From Planctomycetaceae bacterium (GTDB lineage: Bacteria > Planctomycetota > Planctomycetia > Pirellulales > Pirellulaceae): a stretch of 64,000 bases of DNA. Position 1 is the first letter of the stretch. Each line of letters opens with the position of its first letter. Both the position numbers and the translations under genes were made by a program. The notes under the pieces were generated by a model. It was given only the letters and a program-made list of their open reading frames with translations, was not told the DNA's origin and did no database searches. The stretch lies in NCBI GenBank assembly GCA_002724245.1, contig PBOG01000100.1:1-64000 (forward strand), written 5' to 3'. Shown in pieces: positions 1 through 64,000 of the stretch.

Positions 1-509
1 ACATTTCCGTACCCCGCAACGGCCGTCGGCACAAAGTCACCGCGCCATTTTCCGATCCAGTTTTCGATCCCTTTGAGCGTGTTCTCGTTCAGGTTGCCAG
101 TCGGCTTGACGCGTCGAAAGGCGGGGAGCATCGTCTGCGTCCGCTTCAGGTCGTGCAACTCATACCAGTAGTTATCATCCACATCAAAAATGTAGATCAC
201 GCCCGAAGTCCGGAATACGTTGTATTTTCCTGCGAATCGTTCGACCTTGAATTGGACGGTCCAGCCACGAATCTTCTGGTTGTCCTTGTCGTAATCCGTA
301 ATCGTTTCGGTGTGTCCTTGAATCACCTTTTCCCGGCGGATCCAGTCGCCCTTGTTGTTCATGGAGTCGCGCACCCATGTTCCCTGCATCGCCGCGAGCA
401 GTTCCTCGGCCGATCGCCGGGGCGCCTGGGCCATGCCAAGTGAAGAGTCCAGCAGCAACGCAGTGCCCATGAGCAACAATGTGACATTTCTCAGCTGTTG
501 ATAACGCAT
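1..509 (-). CDS. Secreted lipocalin-like protein (partial, runs off left edge)
   Basis: Reading the minus strand from the ATG at 507-509 gives an open frame that continues through base 1, so the C-terminus lies outside the window. About 169 residues are visible. The first 28 look like a Sec signal peptide: an MRYQ start, a leucine-rich core and a probable cleavage after SLGMAQA. The mature part begins with LLAAMQGTWVRDSMN and has the alternating beta-strand pattern (KGDWIRREKVIQG, WTVQFKVERFAGKY) of small secreted lipocalin-like proteins. Its segment AGKYNVFRTSG...YWYELHDLKR is recognisably related to AGKYMRFQAEG...FIYEVHDFAYG in the gene at 15154-16098, so the two are paralogues. Function is unknown; binding of a small or lipidic ligand in the periplasm is only inferred from the fold type. 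Confidence 0.75.
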   Translation of the reverse strand, partial: MRYQQLRNVTLLLMGTALLLDSSLGMAQAPRRSAEELLAAMQGTWVRDSMNNKGDWIRREKVIQGHTETITDYDKDNQKIRGWTVQFKVERFAGKYNVFRTSGVIYIFDVDDNYWYELHDLKRTQTMLPAFRRVKPTGNLNENTLKGIENWIGKWRGDFVPTAVAGYGN

Positions 510-861
510 CAAAAAACTCCTGTCGAACAAGGGATCAGAAATACAAAGTCGAGTCAGTGGGTGCACCTGGAGTCGTCATGTCGTTGGCCGCGTATTCAGA
601 CCGGCGCGACCAAACCGGACAGAGAAGGTCCTCTGTTGACTCCCATAGGCAGCCTCTTTGGCCAGCGCATCCAGGCGCCGACCCTATAGAGCCCAACGCA
701 GGCAACTGCGGTGTGTAAAATTCAGGGAAATTTACATACCGCCCGCACCGTCGGCGGGGCCCCTTCCCTTGCGGCGTCCGCGCGCCGCAGGAAGAATGGC
801 CGGCTGGAGTCAACCCAACGGTCCGGCGGCAGGCCGACACTCCGAGAGGACGCGACGACAC
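510..861. other. Divergent intergenic region
   Basis: This 352-base region separates two genes transcribed away from each other. Reading frames crossing it (a plus-strand 5' extension of the gene at 862 and an antisense frame) look like chance, with no signal-peptide or domain character. The only structured element seen is the dyad at 711-739. Confidence 0.5.
711..739. promoter_or_regulatory. Imperfect inverted repeat, candidate operator
   Basis: GTGTGTAAA (711-719) faces TTTACATAC (731-739) across an 11-base spacer. Eight of nine positions pair, with one G/T wobble, and the core TGTAAA/TTTACA is perfect. It lies 120-150 bases upstream of the gene starting at 862, in a locally AT-rich patch. 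That position suits a regulator-binding site for either divergent gene. No regulator is encoded nearby. Confidence 0.3.
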
Positions 862-2889
862 ATGCGTACAGACAGAAAAGTCGGTCTGCTGGCCACCTGG
901 CTGATGAGCTGGCTGCTGGTGGTAGATAGCGCCTCCCAGGCGGCCGACCGCACCGAAACCTGGGAACTCCTTTACGCCAACGTCGAGCCTGATCGGCTCC
1001 CGCCGCCGGCCGACGGCCCGTTTGTGCCGCTGCAGAACGGGCCGGGCGCCTACCTGCGGATCGTGGTGGTCCACCGCGGACCGGCGACTGACCAGATCAC
1101 CGACGTGGTTCTCAACGGCGTCTCACTCCGCCAGGGCCTGCCCGGCCGATCCCACCCGCGGGTCCCAGAGTATCCGCACTACCAGCAGCACAGCATCGAG
1201 TTCCACCCAGGCGGGCCACCGCAGGCGCTACTGGATGCCGGTCGACCCGTGTGGTACCGCATCCTGCCGTCACCATCGACCGACGGGATCGACTGGACGG
1301 AGATCCTCGTACGGCTGCGCCAGTGGCACCGCCGGCCACTCCAGGTCCAGCTGTCGACAGCCAGCGGCCGGCAGATCGACCTGACCGTGCAGACGACACC
1401 AGACGTGCAGCCGCACAGCCTTATGGAGCAAACGCACATTGGATTGGCCACGCTGAATGCTGCGCGCGATCGGCTTTATGTCTACCTATTGGTTCCCCGG
1501 GCCTCGCCACAAAACCCCGTCTCGGTGGCATCGCTCAAGGTCGATGGCCACGAGGTCACCGCCGCCAGCCAGCGGCTCGCCGGCTACCAGCAGACCGGTG
1601 TGATCCCCCTGGTCGTGCCACTGCAAAATACGTGGCGGGAGGGCAGCTTCCACCTCGTCGACTGCCGCCTGAGTACGGGCGAGCAACGCGTTTGCAGTCT
1701 CCGCGCTAGCAACGGTTTCGCCGTGATGATGTTCGGTGCCAATTTTGGTGGCCCCCGGCCCTATATCGAAAAAGGTTTCCAGGAGTTTTACGAACACTAC
1801 ATCGATAGCTGGATCTCACCCGGGGGGACCGAATCCTGGCGGCAGATCAGCCAGGATTGGTGGCAGGCGATGGCCGACCACTATCGGATCCGGCTGCAAC
1901 CCAATCACCATCATGCAGGACAGACCAAAGAGGAGATCCGCGAACTGGCCAGGCCCGACAGACAGACGCGGGCCTACTGGCTGTTCGACGAGCCGGACGT
2001 CAACGACTGGTTCGACGGAGAACATCACGGCATCGCGGCACCGCTACGACTCGGTCTGCATGCCCAGCGGTTGGTCCAGCTGGCCGCCACGCTCCGCGCC
2101 GCCGACCCGGTTCATCCAACCACCCTGGTCGTCGACAAGACCTTCCGACCCCAGAACTATCCCACCTACGGTCAATTGCCGGACGTCGTGCAGGCGGACA
2201 TCTACTATCCGCTGGCGGCACACGCCAAACAAGCGCCCTGGGACCCGCTGACTTACATGTACGGCGACACCCAAGCGGCCCGCGCGGGCTTCATGCCCAA
2301 GCCGATGAACATCGTTGTCAGCGCCAGCCCCGACGGCGGCGCCCGTCCGCCTCGGCCGGGCGAGGAGCGGATCGCCGTGTACGCCTCCGTGGCCGCCGGG
2401 GCCCACGGCATCTGCTACTACTGGTACAACGCGAATAAGGAAGCCGGCTGCCAATGGGTCGCCGACACCTGGGCCGAGATCGCCATTCTCAACCGCCAGC
2501 TGCAACTGCTGGCGCCCTGGATCGGGGTCGGCTTCCCCGTGGACTTGTCGGCCAGGACACCGGACAAGCTGTGGGTCAAGACGGTAGCTGCCGGCACCGA
2601 CGCCCTGCTGGTGGTGATGATCAACCGGCAATACCGCTCTGCGCCGGCCGGATTCACCTCGACCCCGCTGGCGCAGACGCCAGTGGAATTAATCCTCCCG
2701 GCCGGTTTTACCGTCGCCTCGGCCGTCTCGATCGAAGCAGACGGCCCTCAGGCGATCGCCGTCACACAGGCCGGCCCGACGGCCCGCTTTAACACCGGTG
2801 CGCTGGAGGTCGGGCGACTGGTCCTATTGACGCGCCGCAGCGACCTGCTGGATCGCCTGCAGAGACGCTGGAACGGTTTGCAGCGCTAG
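862..2889 (+). CDS. Secreted TIM-barrel glycoside hydrolase-like protein
   Basis: Predicted 675-residue exported protein. The chosen ATG gives a clean signal peptide (MRTDRKVGLLATWLMSWLLV..., cleavage near ASQA) and is preceded by GAGAGGA at 844-850; the longer frame from 658 adds an unlikely arginine/proline-rich leader. Residues about 30-280 are beta-rich and resemble accessory sandwich domains. Residues about 285-560 look like a catalytic TIM barrel: FGANFGGPRPYIEKG, then YWLFDEPDVNDW with an acidic pair at a strand end, VQADIYYPL, and GAHGICYYWYN. The last 100 residues form a beta-domain typical of glycosidase C-termini. Acid/base and nucleophile candidates are the DEPD acidic residues, but I cannot place it in a named GH family. 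The 3' end overlaps the convergent gene at 2824-3450 by 66 bases. Confidence 0.6.
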   Translation: MRTDRKVGLLATWLMSWLLVVDSASQAADRTETWELLYANVEPDRLPPPADGPFVPLQNGPGAYLRIVVVHRGPATDQITDVVLNGVSLRQGLPGRSHPRVPEYPHYQQHSIEFHPGGPPQALLDAGRPVWYRILPSPSTDGIDWTEILVRLRQWHRRPLQVQLSTASGRQIDLTVQTTPDVQPHSLMEQTHIGLATLNAARDRLYVYLLVPRASPQNPVSVASLKVDGHEVTAASQRLAGYQQTGVIPLVVPLQNTWREGSFHLVDCRLSTGEQRVCSLRASNGFAVMMFGANFGGPRPYIEKGFQEFYEHYIDSWISPGGTESWRQISQDWWQAMADHYRIRLQPNHHHAGQTKEEIRELARPDRQTRAYWLFDEPDVNDWFDGEHHGIAAPLRLGLHAQRLVQLAATLRAADPVHPTTLVVDKTFRPQNYPTYGQLPDVVQADIYYPLAAHAKQAPWDPLTYMYGDTQAARAGFMPKPMNIVVSASPDGGARPPRPGEERIAVYASVAAGAHGICYYWYNANKEAGCQWVADTWAEIAILNRQLQLLAPWIGVGFPVDLSARTPDKLWVKTVAAGTDALLVVMINRQYRSAPAGFTSTPLAQTPVELILPAGFTVASAVSIEADGPQAIAVTQAGPTARFNTGALEVGRLVLLTRRSDLLDRLQRRWNGLQR

Positions 2890-3450
2890 TTGCCAGGTCG
2901 TGCGGCCGCTGTCCGCTGGATCCGCTTGCCGATCTACTCGCGCCAGTCCCGCGCGCCAGGCAAAACGGTTTCGCACTCGGGGATTCGATCTTCCGCTCAA
3001 CAGCAGTCCTGTCATTTCCGCCAGGCCACTCGCTACCAGCAACCCGTAGTAAACTGCCGCAGCAATCGCCACCGCGAGGATACCCCGTCGCCCGCGCGTC
3101 ACCAGCAAGTAAATCGGCAAGATCATAATCGGCCCGGGGAATAGAATCAGCAGCAGCCCGAAGCCGCGCCAGCGCTGGTTCCCCAGCTCCAAGCGGTCCA
3201 GCTCGCACCACTGGAAGAGCGGGCAGGCAAAGGCCAGCGTGGCGACGAATTGCATGAGTCGCGCATCGGTCTCGCCGATACCGGTCAGGCCTGACAACAG
3301 TCCCAGGACAATAGCCACGACCAGCATCCACAGTAACTGGCGTCGTTTCCGGGCGCGCAGTTCGCTGATCACGGGATCGCAGTCGCGCGGTAGCTGGTCC
3401 ACCGCTGCTGTGGAGTCGGGCTCGTCAGGCAACTCCCCTGCCGTGGTCAT
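2824..3450 (-). CDS. Small polytopic membrane protein, unknown function
   Basis: A 208-residue protein with a short acidic cytoplasm-like N-terminus (to about residue 35), then hydrophobic helices at about 40-59 (LLWMLVVAIVLGLLSGLTG), 65-82, 95-117 (FGLLLILFPGPIMILPIYLLV) and 123-147. The C-terminal 60 residues are polar and arginine/glutamine-rich. No catalytic motif is recognisable. The C-terminal 22 codons overlap the end of the convergent gene at 862-2889, so that part of the frame could be constrained by the other strand. The hydrophobic pattern and intact frame support a real gene, but no function can be assigned. Confidence 0.6.
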   Translation of the reverse strand: MTTAGELPDEPDSTAAVDQLPRDCDPVISELRARKRRQLLWMLVVAIVLGLLSGLTGIGETDARLMQFVATLAFACPLFQWCELDRLELGNQRWRGFGLLLILFPGPIMILPIYLLVTRGRRGILAVAIAAAVYYGLLVASGLAEMTGLLLSGRSNPRVRNRFAWRAGLARVDRQADPADSGRTTWQLALQTVPASLQAIQQVAAARQ

Positions 3451-3552
3451 CTAAGTCTCTTTTGCTATGGGGTGGACAACTGGCGGTCACTCGGACGCAG
3501 CCCTGTTTAGCATCCTCTGGCTATCATTCTTGCCAGGTACAGGGGGTGCAGG

Positions 3553-5532
3553 TCAATCGGTCGCAACGGACCATATTTTCAGCGTCGACTTCTCTTCCTC
3601 AAAAAGGCGTCCCCGTACTTTACCGGCACTGACGATGCGCCGGCCGTCAGGGCTCCAAGCCAGACTGACGACATCGCCGGAATGCGCTGTAAAGGACTTG
3701 CCAGGTTCGGCTGCCTGCACATTCCAAAGGTTGATCTCTTCATCCTTGGCCCCCGCCAATTGTGTTCCATCGGGGGACCAGGCCAGGCAGCTCGCACCCT
3801 CCCGAAACGTTCCCCTGGCGGTGCGAGTTCGGGCATTCCAAATCTGCACGTCACTGATACTGGCACTGGCGATGAAATTTCCGTCAGAACTCCATTGAAC
3901 ACTCTTCTGACTGGTCATCAAAATGCCTAGTTTGAAAGATTGGTTGCCGATCTTGAGTGAACTGTAATCAAGCGATTTCACGATCCTGGCCGTGGCCACG
4001 TCCCACAGGTCGACGAACCCACCATGACAACCAACGGCCAGCAGCTTGCCATCGGGACGCCAGCTCACATCGACAGGACCACGGTCGAAGTCGGCGTAAC
4101 TGAGTGCTTGCAATGGCTGACCTGTCTCCGCTGACCAGACCATGATTGCATCCCCTGCCAGGCCGGCAATCGATGTGCCAGCGGGACTCCACTGGAGAAC
4201 TTCGCGATCCCAGCTTCCCTGTTCGCTGTCCAACTCCACTGAAATCCGAGCCTTCCCCGTTTTGACGTCGATCACCTGTAGTTTACCCGGGCTCTGCTCT
4301 CCCTCCTCCACCTCTGTAAATGAGATCGACCCGCCCGCCTTGACAGCAAGGTGCGACCCATCGGCGCTCCAACTGATGCCACTCATCCAGGTCTTTGGTA
4401 GAGAAACAACCAGTTCTTCTTCGCCAGTGGCCGCGTTCCACACGTGGATGATGGACGAACTGGCTTTCCCTGGATTCGCCCCGCCGGTCGCGGCCGCCAC
4501 CCGAGTACTGTCCGGGCTCCAGACGACGTTGTTGACGCGGCCGGCGAATCCCTTGATTTCCAAATCCGGTTCCAGCGAAATGGCAGACACTTCCTGAGAG
4601 AGCTCGCGGCCGGTGTCCGACGCTCTGGCACTGGCTGCGGAAGCCGGCGCTGTAGCGCGGGCTGTTGCGTTTGCGCCGCCAGCGAATCCCTTGATTTCCC
4701 GATCCGGTTCCGGAGAAATGGAAACCGGTGCTGTAGCGCTAGCGGTTGCGTCGCCGACGACAATATTGCAGTTTGGCAACGCGGATCTCAAATTCTCAAG
4801 GCCCGCGGTGGTCACTTGGGTATTCCTGATCGTGAGCTCTTGCAATTGGGTCAAGCCGTGCAGGTGTACCAATCCCGCGTCGGTGATATTGATCTGCTCT
4901 AGCTTGAGAATTTCCAACTCGCTCAGACCCTTGATATGGGTCAGGCCGGAGTCTGTAATCGGGAGATACATGATGTGCAGACGTTCTAACCTGTCCAGAT
5001 TTTTCAGATGAACCAGTCCCGCGTCGGTCATCTTCTCGCGCGCTGCTGAGTCGTGTTGTCCTGACATCGTCACCACGACGATGTCATCCTGCTGGTTGCG
5101 CACAATGTTCGCCCCCAGTGCTTTCAATTCCGCTTCCGGGTCACTCCGCAAGAAGAGGAACGCGGCCACCGCCAGCAGGCCCACCAGCACGACCAGGCCT
5201 GCCAGCTGCCGTGCCATGCCAGTCACGCGCTGGGCAGCCGGTTTGGCAGTCTTTGCTGGGGCCCTAGAGGCAGGCGGTGGAGATGTGGCATCCAAGGCCA
5301 TCAGGCTGGCGGCAGCCAGGGGATCGCCAGGCGAGTCCGCCAGAGGGTCGGGAGCGGGCAGGTGTTGTGCCAGCAAGGGCACCTTACTGATCACGTGCCA
5401 GGGTCCCTGCCGAGAAAGGGCAACTTCATCCGTCGGCCGCAATTTTCCGTTGGCAGCGTACTGTTGCAGGAGTTCCGCTTTCGCGGGACCGGAAATTTTT
5501 CCGGCCCGTTGTACGAAGTACTGGTTGCTCAT
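3553..5532 (-). CDS. GYF-TM-LRR-WD40 multidomain protein
   Basis: Predicted 659 residues. The start at 5532 (MSNQYFVQRAGKISGPA) was chosen because it begins exactly at a GYF_2 domain (about 1-50, including GPWHVISKVPLL); the 70-residue upstream extension is unrelated sequence. A proline/alanine linker leads to one transmembrane helix at about 110-128. Leucine-rich repeats follow at about 165-255 (TDAGLVHLKNL, TDSGLTHIKGL, TDAGLVHLHGL), then a low-complexity Ala/Ser linker with an internal duplication, then WD40 blades from about 335 to the end (VVWSPDSTRVAAATG, VSWRPDGKLLAVG, LAWSPDGRRIVSAG). GYF_2 and WD40 domains bind proteins, so an anchored scaffold with the propeller on the far side of the membrane is likely. 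It is a single gene, with a dyad upstream at 5621-5655. Confidence 0.8.
   Translation of the reverse strand: MSNQYFVQRAGKISGPAKAELLQQYAANGKLRPTDEVALSRQGPWHVISKVPLLAQHLPAPDPLADSPGDPLAAASLMALDATSPPPASRAPAKTAKPAAQRVTGMARQLAGLVVLVGLLAVAAFLFLRSDPEAELKALGANIVRNQQDDIVVVTMSGQHDSAAREKMTDAGLVHLKNLDRLERLHIMYLPITDSGLTHIKGLSELEILKLEQINITDAGLVHLHGLTQLQELTIRNTQVTTAGLENLRSALPNCNIVVGDATASATAPVSISPEPDREIKGFAGGANATARATAPASAASARASDTGRELSQEVSAISLEPDLEIKGFAGRVNNVVWSPDSTRVAAATGGANPGKASSSIIHVWNAATGEEELVVSLPKTWMSGISWSADGSHLAVKAGGSISFTEVEEGEQSPGKLQVIDVKTGKARISVELDSEQGSWDREVLQWSPAGTSIAGLAGDAIMVWSAETGQPLQALSYADFDRGPVDVSWRPDGKLLAVGCHGGFVDLWDVATARIVKSLDYSSLKIGNQSFKLGILMTSQKSVQWSSDGNFIASASISDVQIWNARTRTARGTFREGASCLAWSPDGTQLAGAKDEEINLWNVQAAEPGKSFTAHSGDVVSLAWSPDGRRIVSAGKVRGRLFEEEKSTLKIWSVATD
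4544..4727 (-). repeat. In-frame direct duplication in the GYF-LRR-WD40 gene
   Basis: A segment beginning gcgaatcccttgatttcc occurs at 4544 and again at 4682, exactly 138 bases (46 codons) apart, with only scattered differences over about 45 bases. In the protein the two copies read SPEPDREIKGFAGGAN (about residue 273) and SLEPDLEIKGFAGRVN (about residue 319). The second copy leads into the first WD40 blade, while the first leads into an alanine-rich linker. Confidence 0.85.
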
Positions 5533-5620
5533 CTCGAAAGAACTCCGGGGAGACAGGTCGTGCCAAGACCAGGCAGCAACTGGGAGAGTGCGGCACAGAC
5601 GCATAAGCATATGCCAATAT

Positions 5621-5655
5621 GATACGCATAAACGATCTGCGATCATATGCGTATC
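5621..5655. promoter_or_regulatory. Perfect 10-bp inverted repeat upstream of GYF-LRR-WD40 gene
   Basis: GATACGCATA (5621-5630) and TATGCGTATC (5646-5655) are perfect reverse complements with a 15-base spacer. The element lies about 90-120 bases upstream of the start at 5532, in an AT-rich island that also contains the palindrome GCATATGC just beside it. This is a plausible operator or promoter element for the minus-strand gene. Confidence 0.4.
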
Positions 5656-5805
5656 CAGAGCCATCCGGCTCCTGGAATCCACTACTCCTGGAACCGAATG
5701 GGCGCATTGGGGCGTGCAACAACGGGCGCCAGGAAGACTCACGCCACGGCGATTCGGTTCAAACCGTCGGTTCGCTTGCGGTCCACGTGATCGTGATACC
5801 CGCGA

Positions 5806-7041
5806 TTATCGATCACGCAAGAATCGGATCTGTTGCTGCGCTGCTTCCTGAAAACCTCGATGCACCGGTGCATTGTCACCGGTAGAAAAATCGGCCCGCT
5901 GGATCATCAACACCATAACCACGCCGCGGTTCGGGTCAGCCCAACTTTGAGTGCCGTAAGCACCACCATGGCCAAACGTTCCCGCAGAAAGGGGCGTCAT
6001 CACGCCGCGAGGCTCTTTGACAACCTGAAAACCCAGTCCCCAACTCATCCCATTCAAGAAAAACGAAGGATCCACAAATCGATCGGGCGGTTGCGCAGGC
6101 TGCCAGGCGATTTTCTTGAAGTCCTCCGTCTGCATCCGCGTCATCCGCGATACGGTCTCTTTCTTGAGTACCTGGACCCCATGCGACATACCGCCATTGA
6201 GCATCATCTGATAGAACGCGGTCACGTCTTTGGCAGTTGAGTACAATCCACCCCCGGGCACCGGTGTGCGTTTACGGTTGCTGATCCCGCCGGGAAGAAA
6301 AGCATTGTCCGTTTCTGCGAGGTTTCCCTCGTTGTCGCGGCGATAGGCTGTCGCCAGACGCTTCGCCTGCGCTGGAGTGGGCCACAAGGTGGTATCCTTC
6401 ATAGCGCATGGATCCAACACGCGCTGCTGCAGCGCCGCGTGGAAGGGTAGACCACTGACAACCTCGACAATGCGGCCGAGCGTATTGATGCCGGGATTAC
6501 TGTAGGCCCACTTGCTACCGGGTTCAAAATACAAAGGCATTTTCGAATAAAGTCCTACGAGTTCCGCAAGCGTGCTCTCGTTGCGGGGCCTCTCGGTGTC
6601 GGACAGCCCCGATGTGTGGGTCAGCAGGTCACGGATCGTTACAGCGCGGCGCGGCCGAGTGAGCAGGAGGCGCCCCTTGTCCCGTTGACTGATCTTCCAC
6701 TGTCCCTGAAACTCCGGCAGGTATTTGGCGACCGGATCATCAATCGTCAAAAGCCCTTCATCCTGGAACTGCAGCACACACACCGCGGTCAGCGGCTTGG
6801 TCATGCTGGCGATCCAGAACAGATGGTCGGGCCGCATGACTTCCTGCGTAGCGATGTCCGCGTGTCCCACCGCCTCGCAACTGAGCACGCGATCCTTGCT
6901 GGCAATGATGGTCACACTGCCAGCAATGACCCGACTCTCTACATAGGACTCCATCGTCTCCCGCAGTGGCGATGCCGACTGACCGGAAGAACCCCAAAGT
7001 GGGCTCAAGACAATAGCAAGAGTGAATAGAATGCGTTTCAT
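5806..7041 (-). CDS. Secreted serine beta-lactamase-family hydrolase
   Basis: Predicted 411-residue periplasmic protein of the class C beta-lactamase / penicillin-binding-protein-like fold (often esterases or D-aminopeptidases rather than true lactamases). The start at 7041 (MKRILFTLAIVLSPLWGSSG) gives a clean signal peptide. The catalytic SxxK tetrad is SMTK at residues 79-82, in the usual context FWIASMTKPLT. The second motif YxN is YSN at 180-182 (SKWAYSNPG), and the third is HGG in FGHGGAYG, replacing KTG as in many esterase-type members. Length is typical for the family. It is divergent from the DUF1501 gene at 7369. The substrate cannot be told from sequence; a role in cell-wall peptide or ester hydrolysis is an inference. 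Confidence 0.85.
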   Translation of the reverse strand: MKRILFTLAIVLSPLWGSSGQSASPLRETMESYVESRVIAGSVTIIASKDRVLSCEAVGHADIATQEVMRPDHLFWIASMTKPLTAVCVLQFQDEGLLTIDDPVAKYLPEFQGQWKISQRDKGRLLLTRPRRAVTIRDLLTHTSGLSDTERPRNESTLAELVGLYSKMPLYFEPGSKWAYSNPGINTLGRIVEVVSGLPFHAALQQRVLDPCAMKDTTLWPTPAQAKRLATAYRRDNEGNLAETDNAFLPGGISNRKRTPVPGGGLYSTAKDVTAFYQMMLNGGMSHGVQVLKKETVSRMTRMQTEDFKKIAWQPAQPPDRFVDPSFFLNGMSWGLGFQVVKEPRGVMTPLSAGTFGHGGAYGTQSWADPNRGVVMVLMIQRADFSTGDNAPVHRGFQEAAQQQIRFLRDR

Positions 7042-7368
7042 GTGCGGCCCCCATGTTTCGGCATATTCAAACATCACCACTATAGAGACTGGAGCCGAGG
7101 AGCGAGGTCAGGCCCAATAGACGGACTCCGGTGGCAGGAGCCTGTCCCGTCTGGCCCTCGCTCCCCGCAGCTGGCAGAGGCACAGCCCACGCGCTGTACA
7201 CAATCACAAGAAAAACCGTGCATCGCATGGCCCCGGAGGGGGGCATGACCGCACCGAACGGAGGCATCCGCCGTTGTTGCAGCCCGGCGAGCGGCCTATG
7301 ATAGGGTAGCTGGGGGAGACGTTTGTACTGACCTCCCCAAACCACTTTCACAAGTCGGATGGGTTGCC
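7042..7368. other. Divergent intergenic region
   Basis: This 327-base region separates the beta-lactamase-like gene (minus) from the DUF1501 gene (plus), so promoters for both should lie here. Small frames on both strands have no recognisable features. Near 7226-7246 an imperfect CATGGCCCC/GGGGGCATG pairing is visible but too weak to call a regulatory site. Confidence 0.45.
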
Positions 7369-8655
7369 ATGAAGCACTCCTACGCCTGCGGGTCCGCCGA
7401 ACATGACGTACATCGCCGCGCCTTTCTGGGATCGTCGATTCTGGGTGCAGCCGGGATGGGTGAGCTGCTCACCACCAGCGCGATCGCGGAGCAATTCAAG
7501 GCGAGCCACAAACAAGTCCTCAACATCTTCCTGCATGGGGGTGTGAGCCAGCTAGAGACGTGGGACCCCAAACCCAATACCGACACGGGCGGGCCTTTCC
7601 GTACGATTCCGACGTCTGTCACGGGAACTCATATTTGCGAGCTGCTGCCACATACGGCTCGCCAAATGCACCATCTTTCTGTGGTCCGCAGCCTGGACAC
7701 CAAGAACGGAAATCACGCCCGCGGCGTCGTCGAAATGACCACCGGCCGCAAGGAAATTCCTGGCACCGATTATCCTCACCTGGGCGCGGTCACCGCCAAA
7801 GCGCTGACACCCTCCAGCTTTACCCTTCCCAGTCACATTCTCGTCCGCCAGACGGCCGGCAAACGCAACGTCGAATCGGAGTTCCACAAACCGGCGTACC
7901 TGGGACCGCGCTACGCCAACATGGCGATCTACGATGCCAAGCCTCCGGAATTCGGAGCGGCGAAAAAAAATCCGCAAACGGCCCAGCGGAGCAATCGCCT
8001 GCGCGAACGATTCAACAACCGTTCCGCACGACGACGACGCTCTGCCGACACGGCGGCCTACAATTTCTCTTTCGACCAGGCCCGGCAGTTGCTCGCGCAG
8101 CGGGATGCCTTCGACGTTCGCAAAGAATCCAAGCAGGATCAGCAACGCTACGGAACCAGCCTGTTCGGTACACACTGTTTGCTGGCTCGTCGCTTGCTGG
8201 AACACGGCATTCCCTACGTTCAGGTCAATCATGCCGACTACGACACGCACCACGAAAACTTCAATTTTCACATCGAGCAGCTGGGGGAGTTCGACCTGCC
8301 GTTCTCACTGCTGATCGCCGACCTAGCGGAACGCGGTATGCTGGAGAATACACTGGTGTGCGTGATGAGTGAGTTTGGCCGGACACCGAAAATCAACAAG
8401 ACGTACGGTCGCGATCACTGGGGTACGGCCTGGAGCGTCCTGCTGGGCGGCACCGGAATCCAACCCGGTGCGGTCGTTGGCAAAACAAACAAGAATGGCA
8501 CCGAGGTGGTCGAACGGGTTGTCGACCACGGCCACATTTTCCACACGATTCTGCAAGCCGCAGGCGTCGACTCAAAAGGCGATTTCGAGGTCGGAGACCG
8601 GCGTTTTCCGATCGCCGATCCAGCGAAAGACGCCATTACGGAGCTGTTGGTATGA
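7369..8655 (+). CDS. DUF1501 family exported protein
   Basis: A 428-residue protein of the planctomycete DUF1501 family, which belongs to the alkaline phosphatase/sulfatase fold clan. The N-terminus has a Tat-like signal (HRRAFLGSSILGAAGMGELL). Family landmarks are VLNIFLHGGVSQLETWDPKP near residue 50, SVVRSLDTKNGNHARG near 105, DYDTHHENFN near 287, and EFGRTPKIN with GRDHW near 340-350. The stop overlaps the start of the next gene (ATGA at 8652-8655), so the WD40 protein is probably translationally coupled. DUF1501 genes usually sit next to a DUF1549/1553 cytochrome; none adjoins this copy. The biochemical activity of the family has not been established, and phosphatase/sulfatase-like hydrolysis is an inference from fold. 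Confidence 0.85.
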   Translation: MKHSYACGSAEHDVHRRAFLGSSILGAAGMGELLTTSAIAEQFKASHKQVLNIFLHGGVSQLETWDPKPNTDTGGPFRTIPTSVTGTHICELLPHTARQMHHLSVVRSLDTKNGNHARGVVEMTTGRKEIPGTDYPHLGAVTAKALTPSSFTLPSHILVRQTAGKRNVESEFHKPAYLGPRYANMAIYDAKPPEFGAAKKNPQTAQRSNRLRERFNNRSARRRRSADTAAYNFSFDQARQLLAQRDAFDVRKESKQDQQRYGTSLFGTHCLLARRLLEHGIPYVQVNHADYDTHHENFNFHIEQLGEFDLPFSLLIADLAERGMLENTLVCVMSEFGRTPKINKTYGRDHWGTAWSVLLGGTGIQPGAVVGKTNKNGTEVVERVVDHGHIFHTILQAAGVDSKGDFEVGDRRFPIADPAKDAITELLV

Positions 8656-9659
8656 CAACAAACGCGACAGCCGCCATGGACCCCAAACAAACCAAACTGA
8701 TCAAAGAATTCAAGCACAATCGTCCGCTGACAACGTGCTTCTGGGATCCGTTATCCCGGTACGTCTTTTTCGGTGCCGAAGACCACTTGATCCACCGCTT
8801 CGACCTCAGCAGCGGGCAGGCATCTGCATTCACCGGACATGACAGTTGGGTCCGCACACTGGCCGCATCCACTGATGGAAAAACGCTCTATAGTGGTGGC
8901 TACGATGGCCGACTGATTTTCTGGGAAGCGGCGGCCAGCCAACCGAAACCGCTGCGCACGATTGAGGCACATCAGGGCTGGGTGCGGGCCGTGACCCTCA
9001 GCCCGGACGGCAAGTACCTGGCCACGTGCGGCAATGACCGCGCGGTCAAGGTCTGGCAGGCCAGCGACGGTCAAATGGTGCAGGAGTTTTCCGGACACGA
9101 AACGCACGTCTACAACGTCGTTTTCCAACACGACTCCCAGGGGCTTGTTTCCTGCGACCACAAAGGGGTGGTCAAGACCTGGTCGTTAAATGGCAAGCCC
9201 GCGCGGGAACTTTTGCGAGTGGAAGCGTTACATGGCTATGACACCACTTTCCGCGCCGATATCGGGGGAGCACGCGATATCGCCATTCGCAGCGACGGTA
9301 CCCAACTGGCCTTGAGCGGCATCTCAAAAGTGACCAATGCCTTCGCAGGCGTCGGTGAAGCGGTGGTCGCCCTGGTGGATCTCTCCAAGGGAACCCTCGA
9401 TCGAGTGCTGCAACCCAAGGACAAGATCAAGGGCACTATGTGGGGTGTGGCACATCACCCGGCCGGGTTCTGGATCGGCTTGTCCGGAGGCAGTGGCGGC
9501 GGTTCCCTGGGATTCTGGAAAGGCGATACCAGTGACGAACACTTCAAGCTGCAGCTCAAGAACGATGGCCGCGGCATGAGCATCTCGCCAGATCACCAAC
9601 GCGTCGCCGTGGCGCACGCCGACGCCCACCTGCGGCTGTACCAACTGCAGTCCGCCTAG
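8652..9659 (+). CDS. WD40 repeat protein coupled to DUF1501
   Basis: A 335-residue WD40 propeller starting within the stop codon of the upstream DUF1501 gene. At least six blades can be read: FTGHDSWVRTLAASTDGKTLYSGGYDGRLIFWE, IEAHQGWVRAVTLSPDGKYL..., FSGHETHVYNVVFQHDSQGL..., and later degenerate blades ending in HQRVAVAHADAHLRLYQL. There is no signal peptide, so it should stay in the cytoplasm while its operon partner is exported. WD40 genes commonly follow DUF1501/DUF1549 genes in planctomycetes, and a scaffolding or chaperone-like role for the exported partner is a guess. The GSGGGS stretch in a late blade is a short low-complexity loop. Confidence 0.85.
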   Translation: MTTNATAAMDPKQTKLIKEFKHNRPLTTCFWDPLSRYVFFGAEDHLIHRFDLSSGQASAFTGHDSWVRTLAASTDGKTLYSGGYDGRLIFWEAAASQPKPLRTIEAHQGWVRAVTLSPDGKYLATCGNDRAVKVWQASDGQMVQEFSGHETHVYNVVFQHDSQGLVSCDHKGVVKTWSLNGKPARELLRVEALHGYDTTFRADIGGARDIAIRSDGTQLALSGISKVTNAFAGVGEAVVALVDLSKGTLDRVLQPKDKIKGTMWGVAHHPAGFWIGLSGGSGGGSLGFWKGDTSDEHFKLQLKNDGRGMSISPDHQRVAVAHADAHLRLYQLQSA

Positions 9660-9893
9660 TTGGTAACCCGTTACACTCACAACGCATCGCCCAGCAGATG
9701 CCTTTGTCCTGGCGCCCGCAGCGCTGCCAGAACTGGTGTGCGTGCGGATCTCCTGGTCTGCGATTGGTGCCGCATCGCGTAGTCGCCACGGCTTGTAGGC
9801 GCGGGGATTGCATCCAGATATGTTGATCGGTTGTGGATTTTGTCGGCAGGATGCCCAGGACAAGTAGTTTCAGCATGACTGGAGATCAATCTC

Positions 9894-10799
9894 ATGAAAG
9901 CTCTTGCGATTTTTCAGACCGCGCTGGTGATGGCCTGCCTGGTGAGTCCGGCAGCTGGCCAGGGTATGCCCGAGACCATCCGCAAGCAGATCGATCAGCA
10001 TTTGATCGGCCGCTGGTCGAGTCAGCTCGATTTTGATGGAAAAACGACCTCGGAGAGATTCACCTACAGGTGGGCCAACGCCAAGCAGAAAAACAGCCTG
10101 CTGTTTTCCCTGACGACGGAAGGCTACACCGGGACGCAAATCGGGTTCTGGGATGCCGAGAAAAAGCACTTTGTGTTCCAGGCCCAGACGTCCCGTGGCG
10201 ATCACTTCGTGACCGTTTACAACAAGTTCGCAGACGACAAATGGAGCGGGCACGGCAGTGGTATTTTCGACGGGAAGGTCTGGGACTCCGATGCCGCGCT
10301 CTCCTGGCCCGATGCGAACAGTCTCCATTACGAGGACATCACCGATGGCAAACCGTGGGTCTCCAAAGCCAAACGGGTGCCCAAATCCGAGCCGGGTGGT
10401 AACATCGACCAAGGGAAAATTCTCGCAGAGGTAGAAGCTGCTTTGCGACAATGGGAAGCGGCGTTCAATGCGCATGATGCTGTCGCCTTGTCGAAACTGT
10501 ACGACGTGAAGGCCGACGTCATCTATGAAGACGACGTTCATCGCCGGGGTAGAAAAGCGATGCGAAAACACTTTGCAGAACTTTTTGGCAAACAATCGGA
10601 AATCGAACAAACCATCACCGGGGTGGAACGCAAGGTGCTCTCGCGCCGGATTGTCATCGGGACCGGGGTCTGGAAAAACGCAGGCGACAGCGACCCCACC
10701 CGCCCGACCCGAGGCCGTTACTCCTGCACGTGGATGAAGAAAAGAGGGAAATGGGTGATTGTGCACGACCGCTCGTGGGGCGTCTCGGAAAAAAAATAA
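9894..10799 (+). CDS. Secreted two-domain protein with SnoaL/DUF4440-like C-terminus
   Basis: A 301-residue exported protein. The ATG at 9894 has GGAG at 9881-9884, and a signal peptide follows (MKALAIFQTALVMACLVSPA, cleavage after AAGQ). Residues about 30-165 form a lipocalin-like beta domain (LIGRWSSQLDFDGK, YTGTQIGFWDAEKKHFVFQ). Residues about 175-300 match the SnoaL/DUF4440 cone-fold pattern: an initial helix EVEAALRQWEAAFNAHDAVALSKLY, then DVIYEDDVHRRGRKAM and a closing strand CTWMKKRGKWVIVHDRSWG. Such domains bind small ligands or act as isomerases or hydrolases; no specific catalytic set can be confirmed. It is a single gene, ending in a clear intrinsic terminator. Confidence 0.75.
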   Translation: MKALAIFQTALVMACLVSPAAGQGMPETIRKQIDQHLIGRWSSQLDFDGKTTSERFTYRWANAKQKNSLLFSLTTEGYTGTQIGFWDAEKKHFVFQAQTSRGDHFVTVYNKFADDKWSGHGSGIFDGKVWDSDAALSWPDANSLHYEDITDGKPWVSKAKRVPKSEPGGNIDQGKILAEVEAALRQWEAAFNAHDAVALSKLYDVKADVIYEDDVHRRGRKAMRKHFAELFGKQSEIEQTITGVERKVLSRRIVIGTGVWKNAGDSDPTRPTRGRYSCTWMKKRGKWVIVHDRSWGVSEKK

Positions 10800-10821
10800 T
10801 CCTTCCTCAGCCAACGACATG

Positions 10822-10857
10822 ACCGCAGCGGGGTTCATTCTCGCTGCGGTTTTTTTG
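10822..10857 (+). terminator. Intrinsic terminator
   Basis: ACCGCAGCG (10822-10830) pairs perfectly with CGCTGCGGT (10842-10850) around an 11-base loop and runs straight into six further T residues. It lies 22 bases after the stop of the SnoaL-type gene and is the clearest rho-independent terminator in the window. The reverse orientation lacks a U-tract, so it acts on the plus strand. Confidence 0.9.
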
Positions 10858-10937
10858 TGGGAACAACACGACCGTTGCGTTGGACTCTGGCGGGTGGCCC
10901 GCCAGACCATCCCACCCACCGTCAAACAACGTCCCAC

Positions 10938-11981
10938 TCAGGGCTCGGGCGGCGCCATGGCTTGATCCGGGGCGCTGGAGGTTGCGCGTGGATAGCCACA
11001 GAGTTTCATCACAACCCAGACGATTGCCGCCAGCACGAAGGCGACTCCATACTCGGTTAATGGAATCAGTGTCACCTGGTGAATCTGACCGATACCGACC
11101 TGGGAATAGACAACTGATACAGAAACAACATAGACCAACAAAAACCCCCAGCGGGCTCTGACCGACAGCCCGAGTCCATGCATCTGCGTGACAATGAACA
11201 AACCGGCGAAGCCAAAGCAGAACATCTGCCAGAAATCGGGAGCGTTACTGAGGGCCACCAGAGTCCCGTGGATCAAGACCAGCACTTCCTGCGTCAGCAT
11301 CCACCAGCGGTTCACATGCATCCGTGTGAAGAACAGGCTGCCCTGCAACAACAGTAAAAACATGTAGAGAAAGCCGAGCAGATGACCCGGTGTGCTCACC
11401 ATGGGGTGGTACCAGAATGTGTAGATCGTAGCCCACGCGAAATAGTAACCGTGATATTTTCGCAGCGCCCGGGCCGACTCTACCATCATCCGGCCACCGA
11501 CCTTCCGACCAAAGAACAAGCCGCGCCGCTGATTCTCCATCAGCAGTACAATCACCAGTAGCAGAATCACAGACCATTGGGAACTCTGCTCCGGAACATC
11601 CAGAGCCAGTCCGTCGTAGAAGACATGGGTCTGGACAAAGTGCAACGTGATGAAACCGGCATTCGCCACGAGTGCGAGAACATTGATTCGGCTGAGCGAC
11701 TTGCTGTAGCCACTACCTTGTGACTGGGATCGCCAGATCAGCCACCAGAGGGTCAGCTGGTGCGCCGCGTAGCATCCCCAAACCGAAAGCCGTGTCCAGA
11801 ACGTGGGTGCCGCAGAAACCCACGGATACCAGAACGGAATGGGACGATCCGCACGCAGCTGGAACGCATCGAGCCGATCACCGGCGAGCCAGATCAGGCC
11901 CGTAAAGCCGAAACAGAAGCCGACTCCCAGGATCAGACCGCGCGTCTGACTGATGCCGTTCGTCGTGGAAATATTTGGCAT
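10938..11981 (-). CDS. Polytopic integral membrane protein of unknown function
   Basis: A 347-residue protein with nine or ten hydrophobic helices, for example LILGVGFCFGFTGLIWLAG near 16, WSVILLLVIVLLM near 140, LLGFLYMFLLLLQGSLFF near 205, and two C-terminal helices (FLLVYVVSVSVVYSQ and YGVAFVLAAIVWVVM). The loops contain conserved-looking aromatic/histidine patches: AAHQLTLWWLIWRSQ, RKYHGYYFAWATIYTFWYH, HPMVSTPGHLLGF and VTQMHGLGL. Several histidines lie at or inside membrane segments, which could suggest heme or metal binding or a lipid-modifying active site, but I do not recognise the family. Convergent with the SnoaL-type gene upstream. Confidence 0.7.
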   Translation of the reverse strand: MPNISTTNGISQTRGLILGVGFCFGFTGLIWLAGDRLDAFQLRADRPIPFWYPWVSAAPTFWTRLSVWGCYAAHQLTLWWLIWRSQSQGSGYSKSLSRINVLALVANAGFITLHFVQTHVFYDGLALDVPEQSSQWSVILLLVIVLLMENQRRGLFFGRKVGGRMMVESARALRKYHGYYFAWATIYTFWYHPMVSTPGHLLGFLYMFLLLLQGSLFFTRMHVNRWWMLTQEVLVLIHGTLVALSNAPDFWQMFCFGFAGLFIVTQMHGLGLSVRARWGFLLVYVVSVSVVYSQVGIGQIHQVTLIPLTEYGVAFVLAAIVWVVMKLCGYPRATSSAPDQAMAPPEP

Positions 11982-12202
11982 CCGCGAATTCTACTGCGCG
12001 GTCCAGGTGATGCGAAGCCGTTGCTTCCCTCCAAGCCCACGCAGGCGCACCGGTTCATGCCAAGTTGAAACACGGCTGTTTTGGGTTGGGAGAACGTGTC
12101 TCGCCAATCCCAAGGACAGTCGGCAGATCACCCGTCAAAGAAAACGGCGCGCCGTTCAGGATCTTACTTCACTATGGCAGCAGCAGTGGCGGTTCCTTAC
12201 GG

Positions 12203-12481
12203 TTACATGGCACCGCCGATCATGTCGATCTCTTCGGTATCCGCTTCTCTGGTAAACACATTCAGCAACCCATCGGACGATTCGCGGAGTATCAGAGGAC
12301 ACCTGCCACCGTCGGAACGCGTCCAATAATAGGTCTTGATTTCCCTCGGTTTGTGGTAAAAGCGGGCACGATTTGGTTCTCCGAGTTTCTCCTTGGCTTT
12401 CGCAAACGCGGTCGCATTGGATATACAAGGAAAATGCCATTGAATTCGGCCTATCGCGTCTCTGTAGTGCGGTGATGACAC
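12203..12481 (-). CDS. Small hypothetical protein
   Basis: A 92-residue frame on the minus strand. The translation has balanced composition and looks protein-like (AFAKAKEKLGEPNRARFYHK, then TYYWTRSDGGRCPLILRES and an acidic end TREADTEEIDMIGG), unlike the arginine/proline-rich products of most overlapping frames here. There is no signal peptide, membrane segment or recognisable domain, and no convincing Shine-Dalgarno sequence. A longer plus-strand frame (12065-12475) covers the same DNA but reads less like protein. Existence is uncertain. Confidence 0.4.
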   Translation of the reverse strand: MSSPHYRDAIGRIQWHFPCISNATAFAKAKEKLGEPNRARFYHKPREIKTYYWTRSDGGRCPLILRESSDGLLNVFTREADTEEIDMIGGAM

Positions 12482-12682
12482 GGGATGCGCCAGGTCATCG
12501 CAGTGAACCAGCGAGATTAGTCTTCTCTTCTTTTCCTAAGTTTTGCTTGCTCTCGTTCTCCCAGTCTGTTTTTTCACTTTGCTTGAGGAGAAAACCCTGG
12601 CGAAACCCACAAGGACACACCTGTGGATCCCGCAGCGTCTGGCGGATCGGTTGCCGGCCGCTGTACACCGGGCTCCCATGAT

Positions 12683-14917
12683 TCAAGGACGAGGACCCGC
12701 CGGCGCCCGCGGTCCCATACGGTCAAACGGGAGCTGCTCGAATCCCAGCTGCAGCGCCGGCGATCCGGCCTGCAATCGATAGTCGCCCTCCGCGGGATCG
12801 ACGAACAGAGGATCCGCCACGACCGAGTGCTGATCAAATCCCATCTCGCGCCACTGCTGCCAGGATTCGCCAGGTACGCCCACCAATTTCAGTGGTTGAC
12901 CGCTGGCCGGAAAGTAGACGTTGTAATCGCACTCAGCGATGCCATTGGTGTCGCGGGCCCGCAGCAAGGCAGCGGTCGGAGATTTGTAATAAACGATGTT
13001 ACGACGCCAGCGATTGCCGGCCGCGCCAGCGCTGACCGCAGCGTCAAACTGGTAGGTGTTGCTTTCGACCATAATGTTATTTTCCACCAGACAATCTTCC
13101 GGCTGCGAATAACCGCCGCCGAGAAAAACCCCGCCCCACACGTTATTGATCGTTAGATTCCCGTATACCTGGGCGCGGCGCGGCGAGTTGTCGTAGTAGA
13201 TCCCCCAGGTAAAGTGCGGTTTCTCGAGGCGCTCATGGCTGGGTGTGGCTGCCGGGTCGTCCCCCTGACGGCCATAAGGAGCCACACCGTAGACGTCACG
13301 AATGCGATTGTAGCGCACGACGCTGTGCCGGTTGAGAACCGGATCGTCCGGCAAAATACACCAACGGTTGTGATAGACTCCGCCAGCGTCCGCCATGACC
13401 AAACACAAAGTATGGACATCGTTGTACTCGATGTAATTGCGTCCGAATCCCATCGAAAAGTACATGGCGTGATGCGGCTGGTCGTGAATCAGGTTGTGCG
13501 AGATGACGTTGTCGCGGCAATTCATCCCATGGAAGTGAATCGCAGCGCCAAAACCATCGGTAAGGCCACAGTGATGAATATGATTGTCCGAGATCACGTT
13601 GCCGATCGCCCAGGGCAGACGGCTGGACATCGCCCGGAAGCGCGCGTCGTTGCCCCGCCAGATCGGTTTGAAGTCGTAGGGCCAGAAGTCCAGATCAGCC
13701 AGACAGATCGCCTGGGCCCCCGCGCCGACAATCTCGTTTTGCACGATCTGGTGGTACGCGTTGTAACCGTGCAACCGGATCGCATCGCCACCCACCTGGT
13801 CAAACCGGCAGCCCTGCACGCGGCAATGTTCGGCATTCTCCATCAAGAACGCGTAGCCCGCCGAATTCGGCCGATTGCAGTCGATGTACCCGGGGTGTTT
13901 GGCAATCGGATTGGGATAGACGGTCAACGTCTGGGTGAACGTCAGGCCCTGGAAATGGATGTGCCGCACCGGCTTCCCTGAAGTCGAGCGGACTTCAATC
14001 AAACGGTCCAGGACCGGAAAGGTGACGGACTGCCCTGCTGACACACCGGCTCCCGGCGGCCAGAAGTAGAGACGCCTGGCATCAGGGTTAAAACACCATT
14101 CACCCGGCTGGTCGAGATGTTCCAACAAATTCTCCACGCGAAACCGGTTGCCCTTTTTCAGACGGCTCCAGGGTGGGACGTGTGTCCTGGTGACGGTGAT
14201 CGTGCGACGCTGGCGGTCGGTGACGCCAATCGGCATGAAGTCATTGATCCAGGCCAGTCCTGGCACCGTGAACAGTTCACCATGCTGTGGATTGGCCCAG
14301 GCGCCGGAAAACACGCCCGCTTCCCAGCGGAGCGTCGCGGGGGTCGCCGAATCGACGGGCAGGGTCTCGGCGATGAAGGCCCAGCCCCCGTCCCAGGGAT
14401 GCGCGGGATCGAAATTGGGGTGGCGAGCCCGGATCTGCCGCTGGCCATTCAGAAAAAGCGTACGAAACCGATAGTATTGGTTCTCTTGCTTTGGCAATTC
14501 GGCCACCAGGATCCGGCCCTTATGCGGCTGCCAGTCTGCAGCTGCCCGACCACCACTCAGCACCGGCCGCTCACCCGGATACGCCATGTAGACAATCGGG
14601 CTCTCCGCCGATCCCGAATCACGGTCAGAAAACACGACCGAGAGATCTGGTTGATACGTACCGCCACGTAACATCACCACGATGGGACCCGGTTGACGGT
14701 CCTGCTGGTTGATGGCGCGGACCGCATCACGGGCCCGCGACAAGGTCCGAAAGGGCTGCTCCAGAGAACCTGGATGCTGGTCATTTCCGCTGGGGGCCAC
14801 GTAAAACGCCGCCCCGTCCGCCGCTCTCTCCCAGAGGGTTATCGGCTCCTCAGCGCGTACCGGGGGGAGCGCCAGTCGCCAAACCAATAACAGTAGAAAC
14901 ATTAAACGGAACGTCAT
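12683..14917 (-). CDS. Secreted right-handed parallel beta-helix protein
   Basis: Predicted 744 residues. The start at 14917 (MTFRLMFLLLLVWRLALPPVRA) gives a typical signal peptide. The mature start FYVAPSGNDQHPGSLEQPF is the standard entry of DUF1565-type beta-helix proteins. Residues about 150-320 carry an inserted beta-sandwich (FLNGQRQIRARHPNF). From about 340 onward the chain shows helix rungs (HIHFQGLTFTQTL, CRVQGCRFDQVGGDAIRLHG, NVISDNHIHHCGL, NVISHNLIHDQPHHAMYFS). The layout resembles carbohydrate-active beta-helix enzymes such as the GH141-like proteins, which attack fucosyl or xylosyl linkages, but the exact family and catalytic acids cannot be fixed by eye. A single gene with no obvious operon partner. 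Confidence 0.75.
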   Translation of the reverse strand: MTFRLMFLLLLVWRLALPPVRAEEPITLWERAADGAAFYVAPSGNDQHPGSLEQPFRTLSRARDAVRAINQQDRQPGPIVVMLRGGTYQPDLSVVFSDRDSGSAESPIVYMAYPGERPVLSGGRAAADWQPHKGRILVAELPKQENQYYRFRTLFLNGQRQIRARHPNFDPAHPWDGGWAFIAETLPVDSATPATLRWEAGVFSGAWANPQHGELFTVPGLAWINDFMPIGVTDRQRRTITVTRTHVPPWSRLKKGNRFRVENLLEHLDQPGEWCFNPDARRLYFWPPGAGVSAGQSVTFPVLDRLIEVRSTSGKPVRHIHFQGLTFTQTLTVYPNPIAKHPGYIDCNRPNSAGYAFLMENAEHCRVQGCRFDQVGGDAIRLHGYNAYHQIVQNEIVGAGAQAICLADLDFWPYDFKPIWRGNDARFRAMSSRLPWAIGNVISDNHIHHCGLTDGFGAAIHFHGMNCRDNVISHNLIHDQPHHAMYFSMGFGRNYIEYNDVHTLCLVMADAGGVYHNRWCILPDDPVLNRHSVVRYNRIRDVYGVAPYGRQGDDPAATPSHERLEKPHFTWGIYYDNSPRRAQVYGNLTINNVWGGVFLGGGYSQPEDCLVENNIMVESNTYQFDAAVSAGAAGNRWRRNIVYYKSPTAALLRARDTNGIAECDYNVYFPASGQPLKLVGVPGESWQQWREMGFDQHSVVADPLFVDPAEGDYRLQAGSPALQLGFEQLPFDRMGPRAPAGPRP

Positions 14918-15007
14918 ATCGGTTCTCCGTGGGAACGGGTGATCGACCAAGGGGCACGCTCCGGCCGTCCGGCGACCATGTGATTGTAAGGCACCGCGTT
15001 AGGCTTT

Positions 15008-15033
15008 GTCTCTACAAGCGGTCTCTACAAACG
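15008..15033. repeat. Tandem 13-bp repeat
   Basis: GTCTCTACAAGCG (15008-15020) is followed directly by GTCTCTACAAACG (15021-15033), identical at 12 of 13 positions. It lies in the non-coding stretch between the beta-helix gene and the gene at 15154-16098. Nothing else is recognisable in 14918-15153. Confidence 0.8.
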
Positions 15034-15153
15034 GTCCCAAAGCAGCGGTCCGTCCACGATACAAGTGGCCGCAGGGGCAAGTCGATGCTCCGGCAGCTGC
15101 CTGTGAAAAACGCGATTGCAAAACGGAAGCGTCGAATCATGTCAGCGGGATAC

Positions 15154-16098
15154 TTACTTGACTCTCCGCAAAACAATCGGATCCTCGTTGACATCTACCA
15201 CTTTACCGTTCAGCGTCCGTTTCAAGATCACATGTTTGAACGTACCGGCAGCCGAGAAGTCGTATAAACACAACTCGTACATCGGCCCTCTCGGCGTGTC
15301 ACCGCTGCGTTCCCACAACAATTTCCTGTTTTGCCACAAGATCAGAGTGCCTTTGACGGAGACTCCTGTCGAGGTCTGGTACTGCTTGATGATGCGGCCG
15401 CTGGAAGGATCGTAGCTGTAGACAACATGTGCTTCAAACGCTTTTTCAGGACTGTTTCCTTTGGGTACTGACGTCCAGCTCTGTGTGATCAACGAGCCAG
15501 TGGCGCTCAACTGCGCGCTCGATGTAATCGTCACATCGGCAGGAGCAATCCCATAGGCCTCACTACCCGCATTGGCATAGTCGCCGCGAAACGTCCCCAG
15601 CAGTTCCCGCAACGCGTGCAGCCGCTGAGGATCTATCGTGGCAGCACCCGGCCCTAGGCGTTGCCAACGGAACACCCCGTACGCGAAATCATGCACCTCG
15701 TAAATGAAATTACCATCGACCTGCAACAGATATTGCAGGCTATTGGGTCGCCACTGCTCCCCCTCTTTGGGCGGGTTACTGCGAATCCCCTCTGCTTGAA
15801 AACGCATGTATTTGCCGGCCACTGGATCAACGCGAAATTTCACCTGCCATTGCCGCATCGTCTTCCCGTTGGCACCGGTAACTTGATTGGTCTCAATGAA
15901 CTCGTGTTGTTCCGCGCCAGCAACCACGGTCTTGATCCACGTTTCGACTTCACCCCCAATACCGATCCGATCGCGTGTCCAGCGGCCCAGGTAGCGTTCG
16001 AGTTGCTCCTCGATGCCGGCGGCGAACAAGCCTTGTGGCGCGACCAGGAACAACCCAAGAATCGTCAACAACGTCTGGTGAATCCGTCGCGATCTCAT
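15154..16098 (-). CDS. Secreted two-domain lipocalin-like protein
   Basis: Predicted 314-residue exported protein; start at 16098 (MRSRRIHQTLLTILGLFLVA..., cleavage near LFAAG). The N-terminal half opens with LERYLGRWTRDRIGIGGEV and contains AGKYMRFQAEGIRSNPP and FIYEVHDFAYGVFRWQRLGP, matching the left-edge protein at 1-509. The second half opens again with a short helix (RLHALRELLGTFRGDYAN) followed by paired strands (LITQSWTSV, AHVVYSYDPSSGRIIKQY, TLILWQNRKLLWER), so two lipocalin-like units are likely. No catalytic residues stand out. The segment just upstream of the chosen start contains a perfect 15-bp tandem duplication that is also in frame, so the true start could be 16164. Confidence 0.7.
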   Translation of the reverse strand: MRSRRIHQTLLTILGLFLVAPQGLFAAGIEEQLERYLGRWTRDRIGIGGEVETWIKTVVAGAEQHEFIETNQVTGANGKTMRQWQVKFRVDPVAGKYMRFQAEGIRSNPPKEGEQWRPNSLQYLLQVDGNFIYEVHDFAYGVFRWQRLGPGAATIDPQRLHALRELLGTFRGDYANAGSEAYGIAPADVTITSSAQLSATGSLITQSWTSVPKGNSPEKAFEAHVVYSYDPSSGRIIKQYQTSTGVSVKGTLILWQNRKLLWERSGDTPRGPMYELCLYDFSAAGTFKHVILKRTLNGKVVDVNEDPIVLRRVK

Positions 16099-16425
16099 GG
16101 CAATCAGAGCTCCGCTGGTTGGTAGGATATGGATTGGTAGGATATGGAACGGTTGGCCAATCATTCAGGCTTGTAGCGCTGCATGCCGGCCCCAATATAG
16201 AGCCTGCCGTGGTCAAGTAGGGTGTGCAAAATCTGGAAAATATAACACAACAATATTACACAAGGGTTTGATCGCACTCCCTGTCAACCGATCTGCCAAC
16301 AGCGCCGGATTGGCTCCAAAAACCAATTGCTGACCGTGGGCAGGCGCGGGCAGGATTGTAATCATCACAACGTAGATTAAGTTGTGGCCACACAAACCAA
16401 AGGTCGCCGTAGTTGATAGCCAACA
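16099..16425. other. Divergent intergenic region with AT-rich patch
   Basis: This 327-base region lies between the minus-strand secreted protein and the plus-strand dehydrogenase. It holds the 15-bp tandem duplication at 16119-16148 and a distinctly AT-rich patch at about 16222-16262 (aaaatataacacaac, aatattacac), which is a likely promoter area. A long antisense frame crossing into the dehydrogenase is judged spurious. Confidence 0.5.
16119..16148. repeat. Perfect 15-bp tandem duplication
   Basis: TTGGTAGGATATGGA occurs at 16119-16133 and again at 16134-16148 with no difference. It lies 21-50 bases upstream of the start chosen for the gene at 15154-16098. In that frame the two units would encode HILPI and HILPT if translation began further upstream. 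Confidence 0.95.
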
Positions 16426-17421
16426 ATGCCGCATGAACCAGGTCATCGCGGAGAAGATCACCGCGCGCAACGTCACGTGCGGATCGTTGCCGATGGACCC
16501 TTGCCAGCCGCGATCCGGAAACTGCTGGGCAACCATGTCGAAGTCCTTCCCTGGACCGTCGCCACTGCTGGTAACCCATTGCCGGTCGACGGCATCTACA
16601 CCTACGACCGTCCTCGCGTGGATGAGGGGATACTCGACCAGTTGCCTGGTGTCAAAGTGATCAGCAACAACGGCGTGGGGGTAGACCATATCGACGTCGG
16701 TGCCGCAACGGCGCGCGGTATCCCGGTGGGCAATACTCCGGGCATTCCAGCTGGTGCCACCGCCGACCTTGGTTTTGCCCTCATCCTGGCTGCCGCGCGA
16801 CGCGTGACAGAAGGCGATCGTTTTTCTCGCAGACCGGATGTTACGGTCTTCGACCCCGGAGATCTCGTGGGCCGCGAGGTCTATGGACAAACGCTGGGCA
16901 TCATTGGCCTCGGTCAAATCGGTGCTGCGGTGGCCCGCCGCGCCCGAGGATTCGATATGACGGTCGTTTACCATAATCGCCACCGTCGCAGAGACGTCGA
17001 GCCACTGGTCGAGGCACGTTACGTCTCGTTGTCCGAGTTGCTCGAAGTTTCTGACTTCGTTCTGCTTTCCGTTCCGCTTACAGAACAGACTCAGGGCATG
17101 ATTGGCAGCGGCGCGCTGGCGCAGATGAAATCCACGGCCACTCTGGTAAATATCGCGCGCGGGGCGGTTGTCGACACGACCGCGCTGACCGCGGCCCTGC
17201 AGAATGGTGATATCCACTCTGCCGCGCTCGACGTCACGGAACCGGAACCACTGCCGCGCGACCACCCGTTACTGACCATGGACAACGTCACTATTACACC
17301 CCATCTGGGAACTGCCTCAGCACAAACGCGCCAGCGGATGAACGAGATCTCGGTGGAAAATCTGCTGCGGGGCATCCGCGGAGAGCCCCTCTTGTTCGTG
17401 GTGGACTGCGCAGGTTCCTGA
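16426..17421 (+). CDS. D-isomer-specific 2-hydroxyacid dehydrogenase
   Basis: A cytoplasmic NAD(P)-dependent oxidoreductase of the phosphoglycerate/glyoxylate/hydroxypyruvate reductase superfamily, interconverting 2-hydroxy and 2-oxo acids. Numbered from the ATG at 16426 it has 331 residues. The catalytic-domain start is RIVADGPLPAAIRKLLG, the substrate loop is NNGVGVDHIDVGAA, and the Rossmann motif GLGQIG is at 161-166. The catalytic set is Arg245 (NIARGA), Glu274 (the EP dipeptide after DVTEP) and His293 (TPHLGT). The first 17 residues (MPHEPGHRGEDHRAQRH) are unlike the family, and an in-frame GTG at 16477 would begin exactly at the domain, so the start is uncertain. A signature matching one substrate is not visible. 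It is convergent with the glycan cluster. Confidence 0.9.
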   Translation: MPHEPGHRGEDHRAQRHVRIVADGPLPAAIRKLLGNHVEVLPWTVATAGNPLPVDGIYTYDRPRVDEGILDQLPGVKVISNNGVGVDHIDVGAATARGIPVGNTPGIPAGATADLGFALILAAARRVTEGDRFSRRPDVTVFDPGDLVGREVYGQTLGIIGLGQIGAAVARRARGFDMTVVYHNRHRRRDVEPLVEARYVSLSELLEVSDFVLLSVPLTEQTQGMIGSGALAQMKSTATLVNIARGAVVDTTALTAALQNGDIHSAALDVTEPEPLPRDHPLLTMDNVTITPHLGTASAQTRQRMNEISVENLLRGIRGEPLLFVVDCAGS

Positions 17422-17442
17422 AAACAAGTCATCAAGACACAA

Positions 17443-17472
17443 GCGATACGATCCCGCATTCGCTGGTATCGC
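17443..17472. terminator. Inverted repeat in convergent intergenic spacer
   Basis: GCGATAC (17443-17449) pairs with GTATCGC (17466-17472) around a 16-base loop between two convergent genes. There is no U-tract, so it is at best a weak or factor-dependent bidirectional terminator. Confidence 0.3.
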
Positions 17473-17525
17473 AGATCGTGCCAGCCCAGGGATACGGCTA
17501 GTAACGCAAGAAGAGGGGCAATGAG

Positions 17526-18473
17526 TCAGGCACAGCGCGACAGACCGGCGTCCGGTTTCAGCGGGCGGACAGCCGGCATTCTGTCGGGCCACAATGCGCC
17601 CAGTTTCAGATCTGCTCCTGGTGGCTCGAGTCTGGTAATCCCGGACCACGGGTAGAACGTAAACTCAGAAAAACGCGGCCGGTCATCGATCTCATACAGA
17701 TCGAACCGTAGAAACGGAAAACCCTGAGCAAGGAACTCGGCCGCCTCAATCATCTGCCCAAGACTCTTGGGCTTGACGGCAAATTGTGGATCACCCTGTC
17801 GATTCGGTTCCGACAACTCCACAAAGTTCCATTGACGATCCAGAAAGACATGTCGGTAGCTCTGAAACCGTGCCAGCACAACATCGATCAACTCCACACG
17901 ACCAGCAAAGACGAACAGTTTGTAGTCAGCTGGAGGGTCTGGCGAACCAAGAAACGGTTCCACTAACACTCGCGGCGGGATGTTTCTATACGCCCACTCC
18001 GCCCTCCGCTTACCAAATGGCCTGCGCAGCCACTTGTCGAGCAGCGCGTCAACCTGCTGCCAGGGGGGGGCGGCCCGCGGAGATCCGTCAAATAGTGGTT
18101 GACGGTTGCGATCGGTGCAGATCACTCGGTTGTCGTTGTCTGCCGCGGGAAACACGAAGATGTTCGCATTACTGCGGTGACTGGCCTTGATCACATAAGG
18201 CGTTTGCCAGCTCCGTTGCGATACGGGTGGTAAGCGGTCTCCCGCGTACAGATTCGGAGTGACCCACTCCTGCCCCAGTTTGCTGGCCACGTGCTCTTTC
18301 GCGGCAATCTTGTCGGCCATGATCCGCATCGAAGGATCGCGCCAGTAGAGTTTGGCGACTTGTATTTTTTCGGTAAACCGCTGGGGGTTCTTCAGATTGG
18401 GTAACCGGCCCAAGCAGCGCAGGTAGGTCCATTGAAGCCGAAGTTTTTCAAACACGCCGGGCATCGTGAACAT
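17526..18473 (-). CDS. TupA-type ATP-grasp protein
   Basis: A 315-residue cytoplasmic protein of the ATP-grasp TupA family (ATPgrasp_TupA), found in capsule, teichuronopeptide and other surface-polysaccharide loci, where it is thought to ligate amino acids or peptides to uronic-acid sugars. The family opening is clear: NLKNPQRFTEKIQVAKLYWR, then MADKIAAKEHVASKLGQEW. ATP-grasp features include YVIKASHRSNANIFV, a DYKLFVFAGRVELIDVVL strand-turn-strand, and the metal-binding end FLRFDLYEIDDRPRFSEFTF with its acidic residues. It is followed on the same strand by two glycosyltransferases (18583 and 19812), forming a small surface-glycan cluster with 109- and 134-base spacers. Specific sugar and peptide partners are unknown. 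Confidence 0.85.
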   Translation of the reverse strand: MFTMPGVFEKLRLQWTYLRCLGRLPNLKNPQRFTEKIQVAKLYWRDPSMRIMADKIAAKEHVASKLGQEWVTPNLYAGDRLPPVSQRSWQTPYVIKASHRSNANIFVFPAADNDNRVICTDRNRQPLFDGSPRAAPPWQQVDALLDKWLRRPFGKRRAEWAYRNIPPRVLVEPFLGSPDPPADYKLFVFAGRVELIDVVLARFQSYRHVFLDRQWNFVELSEPNRQGDPQFAVKPKSLGQMIEAAEFLAQGFPFLRFDLYEIDDRPRFSEFTFYPWSGITRLEPPGADLKLGALWPDRMPAVRPLKPDAGLSRCA

Positions 18474-18582
18474 TTCTCTTGCGAAACTGAAGGTTTGAAA
18501 TCATACGAACACGGATCGAGTCACAGTTGCTGGTTTGACCGTACCCACCCGCGTAACGAGCACAGGGCATGCCAGGTCACGC

Positions 18583-19677
18583 TTAAGTCTCCAGTACGGG
18601 GGCGACAACGTGCTCACAGAGGTCGAGTACGGTGCGCGACAGGGCAGCGCAATTCAGCTTGCCCTGCCGGTAACGCCGGCAACCAAGGTGGGGCCGGAAT
18701 TCGAGCAGATGTCCCATCGCCATGCGTCGCATCCGTCGTGTCATCTTGGCCGTAAAGTAATCTTTCACTGCCGCACGCAAGCGCGGTTTCGTCAGGCGGG
18801 ATCCCTGCAACGAGTGCAAAAACGTTGTCAGATGGAGCAACTTGATCGACTCGAGCGGGATGGTATTGGCAAACAGGCTCCTCCACCGCGTATGCATCTC
18901 CGTCGGTAACGTCTGCACCTTCTTTCCCTCTCCACGCAACTCTTGAATCGCCACTGCAAGTGCCGCCTGATCACTATGCCAGAGAGCTCGATTCCTGGCC
19001 GGCAGATCCTCAATCACTTGAGCGATCTTGTGATAGGCATTGGACCACCGCGTCTGCAACTTCCAGGCGGTGGGAACCATCACGACGCCACCGTTGAAGT
19101 AAGGCAACGTCGCCCGCAATTCCTCCTTCGGCACCTGGTAGCGTGCCCATGCGCGCGGGGTAAGTGGAAGGCGAGATTCGGCAAGCATGCAAGGCCTTCT
19201 CTCAGCAGGCAAAGGCTCGTTGAACCCAGCGTAAATCTGTCGCCACAATTCCATCGACACTTTGGGGTGGTCATCCAGGCTAGCTGCGAGCACACCCCGG
19301 TAACGCAAGATCTCGCTGAAATCACCCAGAAACAACAGATCCGTATCCAGCAACAGTATGTGATCCGTCTCGGCCGGCACCTCGAGCCCTCGCAGCTTGT
19401 TTCCGACAAAGTGGTCGGTCCGCCAATGCATGGGTGTTACAGGGTGCAACTGCGCAGAGACCACTCGCGCCATCCTGGTGACCGACGCTGGCACGTCTCC
19501 CAAATAGGCGATGTGAAGCGGGTTGGCACGACAACGACCCGTGTTTTGGATCCAACTCGCCATGAACAGTAAGACTTGCGCTTCGTATCTGGAGGCATGG
19601 GCACTGCGAAAGTCAACCACTGTGACAACATCGACTTGAGCGGGACGGGCGCGCTGTTTTGCTTCACATGCAATCAT
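18583..19677 (-). CDS. Glycosyltransferase, GT8-like
   Basis: A 364-residue GT-A fold transferase. The chain starts VDVVTVVDFRSAHASRYE, with a nucleotide-sugar binding strand. The metal-binding DxD is in HILLLDTDLLFLGDF, and PYFNGGVVMVPTAW is the acceptor-side motif typical of GT8-like enzymes, followed by ALWHSDQAALAVAIQEL. The last 100 residues are basic (KMTRRMRRMAMGHLLEFRP) and may lie on the inner membrane surface. It sits between the GT2 gene and the TupA-type gene on the same strand and probably adds a hexose during synthesis of the same surface glycan. No signal peptide. Family placement is by motif only, so an unclassified GT is possible. Confidence 0.75.
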   Translation of the reverse strand: MIACEAKQRARPAQVDVVTVVDFRSAHASRYEAQVLLFMASWIQNTGRCRANPLHIAYLGDVPASVTRMARVVSAQLHPVTPMHWRTDHFVGNKLRGLEVPAETDHILLLDTDLLFLGDFSEILRYRGVLAASLDDHPKVSMELWRQIYAGFNEPLPAERRPCMLAESRLPLTPRAWARYQVPKEELRATLPYFNGGVVMVPTAWKLQTRWSNAYHKIAQVIEDLPARNRALWHSDQAALAVAIQELRGEGKKVQTLPTEMHTRWRSLFANTIPLESIKLLHLTTFLHSLQGSRLTKPRLRAAVKDYFTAKMTRRMRRMAMGHLLEFRPHLGCRRYRQGKLNCAALSRTVLDLCEHVVAPVLET

Positions 19678-19811
19678 TGGTTTGACCCGGTTCGCCGGGA
19701 TGCTGAATGACGTTTACCAGATTTCCATTTGTTGCGCTCAGCCGATCCGACTGCTGCTGAGCAAAACCAAATGGGCGTCGTCGCAGTCATCATCTTCCCT
19801 GCCACTGCCTG

Positions 19812-20654
19812 TCAGGCCGACCGCAAGGCATCCTGATCGGAGGCGTCTTGCTGAATGCCGTAAGGCGTCCAGACCGATCCGCACTGGCGTGTTGTTCGAC
19901 GAATTTCAGCGTTGCGTTGCCACCCTTCGTCTGTCATGTAAGGGCGCTCATGCCAGAGGTGCAGGCAGATCGCCCGATAGCGGACTTGCTTGTATCGCAA
20001 ACCGCTATTTTTCAGGCGCTCGCCCAATTCACGATCCAATCCCCCGTATTGCATCCGCTCATCAAAGCCATTGACTCCAACCACCGCTTCCCGCGCCACC
20101 GAGGCATTACAACCATTCAGCGTCGCCCGCGTGGTCGTCAAGTAATCGAACATCGTCGCGGTCCACTTTCCCCGCAACGACTTCAACAGATCCCGAGGAG
20201 ATCGCAATCCGCGCCGCCAGAGCCAGCGAGGATCCATGGCCCGGCGACTGGTAATGTCGGCCACCTGAATCTCCTGGCTGACACCCGCTGGCAAGCGTAC
20301 GTAACCGCCAGAGAGGATCACATTGGGAGCCGCCAGTCGTCTGTGTTGCGCCAGAAAGTCTTCACGCGGGATGCAATCGCCATCTGTGAATACCAGGTAG
20401 TCGCCGGCCGCGGCGGCAATCGCCTGGTTCTGGATCGTACATTTGCGATAGCCCAGATCCTGGTGCCAAATGTGCTTGATGTCGATCCCCGTTTCCTGCC
20501 GCAAGCGCTTGATCAGCTGCGCCGTCTCACGCGTCGATCCGTCATCCGCCACCAGCAGCTCAAAATCGGTAATCGACTGGAGGGCGTAACCCCAAATCAC
20601 TTTTTCGAGCCACTGAGGCTTGTTGTAGGTGCTGACAATGACGGAAATCTTCAT
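19812..20654 (-). CDS. Family 2 glycosyltransferase
   Basis: Predicted 280 residues; the start at 20654 places MKISVIVSTYNKPQWLEKVI at the N-terminus exactly as in GT2 enzymes, and the 58-residue upstream extension is discarded. Key motifs are LLVADDGSTRETAQL (nucleotide binding), TDGDCIPREDFL (the DxD-like metal site), LNGCNASVAREAVVGVNGFDE, and YGGLDRELGERLKNSG, which corresponds to the ED/catalytic-base region of the galactosyltransferase-like (GT2/GT27-type) subgroup. It has no membrane helices and should act at the inner membrane face. First gene of the three-gene glycan cluster transcribed leftwards. Confidence 0.9.
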   Translation of the reverse strand: MKISVIVSTYNKPQWLEKVIWGYALQSITDFELLVADDGSTRETAQLIKRLRQETGIDIKHIWHQDLGYRKCTIQNQAIAAAAGDYLVFTDGDCIPREDFLAQHRRLAAPNVILSGGYVRLPAGVSQEIQVADITSRRAMDPRWLWRRGLRSPRDLLKSLRGKWTATMFDYLTTTRATLNGCNASVAREAVVGVNGFDERMQYGGLDRELGERLKNSGLRYKQVRYRAICLHLWHERPYMTDEGWQRNAEIRRTTRQCGSVWTPYGIQQDASDQDALRSA

Positions 20655-20912
20655 CTGGATCGACCGATGTACGCGGGATCTGATGCAACCCGAACCACCA
20701 CCAATGGACACGAGACACACACTGTATTTGTCGGAACGGGCACGCCCGACGGTGAGCCGATTCTGCCGATTTTTCCGATGAATCGGCGCGCGTTCTGCCG
20801 TTGCGCACCCCCCCTCACCAGGGGGCATACGGCTGGCAAGTGGTACCGCTGACTGCCAGCGCGACTCCCGGAACGGGCCGCGCTTGCCCTGATTCCTGAG
20901 AAGACAGGCCGC

Positions 20913-22298
20913 TCAAGAAAGCAGACCGTGGATCACCTGACCATGGACATCCGTCAGACGAAAATCGCGACCTGCATGGCGGAACGTAAGACGCTGATGA
21001 TCGAGTCCCAACAGGTGTAGAATGGTCGCGTGAAAGTCATGCACGTGGACCGCGTCTTCCTCAACCCGGTTACCGATGTCGTCCGACTGCCCGTATACGA
21101 TTCCCGGTTTCACCCCTCCTCCAGCGAGCCAGCACGAAAAGGCGGCCGGGTGATGGTTGCGGCTTTTGGTCCCCTTGCCATCTTGTGCCCAAGGGGTCCG
21201 GCCAAACTCAGTACAGAAAACGAGCAACGTCTCGTTCAATAAATTACGCTGCTGGAGATCCTTGATGAGACCGGCAATCGGTTGATCGACGCGCCGGGCA
21301 TATTTCGCATGAGTCCCCACATCGCGGTGTGCCGCATCCCAATTGTCTCGGCAGGCGCCAACGGCATCGATGATCTCGACGAAACGCACACCGTTCTCGA
21401 TCAAACGCCGGGCCATCACGCACTGCGCTGCGTAGGAGGTGCGGTCACCAGGCTGTGCCCCGTACAACTCCAAAGTCCGCTGGGATTCCCGCCGCACATC
21501 GAGCACCTCCGGCGCGAGATCCTGCAACCCTTTGGCAGTACGGAATGAGTCCATTCGTGTCGCCAGCTGTGCGTCACCCGGACGACGGCGCAGGTGTTTT
21601 CGGTTCAACGTATCGAGCAGGCCTAGTTCCAATTCCTGTAAACGCGCAGCTGAAGCCGGTTGCAGATGCGGCAACGGTTCATCTCCCGGCTTGATACGCA
21701 CGCCGGAATGCACCCCGGGCAGAAAATTTGCATCCCAGATCTGCGGCCCGCTGTAAGGTCGGTGTTCCGAAATCACCACATGCGCTGGCAGCTTGTCGTT
21801 GAACGTCCCCAGACCATAACTCAACCACGCTCCCAGACTCGGCATTGCGACGGTCGTACTTCCCGTGTGCAGCTGCAACGTGGCCTCACCGTGATCCCGG
21901 TGATCCGACTGCATCGAGCGGACCAATGCGACCTCGTGCATCACGTCACGCAGGTGCGGAAACAAATCACTGACTTCGGTACCGCACTGTTTGTTTGGCC
22001 TGAATCGCCACAGCGGCGCCTTCAGATAACGCTCTGTCCTGGGTTGCCCCGAAACGGCAGAACGCAGTTCTGGTCCAATCGAGACATCGTGATCACGAAT
22101 CAAACGAGGTTTGGGGTCAAACGTGTCGACGTGAGAGTAGGCACCCGACATATAGAGGACGATCACATGCTTGGCGCGTGGGGGGTAATGCGGCTGACGA
22201 ACTGATGGGCTGGCCGCAATCGCAGACCAGGCGGGCCGCATGGATCCGGCGGCGGCCAGTGTCGCACAAATCGCCTCGCGTCGGTTCACTGGGTTCAT
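20913..22298 (-). CDS. DUF1501 family exported protein (operon with PSD1 cytochrome)
   Basis: Predicted 461 residues. The start at 22298 (MNPVNRREAICATLAAAG) begins a Tat-like signal and lies only four bases beyond the stop of the PSD1 gene at 22303-25629, so the two are one operon. DUF1501 hallmarks: KHVIVLYMSGAYSHVDTFDP, LVRSMQSDHRDHGEATLQ, LGAWLSYGLG, ARRLIENGVRFVEI, VFCTEFGRTPWAQDG, NHHPAAFSCWLAGGGVKPG, and a C-terminal TILHLLGLDHQRLTFRHAGRDFRLTDV, the form commonly paired with PSD1 cytochromes. The family has a sulfatase/phosphatase-like fold; its activity is unproven. The pair probably acts together at the cell surface. Confidence 0.9.
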   Translation of the reverse strand: MNPVNRREAICATLAAAGSMRPAWSAIAASPSVRQPHYPPRAKHVIVLYMSGAYSHVDTFDPKPRLIRDHDVSIGPELRSAVSGQPRTERYLKAPLWRFRPNKQCGTEVSDLFPHLRDVMHEVALVRSMQSDHRDHGEATLQLHTGSTTVAMPSLGAWLSYGLGTFNDKLPAHVVISEHRPYSGPQIWDANFLPGVHSGVRIKPGDEPLPHLQPASAARLQELELGLLDTLNRKHLRRRPGDAQLATRMDSFRTAKGLQDLAPEVLDVRRESQRTLELYGAQPGDRTSYAAQCVMARRLIENGVRFVEIIDAVGACRDNWDAAHRDVGTHAKYARRVDQPIAGLIKDLQQRNLLNETLLVFCTEFGRTPWAQDGKGTKSRNHHPAAFSCWLAGGGVKPGIVYGQSDDIGNRVEEDAVHVHDFHATILHLLGLDHQRLTFRHAGRDFRLTDVHGQVIHGLLS

Positions 22299-22302
22299 AG
22301 TA

Positions 22303-25300
22303 TCAGTCGACAAAGAAGAACTCGTTGCTGGTGAGGATAGCGCGCGCCAGCGCAACCAGCCCTGGATAGGTTTCGGCTGTGGCGGTGCCTGGCTGTGCCG
22401 CGCGATAGGCACTCAAGAACTCCTGCAATGACGCCACTTCGTCCGCTTCCGGTGCTCTGCCAAATGCCGAAAGGAACAGGTTCTCAATTCGTGCAACTTG
22501 GCCATCTATTGTGACAATCCGTGCGGCCAACGCTTCAGACTGTTCACGAATGAACGTCGAATTCATCAGGAACAAAGCCTGTGCCGGAACGTGGGAAGTC
22601 CGCCGACTTGCTGTGCTGCTGTTCCGATCGGGGCCGTCGAATTGGTCGAGAATCGAATGGCGAAACAAGCGTTGTGTCAGCAGGTAGACACTTCGAAGAT
22701 CGGAAGCAGGCTCCATACGAAATGGACTGTTGAGATTAAAGCGGTTGTCGTACCAAGGCCGCATTGGATGCGGCCCTCCTTGAGTGCGATTGAGTTTGCC
22801 GCTCACTGCCAGCATCGCATCACGGATCGACTCCGCATCAAGCCGCCGCCTCGGGTGCCTCGTCAGCAAAACGTTCGCCGGGTCGTTCGAGAGCGTGTCG
22901 GGCGGGGCCACCGAACTCAGTTGATACGCCGCGGTCTGCATTAACCGCGCATGCAGCCGCTTCAGTGACCAGCCATCACGAACAAAGGTTTCAGCGAGCC
23001 AATCGAGCAGCTGAGGGTGTGACGGCCTGTCACCCTGTCGACCGAAGTTATCGGGTGTGGCGACCAGTCCACGACCAAAATGCTGTTGCCAGACTCGATT
23101 GACAATGACCCGCGCCGTCAGCGGGTGATTGGCGTTTGTCAGCCAGCGGGCCAGCTCCAGGCGACCCGATCCGCGCTCAATCAAAGGCGGCGTCGCACCA
23201 TCAAGGACTTGCAGAAAACGACGCGGTACACGGGCACCCGGCTGACGCGGGTTACCGCGGCGATGCAATCTGGCATCGTGAGGTTCACCTTCGGATACGG
23301 CAAAAACAAACTCAACCGGCGGATTCTTGGCCAGCCGCTGCTTCTCCTGTTTGATCCAAGCCAGACCATGCACCATCAGTTCGCGAAATGCACCGTCGCG
23401 AAAATCGAGCAACGCGTCCCGACGTGCCGCTAGTTGTGCCGTGTCTTTTCCAATTTCCCGCGCCTGCACAAGCTGACGGGACACCCGTTTGAATTCGTCC
23501 AGGGTTGGCTTGAGCCAGGGTCGGTGATGATTATTGATCTGGTACTCGTAACGTGTGATCAACGCCCAATACGCCTTGCCCCGCTGGAAGGCGGCGGGAC
23601 TGGGAATCGCCGGCGAGAGGCCCGAGGGCGACTTTTCGTTCGACATGCCCATCCATGGGTACGTCGTGCTCGCGAAAATTCCATACAAACCGTAGTAGTC
23701 CGTGTTCAGTACCGGATCGAATTTGTGGTCGTGACATCGCGAACAACGTAACGTGAGCCCCAACACGCCACGCCCGATGGTGTCAATTGTGTCCTCGATA
23801 GTGAAGTGGAGATCGTCTTGCTTCGTGTTACCGAAGCGTCGTGACAAGGCGATAAACCCGGTAGCCACCGTCATGCCGCGGGCCGTTGCCTCATCGACCA
23901 CTTCCCGCGCGAGAATATCACCGGCGATCTGAGACTGCAGGAATGCATCAAACGGCAAATCAGCGTTCAGGGAATCAATCACCCAGTTGCGATAGAGGTA
24001 AGCGGTATGAATCGGAATGTCACCGACGTCTCCTTGCGTGTCGGCATAGCGAGCCACGTCGAGCCATAACCGTCCTGACCGTTCGCCGTAGTGCTGCGAT
24101 GCGAGCAAACGATCAATGACGCGCGCAAAAGCCAGCTGGTGAGAGTCCGGATCAGAGAGATATTCCTGGATCTCCTCAGGGGTTGGGGGTAATCCGGTCA
24201 AATCAAACGTGGCGCGTCGAATCAGGGTCCGCCGATCCGCGCGATCAGTTGCCAAAACACCGGATTCGCGCCGTTTGGTTTCGAGAAAACGATCTACGGC
24301 CGTGGTGGACCAGCGAACATCGTCGATCGCTGGAGGTGCCACAATCCGGCGCGGTCTGAGTGCCCAATCCTCGACAGGATCGACCTTCAACACCCGCGTT
24401 TTCCTGTCGCTTTGCGTTGTCACAATCTCAGGCACCGGGGCCGCATCACCTGGCCAGATCGCACCGTCGTCGATCCAGCGGGTCAGCACGGCAATCTCCT
24501 CGCGTGAAAGTCCCGCTGACTTGTCGGGTGGCATGTGCAGTTCTTTATGGATCCGCTTCACCGCATGGATCAACAAGCTATCGTCGGCCCGTCCGGGTAT
24601 CAGAGCTGGTCCGAACTCGCCGCCGACAATCAACGCACGTCGTGACCTAACCGACAAGACCGACGCGTCGTCGGTATCTCCTGCATGACAGTCGGCGCAA
24701 CGTTCAATGAGCAGCGGCCGCACCTGCAACTCAAAGAATTCTTCTTTTGCAGCAATTGACGGCGTCCGTCGTGGACGTTCCTTCATCGCATCCAATCCCT
24801 TGCGATAGTGGTCAGCCAACATGGCGACCGATAGCGCACGTTCATAGAGTGCGAACTCGTCGATTGCCCCTTGCCATGGTGAATTCGGGTGCACTCCGTT
24901 GCCGATGCGCAGCGACCCGGTGTTATCAATCCCGGTCATAGCAGGAAACGTCGATTCACTCACCTGCTCGCCGTCGAGTAGCGCACGGATGGTCCCTGCG
25001 GATTGCGTCCGATCGACAATAATTGCCACATGGTGCCACTTGCCATCTCCAGCCGCTTTATCGCCGGCCGGATTACGGATCGACACTCCGACGGGCCGCT
25101 CCGTGGCACCACGAATCCAGAAGTAATAGTGTCCATCCTGACGGGCGCGATAAAACCACATCGAGTTGGCTGAGAACCTGGTCTCATCGGCCTTGTAGAA
25201 CAGACTTGCGTTGACAACATTGTCCGGTTTGGCCGCCTCATCGAGTAGCCACAGCTCAAGCGTGAATGAGCCGTTGAGAATCTTTTCGACTACGGCATCT

Positions 25301-25629
25301 TGTTGTGGGTTGAGCTGCGCTTCGACCCGCCCCGCCAGATGACTTCGTGTGAAGGAAGCCGCCAGCCCGCTAATCCCACGACGCCCAGGCCCCATCGCTT
25401 TCAACTGACCGTGAATATCGCTGTGACGGGACTCGTCTCGTACCACATCTCCCGAAATCGTCTCAAACCGCCAGTACAGCGCGGGTTTGTCAGCCCGGAT
25501 CGCGTCGGCATATCCCGTAGCGGCAGAGTCCGTGGCGGCAGAGTCCGTGGCAACAGAATCAGCAGCTGCAGTGTGACGTGCCATGAATAACGTCACCGTC
25601 AATAAACAACTTGACAGGATCTTCATCAC
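22303..25629 (-). CDS. LamG-PSCyt1-DUF1549-DUF1553 surface cytochrome
   Basis: A 1108-residue planctomycete-specific exported protein. After a signal peptide and a repetitive [16 protein letters not shown] linker comes a LamG/concanavalin-like domain (about 45-278; [32 protein letters not shown]). The planctomycete cytochrome c domain carries the heme site CADCH at 311-315 with MPPDKSAGL as distal ligand region. DUF1549 follows ([20 protein letters not shown]), then [22 protein letters not shown] near 630, and DUF1553 near 800-1080 ([37 protein letters not shown]). The set suggests carbohydrate binding plus single-heme electron transfer at the cell surface, in operon with the DUF1501 gene just downstream. 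Substrate and redox partner are unknown. Confidence 0.92.
25517..25561 (-). repeat. Three 15-bp tandem repeats at 5' end of PSD1 gene
   Basis: Units at 25517-25531, 25532-25546 and 25547-25561 share the pattern GTGGCGGCAGAGTCC; the first two differ at one base and the third at three. In frame they encode the repeated pentapeptide of the AATDS type just after the signal peptide, giving a short flexible linker. Confidence 0.9.
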
Positions 25630-25635
25630 AGCATT

Positions 25636-25899
25636 CTACAACGAACATCCACGGTATGCGATTTCGGTTGACGACCCTCTTGCCCGAATCGTTGTATTGC
25701 GAATGCGACCGACGAGGCGGTCTCGAAACCGCCCGGTCAACCACCCTGCTCGCGACGCTTGATTTTGAGCGCGGTTGACAAACAGATGGGGATCACCCGC
25801 AGACCTCCTGATCGGATCGCGCATTTGCGAACAGACGTCGCCGCCGGCCAGCACAACGAGGGCGGTCCGGGTCAGGAACACCATTCGTTTCACGGGCAT
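25636..25899 (-). CDS. Possible small secreted protein
   Basis: An 87-residue frame whose ATG at 25899 overlaps the last codons of the upstream propeller gene (stop at 25890-25892), an arrangement seen in coupled genes. The start MPVKRMVFLTRTALVVLAGG looks like a basic-hydrophobic signal sequence. The rest is arginine-rich (RFRDRLVGRIRNTTIRARG) with no domain. It ends seven bases before the PSD1 start. It may equally be a chance frame in the leader of the PSD1 operon. Confidence 0.25.
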   Translation of the reverse strand: MPVKRMVFLTRTALVVLAGGDVCSQMRDPIRRSAGDPHLFVNRAQNQASRAGWLTGRFRDRLVGRIRNTTIRARGSSTEIAYRGCSL

Positions 25900-26930
25900 G
25901 TCGCCAACCCTGTCTGATAGCGCTGGTCCGCCGAGCCCATCGAGTAGTACATCCACAACACGTTGCCACGTCGTACCACACAGGGAGCGAAGCAGGCGTA
26001 GGCGTCCTCAGCTCCCTTGTTCCCACTCAATAGTGTGATGGCATCATCCCGAATCCAGTTCGTGCCGTCACGACTCTCGGCGTAGACAATCGCACTGCCG
26101 TGTGGGGCAAAGCGTCCCTGAGGTGTAATGTCCAACGCGGAACTGTACCACATGCGATAAACGCCATTTTCCAACAATACCATCGCGTTGTAGACATAGA
26201 TTTCCTGGCGGCCGCTGACCTTGCCAGGTGAAAGCACGGCATTCCCATCATTTTGCCGTTCCCACTTGATGCCATCGCGACTCGTTGCATGCCCGATCCG
26301 AAAGTCCTGTTGTGGACCGACTCCGTTGTACCACATGTGGAGCAGACCGCGCGGATCACGGACAACCGCCGGATGCAACACAACGCGATCATCGAACTTC
26401 CCCTGCGATCCGGGTCCAAGCACCGGACGACCTCCGTTCTGGCGTTGCCAGCGTACGCCATCCTCACTGGTGGCGTAGCAGATTCGGTAACGACTGTCTC
26501 TGGGCCCGGCCGTGTACCACATATGAAATCGACCAGCAAAGCGCACGACGGCAGGATGGTCGGCCTTGGTTTCATCCGCTGTACCCACACCTCCAGGTTC
26601 CAGCACGGGCCGCCCCCCGGCGGCCTTGGTCCAGTGCAGCCCATTACGGCTAGTCGCCAACCCAATCGACCCGGTAAATGCGTCATCGCCCCGCCCGCTG
26701 TACCACATCATCCAGCGGTCACCGTGCTTCAAGACGCAGGGATACTTGGCGTGCGTTGAGTCAAAGGAACCCGCTGGCCCACGCGGCAAAATCACCCGCC
26801 CGGTCTTGCCGAAGACAAAACCGGGTTGCACTGCGTCTGCGGTATTGGGAAGCCAACGTTCGCTCAGCGCGCCGGCGGCGCCAGCTGCCAGCCAGACGCG
26901 GCGCGAAACCAGCAGGGTTGATCGTGACAT
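25890..26930 (-). CDS. Secreted five-bladed-propeller glycosidase-like protein
   Basis: Predicted 346 residues from the ATG at 26930 (MSRSTLLVSRRVWLAAGAAG, a Tat/Sec-like signal); an upstream ATG at 27014 is possible. The body is made of repeating blades, each with a WYS/WYT strand and a SRDGxxW turn: DRWMMWYSGRGDD, SRNGLHWTKA, FHMWYTAGPRD, SEDGVRWQRQ, LLHMWYNGVG, SRDGIKWERQ, YRMWYSSALD, SRDGTNW. This is the pattern of GH43/GH32/GH130-like five-bladed propellers. Acidic residues that could be catalytic lie in FDSTHAKYP and ADETKADHP, but the family cannot be assigned. Two further relatives are at 46305-47861 and 58816-59937. Confidence 0.75.
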   Translation of the reverse strand: MSRSTLLVSRRVWLAAGAAGALSERWLPNTADAVQPGFVFGKTGRVILPRGPAGSFDSTHAKYPCVLKHGDRWMMWYSGRGDDAFTGSIGLATSRNGLHWTKAAGGRPVLEPGGVGTADETKADHPAVVRFAGRFHMWYTAGPRDSRYRICYATSEDGVRWQRQNGGRPVLGPGSQGKFDDRVVLHPAVVRDPRGLLHMWYNGVGPQQDFRIGHATSRDGIKWERQNDGNAVLSPGKVSGRQEIYVYNAMVLLENGVYRMWYSSALDITPQGRFAPHGSAIVYAESRDGTNWIRDDAITLLSGNKGAEDAYACFAPCVVRRGNVLWMYYSMGSADQRYQTGLATCP

Positions 26931-27436
26931 GACGAAGGCTCCGCGTCCTGGTGTTTCCAATGTTTTACCCGCGGCCCACGCGCTGCCCAGGCCCGCGCTC
27001 ATAATGCCAGCCAATTGCCTGTGGCTGAAGTCATTTCACATAATTCATCTGGTGCGTCATTCTAATAGACAACAACACCGATCGCAGTCCTTCAACAAAA
27101 CCACAATGACACGAGTCTCGATGCGACACTGCGATGTGCCGCGACCCAGCTGGCGATGATTGGATCACCCGTTTTTCCCACTTTGACATCCAACAGAAAT
27201 CGAATCGGTTACACTGACGTCACGCTGGGTGCGACGTCCAGCGTTGTCGATGGCAACGACGCGCTTATCTGCCGTACGGGGATCGACAAGAATGGGATCA
27301 CCGTGTCGTCAAACCCTCCTGCGACTTGCAAAGACAGTTCCTTTTCCGTGTTGACGTCACGACGCGTGGCCTTAGCAGCGCGTCAACATTCTGAATTTCA
27401 GTCGACGATTCCACTCTGTTTTCCGGAGAACTGCTC
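26931..27436. other. Divergent intergenic region
   Basis: This 506-base region lies between the propeller gene (minus) and the S1/P1-like gene (plus). No convincing gene is present; frames in it have poor composition. It contains two copies of TGACGTCAC (27215 and 27352) and a dyad at 27222-27244, all on the side of the plus-strand gene. Confidence 0.5.
27215..27244. promoter_or_regulatory. Palindrome cluster upstream of S1/P1-like gene
   Basis: The self-complementary octamer TGACGTCA is at 27215-27222 and flows into ACGCTGG (27222-27228), which faces CCAGCGT (27238-27244) across nine bases. The same TGACGTCAC recurs at 27352-27360. Both copies lie within 225 bases upstream of the start at 27437. 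A regulator-binding site is plausible but unproven. Confidence 0.3.
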
Positions 27437-28714
27437 ATGAAGATGCGACAACTGCTTTGCGGTCTGTTGGTCATCCTGACCTCGGTGAGCTGCCCGCTGG
27501 AGCTGTGTGCCTGGGGCAAGGGACATCGCTTGATTCGGTTGTGGGCGGTCTCTCGGCTACCGCAATGGCAACACCAGCTGGTCGGCCAGCAGTCACTCGA
27601 TCGGCTCTGTCAGGAATATACATCGTTACAAGACAAACATGCTGGCGGCAACGCGCCCCAGCTCGATCCGTACTGCCTGGTGCCGGATGTGCGACTCTCC
27701 TTGCACGATGTGAACGCGGCGGAACCGAGCGCCAGAGCGCTGCTCTGGTACCTCGATCGGATCGCGGAAACGCTAAGTGCGGGCGCCACGGACGAAGCGA
27801 TGAAATTCCTGGGTGTGCTCTGCCACTGGAACGAAGATCCCGGTTGTCCCGGCGCGCACAGCAGTCCCGTCAGCGAAGCGCAACTCAAGACACTGCTCCC
27901 GCCGCCGCCAGACAAGGCCGCCTTCAACTATCTGTATGGCGCAGGGGGTATCATGGACACGGGCGACTACCGGATCGCTGATGTCGCCTACCGGCCACGT
28001 CTCCTCGGCAGGACGCGGGAAGAAGCCGCTCTGCGCATCTACCACCATCAACGATTACTGCAACGAGACGCCGGCACACACATTATTCCCATTGTCCAGG
28101 ACATGATGTACGGCGACGGCAAAAAAGCTGACCAGCACCGCGCCGTCGCAGCACTTGCCAATGCACGCCATACGGCCGACGTCATCTACACGGCACTCTG
28201 TCTGGCGCAGGACCGTTTTGACCCGGACCTGCCGAGATACGCTGAACAACGACTCAGCGACTGGCTACCCGACTTTACTGGCCAGATGATCCCGCACCCG
28301 TATTATGTTACTCCGTTTCTCGCGAATCAGGCGATGGACGCCCAGCGACAACTCCACCCCCTGGGCTTTGCTAACGCCCAACCGGGGACAAAGGTCCGTT
28401 TCGGCTACGGCATGGGGACGCCTTTCTCACTCGACTTTGTGCTGGCACCTGGCCGGGTCTTTAACCGCTTCACCTGCCGCGTCGGCTTGCACCCCAGCGC
28501 GGGGTCAGACGGAGCGGTTCGCTTCGTGATCAGAGCCAACGGCAGCGAACTTGCGCGAACTCCCGTACTCAAGGCGGGTGCCGCCCCGGTGTCGATTGAC
28601 GTCACGCTACCCAATTCCGACGTGGTGAAACTCTCCTTGCACACGATCGCTGCCAGAAATTCTACGCCCGGCCACAACCTGACGGTTTGGGGCGAACCGA
28701 CACTCTACCGATAA
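27437..28714 (+). CDS. S1/P1 nuclease-like protein with C-terminal NPCBM-like domain
   Basis: A 425-residue exported protein. GGAG at 27425-27428 supports the ATG at 27437. The signal peptide ends at LCA, so the mature chain starts WGKGHRLI, as in S1/P1 nucleases and zinc phospholipase C, where the N-terminal tryptophan and a following histidine bind zinc. Further candidate ligands are in FLGVLCHWNEDPGCPGAHS and HHQRLLQRDAGTHI, and ALANARHTADVIYTAL. Residues about 315-425 form a jelly-roll (RFGYGMGTPFSLDFVL, FTCRVGLHPSAGSDGAV, HNLTVWGEPTLY) matching the NPCBM carbohydrate-binding type. A phosphodiesterase or phospholipase acting on a glycosylated substrate is likely. The next gene begins 15 bases downstream, so the two form an operon. 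Confidence 0.7.
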   Translation: MKMRQLLCGLLVILTSVSCPLELCAWGKGHRLIRLWAVSRLPQWQHQLVGQQSLDRLCQEYTSLQDKHAGGNAPQLDPYCLVPDVRLSLHDVNAAEPSARALLWYLDRIAETLSAGATDEAMKFLGVLCHWNEDPGCPGAHSSPVSEAQLKTLLPPPPDKAAFNYLYGAGGIMDTGDYRIADVAYRPRLLGRTREEAALRIYHHQRLLQRDAGTHIIPIVQDMMYGDGKKADQHRAVAALANARHTADVIYTALCLAQDRFDPDLPRYAEQRLSDWLPDFTGQMIPHPYYVTPFLANQAMDAQRQLHPLGFANAQPGTKVRFGYGMGTPFSLDFVLAPGRVFNRFTCRVGLHPSAGSDGAVRFVIRANGSELARTPVLKAGAAPVSIDVTLPNSDVVKLSLHTIAARNSTPGHNLTVWGEPTLYR

Positions 28715-28729
28715 ATAAGCGGAGCAGGC

Positions 28730-31384
28730 ATGATGGCATGGAACATGATGACGTGGAAAACGGGTAGCGCCAGAGGCCTGGCGCGGGTTGCCACATTGAC
28801 CATGGCAATGACGCTGATGTCGTCGCTGGGCTGGGCTGCATTCCCACCCACGGACATCCACTGTGGCGGAGACTATCAGCACCACCTGCAAGGTGTCTGC
28901 ACAAACGAAGTCGACACCATCTACTGGTCCTTCACAACAGAATTAGTGAAAACAGATCCGCGTGGGAAAGTCCTGCAGCGGATTCCCGTTGCCAGCCACC
29001 ATGGCGACTTGTGTTTTCACGCGGGAAAGATCTTTGTGGCCGTCAATCTCGGTCGCTTCAACGATCCGGCGGGAAACGCCGATTCGTGGGTCTACGTCTA
29101 TGACGCCGCCTCGCTCGCCTTGCTTGCCAGACACCCGACACAGGAGGTCTTTCACGGCGCGGGGGGGATCGGGGTACGGGACGGTCGCTTCTATCTGGTG
29201 GGCGGCTTGCCCAATGGCGTCGAAGAAAATTACGTTTACGAGTACGACGCAAACTTCACTTTTAGCAAGAAACACATCATTGAAAGCGGGTGGACAGAGC
29301 TGGGAATTCAAACAGCCACCTACCATGACGGCACATGGTGGTTCGGCTGTTATGGCAAACCGCAAATCCTCTTGCAGACCGACGCCCAGTTTCAGATGCA
29401 GGGACGGTACGAGTTCGACTGCTCACTGGGCATTGTCGGAGTTGCCCAGGATCAGTTCCTGGTGGCACGCGGCCCCCGCAACGAACGAGGGAGATGCCTC
29501 GGTTCGCTCCACCTGGCGCATGCGGATACCACCTCCGGCCTCCTGCTCGCACCAACTAGTACACCCGCCACTGACCTGGACCAGGTGCGCCGCTCGGGAA
29601 GCTGGCAAGAGAGCCGATTTCGTTTCGCCCAGGCGACATCCTTGCAGACCTCTGAGCAGGGTGCCGCACTGGCTTTCACCTTCGTCGGCAGTGGTGTGGC
29701 CGTGCGACTTGGCGGACACAACGTTCCGGCATACGGCCCACCCAACCTGGGACAGCTGGTCGTGACCATCGATGGGAAAGCGGAACGCATCTTGCAGCCC
29801 CGCGGGCTACCGCGCGAGATTGTGTTGGCCAGGCATTTGCCAACGGAAAAACACACGGTCCGAATCGAGCACCGGCAGAATGGTGCGCTGGGCGGCTGCC
29901 GGGTCGAGTCGTTGCGAAGTTGGCACGATGGCCACGGCGAAATCAGATTTCATGTGAACGGTGATGCAAACGCCCATCTCGTCGATTGCCGCGCCATCCT
30001 CCGCCATGGTAATACGGTGGTCCGCAACGCACTGGTACGGAACTGGATGACCGGCCAATGCGCACTGTCTGGCTTGCCCGTGGGCGACAACTACACGCTG
30101 GAAATCCAGGCGGTGGGATGGCAGACAATTCGTACTCAACGATTTCCCATCACGGCAGATCAAGCCGTCGACCTCCCACCGATCTATCTGCGCAGAGATC
30201 CGGCAACGATCCGCCAGCGATTTCGCTTCCCCCGCTTGAATCAGCCCGCGATCCGCCAACCGGGCGAGACGTTTCGCGCGCGCTTTCTTGGGTTTGACAC
30301 CCAGATCGATGAAGTCAAGCTCACCCGACACGTAGGCCCCGCACTGATCTCGCGGACCCTGCGGTTTACAGAAGATCAGGCGGCGGCTTACTACTATGAT
30401 CGGGAAGTCGTCGCCCATCTGCCCGACGACATGCCACCTGGCCTCTATGATCTCACCGTCAGGGTAACCGGCGGCCGTCGCACGGGTGTGTGCCGCTCTC
30501 CCCGGAGTGTCCAGGTGGTCAAGTCGTATCCAACAGACCCGGTGTTCGTCACCTTCGGGCATCTCGATACCTCGGCCCAGTACCAGGCCGAATACCTCCA
30601 GCGACTAGTCAGCGTCATCAATACGCTCGCGCCTGACATGGTGCTGTGCAGTAATGCCTGTAATCCGGCGTACGTTGCGGGTGCCCTGGTGGGGCTGAAG
30701 ATGCCGCTGGTCGCCAATTTCGGCAATCACCAGTTTCCCGGCCACGAAGCCTGGTTTGGCGATCCTGTCGGGTTGATCGAGTGCGGACCACACGTCAGCG
30801 TACTGAACTTCGGCTACCCCTGGCACACCGATCAATCCAAAGCCGCGGCATTACTGGCATCGCAACGCGACACCGCCATTCGCGTGATCAATGCCTTTGA
30901 GTCCAATGCACCACTCCCACTACTTGATACGCATCGTGTGGCCATGATTCACGATGCGCATGGCATCGGCAAGAAGGTCCGTGACCTGGGTGCGACGCCC
31001 ACGCGCCGCATTGGCAAATCGAACTCCGAGAGTTTCCGCATGGTGCGTTTCCGTAACAACCGGGTGGCGTCCTGCACCTACCTTGGCCATGAAACCGCGC
31101 CGATTCCTTTTCCCCGCGACAGCACGACTCCTGTGCGGGTGGCGTTTCGCCACGCGAATGACGGAACCGCGGCGCACAACACAGCCATGGTGACCAACCA
31201 ACTGGCGGAACCCTATCCCAACGGTCGCGTGACTTTTGTGGTGCCCGCGGGCCAATATGAAGCCAAGGGGGGCCAGGTGGAATCGCAAATCGCCAGTGAC
31301 GACGGTCGTCTGCACGTCTTGAAAATGCGGGTAGATCTGCCCGCACAGGGCGTCGCCACAGTGACAGTCAGACGCGTCCCTTGA
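28730..31384 (+). CDS. Secreted propeller/jelly-roll protein with degenerate phosphoesterase-like domain
   Basis: An 884-residue protein with GGAG at 28721-28724 and a signal peptide ending SSLGWA. Residues about 40-270 look like a beta-propeller (HGDLCFHAGKIFVAVNLGR, WVYVYDAASLALLAR, GIGVRDGRFYLVGGLP). A jelly-roll module follows (GAALAFTFVGSGVAVRLGG, GQLVVTIDGKAERIL), then carboxypeptidase-regulatory/Ig-like strands. Residues about 600-800 resemble a calcineurin-like phosphoesterase: VTFGHLDTSAQYQAEYLQRL, LAPDMVLCSN, NFGNHQFPGHEAWFG. However, the usual GD and GNHD metal ligands are replaced (SN, and GNHQ at 665-668). The last 85 residues are a beta domain. Co-transcribed with the S1/P1-like gene. 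It probably recognises or processes a surface substrate; catalysis is doubtful. Confidence 0.65.
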   Translation: MMAWNMMTWKTGSARGLARVATLTMAMTLMSSLGWAAFPPTDIHCGGDYQHHLQGVCTNEVDTIYWSFTTELVKTDPRGKVLQRIPVASHHGDLCFHAGKIFVAVNLGRFNDPAGNADSWVYVYDAASLALLARHPTQEVFHGAGGIGVRDGRFYLVGGLPNGVEENYVYEYDANFTFSKKHIIESGWTELGIQTATYHDGTWWFGCYGKPQILLQTDAQFQMQGRYEFDCSLGIVGVAQDQFLVARGPRNERGRCLGSLHLAHADTTSGLLLAPTSTPATDLDQVRRSGSWQESRFRFAQATSLQTSEQGAALAFTFVGSGVAVRLGGHNVPAYGPPNLGQLVVTIDGKAERILQPRGLPREIVLARHLPTEKHTVRIEHRQNGALGGCRVESLRSWHDGHGEIRFHVNGDANAHLVDCRAILRHGNTVVRNALVRNWMTGQCALSGLPVGDNYTLEIQAVGWQTIRTQRFPITADQAVDLPPIYLRRDPATIRQRFRFPRLNQPAIRQPGETFRARFLGFDTQIDEVKLTRHVGPALISRTLRFTEDQAAAYYYDREVVAHLPDDMPPGLYDLTVRVTGGRRTGVCRSPRSVQVVKSYPTDPVFVTFGHLDTSAQYQAEYLQRLVSVINTLAPDMVLCSNACNPAYVAGALVGLKMPLVANFGNHQFPGHEAWFGDPVGLIECGPHVSVLNFGYPWHTDQSKAAALLASQRDTAIRVINAFESNAPLPLLDTHRVAMIHDAHGIGKKVRDLGATPTRRIGKSNSESFRMVRFRNNRVASCTYLGHETAPIPFPRDSTTPVRVAFRHANDGTAAHNTAMVTNQLAEPYPNGRVTFVVPAGQYEAKGGQVESQIASDDGRLHVLKMRVDLPAQGVATVTVRRVP

Positions 31385-31588
31385 ACGCGGTCCCGCGCCG
31401 TTTGATCGCGCCCACGACCGGACCAGCACTCGCTGGCCGCGGCCCGAAAAAAATCGGGCAATCGCCACCCCCAGTGGGTTGCACATCGAATCCACATATC
31501 TGAATATGAAGATTCGTAGTGAGCGCCAGGTCCTTACGGTTGCCCTGAGCGCCCTGATTCGAAACCCCGCTTCTCAAGGATCCCGGCG

Positions 31589-32170
31589 ATGAAAAAATGG
31601 ATGCCAATGACGGCGCTGACAAGCTGTTCCCTGCTAGGCCTGTTCTTAGTTGCCGCCAGCGGTACGTCCAGGACAGCCCGCGCCGCCGATGGTGACAACA
31701 AGATGCAATCCACCCGCGCCGACTTCAAGGAATTCTGTCAGGCGATGCAGGGGCGCTGGATCGGCGAGGTGGTTTGGATCACCGACTGGCCCGGCTTCGG
31801 CAAGAAGGGAGACAAGGTGACCGCCTATTCAGACTTCAGAATCAGTCACAATGGCCATGTGCTGCTGGGCCGATTCAATGGCGGACCCGGCGCGGGCACC
31901 GGCATGGTCCATTACGATGCGGGCAAGCGGCAGATCCAGGCTCGCTGGGTTTCCTCCGGTGGTAGTGTCTGGAACCAGGTGATCTACAAGCAGGACGGTC
32001 TCTGGCACGAGTTGGAGACCGGGAGTGTTGCCGATGGAAAACCAATCAGGAGCTCTCTGGTCCGCCATATTTCGGACGACGGCAAGACCCATCGGAGATC
32101 CGGAACAGTGAAGATTGATGGCAAGATGGTCGATCCCGTGCGCGACGTCTGGCGCCGCATCGGTGACTAA
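31589..32170 (+). CDS. Small secreted lipocalin-like protein
   Basis: A 193-residue exported protein. AAGGA upstream at about 31576 and the signal peptide (MKKWMPMTALTSCSLLGLFL..., cleavage near ARA) support the start. The mature chain opens FCQAMQGRWIGEVVWITDW, then SDFRISHNGHVLLGRF, MVHYDAGKRQIQARWVSSGG and HRRSGTVKIDGKMVDP, an alternating-strand pattern shared with other secreted proteins of the window (compare QGTWVRDSMN at the left edge). No catalytic motif. A GC-rich hairpin follows the stop. Function unknown. Confidence 0.7.
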   Translation: MKKWMPMTALTSCSLLGLFLVAASGTSRTARAADGDNKMQSTRADFKEFCQAMQGRWIGEVVWITDWPGFGKKGDKVTAYSDFRISHNGHVLLGRFNGGPGAGTGMVHYDAGKRQIQARWVSSGGSVWNQVIYKQDGLWHELETGSVADGKPIRSSLVRHISDDGKTHRRSGTVKIDGKMVDPVRDVWRRIGD

Positions 32171-32195
32171 GCGTCCGCCATCTGTTGGTTGGCGC

Positions 32196-32217
32196 GCGCG
32201 GGCTGTAAAGCCCGCGC
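32196..32217. terminator. GC-rich hairpin after small secreted gene
   Basis: GCGCGGGCT (32196-32204) pairs perfectly with AGCCCGCGC (32209-32217) around the tetraloop GTAA, 25 bases after the stop at 32170. There is no U-tract, so it may be a factor-dependent terminator, an mRNA-stability hairpin, or a widespread short repeat element of this genome. Confidence 0.45.
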
Positions 32218-32300
32218 CGCCAAACCGTTCGGCAATCACCGGTTTTCGTACCGGGTGTTTTCGCAGATCGTGACCCCGTTCTGGACACGGAGAATTATTC

Positions 32301-33698
32301 ATGTGGTCAACCCGTTATCGCAGCCCCCTGGTGCTCGCCCTCGCCCTGGGAATCCTGTCAACAAGCGCTTCGGCACAGGTGGTGGAACCCGGTTCCACCC
32401 AGGCACATCTGCGGCAACTGCAGTATTTTGTCGGCAGCTGGGAATTTTCCGGGATCGATCTCAATCAGGAAGTCAGCGGGACGATGACCTTTCAGTGGGA
32501 TCTCAACCGCAACATCCTCATTCATAAAATCCACGTCATTCCGGTGAATGAGGAGAAAGACCCACTCACTGTGATGTACGTGATCCTCTGGGACGCCAAG
32601 AACAAGCGTTTTCTGGAACGCGGCTACGGCGGCTACGGGGGTTACGGACAGGCCGAATGGACCAAAACCGAGCAGGGCTGGCGGCGGAAAGGGATTGGAT
32701 CCTGGGTCTTATGGAATGGCCAGGAGATCACGGTAGACGCCGCCTTCACGATCAACAACCAGGACCAGTTTGTCTTGCAAGGGACCGTTGACAAACAGGA
32801 CGAAGGGCCCTTCAAGACCGACCTGAAGGTAACACGCCTGAGCGGTAAACCGGGGGGCGCAAAAGCGCCCTGGCGGTGGCTGCTGGGTCACTGGAAACAA
32901 GAAACGAGCGATGGAAACACGGGCACGATGTACTGGTACAAGCCGTACCGGGATGCAGACCACCTGATCGGTCAGTGGCAACAAAGTGACGGAACCCGCC
33001 TTACCGAAATCGCGGGCTGGCGCCCCGATACCCAGACTCTGGTTTCACACGCCTACGGCAGTGATGGACAGTATTTTGACGTCACCTTCAACGAGGTCAG
33101 TCGGCTGCGGATGAAAGGGCCGTTCCATCGTCGTCTGGCAGACGGAACAACCCAATCAGGGACTTTCGAAATCAAACAGGTTGACGAGAATACTGCCCAG
33201 GTCCGTGAAGTGGCGACGGACGGAACCGTGGTCACCGCCGACTTCCAGCGCGTCGACACGGCGACCGACGCGCGGACAGTCGCGAAAGAATGGTACAAGT
33301 TCCAGGCCGGTAAATGGACCATCAGCTGGTCCGATGGGGTGGTAGTCGATGTGACCTACACCCTGGGATCCAATGGCGAGGCGTTGCGTGGCACCCACAC
33401 CAGTCGCGATGGCAATAGCAACACCTCCTTGTGGGGATGGGATGCTTTCCAACGGCGGATTCGCCACACCGGGTATGGGGCCCAAGGAAACTCCTGGTCG
33501 ATCACTTATACGAAGGTAACGCCAACCGAAATGCAGGGTGAAGTCCGCGGCAGCAATCGAGACGGTCTGTCTATGCTAGGACATGTCACCTTGAAACAAA
33601 TCGACGCCAATACCTTTTCCTACCGAGTCGAGACCATCAACGGCAAGGGTGAAAAAGTCACCTCCACTGCGACGGGCATCCGCCAGACAAAAGAGTGA
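32301..33698 (+). CDS. Secreted protein with three tandem lipocalin-like domains
   Basis: A 465-residue exported protein with GGAG at 32289-32292 and a signal peptide ending TSASA. Three successive units of about 130-150 residues share the same opening and strand order: LRQLQYFVGSWEFSGIDLN (about 36), WRWLLGHWKQETSDGNTGT (about 192) and YKFQAGKWTISWSDGVVVD (about 335). Each continues into a W-x-ATD/DTQ-type strand (ILWDAKNKRFLER, AGWRPDTQTLVSH, WGWDAFQRRIRHT) and a gly-rich region. A GYGGYGGYG insertion is seen in unit one. The fold appears lipocalin-like (DUF1579-related in style), suggesting binding of a hydrophobic or carbohydrate ligand, but no function is known. Confidence 0.7.
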   Translation: MWSTRYRSPLVLALALGILSTSASAQVVEPGSTQAHLRQLQYFVGSWEFSGIDLNQEVSGTMTFQWDLNRNILIHKIHVIPVNEEKDPLTVMYVILWDAKNKRFLERGYGGYGGYGQAEWTKTEQGWRRKGIGSWVLWNGQEITVDAAFTINNQDQFVLQGTVDKQDEGPFKTDLKVTRLSGKPGGAKAPWRWLLGHWKQETSDGNTGTMYWYKPYRDADHLIGQWQQSDGTRLTEIAGWRPDTQTLVSHAYGSDGQYFDVTFNEVSRLRMKGPFHRRLADGTTQSGTFEIKQVDENTAQVREVATDGTVVTADFQRVDTATDARTVAKEWYKFQAGKWTISWSDGVVVDVTYTLGSNGEALRGTHTSRDGNSNTSLWGWDAFQRRIRHTGYGAQGNSWSITYTKVTPTEMQGEVRGSNRDGLSMLGHVTLKQIDANTFSYRVETINGKGEKVTSTATGIRQTKE

Positions 33699-33709
33699 TT
33701 GCCAGGCCT

Positions 33710-33735
33710 TGCCGCGCGTCGCAGGTTGCGCGGCA
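33710..33735. terminator. GC-rich hairpin after three-domain secreted protein
   Basis: TGCCGCGC (33710-33717) pairs with GCGCGGCA (33728-33735) around a 10-base loop, 12 bases after the stop at 33698. The position suits a transcript end, but there is no U-tract. Confidence 0.4.
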
Positions 33736-33827
33736 GTCTCTGAGAATCAGGGGGTGCTGTGGCTGGGATGTCCAGTACCAGTCAGCGGACTGCGGTGCCC
33801 GTTTGGTTTCTTGACGGCACCCGTGAG

Positions 33828-34085
33828 CTACGCTGCTCCGCTGGAGGATCTGCTCCAGCAGGGTTCGGCAAGCGCCGCCTCCCTGCTGGACCGGCGGCGG
33901 CGAATTCGGTAACGCCGCCGCACCCGGCGCATCAGGTGTCTACGTTTCCTTACCAACACGCATTCAAGATCATGAACGCGGACTTTTTCTGCGACGCGAT
34001 CGACCAGGGCCCCGCAGGACGCCAAAGTGCAGAAGCAAGTGCAGAAAATGGCCAGACACGCGGTGGACGCAAGTGCTCTTGTCAT
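33828..34085 (-). CDS. Possible small membrane/lipoprotein-like protein
   Basis: An 85-residue frame whose ATG overlaps the stop of the preceding minus-strand frame (ATGA at 34082-34085), a layout typical of coupled genes. The start MTRALASTACLAIFCTCFCT is hydrophobic and cysteine-rich and resembles a lipoprotein-type signal (LASC). The C-terminal half is strongly arginine-rich, a warning sign of a chance frame in GC-rich DNA. No domain recognised. Confidence 0.2.
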   Translation of the reverse strand: MTRALASTACLAIFCTCFCTLASCGALVDRVAEKVRVHDLECVLVRKRRHLMRRVRRRYRIRRRRSSREAALAEPCWSRSSSGAA

Positions 34086-34249
34086 CGGGACCTCGTTTGT
34101 GGTCTACGCCGGCGCGCCAGCCGCGATACACGACGCATCACGCGGGCGAGTCGTTGGCAACCATGGACTGGAGTGCAAACGCCGTACCACAGAGCGCAAA
34201 TCGCCAGCCAAGCAAAGAACGCGCAGGCGATCCCAGCAAGTTCCGGCAT
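34082..34249 (-). CDS. Possible single-pass small membrane protein
   Basis: A 55-residue frame starting MPELAGIACAFFAWLAICAL, which forms one hydrophobic helix followed by a positively charged tail (RLARVMRRVSRLARRRR). It overlaps the next minus-strand frame by ATGA. There is no Shine-Dalgarno match. It could be a small inner-membrane protein or a chance frame. Confidence 0.2.
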   Translation of the reverse strand: MPELAGIACAFFAWLAICALWYGVCTPVHGCQRLARVMRRVSRLARRRRPQTRSR

Positions 34250-34443
34250 GAATTGGAAGTGCGCCTGGCCCGCCCTGAGACGGGCGATCCTCTTCATCGA
34301 CAGGGGAACGCCGTCTCGAAATGAGACAGACGTCTCAATCTGGGGCCAGCGACGTTTGCCGAAAACTTCAGATACAGCAGCACGAAACTTCTGCTACAAC
34401 TGGGCGCGTCGTCCAAGAACTCACGGCTCAAGATTCGCCCGGC

Positions 34444-35385
34444 ATGGTCTTTCGATTTCCGGAAACGCGCGACGTATCACCTACCGCTGAGTCGGACTAC
34501 AAGACACGGCGGAGATTCCTGACCTCCCTGGGGATGGGGACCGCCGGCGCGATGGCAACCGTCGCAACAGTACGGCATTGGCGCCGACCACCGATCACAC
34601 CGCAACCACGTATTGAGAACTTCACCAGGAACTACACCTTTCCGGTTGACCGCCCCCTGACACAACAAGACGCGGTCCTGCGTTTCAATAACTTCTACGA
34701 GTTTGCTGCCGACAAGCGCTCAGTGGTGCAGCGTTCCCGCGGGTTCTGTCTTGACCCGTACACGCTCGTCATCGACGGGCTGGTAAAACGCCCCCTTGTA
34801 CTGGGTCTGGAAGACCTGCAGGCGATGCAACTTGAGGAACGCGTCTATCGCTTCCGTTGCGTCGAGGCCTGGGCGATGACGGTCCCGTGGGTTGGCATTC
34901 CTCTGGCATCCATCCTGGCGCGGGCCGAGCCGACGGAGCGCGCCAAGTACGTCGCCTTTGAAAGTTTCCTGGACGTAGCACAAGCGCCTCGGCAAGCCAA
35001 CCTGAGTTTTCCCTGGCCCTATCGCGAAGGGCTCCAGATCGAAGAAGCCATGAACCCGCTGGCATTCGTCGCTCTCGGACTGTACGGCCGATTCTTGCAG
35101 CCACAAAACGGCGCGCCGCTGCGGATTGTGTTGCCGTGGAAGTACGGATTCAAAGGACCCAAAAGCGTCGTGAAAATGACGCTGTCTGCAACACGCCCTC
35201 CGTCCTTCTGGCACACCTTACAGCCGCTGGAATACGGTTTCACCGCCAACGTCGATCCGGCTGTCCCGCACCCCCGCTGGTCACAGGCACAAGAGATAGA
35301 AATTGGCGGCTGGGGGCAACGCCGGCCGACGCTGAAGTTCAATGGTTACGGTGAATGGGTAGCCCATCTCTATCCGCGTTCATGA
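34444..35385 (+). CDS. msrP: Protein-methionine-sulfoxide reductase catalytic subunit MsrP
   Basis: A periplasmic molybdopterin oxidoreductase of the YedY/MsrP type that repairs methionine sulfoxide in envelope proteins. The ATG at 34444 gives 313 residues and an N-terminus (RDVSPTAESDYKTRRRFLTS) that parallels the enterobacterial protein, including the Tat twin-arginine motif; the longer frame from 34321 is rejected. The sulfite-oxidase fold is evident in NFYEFAADKRSV, YTLVIDGLVKRPL, and YRFRCVEAWAMTVPWVG with the molybdenum-ligating Cys at residue 139, followed by LPWKYGFKGPKSVVKMTL near 240 and a C-terminal LYPRS. Length matches the family. The next gene, nine bases downstream, encodes a small membrane protein rather than the heme subunit MsrQ. 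Confidence 0.95.
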   Translation: MVFRFPETRDVSPTAESDYKTRRRFLTSLGMGTAGAMATVATVRHWRRPPITPQPRIENFTRNYTFPVDRPLTQQDAVLRFNNFYEFAADKRSVVQRSRGFCLDPYTLVIDGLVKRPLVLGLEDLQAMQLEERVYRFRCVEAWAMTVPWVGIPLASILARAEPTERAKYVAFESFLDVAQAPRQANLSFPWPYREGLQIEEAMNPLAFVALGLYGRFLQPQNGAPLRIVLPWKYGFKGPKSVVKMTLSATRPPSFWHTLQPLEYGFTANVDPAVPHPRWSQAQEIEIGGWGQRRPTLKFNGYGEWVAHLYPRS

Positions 35386-35394
35386 GATTCTGCC

Positions 35395-35709
35395 GTGACC
35401 ACAACACAGGTACTGCAAGTCGCCTATTCGACGCTCGGCCTGTTTTTCGCTTCGGCCTCGATTCGCCTCTATGGAAGTTGGGCGCGCCGGGGCGGACGAT
35501 CCAAGCTGATACTGGCCTTTACCCTCACCTGCCTGACCATCGATTCACTGTGGGATCTGATTCAAATGGTAGCCGTTCAGCCCAACCGTTGGCTGGTGGG
35601 CGTACTGCTGTCCTGCGGTGCGCTGCTCATCGGGCTGGCGACGACGCGTACATGGGATTCCTTGAGGCGGCGAGAGGCGGCAGATACAGACCGGGCGGGC
35701 CCGGTGTGA
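35395..35709 (+). CDS. Small three-helix membrane protein downstream of msrP
   Basis: A 104-residue protein with a GTG start nine bases after the msrP stop, indicating co-transcription. Three hydrophobic helices are visible: about 6-25 (LQVAYSTLGLFFASASIRLY), 37-57 (LILAFTLTCLTIDSLWDLIQ) and 66-84 (WLVGVLLSCGALLIGLA). It lacks the histidine-rich six-helix pattern of MsrQ, the usual b-type heme partner of MsrP. It might anchor or serve MsrP in another way, or be unrelated. No known family recognised. Confidence 0.65.
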   Translation: MTTTQVLQVAYSTLGLFFASASIRLYGSWARRGGRSKLILAFTLTCLTIDSLWDLIQMVAVQPNRWLVGVLLSCGALLIGLATTRTWDSLRRREAADTDRAGPV

Positions 35710-35799
35710 CACGATCGGAAACGGGTGCCAACTAACGGAGAAACCCGTGCCAGCCGAACAGGATTCCTTTCGTTTTTCGCTTCCGGTAGGATGGAGTGT

Positions 35800-38262
35800 A
35801 TGTACACGCGATCCCTTTGTTTTCTGCTTGGCCTCAGTCTCGTCGCTGCCACCTCAGATAGCGGAGCGAGCGATCAACCGGTATTCGCTTTCGTCAAGAA
35901 ACACTGCGCCGCTTGCCACAACGCCAAAAAAAGCTCCGGGGATCTCGATCTGCTGTCGCTGCAGCGCACGGGGCGGTCTACCTTTGACCAGAGCCGTGAA
36001 GCCTGGGAGCGCGTCGTGGGCAAGTTGCAGACAGGCGAAATGCCGCCACCGAAAGCGACCCAGCCTCCCCTGGCTGAGGTCCGACGTGTAACCGATTGGC
36101 TGTCCGCAGAATTCGCCCGCCAGGACCGGATGATTGAGCCCCAAGCCGGCCGCGTCACAGCGCGACGATTGAACCGAACCGAATACAGCCACACGATTCG
36201 AGATCTGCTGGGAGTGAACATTCGGCCGGCCGCCGATTTCCCGCCCGATCAAACCGCATTTGGCTTCGACAACAACAGCGACGCTTTACGGCTCTCCCCC
36301 GTCCTGCTGGAAAAATACCTCAACGCCGCGGAACGGGCCGTGCGCACCGCCCTGTTTGGGCCCGCCAGGCTTGCTCCGGCGATTGTTCACTACCCACTGC
36401 CGGTCCGCATCAATCTCAGTCGGGGTCAAGAAACCCTACCCTCGGACTTGTTTGATTACGACCACAGCGGCCTGAGCATGGTCTACTCAGCGCACGTGAC
36501 CCACTATTTCCCGGTCGACGGCGAATACCAGTTCCGCATTGTTCTCAACGGCCACCGCCCCAACCAATCGGAACCCGCACACCCCGCGCTTTTCCTGGAC
36601 GGTGTACTGGCCCAGAAATTCGCGGTCGATGCCACCGACCTGGAAGGCCAATTCGTGGAAACACGGCTCCCGATCGAGGCCGGTGAGCACTTGTTGTCGG
36701 TCGCCTATCTCAAGGTATTTCACGGACTGCCGCCAAAATATGGGGGTCCTGCACCATCCCAGCGTGACCCCGCGGCCCTGCTGAGCAACAATGCTCGGGG
36801 AAAATTGACCGCCAAAGATATCGAAGTCCTGCGAAAACTGGGAACGAAGATCAAGACCGACGGTGTGGAAACGCGCGTCGACAATCGGTTTGAATCAATC
36901 GATATCGGTGGCCCGTTCAAGCAACGCATCCAGCCACAAAAAGAGAGTCTGGACCGGATCTTTGTCTGTGGACATGGGCCGCAAGATCATACCGAGGACT
37001 GCGCGCGGAAGATCATTACCAACTTCGCGCAACGGGCCTACCGCCGCCCGGCGCGCTCAGAAGAAGTCGACAACTTGCTCCGCCTGGTCGCCCTCGTCCA
37101 GAGCGAGGGCGATAGCTGGGAGGAAGGAATCGCCACCGCCCTGCAAGCAATCCTGATCTCACCCCATTTCTTGTTTCGCATCGAACAGGATGCCAGCGCT
37201 GCCGAGGGAAAGACCGCCGCGCCTCTCACAGATCATGAACTGGCGGCGCGACTCTCCTATTTCCTGTGGAGCAGCACCCCGGACGACGAGTTACTGCAAT
37301 TGGCAGAGGATCAGGAGTTGCGCCACCCAGACGTGCTAGCCGATCAAGTGCGCCGGATGCTGAAAAACCGCAAGTCGCGCGCCCTGGTCGAGAACTTTGC
37401 AGGCCAGTGGCTGCAATTCACGAACATCGACGTGGTCAAACCCGATATGCGCACCTTTCCCCAGTTCGAAGAGAGCCTGCGTCGCTCAATGCGACGTGAA
37501 ACCGAGAGATTCCTCGAAGAAATCATCCGCGCGGACCGCAGTGTGCTCGAACTTCTGGACGCAAATTACACGTTCCTCAACGAACGGCTTGCTCGGTTTT
37601 ACGGTATCGAGGGTGTCAAAGGGCCACAGTTTCGGAAAGTCGATGTCGGTAGTACGCGACGTGGGGGTGGCCTGCTTTCCCACGCCAGTATCCTGACGAT
37701 TACCTCGTATGCCACGCGGACGTCACCCGTACTGCGCGGTAAGTGGATCCTGGAAAATCTGCTCAACGCACCGCCGCCGCCGCCGCCCCCCTCCGTGCCT
37801 GCCTTGGAAGAAACCGCCAGCGAACCTGGTGGTACGTTGCGTCAACAGCTCGAGGCACACCGCAGCAACACCGCCTGTGCAGGCTGCCATGCCCGCCTGG
37901 ATCCATTGGGTTTTGCGCTGGAACATTTTGACGCGATCGGCGGCTGGCGCGACATGGATGGCAAGGCGACCGTAGACGCCTCAGGGCACTTGCCTTCAGG
38001 TCAATCTTTTCAGGGACACGCCGAACTCAAGCAAATCCTGCTGACCGAACGCCAGGCCTTCCTGCAATGTCTGGCAGAAAAACTACTGGTCTACGCGTTG
38101 GGACGAGGCCTGCAACGCTATGACCGACCCACCTTGGCGAAGATTACAGATCGGCTCTCGACCCAAGAGCACCGCTTTTCTGAACTGGTACTGGGCATCG
38201 TAAAGAGTATGCCGTTTCAAATGCGAAACACTGTCGCGCACACTCCGGCTGCGGCCAAATAG
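35800..38262 (+). CDS. DUF1587/1595/1592/1588/1585 planctomycete cytochrome c
   Basis: Predicted 820 residues. The ATG at 35800 follows GGAG at 35793-35796; one at 35791 is possible, and both give a signal peptide (MYTRSLCFLLGLSLVAA). The N-terminal heme site CAACH is at 36-40. Domains then follow in family order: DUF1587 (RLNRTEYSHTIRDLLGV, about 110-170), a carbohydrate-binding-like beta region (about 230-290), DUF1595 (FAQRAYRRPARSEEVDNLL), DUF1592 (ELAARLSYFLWSSTPDDELL), DUF1588 (SHASILTITSYATRTSPVLRG) with a second heme site CAGCH at 693-697, and DUF1585 (LAEKLLVYALGRGLQRYDR). A polyproline run APPPPPPPS lies before the second heme. Twelve bases separate it from the DUF1552 gene, its usual operon partner. 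Confidence 0.93.
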   Translation: MYTRSLCFLLGLSLVAATSDSGASDQPVFAFVKKHCAACHNAKKSSGDLDLLSLQRTGRSTFDQSREAWERVVGKLQTGEMPPPKATQPPLAEVRRVTDWLSAEFARQDRMIEPQAGRVTARRLNRTEYSHTIRDLLGVNIRPAADFPPDQTAFGFDNNSDALRLSPVLLEKYLNAAERAVRTALFGPARLAPAIVHYPLPVRINLSRGQETLPSDLFDYDHSGLSMVYSAHVTHYFPVDGEYQFRIVLNGHRPNQSEPAHPALFLDGVLAQKFAVDATDLEGQFVETRLPIEAGEHLLSVAYLKVFHGLPPKYGGPAPSQRDPAALLSNNARGKLTAKDIEVLRKLGTKIKTDGVETRVDNRFESIDIGGPFKQRIQPQKESLDRIFVCGHGPQDHTEDCARKIITNFAQRAYRRPARSEEVDNLLRLVALVQSEGDSWEEGIATALQAILISPHFLFRIEQDASAAEGKTAAPLTDHELAARLSYFLWSSTPDDELLQLAEDQELRHPDVLADQVRRMLKNRKSRALVENFAGQWLQFTNIDVVKPDMRTFPQFEESLRRSMRRETERFLEEIIRADRSVLELLDANYTFLNERLARFYGIEGVKGPQFRKVDVGSTRRGGGLLSHASILTITSYATRTSPVLRGKWILENLLNAPPPPPPPSVPALEETASEPGGTLRQQLEAHRSNTACAGCHARLDPLGFALEHFDAIGGWRDMDGKATVDASGHLPSGQSFQGHAELKQILLTERQAFLQCLAEKLLVYALGRGLQRYDRPTLAKITDRLSTQEHRFSELVLGIVKSMPFQMRNTVAHTPAAAK

Positions 38263-38274
38263 AAAGTACACGTC

Positions 38275-39594
38275 ATGACGATTACGATCCCCTCCCCACC
38301 GCTGTCTCGTCGTACGCTGCTGCGTGGAGCTGGCGCAACGATCGCCTTGCCATTGCTCGATGCGATGCGCCCCGCAGTTGCTGCCAATGGAGACGCATCG
38401 CCAACACACCGGATAGCTGTGGTGTATGTACCCAACGGAATTGTGATGGACGAGTGGCTGCCCGCTACCACGGGTCGCCAGTTCACTTTCCCGCGGATCC
38501 TCAAACCACTGGAGTCGATGCGCGAACACATCACGGTGGTGTCCGGACTGGAAAACACTGCCTCTGGCAAAGCCCAAGGCGGTGCCCACGCGAAAGCATC
38601 CGGTAGTTTTCTTTCCGGCATGCCTCCCAAATTCACGGCGGGTCCCGACGTACGTGCCGGAATTACTTTTGACCAAGTTGCCGCGCACCAATGGGCCGCG
38701 CACACCCGCGTACCCTCCTTGCAGTTGGGATTGGAAGATTCCCGCATGGTGGGTAACTGTGATTCCGGTTCAAGCTGCGCCTACACAAACTGCCTATCCT
38801 GGAAAGATGCCGAAACACCACTCGGCGTCGACGTCAATCCGCGCTCCGTCTTCGAACGCCTGTTCGGCAATGTGGACCCATCGCTCTCTCCAGAGATCCG
38901 GGCGCGACGGGCACGGTATCGTCAGAGCATCCTGGATTTGACGCGGCAAAGCACCCGGCAACTCGTCCGCAAGCTCGGTGCGGCCGATCAGCGCAAGTTG
39001 GACGAATACCTGACGTCACTCCGTGAAGTAGAAAAACGCATCACATCCGCAGAACGGGAACAACGCGTCCCTACGATCGATAAACCCTCAGGCATTCCGT
39101 TTGCGTTTCCCGACTACGCAAGACTGATGCTCGATCTGCAGGTGATCGCGTTTCAATCCGATTTGACCCGCGTCTCGACCATCATGTTCGGCCGCGAGGG
39201 AAGCGTCCGCACGTACCCCGAAATCGGTGTGGCCGATCCCCACCATCCACTGACGCACCACCGAGGCCATCCCGATTTCATCGAGCGGGTCACCAAGATC
39301 AACTGCCTGCATGTCGAACTATTGGCCTATTTTCTGGAACGCCTCAAGGCAAGCCAGGACGCGACGGGATCCCTGCTGGATCAGTCTGTCGTTCTCTATG
39401 GTGGCGCATTGAGCGACGGTAACGCACATTCCAGTAGTAATCTTCCCCTGCTGGTGGCCGGAGGACAGGGCGGCCAGCACATTGCGGCGCCGCAACAACC
39501 GGTGGCCAATCTGTTTGTTGATTTGCTCAACCGCGTGAACATTCCCACCGAGTCGTTTGGTGACAGCACGGCGCGCCTGGCGACCGGCGCATAG
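38275..39594 (+). CDS. DUF1552 family exported protein
   Basis: A 439-residue protein of the DUF1552 family, almost always encoded beside a DUF1587-type cytochrome as here (12-base spacing). The N-terminus carries a Tat-type signal (LSRRTLLRGAGATIALPLLD). Family landmarks include HRIAVVYVPNGIVMDEWLP, HITVVSGLENT, GAHAKASGSFLSGMPP, GITFDQVAAHQWA, SCAYTNCLSWKDAETPL, DEYLTSLREVEKRI, VSTIMFGREGSVRTYPEIGV and a C-terminal LYGGALSDGNAHSSSNLPLLVAGG. Like DUF1501 it is thought to share the alkaline-phosphatase-like superfamily fold. The pair is probably exported folded and acts together at the cell surface; activity unknown. Confidence 0.93.
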   Translation: MTITIPSPPLSRRTLLRGAGATIALPLLDAMRPAVAANGDASPTHRIAVVYVPNGIVMDEWLPATTGRQFTFPRILKPLESMREHITVVSGLENTASGKAQGGAHAKASGSFLSGMPPKFTAGPDVRAGITFDQVAAHQWAAHTRVPSLQLGLEDSRMVGNCDSGSSCAYTNCLSWKDAETPLGVDVNPRSVFERLFGNVDPSLSPEIRARRARYRQSILDLTRQSTRQLVRKLGAADQRKLDEYLTSLREVEKRITSAEREQRVPTIDKPSGIPFAFPDYARLMLDLQVIAFQSDLTRVSTIMFGREGSVRTYPEIGVADPHHPLTHHRGHPDFIERVTKINCLHVELLAYFLERLKASQDATGSLLDQSVVLYGGALSDGNAHSSSNLPLLVAGGQGGQHIAAPQQPVANLFVDLLNRVNIPTESFGDSTARLATGA

Positions 39595-39697
39595 CGCGAG
39601 ATACTCTCGAGCTTCCACCACTGCCCGATCACGTCCAGGTTGCTAACCAACCTGGCGGCGGCTGCAGATAGATCGTCACAAGTCAGGCAACCGCCTT

Positions 39698-42199
39698 TCA
39701 ATGATTGACCAGGAACTCACGGCTGTTCAACAAGGCCCAGAGAAGATCTTCCAGACCTTCACGGAAATCGGGAGCCCGGTTGAGGACTTGCTGGCATTCC
39801 AGGAGTTCATCGGCGGCAGGCAAGCGGCTGTAAGTCGCCAGATAGAGATGGTCAATTGCCTGTTTGGTGCTACCAGGCTGTTTCAGGTCTTTGTTTTCCA
39901 AGAGTTGTGCGATGCGACCCTGTTTATCAACGAGTTTGCGGCTGAGTAGTTCACCGTTGGCGATATGCAATATCTGCGCCAGGTTTGCGTCGGCGGTCCG
40001 TTCGCATTCACAGGCAATGGCGCGTTGTGGACGGCCCAGGGTATCGAGGAAGTAGGACTCGAAGTTCGGATCGGGAAGTTCGATTGCCCGGGTCCCTAAC
40101 GGGACCCCGTTGAATCGCTCGTGGGTGCCGCAGGCAGAATCGATCGCGTCCAGAAGCACTTCTGCGGGCAGGCGTTTGATATTGTAATGGGGGTAGAAGC
40201 GGCGATCGTAAGCGTTGTCGGGAACGGCCGTTGAGCTGAGTTGATAAACGCGCGAGGTCATGATCGTTCGCATCAACCTGCGAACATCGAACTTGACTTC
40301 GATCAGATGCGCGCCGAGCGCATCAAGCAGCTCGGGGTTGGAAGCCGGGTTGGTCGCACGCAAATCATCCACTGGCTCGACCAGCCCGGAACCCATGTAA
40401 TACGACCAGATGCGGTTGACGATGTTGCGGGCGAATAGATTGTTCTCTGGAGAAGTAAGCCAATCTGCCAGCGGGCGGCGCAAATCGCGGATCCCTGCGA
40501 CTTCGATAGGTTTGCCCAGCAGAGGTGTGGGAGCCATCGTCTTTCCCAGCCGGGGATGGGTGATCGATCCGGAACTGTTGAGTTGTACGATCGCATTACC
40601 CCCGAGCACGTCAAACTTGCTGTTATTCTTGGTGCCAACGCGGGTGAAGAAAGCAGCCAGACCGTAGTAATCGGACTGGCTATATGATTCATATGGATGA
40701 TGGTGACAGCGGGCGCATTGGATGCGGACACCGAGAAAGACTTGCGCCGTAGCCTCGGCGAGATCGGTTGGGGTGCGGGCGATACGATAAAAATTGGCCG
40801 GTCCGTTTTGCAGCGTCGATCCCTCAGCAGTAATGATCTCCCGGACAAATTGGTCAACGGGCATGTTTTCCCGCAGCGCTCGGCGGGTCCAGTTGAACAG
40901 GCTCCACATACCGGCGACACCCGTTTGTTTGCGATTGTTCCGTAGCAGATCACCCCACTTCAATGCCCAATAGCCACTCCAAGGTTCGACATACAGATCG
41001 CGATTAACATCGCCTGTAAGCCCCAGGAGTTCGTCGACCAGGTCATCGCGCTTGCGCGGATTGTCGGACTGGAGAAATGCCTGGACTGTTTTCGGCGCAG
41101 GGAGCGTACCGATGGCATCGAGAAACGCGCGACGTATAAATACCGCATCAGAACAAACCACTGTCGGCTGGATCCCCAGCCGTTTCCACCGAGCTTTGAC
41201 GTGTTCGTCGACAAAGGTCCTGGGCTGAAAACCGGCGAGATCAACCTGTTCCTTGAACGGGGACAGTACGTGGGAAATTTTGGCCTGTCCGGCATAGCGT
41301 ACCATCACAGCAATCTGCCCTTTGCCCACGCATGTGAGCCTGCCCGCTTCAGTCACTCTGGCAATCGCATCACTGAGACTGTCGTATTTGGCGGTGCGGG
41401 TCACATCTCTACTGCTGTGGTCACTGTAATGGGCGACAACACGTAGCTGCTGCTGCTGGCCAACGCGGTAGACGCGCTCTACTGGCGAGACGGTCAAATC
41501 GACAACTTCGGGCTCGTCGGGCTGCGGCGCAGGTGCACCGGCATTCAACCAGGCCGTGAGGACCTCGTGATCGTAAGAGTTTTTTGGGAATCGTTTACCA
41601 CCCTGATGAGCAAATTGCAGAAGTGCCTTGCGGAGCAGCAGGCTGTCGGCCGGCCTGACCAGGGAAATCCGTCTGCCCGGATGCTCGCGAACCAGTGATG
41701 CATAGTCTTGCTCTGGGGCAAAACCGAGCAACGAAAGCTTGAATCCCCCCTTCCCAAATTGCGCACCATGGCAGGCACCTTGATTGCAGCCGGTCCGGCT
41801 GAGAATGGGAAGCACATCTCGTTTAAAGCTGACTTGGGCCTGTGGCAAAATGTGGCTGATGGCGATCGGGATCTCTGCAGTCCGGTTCCCCTGGCGAACT
41901 CGAATGATTCCGGTACCGGAGGTGATCGGAACGATGGCCCCGCTCGTGGAGACCGACGCCAGACTGCCAGGTACCACCTCGTAATCCACATCTCGGGTGA
42001 GATCGACGCGCTGCGCTTGGGCGGTCTTGCCAGTCACCTGCAACTGCAACCGGGCTAGGTTTCCAACTAGATTTGCCTGTGGTGGATCAACATGCAGAGA
42101 GACAGCAGGATCGTTCGCACGGACAGCGCTTACCGTGGCCAGCGTCAGCCAGGTAATGCAGAGCAAGTAGCCGATACGAAACGGAGCTGTCCGATCCAT
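39698..42199 (-). CDS. Ig-like/DUF1549/DUF1553 surface cytochrome
   Basis: An 833-residue exported protein (signal MDRTAPFRIGYLLCITWLTL..., ending AVRA). Residues about 33-112 and 228-310 are bacterial Ig-like (BIG2-type) domains (VTGKTAQAQRVDLTRDVDYE, LRVVAHYSDHSSRDVTRTA). Between them lies the cytochrome region FKRDVLPILSRTGCNQGACH, with Cys138-x4-Cys143-His144, the extended heme site common in this branch. DUF1549 follows (HVKARWKRLGIQPTVV, FIRRAFLDAIGTLP), then CARCHHHPYESYSQSDYYGL near 498, and DUF1553 (NLFARNIVNRIWSYYMGSGLVEP, IMTSRVYQLSS). The usual partner is a DUF1501 gene; one lies divergently at 42481. Likely a surface electron-transfer/binding protein with unknown substrate. Confidence 0.9.
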   Translation of the reverse strand: MDRTAPFRIGYLLCITWLTLATVSAVRANDPAVSLHVDPPQANLVGNLARLQLQVTGKTAQAQRVDLTRDVDYEVVPGSLASVSTSGAIVPITSGTGIIRVRQGNRTAEIPIAISHILPQAQVSFKRDVLPILSRTGCNQGACHGAQFGKGGFKLSLLGFAPEQDYASLVREHPGRRISLVRPADSLLLRKALLQFAHQGGKRFPKNSYDHEVLTAWLNAGAPAPQPDEPEVVDLTVSPVERVYRVGQQQQLRVVAHYSDHSSRDVTRTAKYDSLSDAIARVTEAGRLTCVGKGQIAVMVRYAGQAKISHVLSPFKEQVDLAGFQPRTFVDEHVKARWKRLGIQPTVVCSDAVFIRRAFLDAIGTLPAPKTVQAFLQSDNPRKRDDLVDELLGLTGDVNRDLYVEPWSGYWALKWGDLLRNNRKQTGVAGMWSLFNWTRRALRENMPVDQFVREIITAEGSTLQNGPANFYRIARTPTDLAEATAQVFLGVRIQCARCHHHPYESYSQSDYYGLAAFFTRVGTKNNSKFDVLGGNAIVQLNSSGSITHPRLGKTMAPTPLLGKPIEVAGIRDLRRPLADWLTSPENNLFARNIVNRIWSYYMGSGLVEPVDDLRATNPASNPELLDALGAHLIEVKFDVRRLMRTIMTSRVYQLSSTAVPDNAYDRRFYPHYNIKRLPAEVLLDAIDSACGTHERFNGVPLGTRAIELPDPNFESYFLDTLGRPQRAIACECERTADANLAQILHIANGELLSRKLVDKQGRIAQLLENKDLKQPGSTKQAIDHLYLATYSRLPAADELLECQQVLNRAPDFREGLEDLLWALLNSREFLVNH

Positions 42200-42480
42200 A
42201 TAATCTCCCGTTCAGAATCGAAATGCGTCCTGCGATACGCTTCCGCTGGCCACGCAAAAAACGCTCATTAGTGACGACAATCCCCAATGACGTCTGTTAC
42301 GATGGTTGTTCAGCTTACTGGCTCAAACCCTGGTATTCAACGGAACCCGGCTACCGATTCTCTAAAGTTGGGTTTGCTGAAAAGTAAAATCCGGTCAAGC
42401 TTCGTTTTCTCAGAATCAATCAGCGGTCGGAGTGTTGTAGAACCTTTGGTCATTCGAATTGTCCGTGAGAGGTAAACGTC

Positions 42481-43809
42481 GTGCTGAATCTCTTTCCCCA
42501 GCGAATGCCTGACTGTGAATCGACTCGACGGAGCTTTCTGCTGCAAGTCGGTTCGCTGGGAGGACTCGGACTTTCCCTCGACACGTTCCTGCGCGCCGAG
42601 GCGCGCGCTGCGGCGAGCCACCGATCTACGATCAGCAATGCGAACTGCATTCTGATCTGGACACGGGGCGGAACCAGCCATCACGACAGCACCGACCCCA
42701 AGCCCGCCGCCAAAGCCGAAGTACGCGGCGAATTTGATGTGATTGACACCGCTTTGCCGGGAATCCAATTCACAGACAAGATGCCACACTTCGCCAGGCA
42801 TCTGAAAGAGTTTGCGGTCATGCGGAATCTCAACCCGCAAAATGCCGGTCACGGCATTGCCGATGCCATCATGATGTCGGGAAAAAAGCTGAACCCTTCT
42901 CTGACGTACCCCTGTTTCGGGTCCGTGCTGGCCAAAGAAAAAGGCGCACGCAGCAAATTGCCCCCGTTTATCCAGCTTGGAACCCAAGTGGATCGCGAAT
43001 TCGGTGGCGGTACTGCAGGTTACCTGGGGGTGGGTTACAACCCATTCGAAATTCCCGGTGACCCGAACAAGCAGGAGTTCACGGTGCGTGACGTAACGCT
43101 GCCGGGCGGCACAAGCCTGGCGCGACTCGGTCGCCGCCGCCAGGCGCTGGCCGCCATCGACCGACTACAGCGCGATGTCGAAAAGCAACCCAATACACTC
43201 AAGGCGATTGACGGCTACTACGAAAATGCTTTCAGCATGATCACGTCGCCGGCGACGCAACGCGCCTTTGACTTGCAAGCGGAAACGTCGCAAACACGCG
43301 ATCTTTATGGCCGGACGAGCATCGGTCAAAGTTGTTTGCTGGCCCGACGGTTGATCGAATCCGGCGCCCGCTTTGTGACAGTTTCCAGCCCGAGTTGGGA
43401 TACGCACGTCAACAATTTCTCGAGGTTGAAAAGTTTACTCCCGCCGCTGGATCAGGCGTTTCCCGCCCTGATTCTGGATCTCAAGACCCGCGGGCTCCTC
43501 GAGTCAACACTCGTCGTCTGGATGACCGACTTTGGCCGCACACCGCTGATCAATTCAGCCGCAGGGCGTGATCATTGGCCTTCAGCCGGACCGATTTGCT
43601 TTGCCGGTGCGGGTACTCCCACGGGAACAGTGATCGGGAAAACCGATGCCACAGGTGCGCGTCCGGTAGGCCAAGAGTATTATGCCAACGACGTGGCGGC
43701 CACCATCTACAGAAAACTGGGGATTCCGCTCGACACGTTACACGTCACTCCAGACGGGCGGCCGCTGCAAGTCTGCGACGGTCGCGTCATCCCACCATTG
43801 ATGGGCTAG
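42481..43809 (+). CDS. DUF1501 family exported protein (GTG start)
   Basis: A 442-residue DUF1501 protein. GAGAGG at 42467-42472 with eight-base spacing supports the GTG start. A Tat-like signal follows (ESTRRSFLLQVGSLGGLGLSL). Landmarks: NCILIWTRGGTSHHDSTDPKP, FAVMRNLNPQNAGHGIAD, LGVGYNPFEIPGDPNK, SCLLARRLIESGARFVTV, WDTHVNNFSRLK, VWMTDFGRTPLIN and GRDHWPSAGP. The WxTRGGxSHHDS variety typically pairs with the Ig-containing PSD1 cytochromes, one of which is encoded divergently 281 bases away. A PPC-domain gene follows 59 bases downstream on the same strand. Probable surface hydrolase-fold protein; reaction unknown. Confidence 0.9.
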   Translation: MLNLFPQRMPDCESTRRSFLLQVGSLGGLGLSLDTFLRAEARAAASHRSTISNANCILIWTRGGTSHHDSTDPKPAAKAEVRGEFDVIDTALPGIQFTDKMPHFARHLKEFAVMRNLNPQNAGHGIADAIMMSGKKLNPSLTYPCFGSVLAKEKGARSKLPPFIQLGTQVDREFGGGTAGYLGVGYNPFEIPGDPNKQEFTVRDVTLPGGTSLARLGRRRQALAAIDRLQRDVEKQPNTLKAIDGYYENAFSMITSPATQRAFDLQAETSQTRDLYGRTSIGQSCLLARRLIESGARFVTVSSPSWDTHVNNFSRLKSLLPPLDQAFPALILDLKTRGLLESTLVVWMTDFGRTPLINSAAGRDHWPSAGPICFAGAGTPTGTVIGKTDATGARPVGQEYYANDVAATIYRKLGIPLDTLHVTPDGRPLQVCDGRVIPPLMG

Positions 43810-43868
43810 CACGGGCGCGGATGCGGCTCGTGTGAAACCCTCAACCTATTTCAGTTGATCCCTGCACC

Positions 43869-46007
43869 ATGAAACTTCACATTGTTCCTATCACGGTTGC
43901 CACTCTCTGCATTCTGGCAACAGCGCTCCCGGCGGAATCGACCATTGGTTTTCGTCAACTCTGTTCGACGACGCCCGTGGCCGTCCAGCGAGGCCAGAAA
44001 ACAACGATCCACGTCCGCTCGAACTACACACTGGATGGATCGTACAGGGTGCTGTTCGATCGGCCCGGCATCACTATGAAGTCTCTGGAAACCAAGCTCA
44101 TCGCGGCACCACATCAAGGTCGAGGTACCCCAGGCACACCGTTTCGTTTCGAAGTTGACGTTCCCGCCGAACAAGCTCTGGGCGTTTACGAGTTCCGGAT
44201 TGCTACGAAAACAGCGGTCTCCAGCGTCTCCCATCTGCTGGTTACCGACTATCCGGTTGTGAATGAATCGAAAGATGAAAATGGGTCCACAGCAACAGCC
44301 CAGGAAGTCTCCTTTCCAGTGGCCATCTGTGGTATGTGCGGAAATGCGGAGGACGTCGATTACTACAAATTCACTGGGAAGGCGGGGCAGCTCGTCACGA
44401 TCAACATCTATGCCCAGCGCGTGACCAAGGCGGTTCACAGCATGCAATCCGGTGGCAGCGGCGCCAGTGTGATGTACCTGATGGACTCGATCCTGACATT
44501 GCGGCGTTCCAACGGGCAGATCCTCGCCGATAATGACAACTTCGTTGGTGGCGATTCTTTCCTGACATGTAAACTTCCCGCAGATGGCAGCTATTTCCTG
44601 GAAGTCCGGGATACCCGTTTCATCGGCAACCCCAAATACGTTTACTGCGTGGAGATTGCCGACCGGCCGTTCGCCCATGCAGTTTTTCCTATGGCCGTTC
44701 AACAAGGACAGACAATCGAAGCAGCGATCGTCGGACACAATCTGGGTGCGCTTGAGAAAACGACGTTGCGCTCTGCAGCTGGTGACTCCCTCGGATGGAA
44801 ACGGATCTCGATCACAACGCCCCAGGGCCAAACCAATCCGGTACCGGTACTGGTCAGTGCGTATCCCCAGCTTGTCGCTACCGGGAATCACTCACTGGGC
44901 AAGGCCATGCCACTCTCACTGCCAGTCGGCGTCAATGGTCGGCTCTCTGAGCCCGATGAAGTCCACTACTACTCATTCGACGCGAAGAAGAACCGCTATT
45001 ACCTGCTGGAAGTCGAGTCCGACCGTCGCGACTTGCCGCTGGACAGCGTGATAAATGTCTTCGATTCAACCGGCAAACAAGTTAACCGGGGGGACGATGG
45101 CTACTACACCAAGGACGCAACGCTGTACTTCAAAGCACCGTCGGACGGCAAATTCTTCGTGTCAGTCAGTGATCTCCACAATCGAGGAGGCACTCGGTAC
45201 ATCTACCACCTGCGGGTCGAACCTAGTGGCCCCGATTTTGAAATACACGGCAAGTACTACTATGCCCAACTCGCACCCGGCACGCGGATGATCTGGTTTG
45301 CCCGGCTCAGTCGGAAAAATGGGTTCAAGGGGCCGGTCGAAATGCAGGTCGAGGGACTGCCACCGGGGGTTAGCTTCACGCCCGTAACCATCCCCGCCGG
45401 GCTCAATCACTGCGCTGTGATCCTGTCGGCCGAGCCCGACGCCCGGATCGATGCCCGCCTGGTTCGACTCTACGGCAAGGCGATGATCGCCGATACCGAC
45501 GGTACATCACGCGAAGTAGTCCGAGCGGCTCGCGTCACCTGCGAGTTGCAGGCATCTGGAGGCTCCCAGGCAAGATGGCCCATCAAAACACAAATCGTCG
45601 GAGTTACCAATCCACTCGATCTGGTCGAGTTCGAAGCGACGCCAAGTGAAATTACGCTTCGTCCAGGAGAAAAAGTCGAGATCAAAGTCCGCGTCAAACG
45701 CAGCGAGGAGTTCACCGGCCCGATTCAGTTGGCAATGCCATTCCTGTATGGAAACTCAATCGTGGAAGATCAACTGCCACCCGGTGTCACTATGTCGTCG
45801 GCGAGCAAAGCGCGACTGACGGAAAAAATGGTGGAAGGTACGATCATTCTGGAAGCGGCCACAGGCGAAAACGCGCCCAAACCGATCACGCGCTTCCCCA
45901 TCGCGGTCATGGGCCGAATCTCCATGTCATTTTCGATCAGCACGAACTATGCATCGAACCCGATCCGCCTGACAATCGCGGGCGCTCCGGCCAATGCGGA
46001 GCAGTGA
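43869..46007 (+). CDS. Secreted protein with two PPC (pre-peptidase C-terminal) domains
   Basis: A 712-residue exported protein (signal MKLHIVPITVATLCILATAL..., ending PAES). Two bacterial pre-peptidase C-terminal domains are visible: about 140-255 (DVDYYKFTGKAGQLVTINIY, LRRSNGQILADNDNFVGGDS, LPADGSYFLEVRDTRF) and about 340-450 (EVHYYSFDAKKNRYYLLEVE, INVFDSTGKQVNRGDDGYY, APSDGKFFVSVSDLHNRGG). Flanking regions are Ig-like strands (FRFEVDVPAEQALGVYEFRI; ITLRPGEKVEIKVRVKRSEE). There is no catalytic domain, so it looks like a pure adhesive or scaffold protein. It follows the DUF1501 gene by 59 bases, a combination commonly seen with PSD1 systems. Confidence 0.85.
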   Translation: MKLHIVPITVATLCILATALPAESTIGFRQLCSTTPVAVQRGQKTTIHVRSNYTLDGSYRVLFDRPGITMKSLETKLIAAPHQGRGTPGTPFRFEVDVPAEQALGVYEFRIATKTAVSSVSHLLVTDYPVVNESKDENGSTATAQEVSFPVAICGMCGNAEDVDYYKFTGKAGQLVTINIYAQRVTKAVHSMQSGGSGASVMYLMDSILTLRRSNGQILADNDNFVGGDSFLTCKLPADGSYFLEVRDTRFIGNPKYVYCVEIADRPFAHAVFPMAVQQGQTIEAAIVGHNLGALEKTTLRSAAGDSLGWKRISITTPQGQTNPVPVLVSAYPQLVATGNHSLGKAMPLSLPVGVNGRLSEPDEVHYYSFDAKKNRYYLLEVESDRRDLPLDSVINVFDSTGKQVNRGDDGYYTKDATLYFKAPSDGKFFVSVSDLHNRGGTRYIYHLRVEPSGPDFEIHGKYYYAQLAPGTRMIWFARLSRKNGFKGPVEMQVEGLPPGVSFTPVTIPAGLNHCAVILSAEPDARIDARLVRLYGKAMIADTDGTSREVVRAARVTCELQASGGSQARWPIKTQIVGVTNPLDLVEFEATPSEITLRPGEKVEIKVRVKRSEEFTGPIQLAMPFLYGNSIVEDQLPPGVTMSSASKARLTEKMVEGTIILEAATGENAPKPITRFPIAVMGRISMSFSISTNYASNPIRLTIAGAPANAEQ

Positions 46008-46304
46008 ACACAGTACCGCGGAACACCCGCACATTCGTGCTGCATCCTCGGTCGACGACAGCACGCAAACGATGGTCGCCGACTGTTCGCAGCGCTGGGC
46101 AACCAGCAACGCGAACCCGCCGGCCGAAAGCGACGCGGGCACTTTGAGTGTCCCGCTGGCTTTCCATAGACTCCCGACGGGCCCCACGGGACAGGAACCC
46201 GGGCAGGAATGCAGCGCCGCCGGTCCGATTCGCCGAGAGGCTGGTGGCCCGCACCTCGTGATAGCGGCAGCGGCATGACTGTGTTCGCCTTCTACGTTCG
46301 TCTT

Positions 46305-47861
46305 CTACGGCCGCGCTGGTTTAGATGTAAACTGTAGCGCGTAGAGATCCGCTTCCCGCAACACACACCGCAGGCGCAACGGCTGGCCAGCCAGCGCACC
46401 AACGTCGGCCCCGGACGTCCAGCGCACAACGTAGTCCGTCGCATCACCAAAAACCTCACTGCAGTCCGCTAGTGTGTAACCCTCGATCGGTCGACCAGCG
46501 GCGTTTTGTAGCTCAACACGGATCGAGCCGGCAGCCGAAGTCGAGAAGTTGAGGCTGAGATGCTGGCCAGCAAAAATAAGCGGTTTGGTCACGAACTCGC
46601 CGCCCGCGCGAGGCGCAAACACCGAGGCAAAACCGTCCAACCGCAACGTGTAGCGACGCAACCGGGAAAATTTTCCTGTAAAGTAGCTCTCCGATGCATA
46701 CAACGAAAGCTCGCGCGGTGAGTCGTCTTCAGTCGACGCCGTCTCCACAACGTGCCAGGCAAGATAGTTGTCTCCGTAAGCCCAATTGTGCCTGGTGCGC
46801 AAGCCGGGCCGTAGAAACGCCTCATCCCAACGGTGAAACGACAGACCGTCACGACTCGTCATCAACAAACCGTCGGTGACAGCCGAACCATAGCGGGGAT
46901 GCGTCTTGGCGCGCTGTTGTCGCAACTCAAGTGACGGCAGGCGACGGGGGGCATCGATCCACCCCCGGTCTACGTACCGCGCGGGAAATCCAATCAACAG
47001 GTGTGGCGCGCGATAGTAGGGTTTGATTTGATTTGTATAGAGTTGTTCAGCAGGTGCCCCGGGATAGCTGAGGAACTGACGCGACGTCCAATGCACAAAG
47101 TCCTCCGACGTGGCCATCTTGATGTCGCGCCGTCCGTTGTCAAAATCGCGAATATACGCGCGGTATTTACCGATGTTGGGATCCCAGAAAGCCAGGTTCT
47201 GGGTATCGAACGGGTGACCGGTCATGACCGGTTGGGAGTCGTTGTACGCCGTCCAGTGGATACCGTCTGGCGACTTGAACGCATACAGACCGGCCGGGTT
47301 CTGTCCCCGGCCGACCGCCTTGTACTCAGAGCCGGGCGCCGCAGCTGGGTTGGTATCTTTGAAGACCGACAAATCATGGCATTGGCGGCCGTTGATCGTC
47401 CCCAGCACAATGTTGTTCGCCTTGGACCCGTTGAATGCAACCAGTCCGAGTTCCGGTTTCTCCCAGTGAATTCCGTCTTTACTTTCACAATAACCGATGT
47501 AGAGCGGATGATCCTGTCCACCATCGCTGGGAATGTGCCAGGCATGATAGTACATACGATAGCGCCCGGTCTCCTTGTAATCACGATCATAGAACACTGT
47601 GTGGTAGCCACCCCCGTTCCCTTCCCAAGGCGCGTCGTGGACCACCGCGATTTCTCGTCGGACAGGATGATGTAGCCGCGGTCTCGCCGCGCCGTGGAAG
47701 GAATCGATCAGGTAATCATCGACCAGCAGTTCCCTCCGTGAGCCGAGATCCAGAACTTTGACGGCACCACCTGGCTGTGCCCAGCAGGGCCAGCTCAAGG
47801 CGCTAATGAAGATCGTCATGCCGAGGACGGATGTGCGGTAGATCGATGCGCGGTAGATCAT
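46305..47861 (-). CDS. Secreted propeller glycosidase-like protein with C-terminal beta domain
   Basis: A 518-residue exported protein. The start at 47861 gives MIYRASIYRTSVLGMTIFIS... ending CWAQ; an inner ATG at 47819 (MTIFISALSWPCWA) gives a tighter signal peptide, so the start is uncertain. The body shows GH32/GH43-type blades: YRMYYHAWHIPSD, GYCESKDGIHWEKPELG, LYAFKSPDGIHWTAYND, QNLAFWDPNIGKYRAYIRDF, MATSEDFVHWTSRQF and LLMTSRDGLSFHRW. The last 110 residues form a jelly-roll (LNFSTSAAGSIRVELQNAAG, DADVGALAG-like end), as in planctomycete proteins loosely annotated as glycosyl hydrolase 32 N-terminal. Catalytic acids are not assignable. Single gene, divergent from the cytochrome dehydrogenase at 48122. 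Confidence 0.7.
   Translation of the reverse strand: MIYRASIYRTSVLGMTIFISALSWPCWAQPGGAVKVLDLGSRRELLVDDYLIDSFHGAARPRLHHPVRREIAVVHDAPWEGNGGGYHTVFYDRDYKETGRYRMYYHAWHIPSDGGQDHPLYIGYCESKDGIHWEKPELGLVAFNGSKANNIVLGTINGRQCHDLSVFKDTNPAAAPGSEYKAVGRGQNPAGLYAFKSPDGIHWTAYNDSQPVMTGHPFDTQNLAFWDPNIGKYRAYIRDFDNGRRDIKMATSEDFVHWTSRQFLSYPGAPAEQLYTNQIKPYYRAPHLLIGFPARYVDRGWIDAPRRLPSLELRQQRAKTHPRYGSAVTDGLLMTSRDGLSFHRWDEAFLRPGLRTRHNWAYGDNYLAWHVVETASTEDDSPRELSLYASESYFTGKFSRLRRYTLRLDGFASVFAPRAGGEFVTKPLIFAGQHLSLNFSTSAAGSIRVELQNAAGRPIEGYTLADCSEVFGDATDYVVRWTSGADVGALAGQPLRLRCVLREADLYALQFTSKPARP
47831..47860 (-). repeat. 15-bp tandem duplication at the 5' end of the propeller gene
   Basis: ATGTGCGGTAGATCG (47831-47845) is followed by ATGCGCGGTAGATCA (47846-47860), matching at 13 of 15 positions. 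In frame it encodes the repeated IYRAS/IYRTS just after the outermost start codon, or lies in the leader if translation begins at 47819. Confidence 0.85.
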
Positions 47862-48105
47862 GGTTCGATGACTGCTTTGCGGGTTCGAGAACTACGTGAC
47901 AGGTGTGTCTGGCAAGGACGGCTTCCCAGCGATCTTGGCAAAGCCACCATCATAACAAATACCCTAGTTCGGCCACTTGGGATCCCGTTCGCAAGGAGAA
48001 AAGTCCTTGAGTCGTGCGACCACTGTGGCGCACTGAACATGACACAACAGAGCGATTCAACCATCGGACTGGAATGACACAGGTCTTGATTCAAGCTGGC
48101 CCGGT

Positions 48106-48112
48106 AAGGAGG
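48106..48112 (+). promoter_or_regulatory. Consensus Shine-Dalgarno site
   Basis: AAGGAGG at 48106-48112 is nine bases from the ATG at 48122, the best ribosome-binding match seen in the window. It decides the start of the following dehydrogenase gene; a weaker site, GGAG at 48160-48163, is six bases from an inner ATG at 48170. Confidence 0.7.
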
Positions 48113-48121
48113 ATAACGACG

Positions 48122-51100
48122 ATGCCGTGTCCCAACGGTCCCGGTACGGAGAAACCGACGGAGTACAAAATGACCAAATCAGTCGCACTGCTCGGATCAG
48201 TGTTGCTCTTTTCAGTCGGAGCCTATGCCCAGCAAGTCAGCTCCAAAGCGCCACCGCGATCGCCCCAGGAGACGGTCAACAGTATGGAAATCCAGTCCGG
48301 CTATCGGATGGTGCCTGTCCTGGCGGAACCGCATATCCACGAACCCTCAGCGATTGCCTGGGACGGGAATGGCCGGATGTACGTGGTAGAGATGCGGACC
48401 TACATGCAGGACATCGATGGTCAGAACCAGTTTGCCCCAAAGAGCCGAGTGTCACGGCACGAAGATACGGATGGCGACGGAGTATATGACAAACACACCA
48501 TATTTGCCGACAAGTTAATCCTGCCGCGGATGGTACTACCGCTGCGCGACCGCGTGCTCATTCGTGAAACCAACACACTGGACCTCAAGAGCTACCAGGA
48601 TCTCGATGGGGATGGTGTGGCCGATCGCGTCGAACTGGTCCATCAAGGAGGACCACGGGGGGGCAATCTTGAGCATCAGCCCAGCGGCCTGATCTGGAAC
48701 GTCGACAACTGGCTGTACACGGCTATGTCACCATTTCGTTATCGGGTCACCTCAGGCAAGATTATTCGCGACCGGATGCCGGGTAGTTCTGGTCAATGGG
48801 GCCTGACCCACGACAACGTAGGACGGTTGTTCTATTCATTTGCGGGTGGCGAAAATCCGGTGGCCGATTTCCAGCGCCCGTTGGTCTACGGCCACCTGCG
48901 GCTACCCGGCGAACAGGCCCCCGGATTCCGCGAGGTCTTCCCGATCGACGATATCCCCGACACCCAGGGTGGCCGGGGCCGATTACGCGCCAACAACACC
49001 CTGAATCATTTTACCGCCAGCTGTGGCCAATCGATCTTTCGAGGGGACCGGCTGCCCCTCGATTTCCACGGAGACTTGATCATCTGCGAGCCGGTGGGAC
49101 GCTTGATACGACGGGCCAAAGTAACCAACGATCACGGCAAACTGGTCGTGTCCAATGCCTATGACCGACAGGAATTTATTGCGTCCCGGGATCCCAATTT
49201 TCGCCCGATCAACAGTGCCACCGGGCCCGACGGATGCCTCTACCTGGTAGACATGTACCGAGGGATTATCCAGGAGGGAAACTGGGTCCGCAGCGGCTCC
49301 TACCTGCGTGATATCGTCAAAGAGTACGAACTCGAAAAAAACATTGGCCGTGGACGTATTTACCGTGTCGAACACGAAACCACAAAACGCGGACGGCAGC
49401 CCAGGATGCTCGATGAGACGCCAGCCCAGCTCGTAGCCCATTTATCACATCCGAATGGCTGGTGGCGCAGCGAAGCCCAAAAACTGATCATCCTGCACGC
49501 AGATCTGAGCGTCGTGGACACGCTCCAGCAGCTGGCGGTCGCTGGCCGGGCGCCGCTGGGCCGGCTACACGCCTGGTGGACACTCGAGGGACTTAGTGCG
49601 ATTGACAGCAAGTTTCTGCAAGTCGGCTTCCGCGATCCTGACCCGCGAGTCCGGTCCGCGGTAATGCGGATCGCCGAGGTGTTCATTAACCAGGATCGTT
49701 CGCTGGATGGTGCCATTGAGCAACTCGCCCAGGACCAGGACCCTGATGTCGCGATTCAAGTTGTGTTGTCGAGTGGTCGCGGCGCGCATCCCCAGGCGCT
49801 GGCATTGGCAGATCACATCGTCAAGACGCATGACTCCAACCCCTCTGTTCGCGATCTGGCCAGGCAATTTCGATCGCGGATGGAAGCAATCCGTGCAGAA
49901 CGACTCCGCATCGAGGAATTGCGCCGGCGCAACAAGCTGCTCGCGGAATCGGTGGAACGTGGCCAATTGACTTACAGCACACTCTGTGTCAATTGTCACG
50001 GTCGCGACGGGAAGGGACGCCCCGCGCCCGATCGAAAAGAGATAATGCTGGCGCCAGCACTGGCGGGTTCGCCGCGCGTACTGGGGCACAAGGAACGATT
50101 GACACGAGTGCTCCTGCACGGATTGCTGGGGCCCATCGAAGGAAAAACCTACGCCGGCGGATTAATGCTGCCGATGCGACGTAACAGCGATCGTTGGATT
50201 GCCGACGTGGCAACATACATTCGCAATAGTTTTGGCAATTCGGCGTCATTGATTGAAGACGTTGACGTCAAACAGATTCGCTCCGCGGCCGCACCGCGCA
50301 ACGAACCCTGGACGTTAAGCGAACTGGCTCTCTACGATCCGCCACCGCTGACCAATCGCGCCGACTGGAAACTCGCCAGCAGTCACAATGCAAAAGCCCT
50401 GGCGTCTGCGATTGACGGCAAACCTGCTACCCGTTGGGATACGCAAGGGGTCCAGCGTCCGGGCATGTGGTTTCAAATCACGCTCCCCGAGCCGATGCGT
50501 ATCATGTCGCTGATCCTGGACACCCGGGGTTCCAACGACGATTACCCACGCGACTATCAGGTACACGCATCGGTGGATGGCAAAGAATGGGGACAACCGG
50601 TGGCCGCAGGTCGCGGTGACCTGCCCGTCACGCAGATCGAGCTGAATGCACCACAACCGGTCGCGCACATTCGCATCACGCAAACAGGTCAATCCCCGAA
50701 CAAGTACTGGTCGATTCATGAATTGACGATCAAGGGGCTCTCCCCACAAGCTGCGGCGCAAGCTGCGTTGTCATTGTCACAACGCCTGGCCGCAGAAAGT
50801 CCCACCGTCTTGGCGCAGCAGGCGCGCCAGCAAGGCAGTGCGGCGCGTGGCGCGGCCTTGTTCTTCAATCCCACGCAATCGTGCGCCAAATGCCATGAAC
50901 CGGATTCCGGAAAGCGCCTGGGGCCCGATCTCTCGTCCAAGCGGGAAGGCGTCAGTGATGTGTTCCTGGTGGATTCGGTACTGCGGCCGTCGCAGCACCT
51001 CCGCAAAGGCTTTGAACCCCTGGTGGTGGTGACCCTCGAGGGGCTGATCGTAACCGGCTTCCCCATTGCCGACGACGCAGACCGGGTCGTGTTGCGTGAG

Positions 51101-51334
51101 CCGGCTGCCGGTAAAGAAATCTCGATCGACAAGGAGGACATCGAAGAGACGCGCAAAGGGGTGACTTCACTCATGCCCGCCGGCCTGGCTAACCAATTGG
51201 CTGACCGCAACCAATTTCTCGACCTGGTCCGTTTCTTAATGGAAATCCACGAACAGGGTCCCGCCCGGCTGATGGAACTGAAGCAGGCAGCCAGTGCGAC
51301 AGTGCCCCCCTCCTCCCCTATGCCCAAGCGGTAA
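48122..51334 (+). CDS. PVC-type heme-binding membrane-bound dehydrogenase with discoidin domain
   Basis: Predicted 1070 residues from 48122 (1054 from 48170, where MTKSVALLGSVLLFSVGAYA gives the tighter signal peptide). The N-terminal half is the glucose/sorbosone-dehydrogenase-like propeller of the TIGR02604 type (HEPSAIAWDGNGRMYVVEMR, SATGPDGCLYLVDMYRG, RGRIYRVEHE). HEAT-like helices follow (about 440-600), then a cytochrome c site CVNCH at 622-626, an F5/8C discoidin-like domain at about 730-870 (ALASAIDGKPATRWDTQGVQ, PVAHIRITQTG), and a TIGR02603-type heme domain with CAKCH at 921-925. The protein should oxidise a sugar-like substrate in the periplasm and pass electrons through two c-hemes, with the discoidin domain binding glycan. 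Substrate unknown. Convergent with rhmD. Confidence 0.88.
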   Translation: MPCPNGPGTEKPTEYKMTKSVALLGSVLLFSVGAYAQQVSSKAPPRSPQETVNSMEIQSGYRMVPVLAEPHIHEPSAIAWDGNGRMYVVEMRTYMQDIDGQNQFAPKSRVSRHEDTDGDGVYDKHTIFADKLILPRMVLPLRDRVLIRETNTLDLKSYQDLDGDGVADRVELVHQGGPRGGNLEHQPSGLIWNVDNWLYTAMSPFRYRVTSGKIIRDRMPGSSGQWGLTHDNVGRLFYSFAGGENPVADFQRPLVYGHLRLPGEQAPGFREVFPIDDIPDTQGGRGRLRANNTLNHFTASCGQSIFRGDRLPLDFHGDLIICEPVGRLIRRAKVTNDHGKLVVSNAYDRQEFIASRDPNFRPINSATGPDGCLYLVDMYRGIIQEGNWVRSGSYLRDIVKEYELEKNIGRGRIYRVEHETTKRGRQPRMLDETPAQLVAHLSHPNGWWRSEAQKLIILHADLSVVDTLQQLAVAGRAPLGRLHAWWTLEGLSAIDSKFLQVGFRDPDPRVRSAVMRIAEVFINQDRSLDGAIEQLAQDQDPDVAIQVVLSSGRGAHPQALALADHIVKTHDSNPSVRDLARQFRSRMEAIRAERLRIEELRRRNKLLAESVERGQLTYSTLCVNCHGRDGKGRPAPDRKEIMLAPALAGSPRVLGHKERLTRVLLHGLLGPIEGKTYAGGLMLPMRRNSDRWIADVATYIRNSFGNSASLIEDVDVKQIRSAAAPRNEPWTLSELALYDPPPLTNRADWKLASSHNAKALASAIDGKPATRWDTQGVQRPGMWFQITLPEPMRIMSLILDTRGSNDDYPRDYQVHASVDGKEWGQPVAAGRGDLPVTQIELNAPQPVAHIRITQTGQSPNKYWSIHELTIKGLSPQAAAQAALSLSQRLAAESPTVLAQQARQQGSAARGAALFFNPTQSCAKCHEPDSGKRLGPDLSSKREGVSDVFLVDSVLRPSQHLRKGFEPLVVVTLEGLIVTGFPIADDADRVVLREPAAGKEISIDKEDIEETRKGVTSLMPAGLANQLADRNQFLDLVRFLMEIHEQGPARLMELKQAASATVPPSSPMPKR

Positions 51335-51513
51335 ACACAGAGTCACAAGGCCACCATACCGGCCCACGACGGGAGCGAGTCAATGATCGCGGACAGCTGC
51401 CGGACCCGGTTTTGCCTGGGTCTCGTCTTGGACGCTTGCCAGAGGCGAGTTTCGACGAGTCCCCCCCTGCGGGTTTGAAGCGTGCGCTCTCCAAGAGCGA
51501 CCGGCGCGCCACG

Positions 51514-52797
51514 TCAGTGCGCATACGGTCGCACCAGATGCAACGCGTCACGATTCAATTCCAGACCAAACCCCGGAGTATCGGGCAGGGTAATGTACCC
51601 TCCTTCGGGCAGCGGTTCGTTCTGGAACAACGTGCCGAAATTGGGTTCGATCGTATCCGCCCGTTCACTCATCATCATGAACTCGGCCAGATTAATGTTG
51701 TCGAAGGCCATGGCCATGTAATAGCCGTAGACTCCACATCCATGTGGTACCACGGCAACCGCCTGGGCCCTGGCCTGGGCAACCACTCTGGCGAACTCCG
51801 TCGGCCCCCCCATCCACATGACATCGGGCTGCAGCAACCCGACACCGGCCTCAATCAACTGCTGGAATCCATGTTGTGTGTATTCGTGTTCCCCGGTGGC
51901 CAGATAGGTGGTGGTGCCAATTCCCTCCAGCTTACGGGCCAACTTGGCGTGGGCAACGTACTCGTCTGGCATCAACGGCTCTTCCATCCACTTGAGATGA
52001 AAAGGGGCCAGCAGGCGGGCCAGTTCGGCAGCATACTGCAGATCCAGTGCCATATAACAATCGAGCATAAGCGGAAACTCAGCCCCCACTTTGTCCCGCC
52101 AGCTACCGATGAACTCGACGTTCTGGCGGAGGCCTGACGGGCCGTCGCTGGGACCGTAGGGCAGCGGTACTTTGGCACCATGGAACCCCAGTTCTTTGGC
52201 CAGATCGGGGCGCGATGTGGTCGCGTAGACAGGAACGCGTTGCTTGGTGCGACCACCCAACAGATGGTAAACGGGTTCGTTCAGTGTCTTGCCCGCCAGA
52301 TCCCACAAGGCAATGTCTATCGCCGAGATCGCATGGACACCCAGGCCCTTGCGGCTATAGTGAATCGAGGCGCGCCACATTTGCTCCCACATCACCGAGC
52401 GATCACGCACATTCTGACCCTCAACAAACATGGCCAGATGTTGTTCGATCAGGAAGGCGGCCGCTTCACCGCCCGTGCTGGCACCAATCCCGACACGTCC
52501 CTCGGCATCCTCGATTTCGACGATTACCGTCGGGACCCGAGCCACACCCCACGAACTGCGCGACCCGGAGTACTTGGGATAACGGGACATCGGATTGGTA
52601 ATCGGCGGGTGCGTGCGATTGTGGTCCCAGTCACCCTCTGGACCTGGCAGTCCCATAATCCAATGCGTATCGGCCGTATCATGGACATCGCTGGCGCCGT
52701 ATTCATCACTGCGGGAAACATACGCGCGGACTTCCTTGATCGTCGGCTGACCGGCTGGTGGAACCACGTCTTCGTTGGGCGCGATGTAGAGTGACAT
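51514..52797 (-). CDS. rhmD: L-rhamnonate dehydratase
   Basis: A cytoplasmic Mg-dependent enolase-superfamily enzyme that dehydrates L-rhamnonate to 2-keto-3-deoxy-L-rhamnonate in the non-phosphorylating rhamnose pathway. The start at 52797 (MSLYIAPNEDVVPPAG) gives 427 residues, close to the family length. Subfamily-specific blocks are well preserved: HWIMGLPGPEGDWDHN, NPMSRYPKYSGSRSSWGV, STGGEAAAFLIEQHLA, YSRKGLGVHAISAIDIALWD, ATTSRPDLAKELGF, and the C-terminus PGFGLELNRDALHLVRPYAH. Metal ligands lie in MLDCYMALDL, KWMEEPLMPD and TGEHEYTQ; the catalytic His is in VVPHGCGVYGY. Neighbouring cytochrome dehydrogenases could supply oxidised sugars, but no other rhamnose pathway gene is present. 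Confidence 0.92.
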   Translation of the reverse strand: MSLYIAPNEDVVPPAGQPTIKEVRAYVSRSDEYGASDVHDTADTHWIMGLPGPEGDWDHNRTHPPITNPMSRYPKYSGSRSSWGVARVPTVIVEIEDAEGRVGIGASTGGEAAAFLIEQHLAMFVEGQNVRDRSVMWEQMWRASIHYSRKGLGVHAISAIDIALWDLAGKTLNEPVYHLLGGRTKQRVPVYATTSRPDLAKELGFHGAKVPLPYGPSDGPSGLRQNVEFIGSWRDKVGAEFPLMLDCYMALDLQYAAELARLLAPFHLKWMEEPLMPDEYVAHAKLARKLEGIGTTTYLATGEHEYTQHGFQQLIEAGVGLLQPDVMWMGGPTEFARVVAQARAQAVAVVPHGCGVYGYYMAMAFDNINLAEFMMMSERADTIEPNFGTLFQNEPLPEGGYITLPDTPGFGLELNRDALHLVRPYAH

Positions 52798-53110
52798 GCC
52801 CAAACGGTACCTTCGAAGAGGGCAATCAGCAAGTTGGGCTGTCGACAATCCGGATCCCACAGCACCCGGTCCTGCGAGCCACGCTCGCGGTGATGCACCG
52901 GACGTGTCACGCCATTCTGCCGATCAATGGATACGTCCTGCTGGCTGTCGCGCAGGCAAACCAGTACGATCGTAGATTGCGACGGCGGTACTATCAGCTC
53001 TGCAAGCTGTGCCCTGGCTTTTCACCTGCCAAGCGGCCCCAGATGACCTGCTTGCAGAACGCCACCCCGCCGCTCCACTCTCGCAAAACGCCAACCGGCC
53101 GAGCAATCTA
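52798..53110. other. Divergent intergenic region
   Basis: This 313-base region lies between rhmD (minus) and the giant fusion gene (plus) and should hold both promoters. An in-frame upstream extension of the fusion (from 53009) is not favoured because the signal peptide begins at 53111. No repeat, hairpin or small gene stands out. Confidence 0.5.
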
Positions 53111-56100
53111 ATGAACAAACAGCTTCTGGCAATGAGCATCGTACTGCTGCTGGTCAGCAACCACTCGACGCAGGCAAACGATGTTTATCAAGTCGGGGTT
53201 TCGCGCGTCGATATTACGCCGGACTACGCTATTCGATTGAATGGATTCGGGAACCGGCGGCAGGAATCGGTCGGAGTTTCCCAGCACATTTACGCAAAAT
53301 CGCTGGCCATCTCCGAAACCGGTGACGCGGCGGCTCCACCTCTTGTTCTGGTCACACTCGACAGCCTGGGAATTCGACAAACGATGGTGGACGAAGTCGC
53401 CCGTCGATTGATGACCTCGCATCAATTGCCCGCTGCAAATCTCGTCGTCACGTTTACCCATTCGCACTGCACGCCGAAGGTGAATGGCGCAAGCGACAAC
53501 ATTTTCAGTGAACCTGTTCCTGCTGCACACCAGCAACACATCGATCGCTACACAAAAGAGCTCACTGATCGAATCACCCAGGTAGCGCAACAGGCGCTGG
53601 ACGCGATGAAGCCGGCGCACCTTGCGTGGGCAATTGGTACGGTAACGTTCGCCCAGAATCGCCGCAGCGCCAATGGTCCTGTTGACCATGATTTGCCAAT
53701 GCTCGTTGTGCGCGACACCAACACTTCCCAACCGCGGGCCGTCTATGTCTCTTATGGGTGTCATTGCGTCACGCTGTCGTTCAACCAGATTAGCGGAGAC
53801 TGGGCCGGGTATGCGGCGCAGATGATTGAGAGACAGTTTCCCGGCGCCGTGGCACTAGTCTCCATCGGAGCGGGTTCAGACCAGAATCCTGCTTCCGGCG
53901 TAACCGGCGACAAAGTCGAGGTGGCGGCTTCCCAGGGTCTGCAAATTGCTGCCGAAGTCCAGCGTCTGCTGGCAGGTGAACTCAAACCAATTAGTGGTCC
54001 TCCTCGAGCGGTACGCCGTCAGATTGCCCTGCCATTAGAGACCCCGCCCACCCGGGAACAACTGGTCGCCCAATCCAAGGCGGGTGGAGCGCATGGCTAC
54101 AACGCGCTGACACAATTACAGCGCCTCGATGGTGGCCAGCCGCTGATCAAGGAAGTCGACTACCGAATTCAAACCTGGACGTTTGGCGACAGCTTGTGCA
54201 TGACCTTCCTGGCGGGTGAAGTCTGTGTCGATTATGCCCACCGACTCAAACTGGAACTGAACCGCGAACGATTCTGGCTCAACGCCTACAGTAACGATTT
54301 TGGTTGCTACATTCCGTCTGAGCGTTTACTGGCAGAAGGGGGTTACGGCGGCGGCGCGGAAATGCCTTATTTCGCCTTGCCGTCGATTTTCCAGAGTGGC
54401 CTGGAACAAAAAATTGTGGACGAAGTCCAAAGTCAGGTGCCGGAGTCCTTTCATGTTCCCGCGGGCACGCAAGGCGTACCCGCCAAATCACCACAGGATT
54501 CCCTGCGCTGCATGCAGACCGCACCCAATCTACGAATCGTGCTGGCCGCTGCGGAACCCGACGTCAAGGATCCAGTCGCCATTGACTTTGGTCCGGACGG
54601 ACGCCTGTGGGTCGCCGAAATGAACGACTACGGGCACGACGTGTATGCATCATTTCCTCCGACCAGTCGCGTGCGCTGGCTCCGCGACACCGATGCGGAC
54701 GGTTACTTCGAAACGGCTGGAACATTCCTCGAGGGGCTACGCTTTCCGACCGACGTCAAAGTCTGGCGGGATGGACTGTTGATCTGTGACGCCCCCGACA
54801 TCTTGTGGGCTCGTGACCGAGACGCGGATGGCAAGGCAGACCAGGTCGATACGTTGTTCACCGGGTTCGAAGTCAGAAATGCCCAGGCCCGCGTCAACAG
54901 CCTGCGTTTCGGTCTGGACAACTGGATTTACGGGGCCGGGGGACTGTTCGGAGGCGAGATTACCAGCACCAGGACAGGCGAAACCGTCGACTGCCGCAAC
55001 CGCGACTTTAGACTCAACCCGGACACCGGTGTGATTCAAGCAGTCAGCGGCCGTACACAACAAGGCCGCTGCCGGAACGACTGGGGCGACTGGTTTGGTT
55101 GTTCAAACGGTGCCCTGCTTACCCCGATTGCTGCCGATGACGACTATCAACGCCGAAACCCGGATGCCGTGCTCGCTCCCTTTCACGTTTTCTCCACAAA
55201 TGCTGAAGCCCTGCGACTGTATCCACCCGACGATCTGGTGACGTTTGAGCTATCCGGAGCACCAGGCCGCGCCACTGCAGCCTGCGGGATCGGCATCTAC
55301 CGGGATGTAGCGCTGGGAGACGATTTTCAGAACGACGCATTCACCTGCGAACCGGTCCACCAGGCCGTCCATCGGATCGATTTTCAAGCTAGCCACGACA
55401 CCTTTATTGGCCGACGCGGTGTTGGTGAGAAATCTCGTGAATTTCTCAGCTCTACCGATCGCTGGTTCCGGCCCGTTCAAGTTCGCACCGGCCCCGATGG
55501 TGCGCTCTGGATCGTGGATATGTACCGTTATGTGATCGAGCACTCGCGCTGGATCCCACAGTCCAGCCTGAACGATCTTGACATTTACGCGGGCCAGGGT
55601 CGCGGCCGTATCTACCGGATACTTCCCCGGCAAAGTCAAGAACCACCAACACCGCAACCAGTGATCCCCAATCTAACTGCCTTGACCGACGCGCAACTTG
55701 CTACAGCTATTGACTCCTCGAATGGGACAACCCGTGATCTTGCGCATCAACTGCTGCTCTGGCGGCAGGCTAAGAATGTAGCACCCGACCTGCGGCACGT
55801 GGCAATCGATTCGCAACTGTCGGCTGCTCGTATCCAGGCGCTCGCAGCATTAGACGGACTGGGTAAACTAACTCCCGACGACATAAATCGGGCGCTGCAA
55901 TCACAGCGCGCCGAGGTCCAGCGGTTTGCCGTGAAGTTGAGCGAGCCCTGGCTGAATGAGACCCCTGCACTGCGCGCCGCGGTGGTCCAGCTGACCGCCA
56001 CCGAGAGCTTACGACTGCGCCGACAAGTCGCCCTGTCGCTGGGTGCCAGTACCCAGGCAGATGCCGCCCGCGCCATCGCCAGGCTACTCAGTAGCCAACA

Positions 56101-58642
56101 GGACCACCGAGTCCGCAGTGCCGCGTTCCATTCCGCCTCGACGGGCAACCTGCGGCAGGTTGTACAGGGCTTCAGGCTTCTGCCGACCCAGCAGCAATCA
56201 CTGCGTACCTGGCACCAGCTACTGGAAACCACGGCCCGGGCAGCGGACGCGACGACCGTTCGTGACGTTGTCATCACACACCTTCCCGACATGCACACGC
56301 TCACCCAGGTGAAAGACGCGGTGCCCTGGACACTCGTCTTGAATGCCCTTGACGCACGGGCAACATCGAACGGATTTGTAGAGACAATTGGAGGCGCTCC
56401 GAAAACAGAACACGTTTTTCGCGCCGCGCTGACGACGCTCCAGGACTCCACCCGCGAGGAGCCCGAATACCGCGCCGCTTTCTCACTACTGGGACGCGCC
56501 TTTGGGCCCTATTCCCAGCGGATCCTTTCCCACATGGACGACCGGAAGCATTTTTCGGCATCAAGGCGAGCTGCCGCGCTGGTCGATTTCGTATCGCCCC
56601 GTTTTTCCCTGTCGCTGCAGCAAGCCGCAGTGGCTGCCGTCACATCAACAACCGCTGCGGACGCGCCGGAGCTACTACTGGGTACCTATGCCTCACTGAG
56701 CGGACTGGTGCGGGTTGAGGTACTCGATGCGTTGCTCAGCCAGCGCGGTGGGCCAACAGCACTGCTGTCGGCAATAGACAGACAAATCGTACGTGCCGAC
56801 CACCTGAATGTCAGCCAACGTAACAAGTTGCTGGGCAATGGCGCAGCCACTGTGCGTGACACTGCAGCACGGCTGCTGGGTGCGACCAACAAGTCAAGTC
56901 GCAGTGCCATCGTCACCGCACATCTGCCGGCAACCAGGCTAGCGGGGTCCATTGATCAAGGGCGTCTGGTGTTCCGCAAACGCTGTGCCTCCTGTCATCG
57001 CCTGGAAGATCACGGGCACGTGGTCGGTCCAGACCTCGCCGCGCTCACCAATCGCGATCCTCAGTGGTTACTGACCACAATTCTGGACCCCAACAAGGAG
57101 GTCGATGCGCGGTATCTCGCGTGGACCGCAATCACCCACAGAGGCCGAACCATGACCGGGATGATTGTTGAAGAAACCGCGACCACCATCCGTCTGCGCG
57201 AGGCGGGTGGAAAAGAACATCTCATCAAGCGTAACGAGCTCGATCGATTCCAGTCGTCGCGCAAGTCCGTCATGCCCGAGGGTCTCGAACGCGAACTGTC
57301 ACAACAAGATTTGAGTGATGTGATCGCCTACCTGACAAGCTTCGTTTCTCCCCCCAAAACATTCTCCGGGAATATGCCGCAGCTGGTCGCGCCCGAGGGT
57401 TCAGGGGTCTTCCGCCTCACTGCCGCCACAGCAGAAATCCGCGGTACCCATATTCGGTTTGAATCCCCTTATGACAATATCGGCTACTGGCACCATCAAA
57501 CCGACACGGTCACATGGCGCGTGGACGTGGCGCAGTCCGGTCGGTTTGACGTCTATCTGAATGCATCCTGTGACGATCAGGCCGCAGGCAACTCTTTCCG
57601 GATTGAGGGAATGGCAGAAGTCATTACGGGAAAAGTCGACAGTACAGGCGGCTGGCAACACTACCGCCAGTACCGGACAGGCACCGCGCAGCTGACTGCC
57701 GGACGCCATGTGATTACCGTCCGCGCTGCGGCGCCCATTCAGCGCGCCTTGTTCGATCTACGCGAGCTACAACTGGTACCTGTCGGACAAAAGCCCAACT
57801 TCCCCAGGACCAGCTCGCGGCAAACCGCGCTGCCGCGCCGGGCACATCAAATCGCACCCTTCCTGCTCGATGATGCGCAACCGACCGACCGGCGGCAGCA
57901 GGTCATCGACCAGCGGCCCGGACTGGGCCCAGCCATCATCAGTCAACTCGTCTCCGATCTCGATGCGGGGGATACCATCGACGAATACCGACGCATTCCC
58001 TGGATCTGGCGAGTTGCCATCGCGGTTGCCAGGCGTGACGACGGTGGCGAGATCCGCGACGTCCTGGAAATGGCGGTCCCATCCGCCAGCGAACCACTGC
58101 GCGACTGGCAAGCTGTGGTACTGGGTGGTGGACTCATCAATGGAGCCACGCAAATTGGCGTCTGGCCGAACAAACGACTCAACGAAATTCTGGTCGGTCT
58201 GCCTGCAGTAAAAGCTACCTGGCCAGAAACGCTGCAAAAGTCCGTGCGCATGTCTGAAAATCCGCGCATCCGCACAGGTACACGTTACGACGCGCTGCGT
58301 ATGGTTGCCTTGCTGGATCCGTCACAAGCGATTCCACACTTGCAAAAATATCTTGGCCCAAAGACACCAACCGAACTCCAGATGGGCGCGGTCAGCGGCC
58401 TGGTTGATGTCGAGTCACCGGATTCCACCCAGTTACTGATCGGTGCCCTGTCTTATCTGGCAGGCCGTAATCGTCAGCTCGCTCTGGAAGGACTGTTGCG
58501 CACCGAGCTGCGCAGTGACGCACTGGCAAAGCACATCAAATCAGGGCAGCTGACGCTCACCGAAAACGAATTCCTGACCTTGCGCAATCACCCGCTGGCA
58601 ACCGTTCGTAAACACTTCGAGGCGCTGGATATCCAGAAATAG
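53111..58642 (+). CDS. Giant fusion: ceramidase-like / PVC dehydrogenase / HEAT / cytochrome c / CBM
   Basis: A 1843-residue exported protein; the start at 53111 opens a signal peptide (MNKQLLAMSIVLLLVSNHST). Residues about 22-440 resemble the neutral/alkaline ceramidase N-terminal domain (VGVSRVDITPDYAIRLNGF, TFTHSHCTPKVNG, SYGCHCVTLSF, GAGSDQNP), with histidines able to bind metal. Residues about 465-836 are a PVC-type dehydrogenase propeller (VAIDFGPDGRLWVAEMND, RTGPDGALWIVDMYR, GRGRIYRI). HEAT-like helices run to about 1270. A TIGR02603-type heme domain has CASCH at 1292-1296, with ILDPNKEVDARY and VMPEGLERELSQQDLSDVIAYL. A CBM6-like jelly-roll covers about 1432-1556, and the last 290 residues are again HEAT-like. 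One continuous frame with no break. Suggests cleavage and oxidation of a glycolipid-like substrate in one chain. Confidence 0.85.
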   Translation: MNKQLLAMSIVLLLVSNHSTQANDVYQVGVSRVDITPDYAIRLNGFGNRRQESVGVSQHIYAKSLAISETGDAAAPPLVLVTLDSLGIRQTMVDEVARRLMTSHQLPAANLVVTFTHSHCTPKVNGASDNIFSEPVPAAHQQHIDRYTKELTDRITQVAQQALDAMKPAHLAWAIGTVTFAQNRRSANGPVDHDLPMLVVRDTNTSQPRAVYVSYGCHCVTLSFNQISGDWAGYAAQMIERQFPGAVALVSIGAGSDQNPASGVTGDKVEVAASQGLQIAAEVQRLLAGELKPISGPPRAVRRQIALPLETPPTREQLVAQSKAGGAHGYNALTQLQRLDGGQPLIKEVDYRIQTWTFGDSLCMTFLAGEVCVDYAHRLKLELNRERFWLNAYSNDFGCYIPSERLLAEGGYGGGAEMPYFALPSIFQSGLEQKIVDEVQSQVPESFHVPAGTQGVPAKSPQDSLRCMQTAPNLRIVLAAAEPDVKDPVAIDFGPDGRLWVAEMNDYGHDVYASFPPTSRVRWLRDTDADGYFETAGTFLEGLRFPTDVKVWRDGLLICDAPDILWARDRDADGKADQVDTLFTGFEVRNAQARVNSLRFGLDNWIYGAGGLFGGEITSTRTGETVDCRNRDFRLNPDTGVIQAVSGRTQQGRCRNDWGDWFGCSNGALLTPIAADDDYQRRNPDAVLAPFHVFSTNAEALRLYPPDDLVTFELSGAPGRATAACGIGIYRDVALGDDFQNDAFTCEPVHQAVHRIDFQASHDTFIGRRGVGEKSREFLSSTDRWFRPVQVRTGPDGALWIVDMYRYVIEHSRWIPQSSLNDLDIYAGQGRGRIYRILPRQSQEPPTPQPVIPNLTALTDAQLATAIDSSNGTTRDLAHQLLLWRQAKNVAPDLRHVAIDSQLSAARIQALAALDGLGKLTPDDINRALQSQRAEVQRFAVKLSEPWLNETPALRAAVVQLTATESLRLRRQVALSLGASTQADAARAIARLLSSQQDHRVRSAAFHSASTGNLRQVVQGFRLLPTQQQSLRTWHQLLETTARAADATTVRDVVITHLPDMHTLTQVKDAVPWTLVLNALDARATSNGFVETIGGAPKTEHVFRAALTTLQDSTREEPEYRAAFSLLGRAFGPYSQRILSHMDDRKHFSASRRAAALVDFVSPRFSLSLQQAAVAAVTSTTAADAPELLLGTYASLSGLVRVEVLDALLSQRGGPTALLSAIDRQIVRADHLNVSQRNKLLGNGAATVRDTAARLLGATNKSSRSAIVTAHLPATRLAGSIDQGRLVFRKRCASCHRLEDHGHVVGPDLAALTNRDPQWLLTTILDPNKEVDARYLAWTAITHRGRTMTGMIVEETATTIRLREAGGKEHLIKRNELDRFQSSRKSVMPEGLERELSQQDLSDVIAYLTSFVSPPKTFSGNMPQLVAPEGSGVFRLTAATAEIRGTHIRFESPYDNIGYWHHQTDTVTWRVDVAQSGRFDVYLNASCDDQAAGNSFRIEGMAEVITGKVDSTGGWQHYRQYRTGTAQLTAGRHVITVRAAAPIQRALFDLRELQLVPVGQKPNFPRTSSRQTALPRRAHQIAPFLLDDAQPTDRRQQVIDQRPGLGPAIISQLVSDLDAGDTIDEYRRIPWIWRVAIAVARRDDGGEIRDVLEMAVPSASEPLRDWQAVVLGGGLINGATQIGVWPNKRLNEILVGLPAVKATWPETLQKSVRMSENPRIRTGTRYDALRMVALLDPSQAIPHLQKYLGPKTPTELQMGAVSGLVDVESPDSTQLLIGALSYLAGRNRQLALEGLLRTELRSDALAKHIKSGQLTLTENEFLTLRNHPLATVRKHFEALDIQK

Positions 58643-58815
58643 CTTGTGCAACACACTGTTTCTGATCGCAGCTGTGTTCTCGTGGCATCTGAACAGCTCC
58701 ACAAGTATTGCCTGTCAGGGCAAGGAGTAGACCGCACCGCTGAGATTCGCGCGGGTGTCAATACTGCCGGCAAGTGGCAAAATCGGAACCGTTCGCCGAC
58801 TGCAGTCGTATCTGG

Positions 58816-59937
58816 CTAGGGCATCAGAACGGCTTCCATCAGACCAATCTTCTGGTGGCGGGGTGGCTGGTTGTCTTCGCCAGCGTACCAGGTACGGACA
58901 CGGTCGTTGACGAAGATCAGCTGGCTCGCGTGGACCGAATGGTTCGCACCCCTGCCCGCCGATCCAAAATTTCCCGGTGGTGGTGGTCCCAGTACGGGGC
59001 GGCCGTTGTTCAGTTGGCGAAAATGGAACCCGTCATCACTCACCGCCGAATACGTTTTCCATTCGTTGCCAACGTCACCGCAGTAGAGCAAGAAGTAGCG
59101 GCTGCCATCGAAATGGACACTGGGGCCTAATTGACCCTGCTGGCCACCGCGTAATCCGGAGATCGGCTGACCGTCAAACAAGCGTTTCCAATGGATTCCG
59201 TCGGAACTCTCGGCCAATGCTAAACGATGACTGCCGTTGTACGCGCCATACCACATTCGGAAAACGTGTCGCTCTGCCTCTGCGATGTGCAGGATGTGCA
59301 TACCCGTGACTTGCAGGCTATCCACGGTTCCTTTTTTCCCCAGCTGCATGACCGGCCGTCCCCCGTTTTCGCGTTTCCAATGCACCCCATCGACGCTGCT
59401 AGCCAGGCACATCTGCTCAACCCGCACGTGCGGCGGGACAATCTCCAGATCTTTCCCCGACCGACCGTCGATCGCCCCGTACCACATCAGAAAACGCTTG
59501 CCGACTTTGAGCACGTAGGGGTGGGACAAACCGCGGTGATCCGCAGTGCCGGCCGCTCCCACCTGAAGCACGGGTTGGCCTTCATTCAGCAGGGTCCAAT
59601 GGACCCCGTCGCGACTGGTCGCGCCTCCAATCTGCTCGATGACCCCGTAAGGATACCGGGTGTCGGTTGTGAGCTGGCCCCCGGTGAACCACATCCAATA
59701 GGTCCTCCCGTCGTAGACCACCGTCGGGGAACCGATATAGCGATCGTTCCAGCTGCCCGCCCGGCCGGTACCAAGGCAGGCACCCTTTCCGGCAGAACCA
59801 CCGACTCGCTGAAAAACAGCCTGCTCCAGTTGTCGAACCGAGGCGACCTCAGCTGCTCTCGAAGTCATGTACCCGATCCACAGTTGCAGACTGACACCGA
59901 TCAGAAAGGAATAACTCCGACTGGTTCTGTGCATCAC
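58816..59937 (-). CDS. Secreted five-bladed-propeller glycosidase-like protein
   Basis: A 373-residue exported protein (signal MMHRTSRSYSFLIGVSLQL..., cleavage near SRAAE). Repeated blades include SPTVVYDGRTYWMWFTGGQ, SRDGVHWTLLNEGQPVL, GKRFLMWYGAIDGR, SVDGVHWKRENGGRPVM, FRMWYGAYNGSHRLALAES, SDGIHWKRLFDGQPI, SRYFLLYCGDVG and VRTWYAGEDNQPPRHQKI. The blade signature and the GRPVL turns match the protein at 25890-26930 closely, so the two are paralogues of the GH43/GH32/GH130-like propeller superfamily. It is convergent with the giant fusion gene. Substrate and catalytic residues cannot be named. Confidence 0.75.
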   Translation of the reverse strand: MMHRTSRSYSFLIGVSLQLWIGYMTSRAAEVASVRQLEQAVFQRVGGSAGKGACLGTGRAGSWNDRYIGSPTVVYDGRTYWMWFTGGQLTTDTRYPYGVIEQIGGATSRDGVHWTLLNEGQPVLQVGAAGTADHRGLSHPYVLKVGKRFLMWYGAIDGRSGKDLEIVPPHVRVEQMCLASSVDGVHWKRENGGRPVMQLGKKGTVDSLQVTGMHILHIAEAERHVFRMWYGAYNGSHRLALAESSDGIHWKRLFDGQPISGLRGGQQGQLGPSVHFDGSRYFLLYCGDVGNEWKTYSAVSDDGFHFRQLNNGRPVLGPPPPGNFGSAGRGANHSVHASQLIFVNDRVRTWYAGEDNQPPRHQKIGLMEAVLMP

Positions 59938-60401
59938 GGAAGACCTCCCTTAGATACCGAATTACCGCTGTTATTTGATCTCGCTTGTACCGGTCACACC
60001 ACTCACAAACGAATGCCAGACAGAACGGTACAAGTGGCAAGTCCGCCTGACGCGACCTCTGACCGGAAACCTTTTGCCAGTCTATTATAGGAAGATTTCG
60101 GTACCGACTCGTGGGATCTGTTGATCCATGAGCGCAAGCCCATTTCGTACAAGCCTGCCGCGCGCGTGGCGGCTGAGGAGGTTCTCCCGGAGCCGGTCTA
60201 GAGAGTCCAACCCGGTGGACCACAGCGGATCTTTCTGGTTACTCGGCGTCGTCCATTGGGAAACAGGTATCTAGCTGACCTGACCTGACCTGCCAAAAAA
60301 CAGCCCCATCGCAGAGTCATTTTCTGACTCAAACTTGTAGACTTGGTACAGTGGCTTTGTCCGCCGCCAACGCTTCCCTCCAACACGTGGACCCCGACCA
60401 T
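59938..60401. other. Divergent intergenic region
   Basis: This 464-base region lies between the propeller gene and the metallopeptidase gene. It contains three tandem TGACC units (60276-60290) and the dyad at 60314-60330. No convincing gene is seen; the GTG at 60351 could extend the metallopeptidase. Confidence 0.5.
60314..60330. promoter_or_regulatory. Inverted repeat upstream of metallopeptidase gene
   Basis: GAGTCA (60314-60319) and TGACTC (60325-60330) are perfect reverse complements with a five-base TTTTC spacer, 72-88 bases upstream of the ATG at 60402. It is a candidate operator; the size and symmetry would suit a dimeric regulator. Confidence 0.3.
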
Positions 60402-61754
60402 ATGTCCGGCACACCTGCTACGCCCCATGTTTCGTATTGCCAGCGGCGTACCAACACAGACCGTGCCCTCGAAGCGCTACTCATATGTTGCCTGATTGCA
60501 TTGTGCGGTGACGGCACCACAGCCGCCGCGCCAACAACTCTCCCATTTGACTGGTCCACGGTCGACTCCCAACCAGAGCAGGCCGCGCACATCTTGCGCC
60601 AGCTACGGGCCTGGCGCAAACCGGATCCGGCGCGCGGCAAGAAATACTTGCGCGTGGTTTATTTCCATCCTCAAGACCGACAACCACTCAAAGGCCACAT
60701 CGATCGCTGGCATCACATCATGGCCGATATTCGCCAGTTCTATCGCGATGAGATGCGCACGCTGGGCTATGGAGATGTCACACTTGCACTAGAACAAGAT
60801 CAGGGCAAACTCAAACTTCATCAGGTACGGGGGACGGCCAACGATGATGGCAGCTATTCGTATCGGTCCGGCAATCGAATCTACAACGAAATCGTGAAAG
60901 TCCTGGCCCAGAAAGGAATCGACGCGCAGCGCGAAACGCTTCTGATCGTCTGTGGACTTTCCCGCACCGAGGACAAAAAGGTCACAATCTACTCGCCCTA
61001 CTACGGAATGGGTGCCGACCACACGAAAGGCATTTGCTTTGTGGCGGACTCAGATTGGCTGACGATCGCAGGGCTCAAGCCCGACCCACAAGGTCTGGTA
61101 CTGCAGGTTAAAGAGCACCGCGGGTACGAACCTTTCAGCCTGGCGCGGTTCAATACCACATACATCGGGGGAACGATCCATGAGCTGGGTCATGGCTTGT
61201 CACTACCCCATAACCACGCCACTCAAGGGGAAGCGAAACGCGGTACCGCCTTGATGGGCGCCGGCAACTACACCTATCGCCAGGAATGGCGCCAGGAGGG
61301 CAAAGGTTCCTTCCTCACCCATGCGCATGCAATCCGGTTACTGGTTCACCCGCTCTTCAGTGGCACCGCACAACAGGCCGATCAATCGCCGGACCTACAA
61401 TTGACATCACTGCGCGTATCTTTTGACGACAACCACATCCATGTGCGCGGAACGCTGCGAGCCAAGATCCCAGCAGTTGCGATGATCGCCTACAACGACC
61501 GCGAAAACCCAGGCCAACAAAGATATCAGGTCAATAATGATTACGATGCCACGACCTGGTCATCGGTCGTCAACTCGCAACAGGAATTCTGGATTCGAGT
61601 TGGCGATCTCCAGGACGGAAACCATCAATTGCGGCTCGTCTGCGTACATGCCAACGGGTCAGCGGTCACCCATCGGCTGCATTACACGATGACGGACGGA
61701 ATACCAGATTTCGATCGCACGCAGCGAGACATCGCCAACACGACGACGCCCTGA
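60402..61754 (+). CDS. Secreted zinc metallopeptidase with metzincin-like HExxHxxSxxH motif
   Basis: Predicted 450 residues from the ATG at 60402; a GTG at 60351 is possible and no Shine-Dalgarno decides. The N-terminus contains a hydrophobic export signal (ALEALLICCLIALCG, cleavage near TTAAA). The active-site motif HELGHGLSLPH spans residues 260-270, giving zinc ligands His260, His264 and His270 with Glu261 as base; Ser267 sits where metzincins usually have glycine. A methionine turn may be in GTALMGAGNY. N-terminal strands include YLRVVYFHPQDRQPLKGH, and the C-terminal third is a beta domain (HIHVRGTLRAKIPAVAMIAY). It resembles secreted bacterial metallopeptidases of the zincin clan; no named family fits with confidence. 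Followed by a second peptidase gene. Confidence 0.7.
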   Translation: MSGTPATPHVSYCQRRTNTDRALEALLICCLIALCGDGTTAAAPTTLPFDWSTVDSQPEQAAHILRQLRAWRKPDPARGKKYLRVVYFHPQDRQPLKGHIDRWHHIMADIRQFYRDEMRTLGYGDVTLALEQDQGKLKLHQVRGTANDDGSYSYRSGNRIYNEIVKVLAQKGIDAQRETLLIVCGLSRTEDKKVTIYSPYYGMGADHTKGICFVADSDWLTIAGLKPDPQGLVLQVKEHRGYEPFSLARFNTTYIGGTIHELGHGLSLPHNHATQGEAKRGTALMGAGNYTYRQEWRQEGKGSFLTHAHAIRLLVHPLFSGTAQQADQSPDLQLTSLRVSFDDNHIHVRGTLRAKIPAVAMIAYNDRENPGQQRYQVNNDYDATTWSSVVNSQQEFWIRVGDLQDGNHQLRLVCVHANGSAVTHRLHYTMTDGIPDFDRTQRDIANTTTP

Positions 61755-61857
61755 TCTGGGCGCATCGGCGCCATTTCGACCGTTTTCCGCTTCTGTTCAC
61801 CGCACTCGATCGCGACGGACCTTTGAGACAGCACCGCCAATCGACAGGATCTACTGG

Positions 61858-63735
61858 ATGAGCAGACTCCTCATCATCACAACGCTTGTGTCCCTGCTGA
61901 TCGATCAACAGACAATTGCACAAACGCAACAGAACGAGCGCATCCAGAATGGCCGTATTGTGGTTCAGGAAACCCTGATGCTGGAAGGTACGGTCGCCTC
62001 GATCAGACCTGGCCGTCTGAGCCTCAAGGACCGCAGTGGGAAGCTCTGGAATGTGCTGGTCGCGCCAGCGGGTCGCGATGTGGTGACACTCGCCAGTGGC
62101 CAGCGCCTGCGTTTTCCAGCAGACATACAAATTGTCGGAAGCTACCCGGCCAAAAAACTTCAAGCGGGTCAGATCTTGCGCTTCCAGGGCGCTGTCAACC
62201 GTTTGGGAAAAACACAAGGCCCTCTCCAGACACTCCAACTCGTCAGCGATGAAACCGTCACGACTGGCATCAAAGTCTTGCAGGCTGCACGGAAAGCCAA
62301 CGAATATTCAGAGTGCGAAATCGTGGGCAATTTCATCCGTAGTTCCAAGGGTCGGCTGTTCGTGCGGATTCCAGCCAAGAATGGGTTTACGCGGCGCTCG
62401 ACACTTTCTTTTGCGATGGCCGACAACTTCAGGGCCGAACTGCGCACTGCCGATCCGAGTCGGGCGCGGGCCGGGGCCAAGGTCATCCAATTGGAGGTGG
62501 TCCGACTGAACACGAAAGACCTGGTTGCCAAAACGCTTCGTGTGGAAATCAACGCGCTGACAAGCCGAGCGGAAACACTCGATGAACGGCTGAAAAACAA
62601 GTACAGCCATTTATCTGACGCCCGGCGGCAACCCCGCATAGTGCGATCGCCACGCTTCACGTTCATGACCGATATTTCCGACCGGCAAGCGAAGATCCTG
62701 CTCGATAAGCTCGAAACCATGGCCACCTTGCTCACCAGATATTTTGGGCGCGGGCCCAAGACTCGGATGGAAGGATTTATTGTCAGCGACCTGAGTGTGT
62801 GGCCAGAGGGTGTCCTTACAGAACCGGCCGGAATTGCCAAGATACGAGAAGGTGCTGGAATTTGTTTCACCAGTTCACTCGGGAACCAGCGTCGCGCCAC
62901 GCTGTACGCCTGTGACGACCATGGGGTCATCCAACACGAGTGTACGCATGGATTTTGCAGTCTTACTTTTGGATCCACAGGCCCTACCTGGCTGGCGGAA
63001 GGAATTGCAGAACTGGGACAGTACTGGAAACTGGGACAAACCGCAGTCGATATCAATCCCCGGGTACTGGCGTATCTGCAACAAGCAAAGCCGAAAAAAA
63101 CACTGCTGGATATTGCCGTACCAGGCAACGTGCCAGCCGGGGGTTGGCGCGACTACGCCTGGCGGTGGGCGCTGTGCCACATGCTGGCCCATAACCCCAA
63201 CTACGCGACGCGCTTCAAGCCACTGGCCATTGCCTTGATGCAACGCACAGAAGGCGTCAGCTTTACCAGCGTCTACGGCCCACTGGCACCACAAATTTCC
63301 TTCGAATACAGCCTGTTCCTGCAACACATGGAGTTGGGGTATCGGGCGGACTTGTGCGCGTGGCAATGGAACACCAAGTTCAGACGACTCAAGGCACAAC
63401 AACGCGCACAAGCCAAAATCAAGGCCGCCTACAGCTGGCAAGCCAGTGGCGTCACGCTGCAGCAGGGAATCTCGTATGACCTAGCGGCCACTGGCACCTG
63501 GGCACTCGAACAAGACGGCACCCGCTACGACGCTGATGGCGATGACACGGGGCGGGGGACACTCATTGGCTGTCTGTTCCGTGATTATCGGCTCTCGCCG
63601 GTCATGACTCTGGGATCGTCCTCCACATTCCGCGCGCCTTCGGACGGGCAGCTCTTTCTACGCTGCCAAGACAACTTCAACGCCCTTGGCGATAATGCGG
63701 GCGAGATCGTCGTGCATCTGCGACGTTCACCGTAG
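61858..63735 (+). CDS. Secreted gluzincin-type peptidase with C-terminal PA-IL-like domain
   Basis: A 625-residue exported protein (signal MSRLLIITTLVSLLIDQQ..., ending TIAQ). The N-terminal 240 residues are beta-rich (LEGTVASIRPGRLSLKDRSG). The peptidase core has HECTH at 360-364 and, 17 residues on, Glu381 in TWLAEGIAELG, the gluzincin arrangement (two His and one Glu as zinc ligands, Glu361 as base) seen in DUF1570-like planctomycete proteins. Residues about 520-623 resemble LecA/PA-IL-type calcium-dependent galactose-binding domains (ASGVTLQQGISYDLAATGTW, YDADGDDTGRG, GQLFLRCQDNFNALGDNAGE). It lies 103 bases downstream of the other peptidase on the same strand. A glycan-targeted protease is a reasonable inference. 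Confidence 0.8.
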   Translation: MSRLLIITTLVSLLIDQQTIAQTQQNERIQNGRIVVQETLMLEGTVASIRPGRLSLKDRSGKLWNVLVAPAGRDVVTLASGQRLRFPADIQIVGSYPAKKLQAGQILRFQGAVNRLGKTQGPLQTLQLVSDETVTTGIKVLQAARKANEYSECEIVGNFIRSSKGRLFVRIPAKNGFTRRSTLSFAMADNFRAELRTADPSRARAGAKVIQLEVVRLNTKDLVAKTLRVEINALTSRAETLDERLKNKYSHLSDARRQPRIVRSPRFTFMTDISDRQAKILLDKLETMATLLTRYFGRGPKTRMEGFIVSDLSVWPEGVLTEPAGIAKIREGAGICFTSSLGNQRRATLYACDDHGVIQHECTHGFCSLTFGSTGPTWLAEGIAELGQYWKLGQTAVDINPRVLAYLQQAKPKKTLLDIAVPGNVPAGGWRDYAWRWALCHMLAHNPNYATRFKPLAIALMQRTEGVSFTSVYGPLAPQISFEYSLFLQHMELGYRADLCAWQWNTKFRRLKAQQRAQAKIKAAYSWQASGVTLQQGISYDLAATGTWALEQDGTRYDADGDDTGRGTLIGCLFRDYRLSPVMTLGSSSTFRAPSDGQLFLRCQDNFNALGDNAGEIVVHLRRSP

Positions 63736-64000
63736 TGAATGATCCCGCCTTAGACCATCTCGCAGCAACACTGTCAGCCACCAGCCGACAGAGTCGCCCG
63801 TACGCACCGAGCGTGACTGGCAGCGCGACGACGAAGGCCACCGGTAGCACTGCAGGAAAAGAAAACAAGACTGCCAGTATGGCGTGGTAGAACCGCCGCA
63901 GTCGCCTGTGCAAGACAGTCCGCCCAGGCAGCCACAGACTATCAGGCAACCCACTTGACGTAACCTGGATCTTTTCGGGTACCTGAGATTTCTTTGTCGT
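63677..64000 (-). CDS. Possible membrane protein entering from right edge (partial)
   Basis: An open minus-strand frame runs from base 64000 to a stop at 63677-63679, giving the C-terminal 107 residues of a possible protein. It has a basic stretch (LHRRLRRFYH) followed by a hydrophobic region long enough for one or two helices (AILAVLFSFPAVLPVAFVVA and PVTLGAYG). The last 20 codons overlap the convergent peptidase gene. No start codon is visible in the window except an internal TTG at 63949. With only the tail seen, it may be real or a chance frame. Confidence 0.35.
   Translation of the reverse strand, partial: TTKKSQVPEKIQVTSSGLPDSLWLPGRTVLHRRLRRFYHAILAVLFSFPAVLPVAFVVALPVTLGAYGRLCRLVADSVAARWSKAGSFTTVNVADARRSRPHYRQGR

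Follow-up and report, generated by a model that had tools for sequence, protein, structure and literature searches.

A secreted planctomycete protein joining a serine-free, ceramidase-fold zinc domain to a sugar-dehydrogenase-like propeller and a c-type haem domain

The Locus and Its Reading Frame

Within the window, the 64,000-nucleotide stretch of DNA analyzed here, positions 53111..58642 of the plus strand hold a gene for a secreted multidomain protein of 1843 aa, which is read in a single frame without interruption from an ATG at 53111 to a stop at 58640-58642 and displays a uniform GC3 (0.61-0.65) across the whole ORF. Searches of the Pfam and NCBIfam profile libraries with curated cut-offs, together with two AlphaFold models that cover the whole chain except the signal peptide, give the following layout from N- to C-terminus: a signal peptide (MNKQLLAMSIVLLLVSNHSTQA/ND; 53111..53179, plus strand; a hydrophobic stretch judged by eye), a neutral-ceramidase-like domain (aa 21-450), a DUF7133/TIGR02604 propeller (aa 460-840), HEAT repeats, a TIGR02603 haem domain, a CBM6-like jelly roll, and a second HEAT block. 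The model of aa 21-875 has a pLDDT of 90 and a pTM of 0.79; that of aa 871-1843 has a pLDDT of 89 and a pTM of 0.46, so the arrangement of its domains is unsure. The open frame and the profile calls thus bear out the single frame and the domain order that the initial annotation had read from the letters alone. A full-length homologue with 83% identity is found in a genome of the same genus (L009/L049).

A separate, divergent second DUF7133 gene (48014..51334, plus strand), which lies outside the fusion and encodes a DUF7133, cytochrome c, and F5/8C protein of 1106 aa, is located 1.8 kb upstream on the same strand, and its counterpart is likewise upstream in the same-genus L049. Elsewhere in the window (39698-43809), a PSCyt2/PSD1 (DUF1549/DUF1553) gene with Big_2 domains adjoins a DUF1501 gene. 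An upstream enolase-superfamily (MR_MLE) gene was considered as a sign of a sugar-lactone-aldonic acid-dehydratase route; this candidate was rejected because about 43 fusion loci show no conserved neighbor.

The Zinc Domain

The neutral-ceramidase-like zinc-hydrolase domain (aa 21-450; 53171..54460, plus strand) is assigned from PF04734, from a profile compared with 2zws and 4wgk, from an alignment with bona fide ceramidases, and from a fold match. Ceramidase_alk (PF04734) matches aa 26-244 above its cut-off (E 1e-17), with coverage limited to profile positions 1-231 of 509, so the ceramidase-like N-terminus that had been proposed for residues 22-440 does have its profile match. A 35-domain profile extends the similarity to the PDB entry 2zws (6.8e-23), a further, weak segment of alignment covering the region of the distal Glu and Tyr, and neutral ceramidases (2zxc, 2zws, 4wgk) head the Foldseek results for the model of aa 21-875, with E of about 1e-26 to 2e-26.

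In common with the neutral/alkaline ceramidases (PF04734; 2zws/2zxc from P. aeruginosa and 4wgk from human), the domain has the fold, the His/His/Glu/Tyr zinc ligands, the second His of THxH, and a conserved Tyr near the site. By alignment, the zinc ligands are H117, H218, E370, and Y400, full-length numbering being the domain numbering (H97, H198, E350, and Y380) plus 20, and they align with H97, H204, E411, and Y448 of the P. aeruginosa ceramidase (2zws), the zinc ligands of that enzyme. In the 35-domain profile, H97, H99, H204, E411, Y448, and Y460 of 2zws each align with a residue that is invariant or almost so. The four ligands, along with H99 and Y392 (domain numbering), do not vary among 46 fusions and 22 other domains, save for one truncated row that is missing its beginning; in a second set, all 78 loci have the four ligands.

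The fusion differs from neutral ceramidases in carrying Asn for Ser, in having no PF17048 domain, and in its attached redox unit. The position of Ser274 of 2zws, the nucleophile of that enzyme, is occupied here by N259; Asn is found at this position in 46 of 46 aligned fusions, in 15 of the 22 other domains (the remainder having Gly in six and Asp in one), and in 77 of the 78 loci of the second set (Asp in one). The resulting motif is ADxNP or SDxNP, versus GDxS[PA] in the bona fide ceramidases of the phylum (n = 6, with PF17048), which have the zinc residues in common and Ser in 6/6. PF17048, the ceramidase C-terminal domain, is present in three of 199 genomes of the phylum and was not found in this one, the propeller taking the next place in the chain, and in a tree of zinc domains a long branch separates the family from bona fide ceramidases. 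The label "ceramidase" in the initial annotation therefore holds for fold and zinc site and fails at the Ser nucleophile (Asn259) and the absent PF17048. Judged by its aligned residues, the family is one of predicted ceramidase-fold zinc hydrolases without the serine, for which the name "ceramidase" is not justified, and the same label is probably mistaken for many annotated Planctomycetota proteins that match PF04734 but have no Ser.

The Propeller

The propeller (aa 460-840; 54488..55630, plus strand), whose predicted fold is like that of PQQ sugar dehydrogenases, is assigned from profiles and a fold match, with DUF7133 at 460-840 (6.7e-129) and TIGR02604 at 474-840 (7.8e-72). In the fold search, PQQ sugar dehydrogenases and an AA12 pyranose dehydrogenase follow the ceramidases, and it is from these matches that six blades are assigned, the GSDH entries reaching a TM of only about 0.45-0.56 by target length; a search of the PDB with the propeller profile returned noise only. 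With the soluble PQQ sugar dehydrogenases (GSDH, PF07995; 2ism, 3a9g, 1c9u, and 3das) and CAZy AA12 (6jt5 and 6h7t), the propeller has the predicted fold and an FGxDG..Y strand motif in common, whereas it departs from them at the catalytic-His position, which is Ala or Gly in the fusion clade. Relatives of GSDH carry an invariant HNGGxxxFGPDG motif, the His of which is the catalytic base in soluble glucose dehydrogenase. The DUF7133 subfamily has an ungapped equivalent, [H/A]RVN[GS]LRxGLD, in which the H-x6-[FWY]G spacing is kept, and by this spacing the position corresponds to A593 here, an equivalence to be read in light of a weak profile-profile alignment to GSDH (hhalign probability 20%, E 0.0012) that places a gap at the site.

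Ala or Gly occupies this position in 39 of 47 aligned fusion rows and in 74 of the 78 loci of the second set (Trp in one, His in three). The change marks the main fusion clade, whereas every NodB-fused sister examined retains His, as do the basal ceramidase-type fusions; among other DUF7133 proteins of this genome, His is frequent at the position, though not universal. The propeller is nonetheless 88% identical to that of the same-genus homologue and has many invariant columns. A PqqC gene is present in this genome (G000:C65:9163-9819) and in only two of the 30 genomes searched, the 28 without it including a one-contig genome that bears the fusion (G008). Thus, the "dehydrogenase" of the initial annotation is retained as a PQQ-sugar-dehydrogenase-like predicted fold but does not extend to the catalytic-His position of GSDH, here Ala593.

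The Haem Domain, HEAT Blocks, and CBM6

The first HEAT-repeat block (aa 870-1275; 55718..56935, plus strand) is all-helical in the model, and its HEAT_2 match (927-1008) falls just under the cut-off, at 27.3 bits versus 27.7. It is followed by the TIGR02603 c-type haem domain (aa 1280-1410; 56948..57340, plus strand; E 2.1e-34), recognized by profile and alignment, in which CASCH lies at exactly 1292-1296, as initially annotated, and M1388 is the distal ligand. The CxxCH motif is invariant across 37 rows. PVC bacteria possess dozens of TIGR02604/TIGR02603 proteins per genome, and the C-terminal part of the fusion is a standard member of these PVC-type haem-binding CxxCH proteins (TIGR02604/DUF7133, HEAT, and TIGR02603): TIGR02604 and TIGR02603 both score above their curated cut-offs and in order, with CxxCH plus distal Met present. 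The fusion differs from standard members by a 430-residue zinc-hydrolase domain in front. The fold search with the haem domain returned Kustd1711 (7zs0), a diheme cytochrome c that is its closest solved relative; M1388 aligns with M292 of Kustd1711, a distal haem ligand there. With calcium, the Kustd1711 haems have potentials of about +350 mV; the protein is an electron carrier without propeller or hydrolase (PMC11791136).

The CBM6-like jelly roll (aa 1413-1570; 57347..57820, plus strand) combines a weak CBM_6 match (1461-1555; 22.9 bits, under the cut-off of 28.9) with a model fold that matches 2cdo, 2cdp, and 1uxz, the CBM6 modules of agarase and lichenase, at a TMt of 0.68-0.75 (2cdp up to 0.75). 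The haem part of the initial annotation was correct, and its CBM part probably so, the CBM6 fold being supported by the AlphaFold model. A C-terminal HEAT-like helical block (aa 1571-1843; 57821..58639, plus strand), seen in the model, completes the chain; it occurs in many homologues, albeit not all, and CBM6 is missing in several. Fold searches with the HEAT blocks returned karyopherins, and matches of the model of aa 871-1843 to insecticidal crystal proteins were dismissed as helical/jelly-roll noise.

Distribution and Module Exchange

Of the 298 genomes of the class, 162 have matches to a junction-spanning query (E <= 1e-60), and in about 112 of the 298, by a hand count of listed rows, a single alignment runs through the junction in an uninterrupted frame. 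In a second collection of named genomes, which partly overlaps the first (some contigs being the same records), one frame spans both domains in 78 of the 80 best loci. The titles include Planctomycetaceae, Pirellulaceae, Gemmataceae, Singulisphaera, and Gimesia, with about 25 labeled as Verrucomicrobia or its members, although titles of metagenome-assembled genomes may mislabel, and the isolate Singulisphaera sp. GP187 is on the named-genome list. That an assembly artefact or a missed stop near residue 450, which the initial annotation had named as a refuting case, joins two genes here is refuted by the same open junction in so many independent genomes and retains virtually no probability; no support for it was found. 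The fusion is conserved rather than accidental: it is genuine, it occurs often among planctomycetes and their relatives, and, with its junction open in many genomes, it is therefore old and no assembly error.

Ceramidase-like and cytochrome-dehydrogenase proteins had been described as usually separate genes, which is half right, as this propeller subfamily habitually bears N-terminal hydrolase-like modules. In the propeller tree, all propellers of the ceramidase and NodB types fall into a single group (53 rows, SH-aLRT 99) apart from the genome's other propellers, and the modules exchanged in front of them are ceramidase-like, NodB-like, both together, or nucleoside-hydrolase-like. In this same genome (L048:836-6079, contig C34), a NodB-like deacetylase and FG-GAP replace the zinc domain and His is kept at the GSDH position; such sisters are recognized by profile in L048 and L056 and by propeller tree and length in L057-L060. 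The NodB-like and zinc domains occur together in L100, L103, and, without FG-GAP, L101, giant triple fusions of 2061-2423 aa that run polysaccharide-deacetylase-like, (FG-GAP), ceramidase-like, DUF7133, HEAT, haem, and CBM6. Other variants comprise a nucleoside-hydrolase-like (IU_nuc_hydro) domain preceding the ceramidase-like/propeller fusion (L110:6431-12304) and a 2204-aa fusion in which the second HEAT block is followed by rhodanese domains at the C-terminus (L102:5129-11740). An alpha/beta hydrolase (glucuronoyl-esterase-like) precedes a propeller outside the 53-row group (L053).

The zinc domain is also found apart from DUF7133. A 995-aa protein of this genome (L054:8476-11460, contig C117) joins an FG-GAP propeller to a ceramidase-like domain with no DUF7133 propeller, a pairing present by similarity in L055, and a second ceramidase-like gene (461 aa) comes directly after it in L054. 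In the zinc-domain tree the fusions cluster, with several changes, and a solo zinc domain (L064), with no propeller on its 11.6-kb contig, is nested among them, which suggests that the zinc domain works alone. Some stand-alone zinc domains adjoin genes for sulfatase, 3-keto-disaccharide hydrolase, Gfo/Idh/MocA, or Fe-ADH, and others have nothing informative beside them. Linkage of split orthologues was also considered: among about 20 loci with a stand-alone zinc domain, only two (L052 and L053) have a propeller gene nearby, not clearly above the estimated chance expectation of about 1.3, given that DUF7133 genes number about 33 in this genome by our own count (about 33 propeller genes per 7.8 Mb).

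Proposed Function and Alternatives

Because both enzyme halves are missing the catalytic residues of the enzymes that they resemble, this giant exported protein probably belongs neither with true ceramidases nor with ordinary sugar dehydrogenases. As predicted from sequence and models, a CBM6-like module, a zinc hydrolase with an intact zinc site, a propeller, and a His/Met haem are united in one exported chain. The reading tentatively favored, at somewhat less than an even chance, is that the protein is secreted, binds a glycan, and attacks a substituent of a carbohydrate through its zinc hydrolase, which is tied to a redox/haem unit. CBM6 would hold the protein on a polysaccharide or oligosaccharide while the zinc domain cleaves an acyl, amide, or lactone bond of the carbohydrate, with zinc-activated water in place of Ser; the propeller-haem unit would oxidize the same or a derived sugar, and the haem would pass single electrons to periplasmic acceptors. 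In the main clade, loss of the usual His base may have altered the propeller chemistry, or the propeller may only present substrate or haem. A glycan substrate is consistent with the sugar-directed activities of most swapped N-terminal modules with the carbohydrate genes beside some stand-alone relatives, and with the action of one purified TIGR02604-HEAT-TIGR02603 protein on lactose (PMC5342196); speaking against the favored reading as a whole are the Ser-to-Asn and His-to-Ala changes, the scarcity of PqqC, the unconserved neighbors, a CBM6 that is below cut-off and patchy, and the lack of clear linkage between stand-alone zinc domains and propeller genes.

The main rival, a possible though less probable reading, is that the zinc hydrolase alone is catalytic, the propeller being an inert scaffold or substrate platform and the haem domain only transferring or storing electrons. 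The Ala or Gly of most fusions at a position where sisters and basal fusions keep His, the absence of PqqC from most relatives, and the lone zinc domain of L064, placed by the tree within the fusions, all argue for it; on the other hand, other DUF7133 proteins are also without His there, so the change may not mean lost activity, and, since the haem ligands are invariant and the propeller is well conserved, redox function seems still to be selected for, also in those propellers that no longer have His. A glycosidase-like propeller unit, with the zinc domain stripping blocking substituents, is a doubtful alternative. Its precedent is Lac161_ORF7 (AGW45552), a Chthoniobacter-like metagenomic beta-galactosidase which has TIGR02604, HEAT, and TIGR02603 in common with the fusion, compared by described architecture, and which, when purified, hydrolyzed lactose in vitro with a Km of 1.8 mM (PMC5342196). 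This is, however, one report on one protein, likened by architecture rather than sequence and described with no ceramidase-like domain; the fold match here is to sugar dehydrogenases, and plain hydrolysis would give the conserved haem no role.

Still less probable, indeed very unlikely, is the proposal of the initial annotation that a ceramidase or glycolipid amidase is coupled to oxidation of the released part. Fold and zinc site are as in neutral ceramidases, but the Ser nucleophile is missing in all domains checked, PF17048 is absent from the genome and rare in the phylum, the family stands on its long branch, and the partner domains are of carbohydrate type. Ceramide is accordingly an unlikely substrate, and nothing points to a glycolipid. 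A coupling of cleavage to oxidation as such is possible because the zinc and haem ligands are strictly conserved in the alignments.

Outlook

Planctomycete-type cytochrome domains combined with CBMs are already known, with no function assigned (PMC5615132), and Planctomycetota are on record as carrying AA12-like CAZymes (PMC11131199). A literature search, with most subscription journals and preprints outside its scope, found no work joining ceramidase, planctomycetes, and haem-binding, and none on DUF7133. The swapping of hydrolase modules before one redox unit offers a handle on the substrate of TIGR02604/TIGR02603 proteins, whose role is a long-standing question. At its boldest, the interpretation is a long shot: the fusions would be a widespread class of exported PVC mega-enzymes, each pairing a zinc hydrolase of ceramidase fold, devoid of the serine, with a haem and a non-canonical propeller oxidoreductase that has no His and possibly no PQQ, such that de-acylation or ring-opening of glycan substituents would be wired directly to single-electron oxidation. 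If true, this wired hydrolase-oxidoreductase would constitute a route of oxidative polysaccharide breakdown outside the catalogued CAZyme families.
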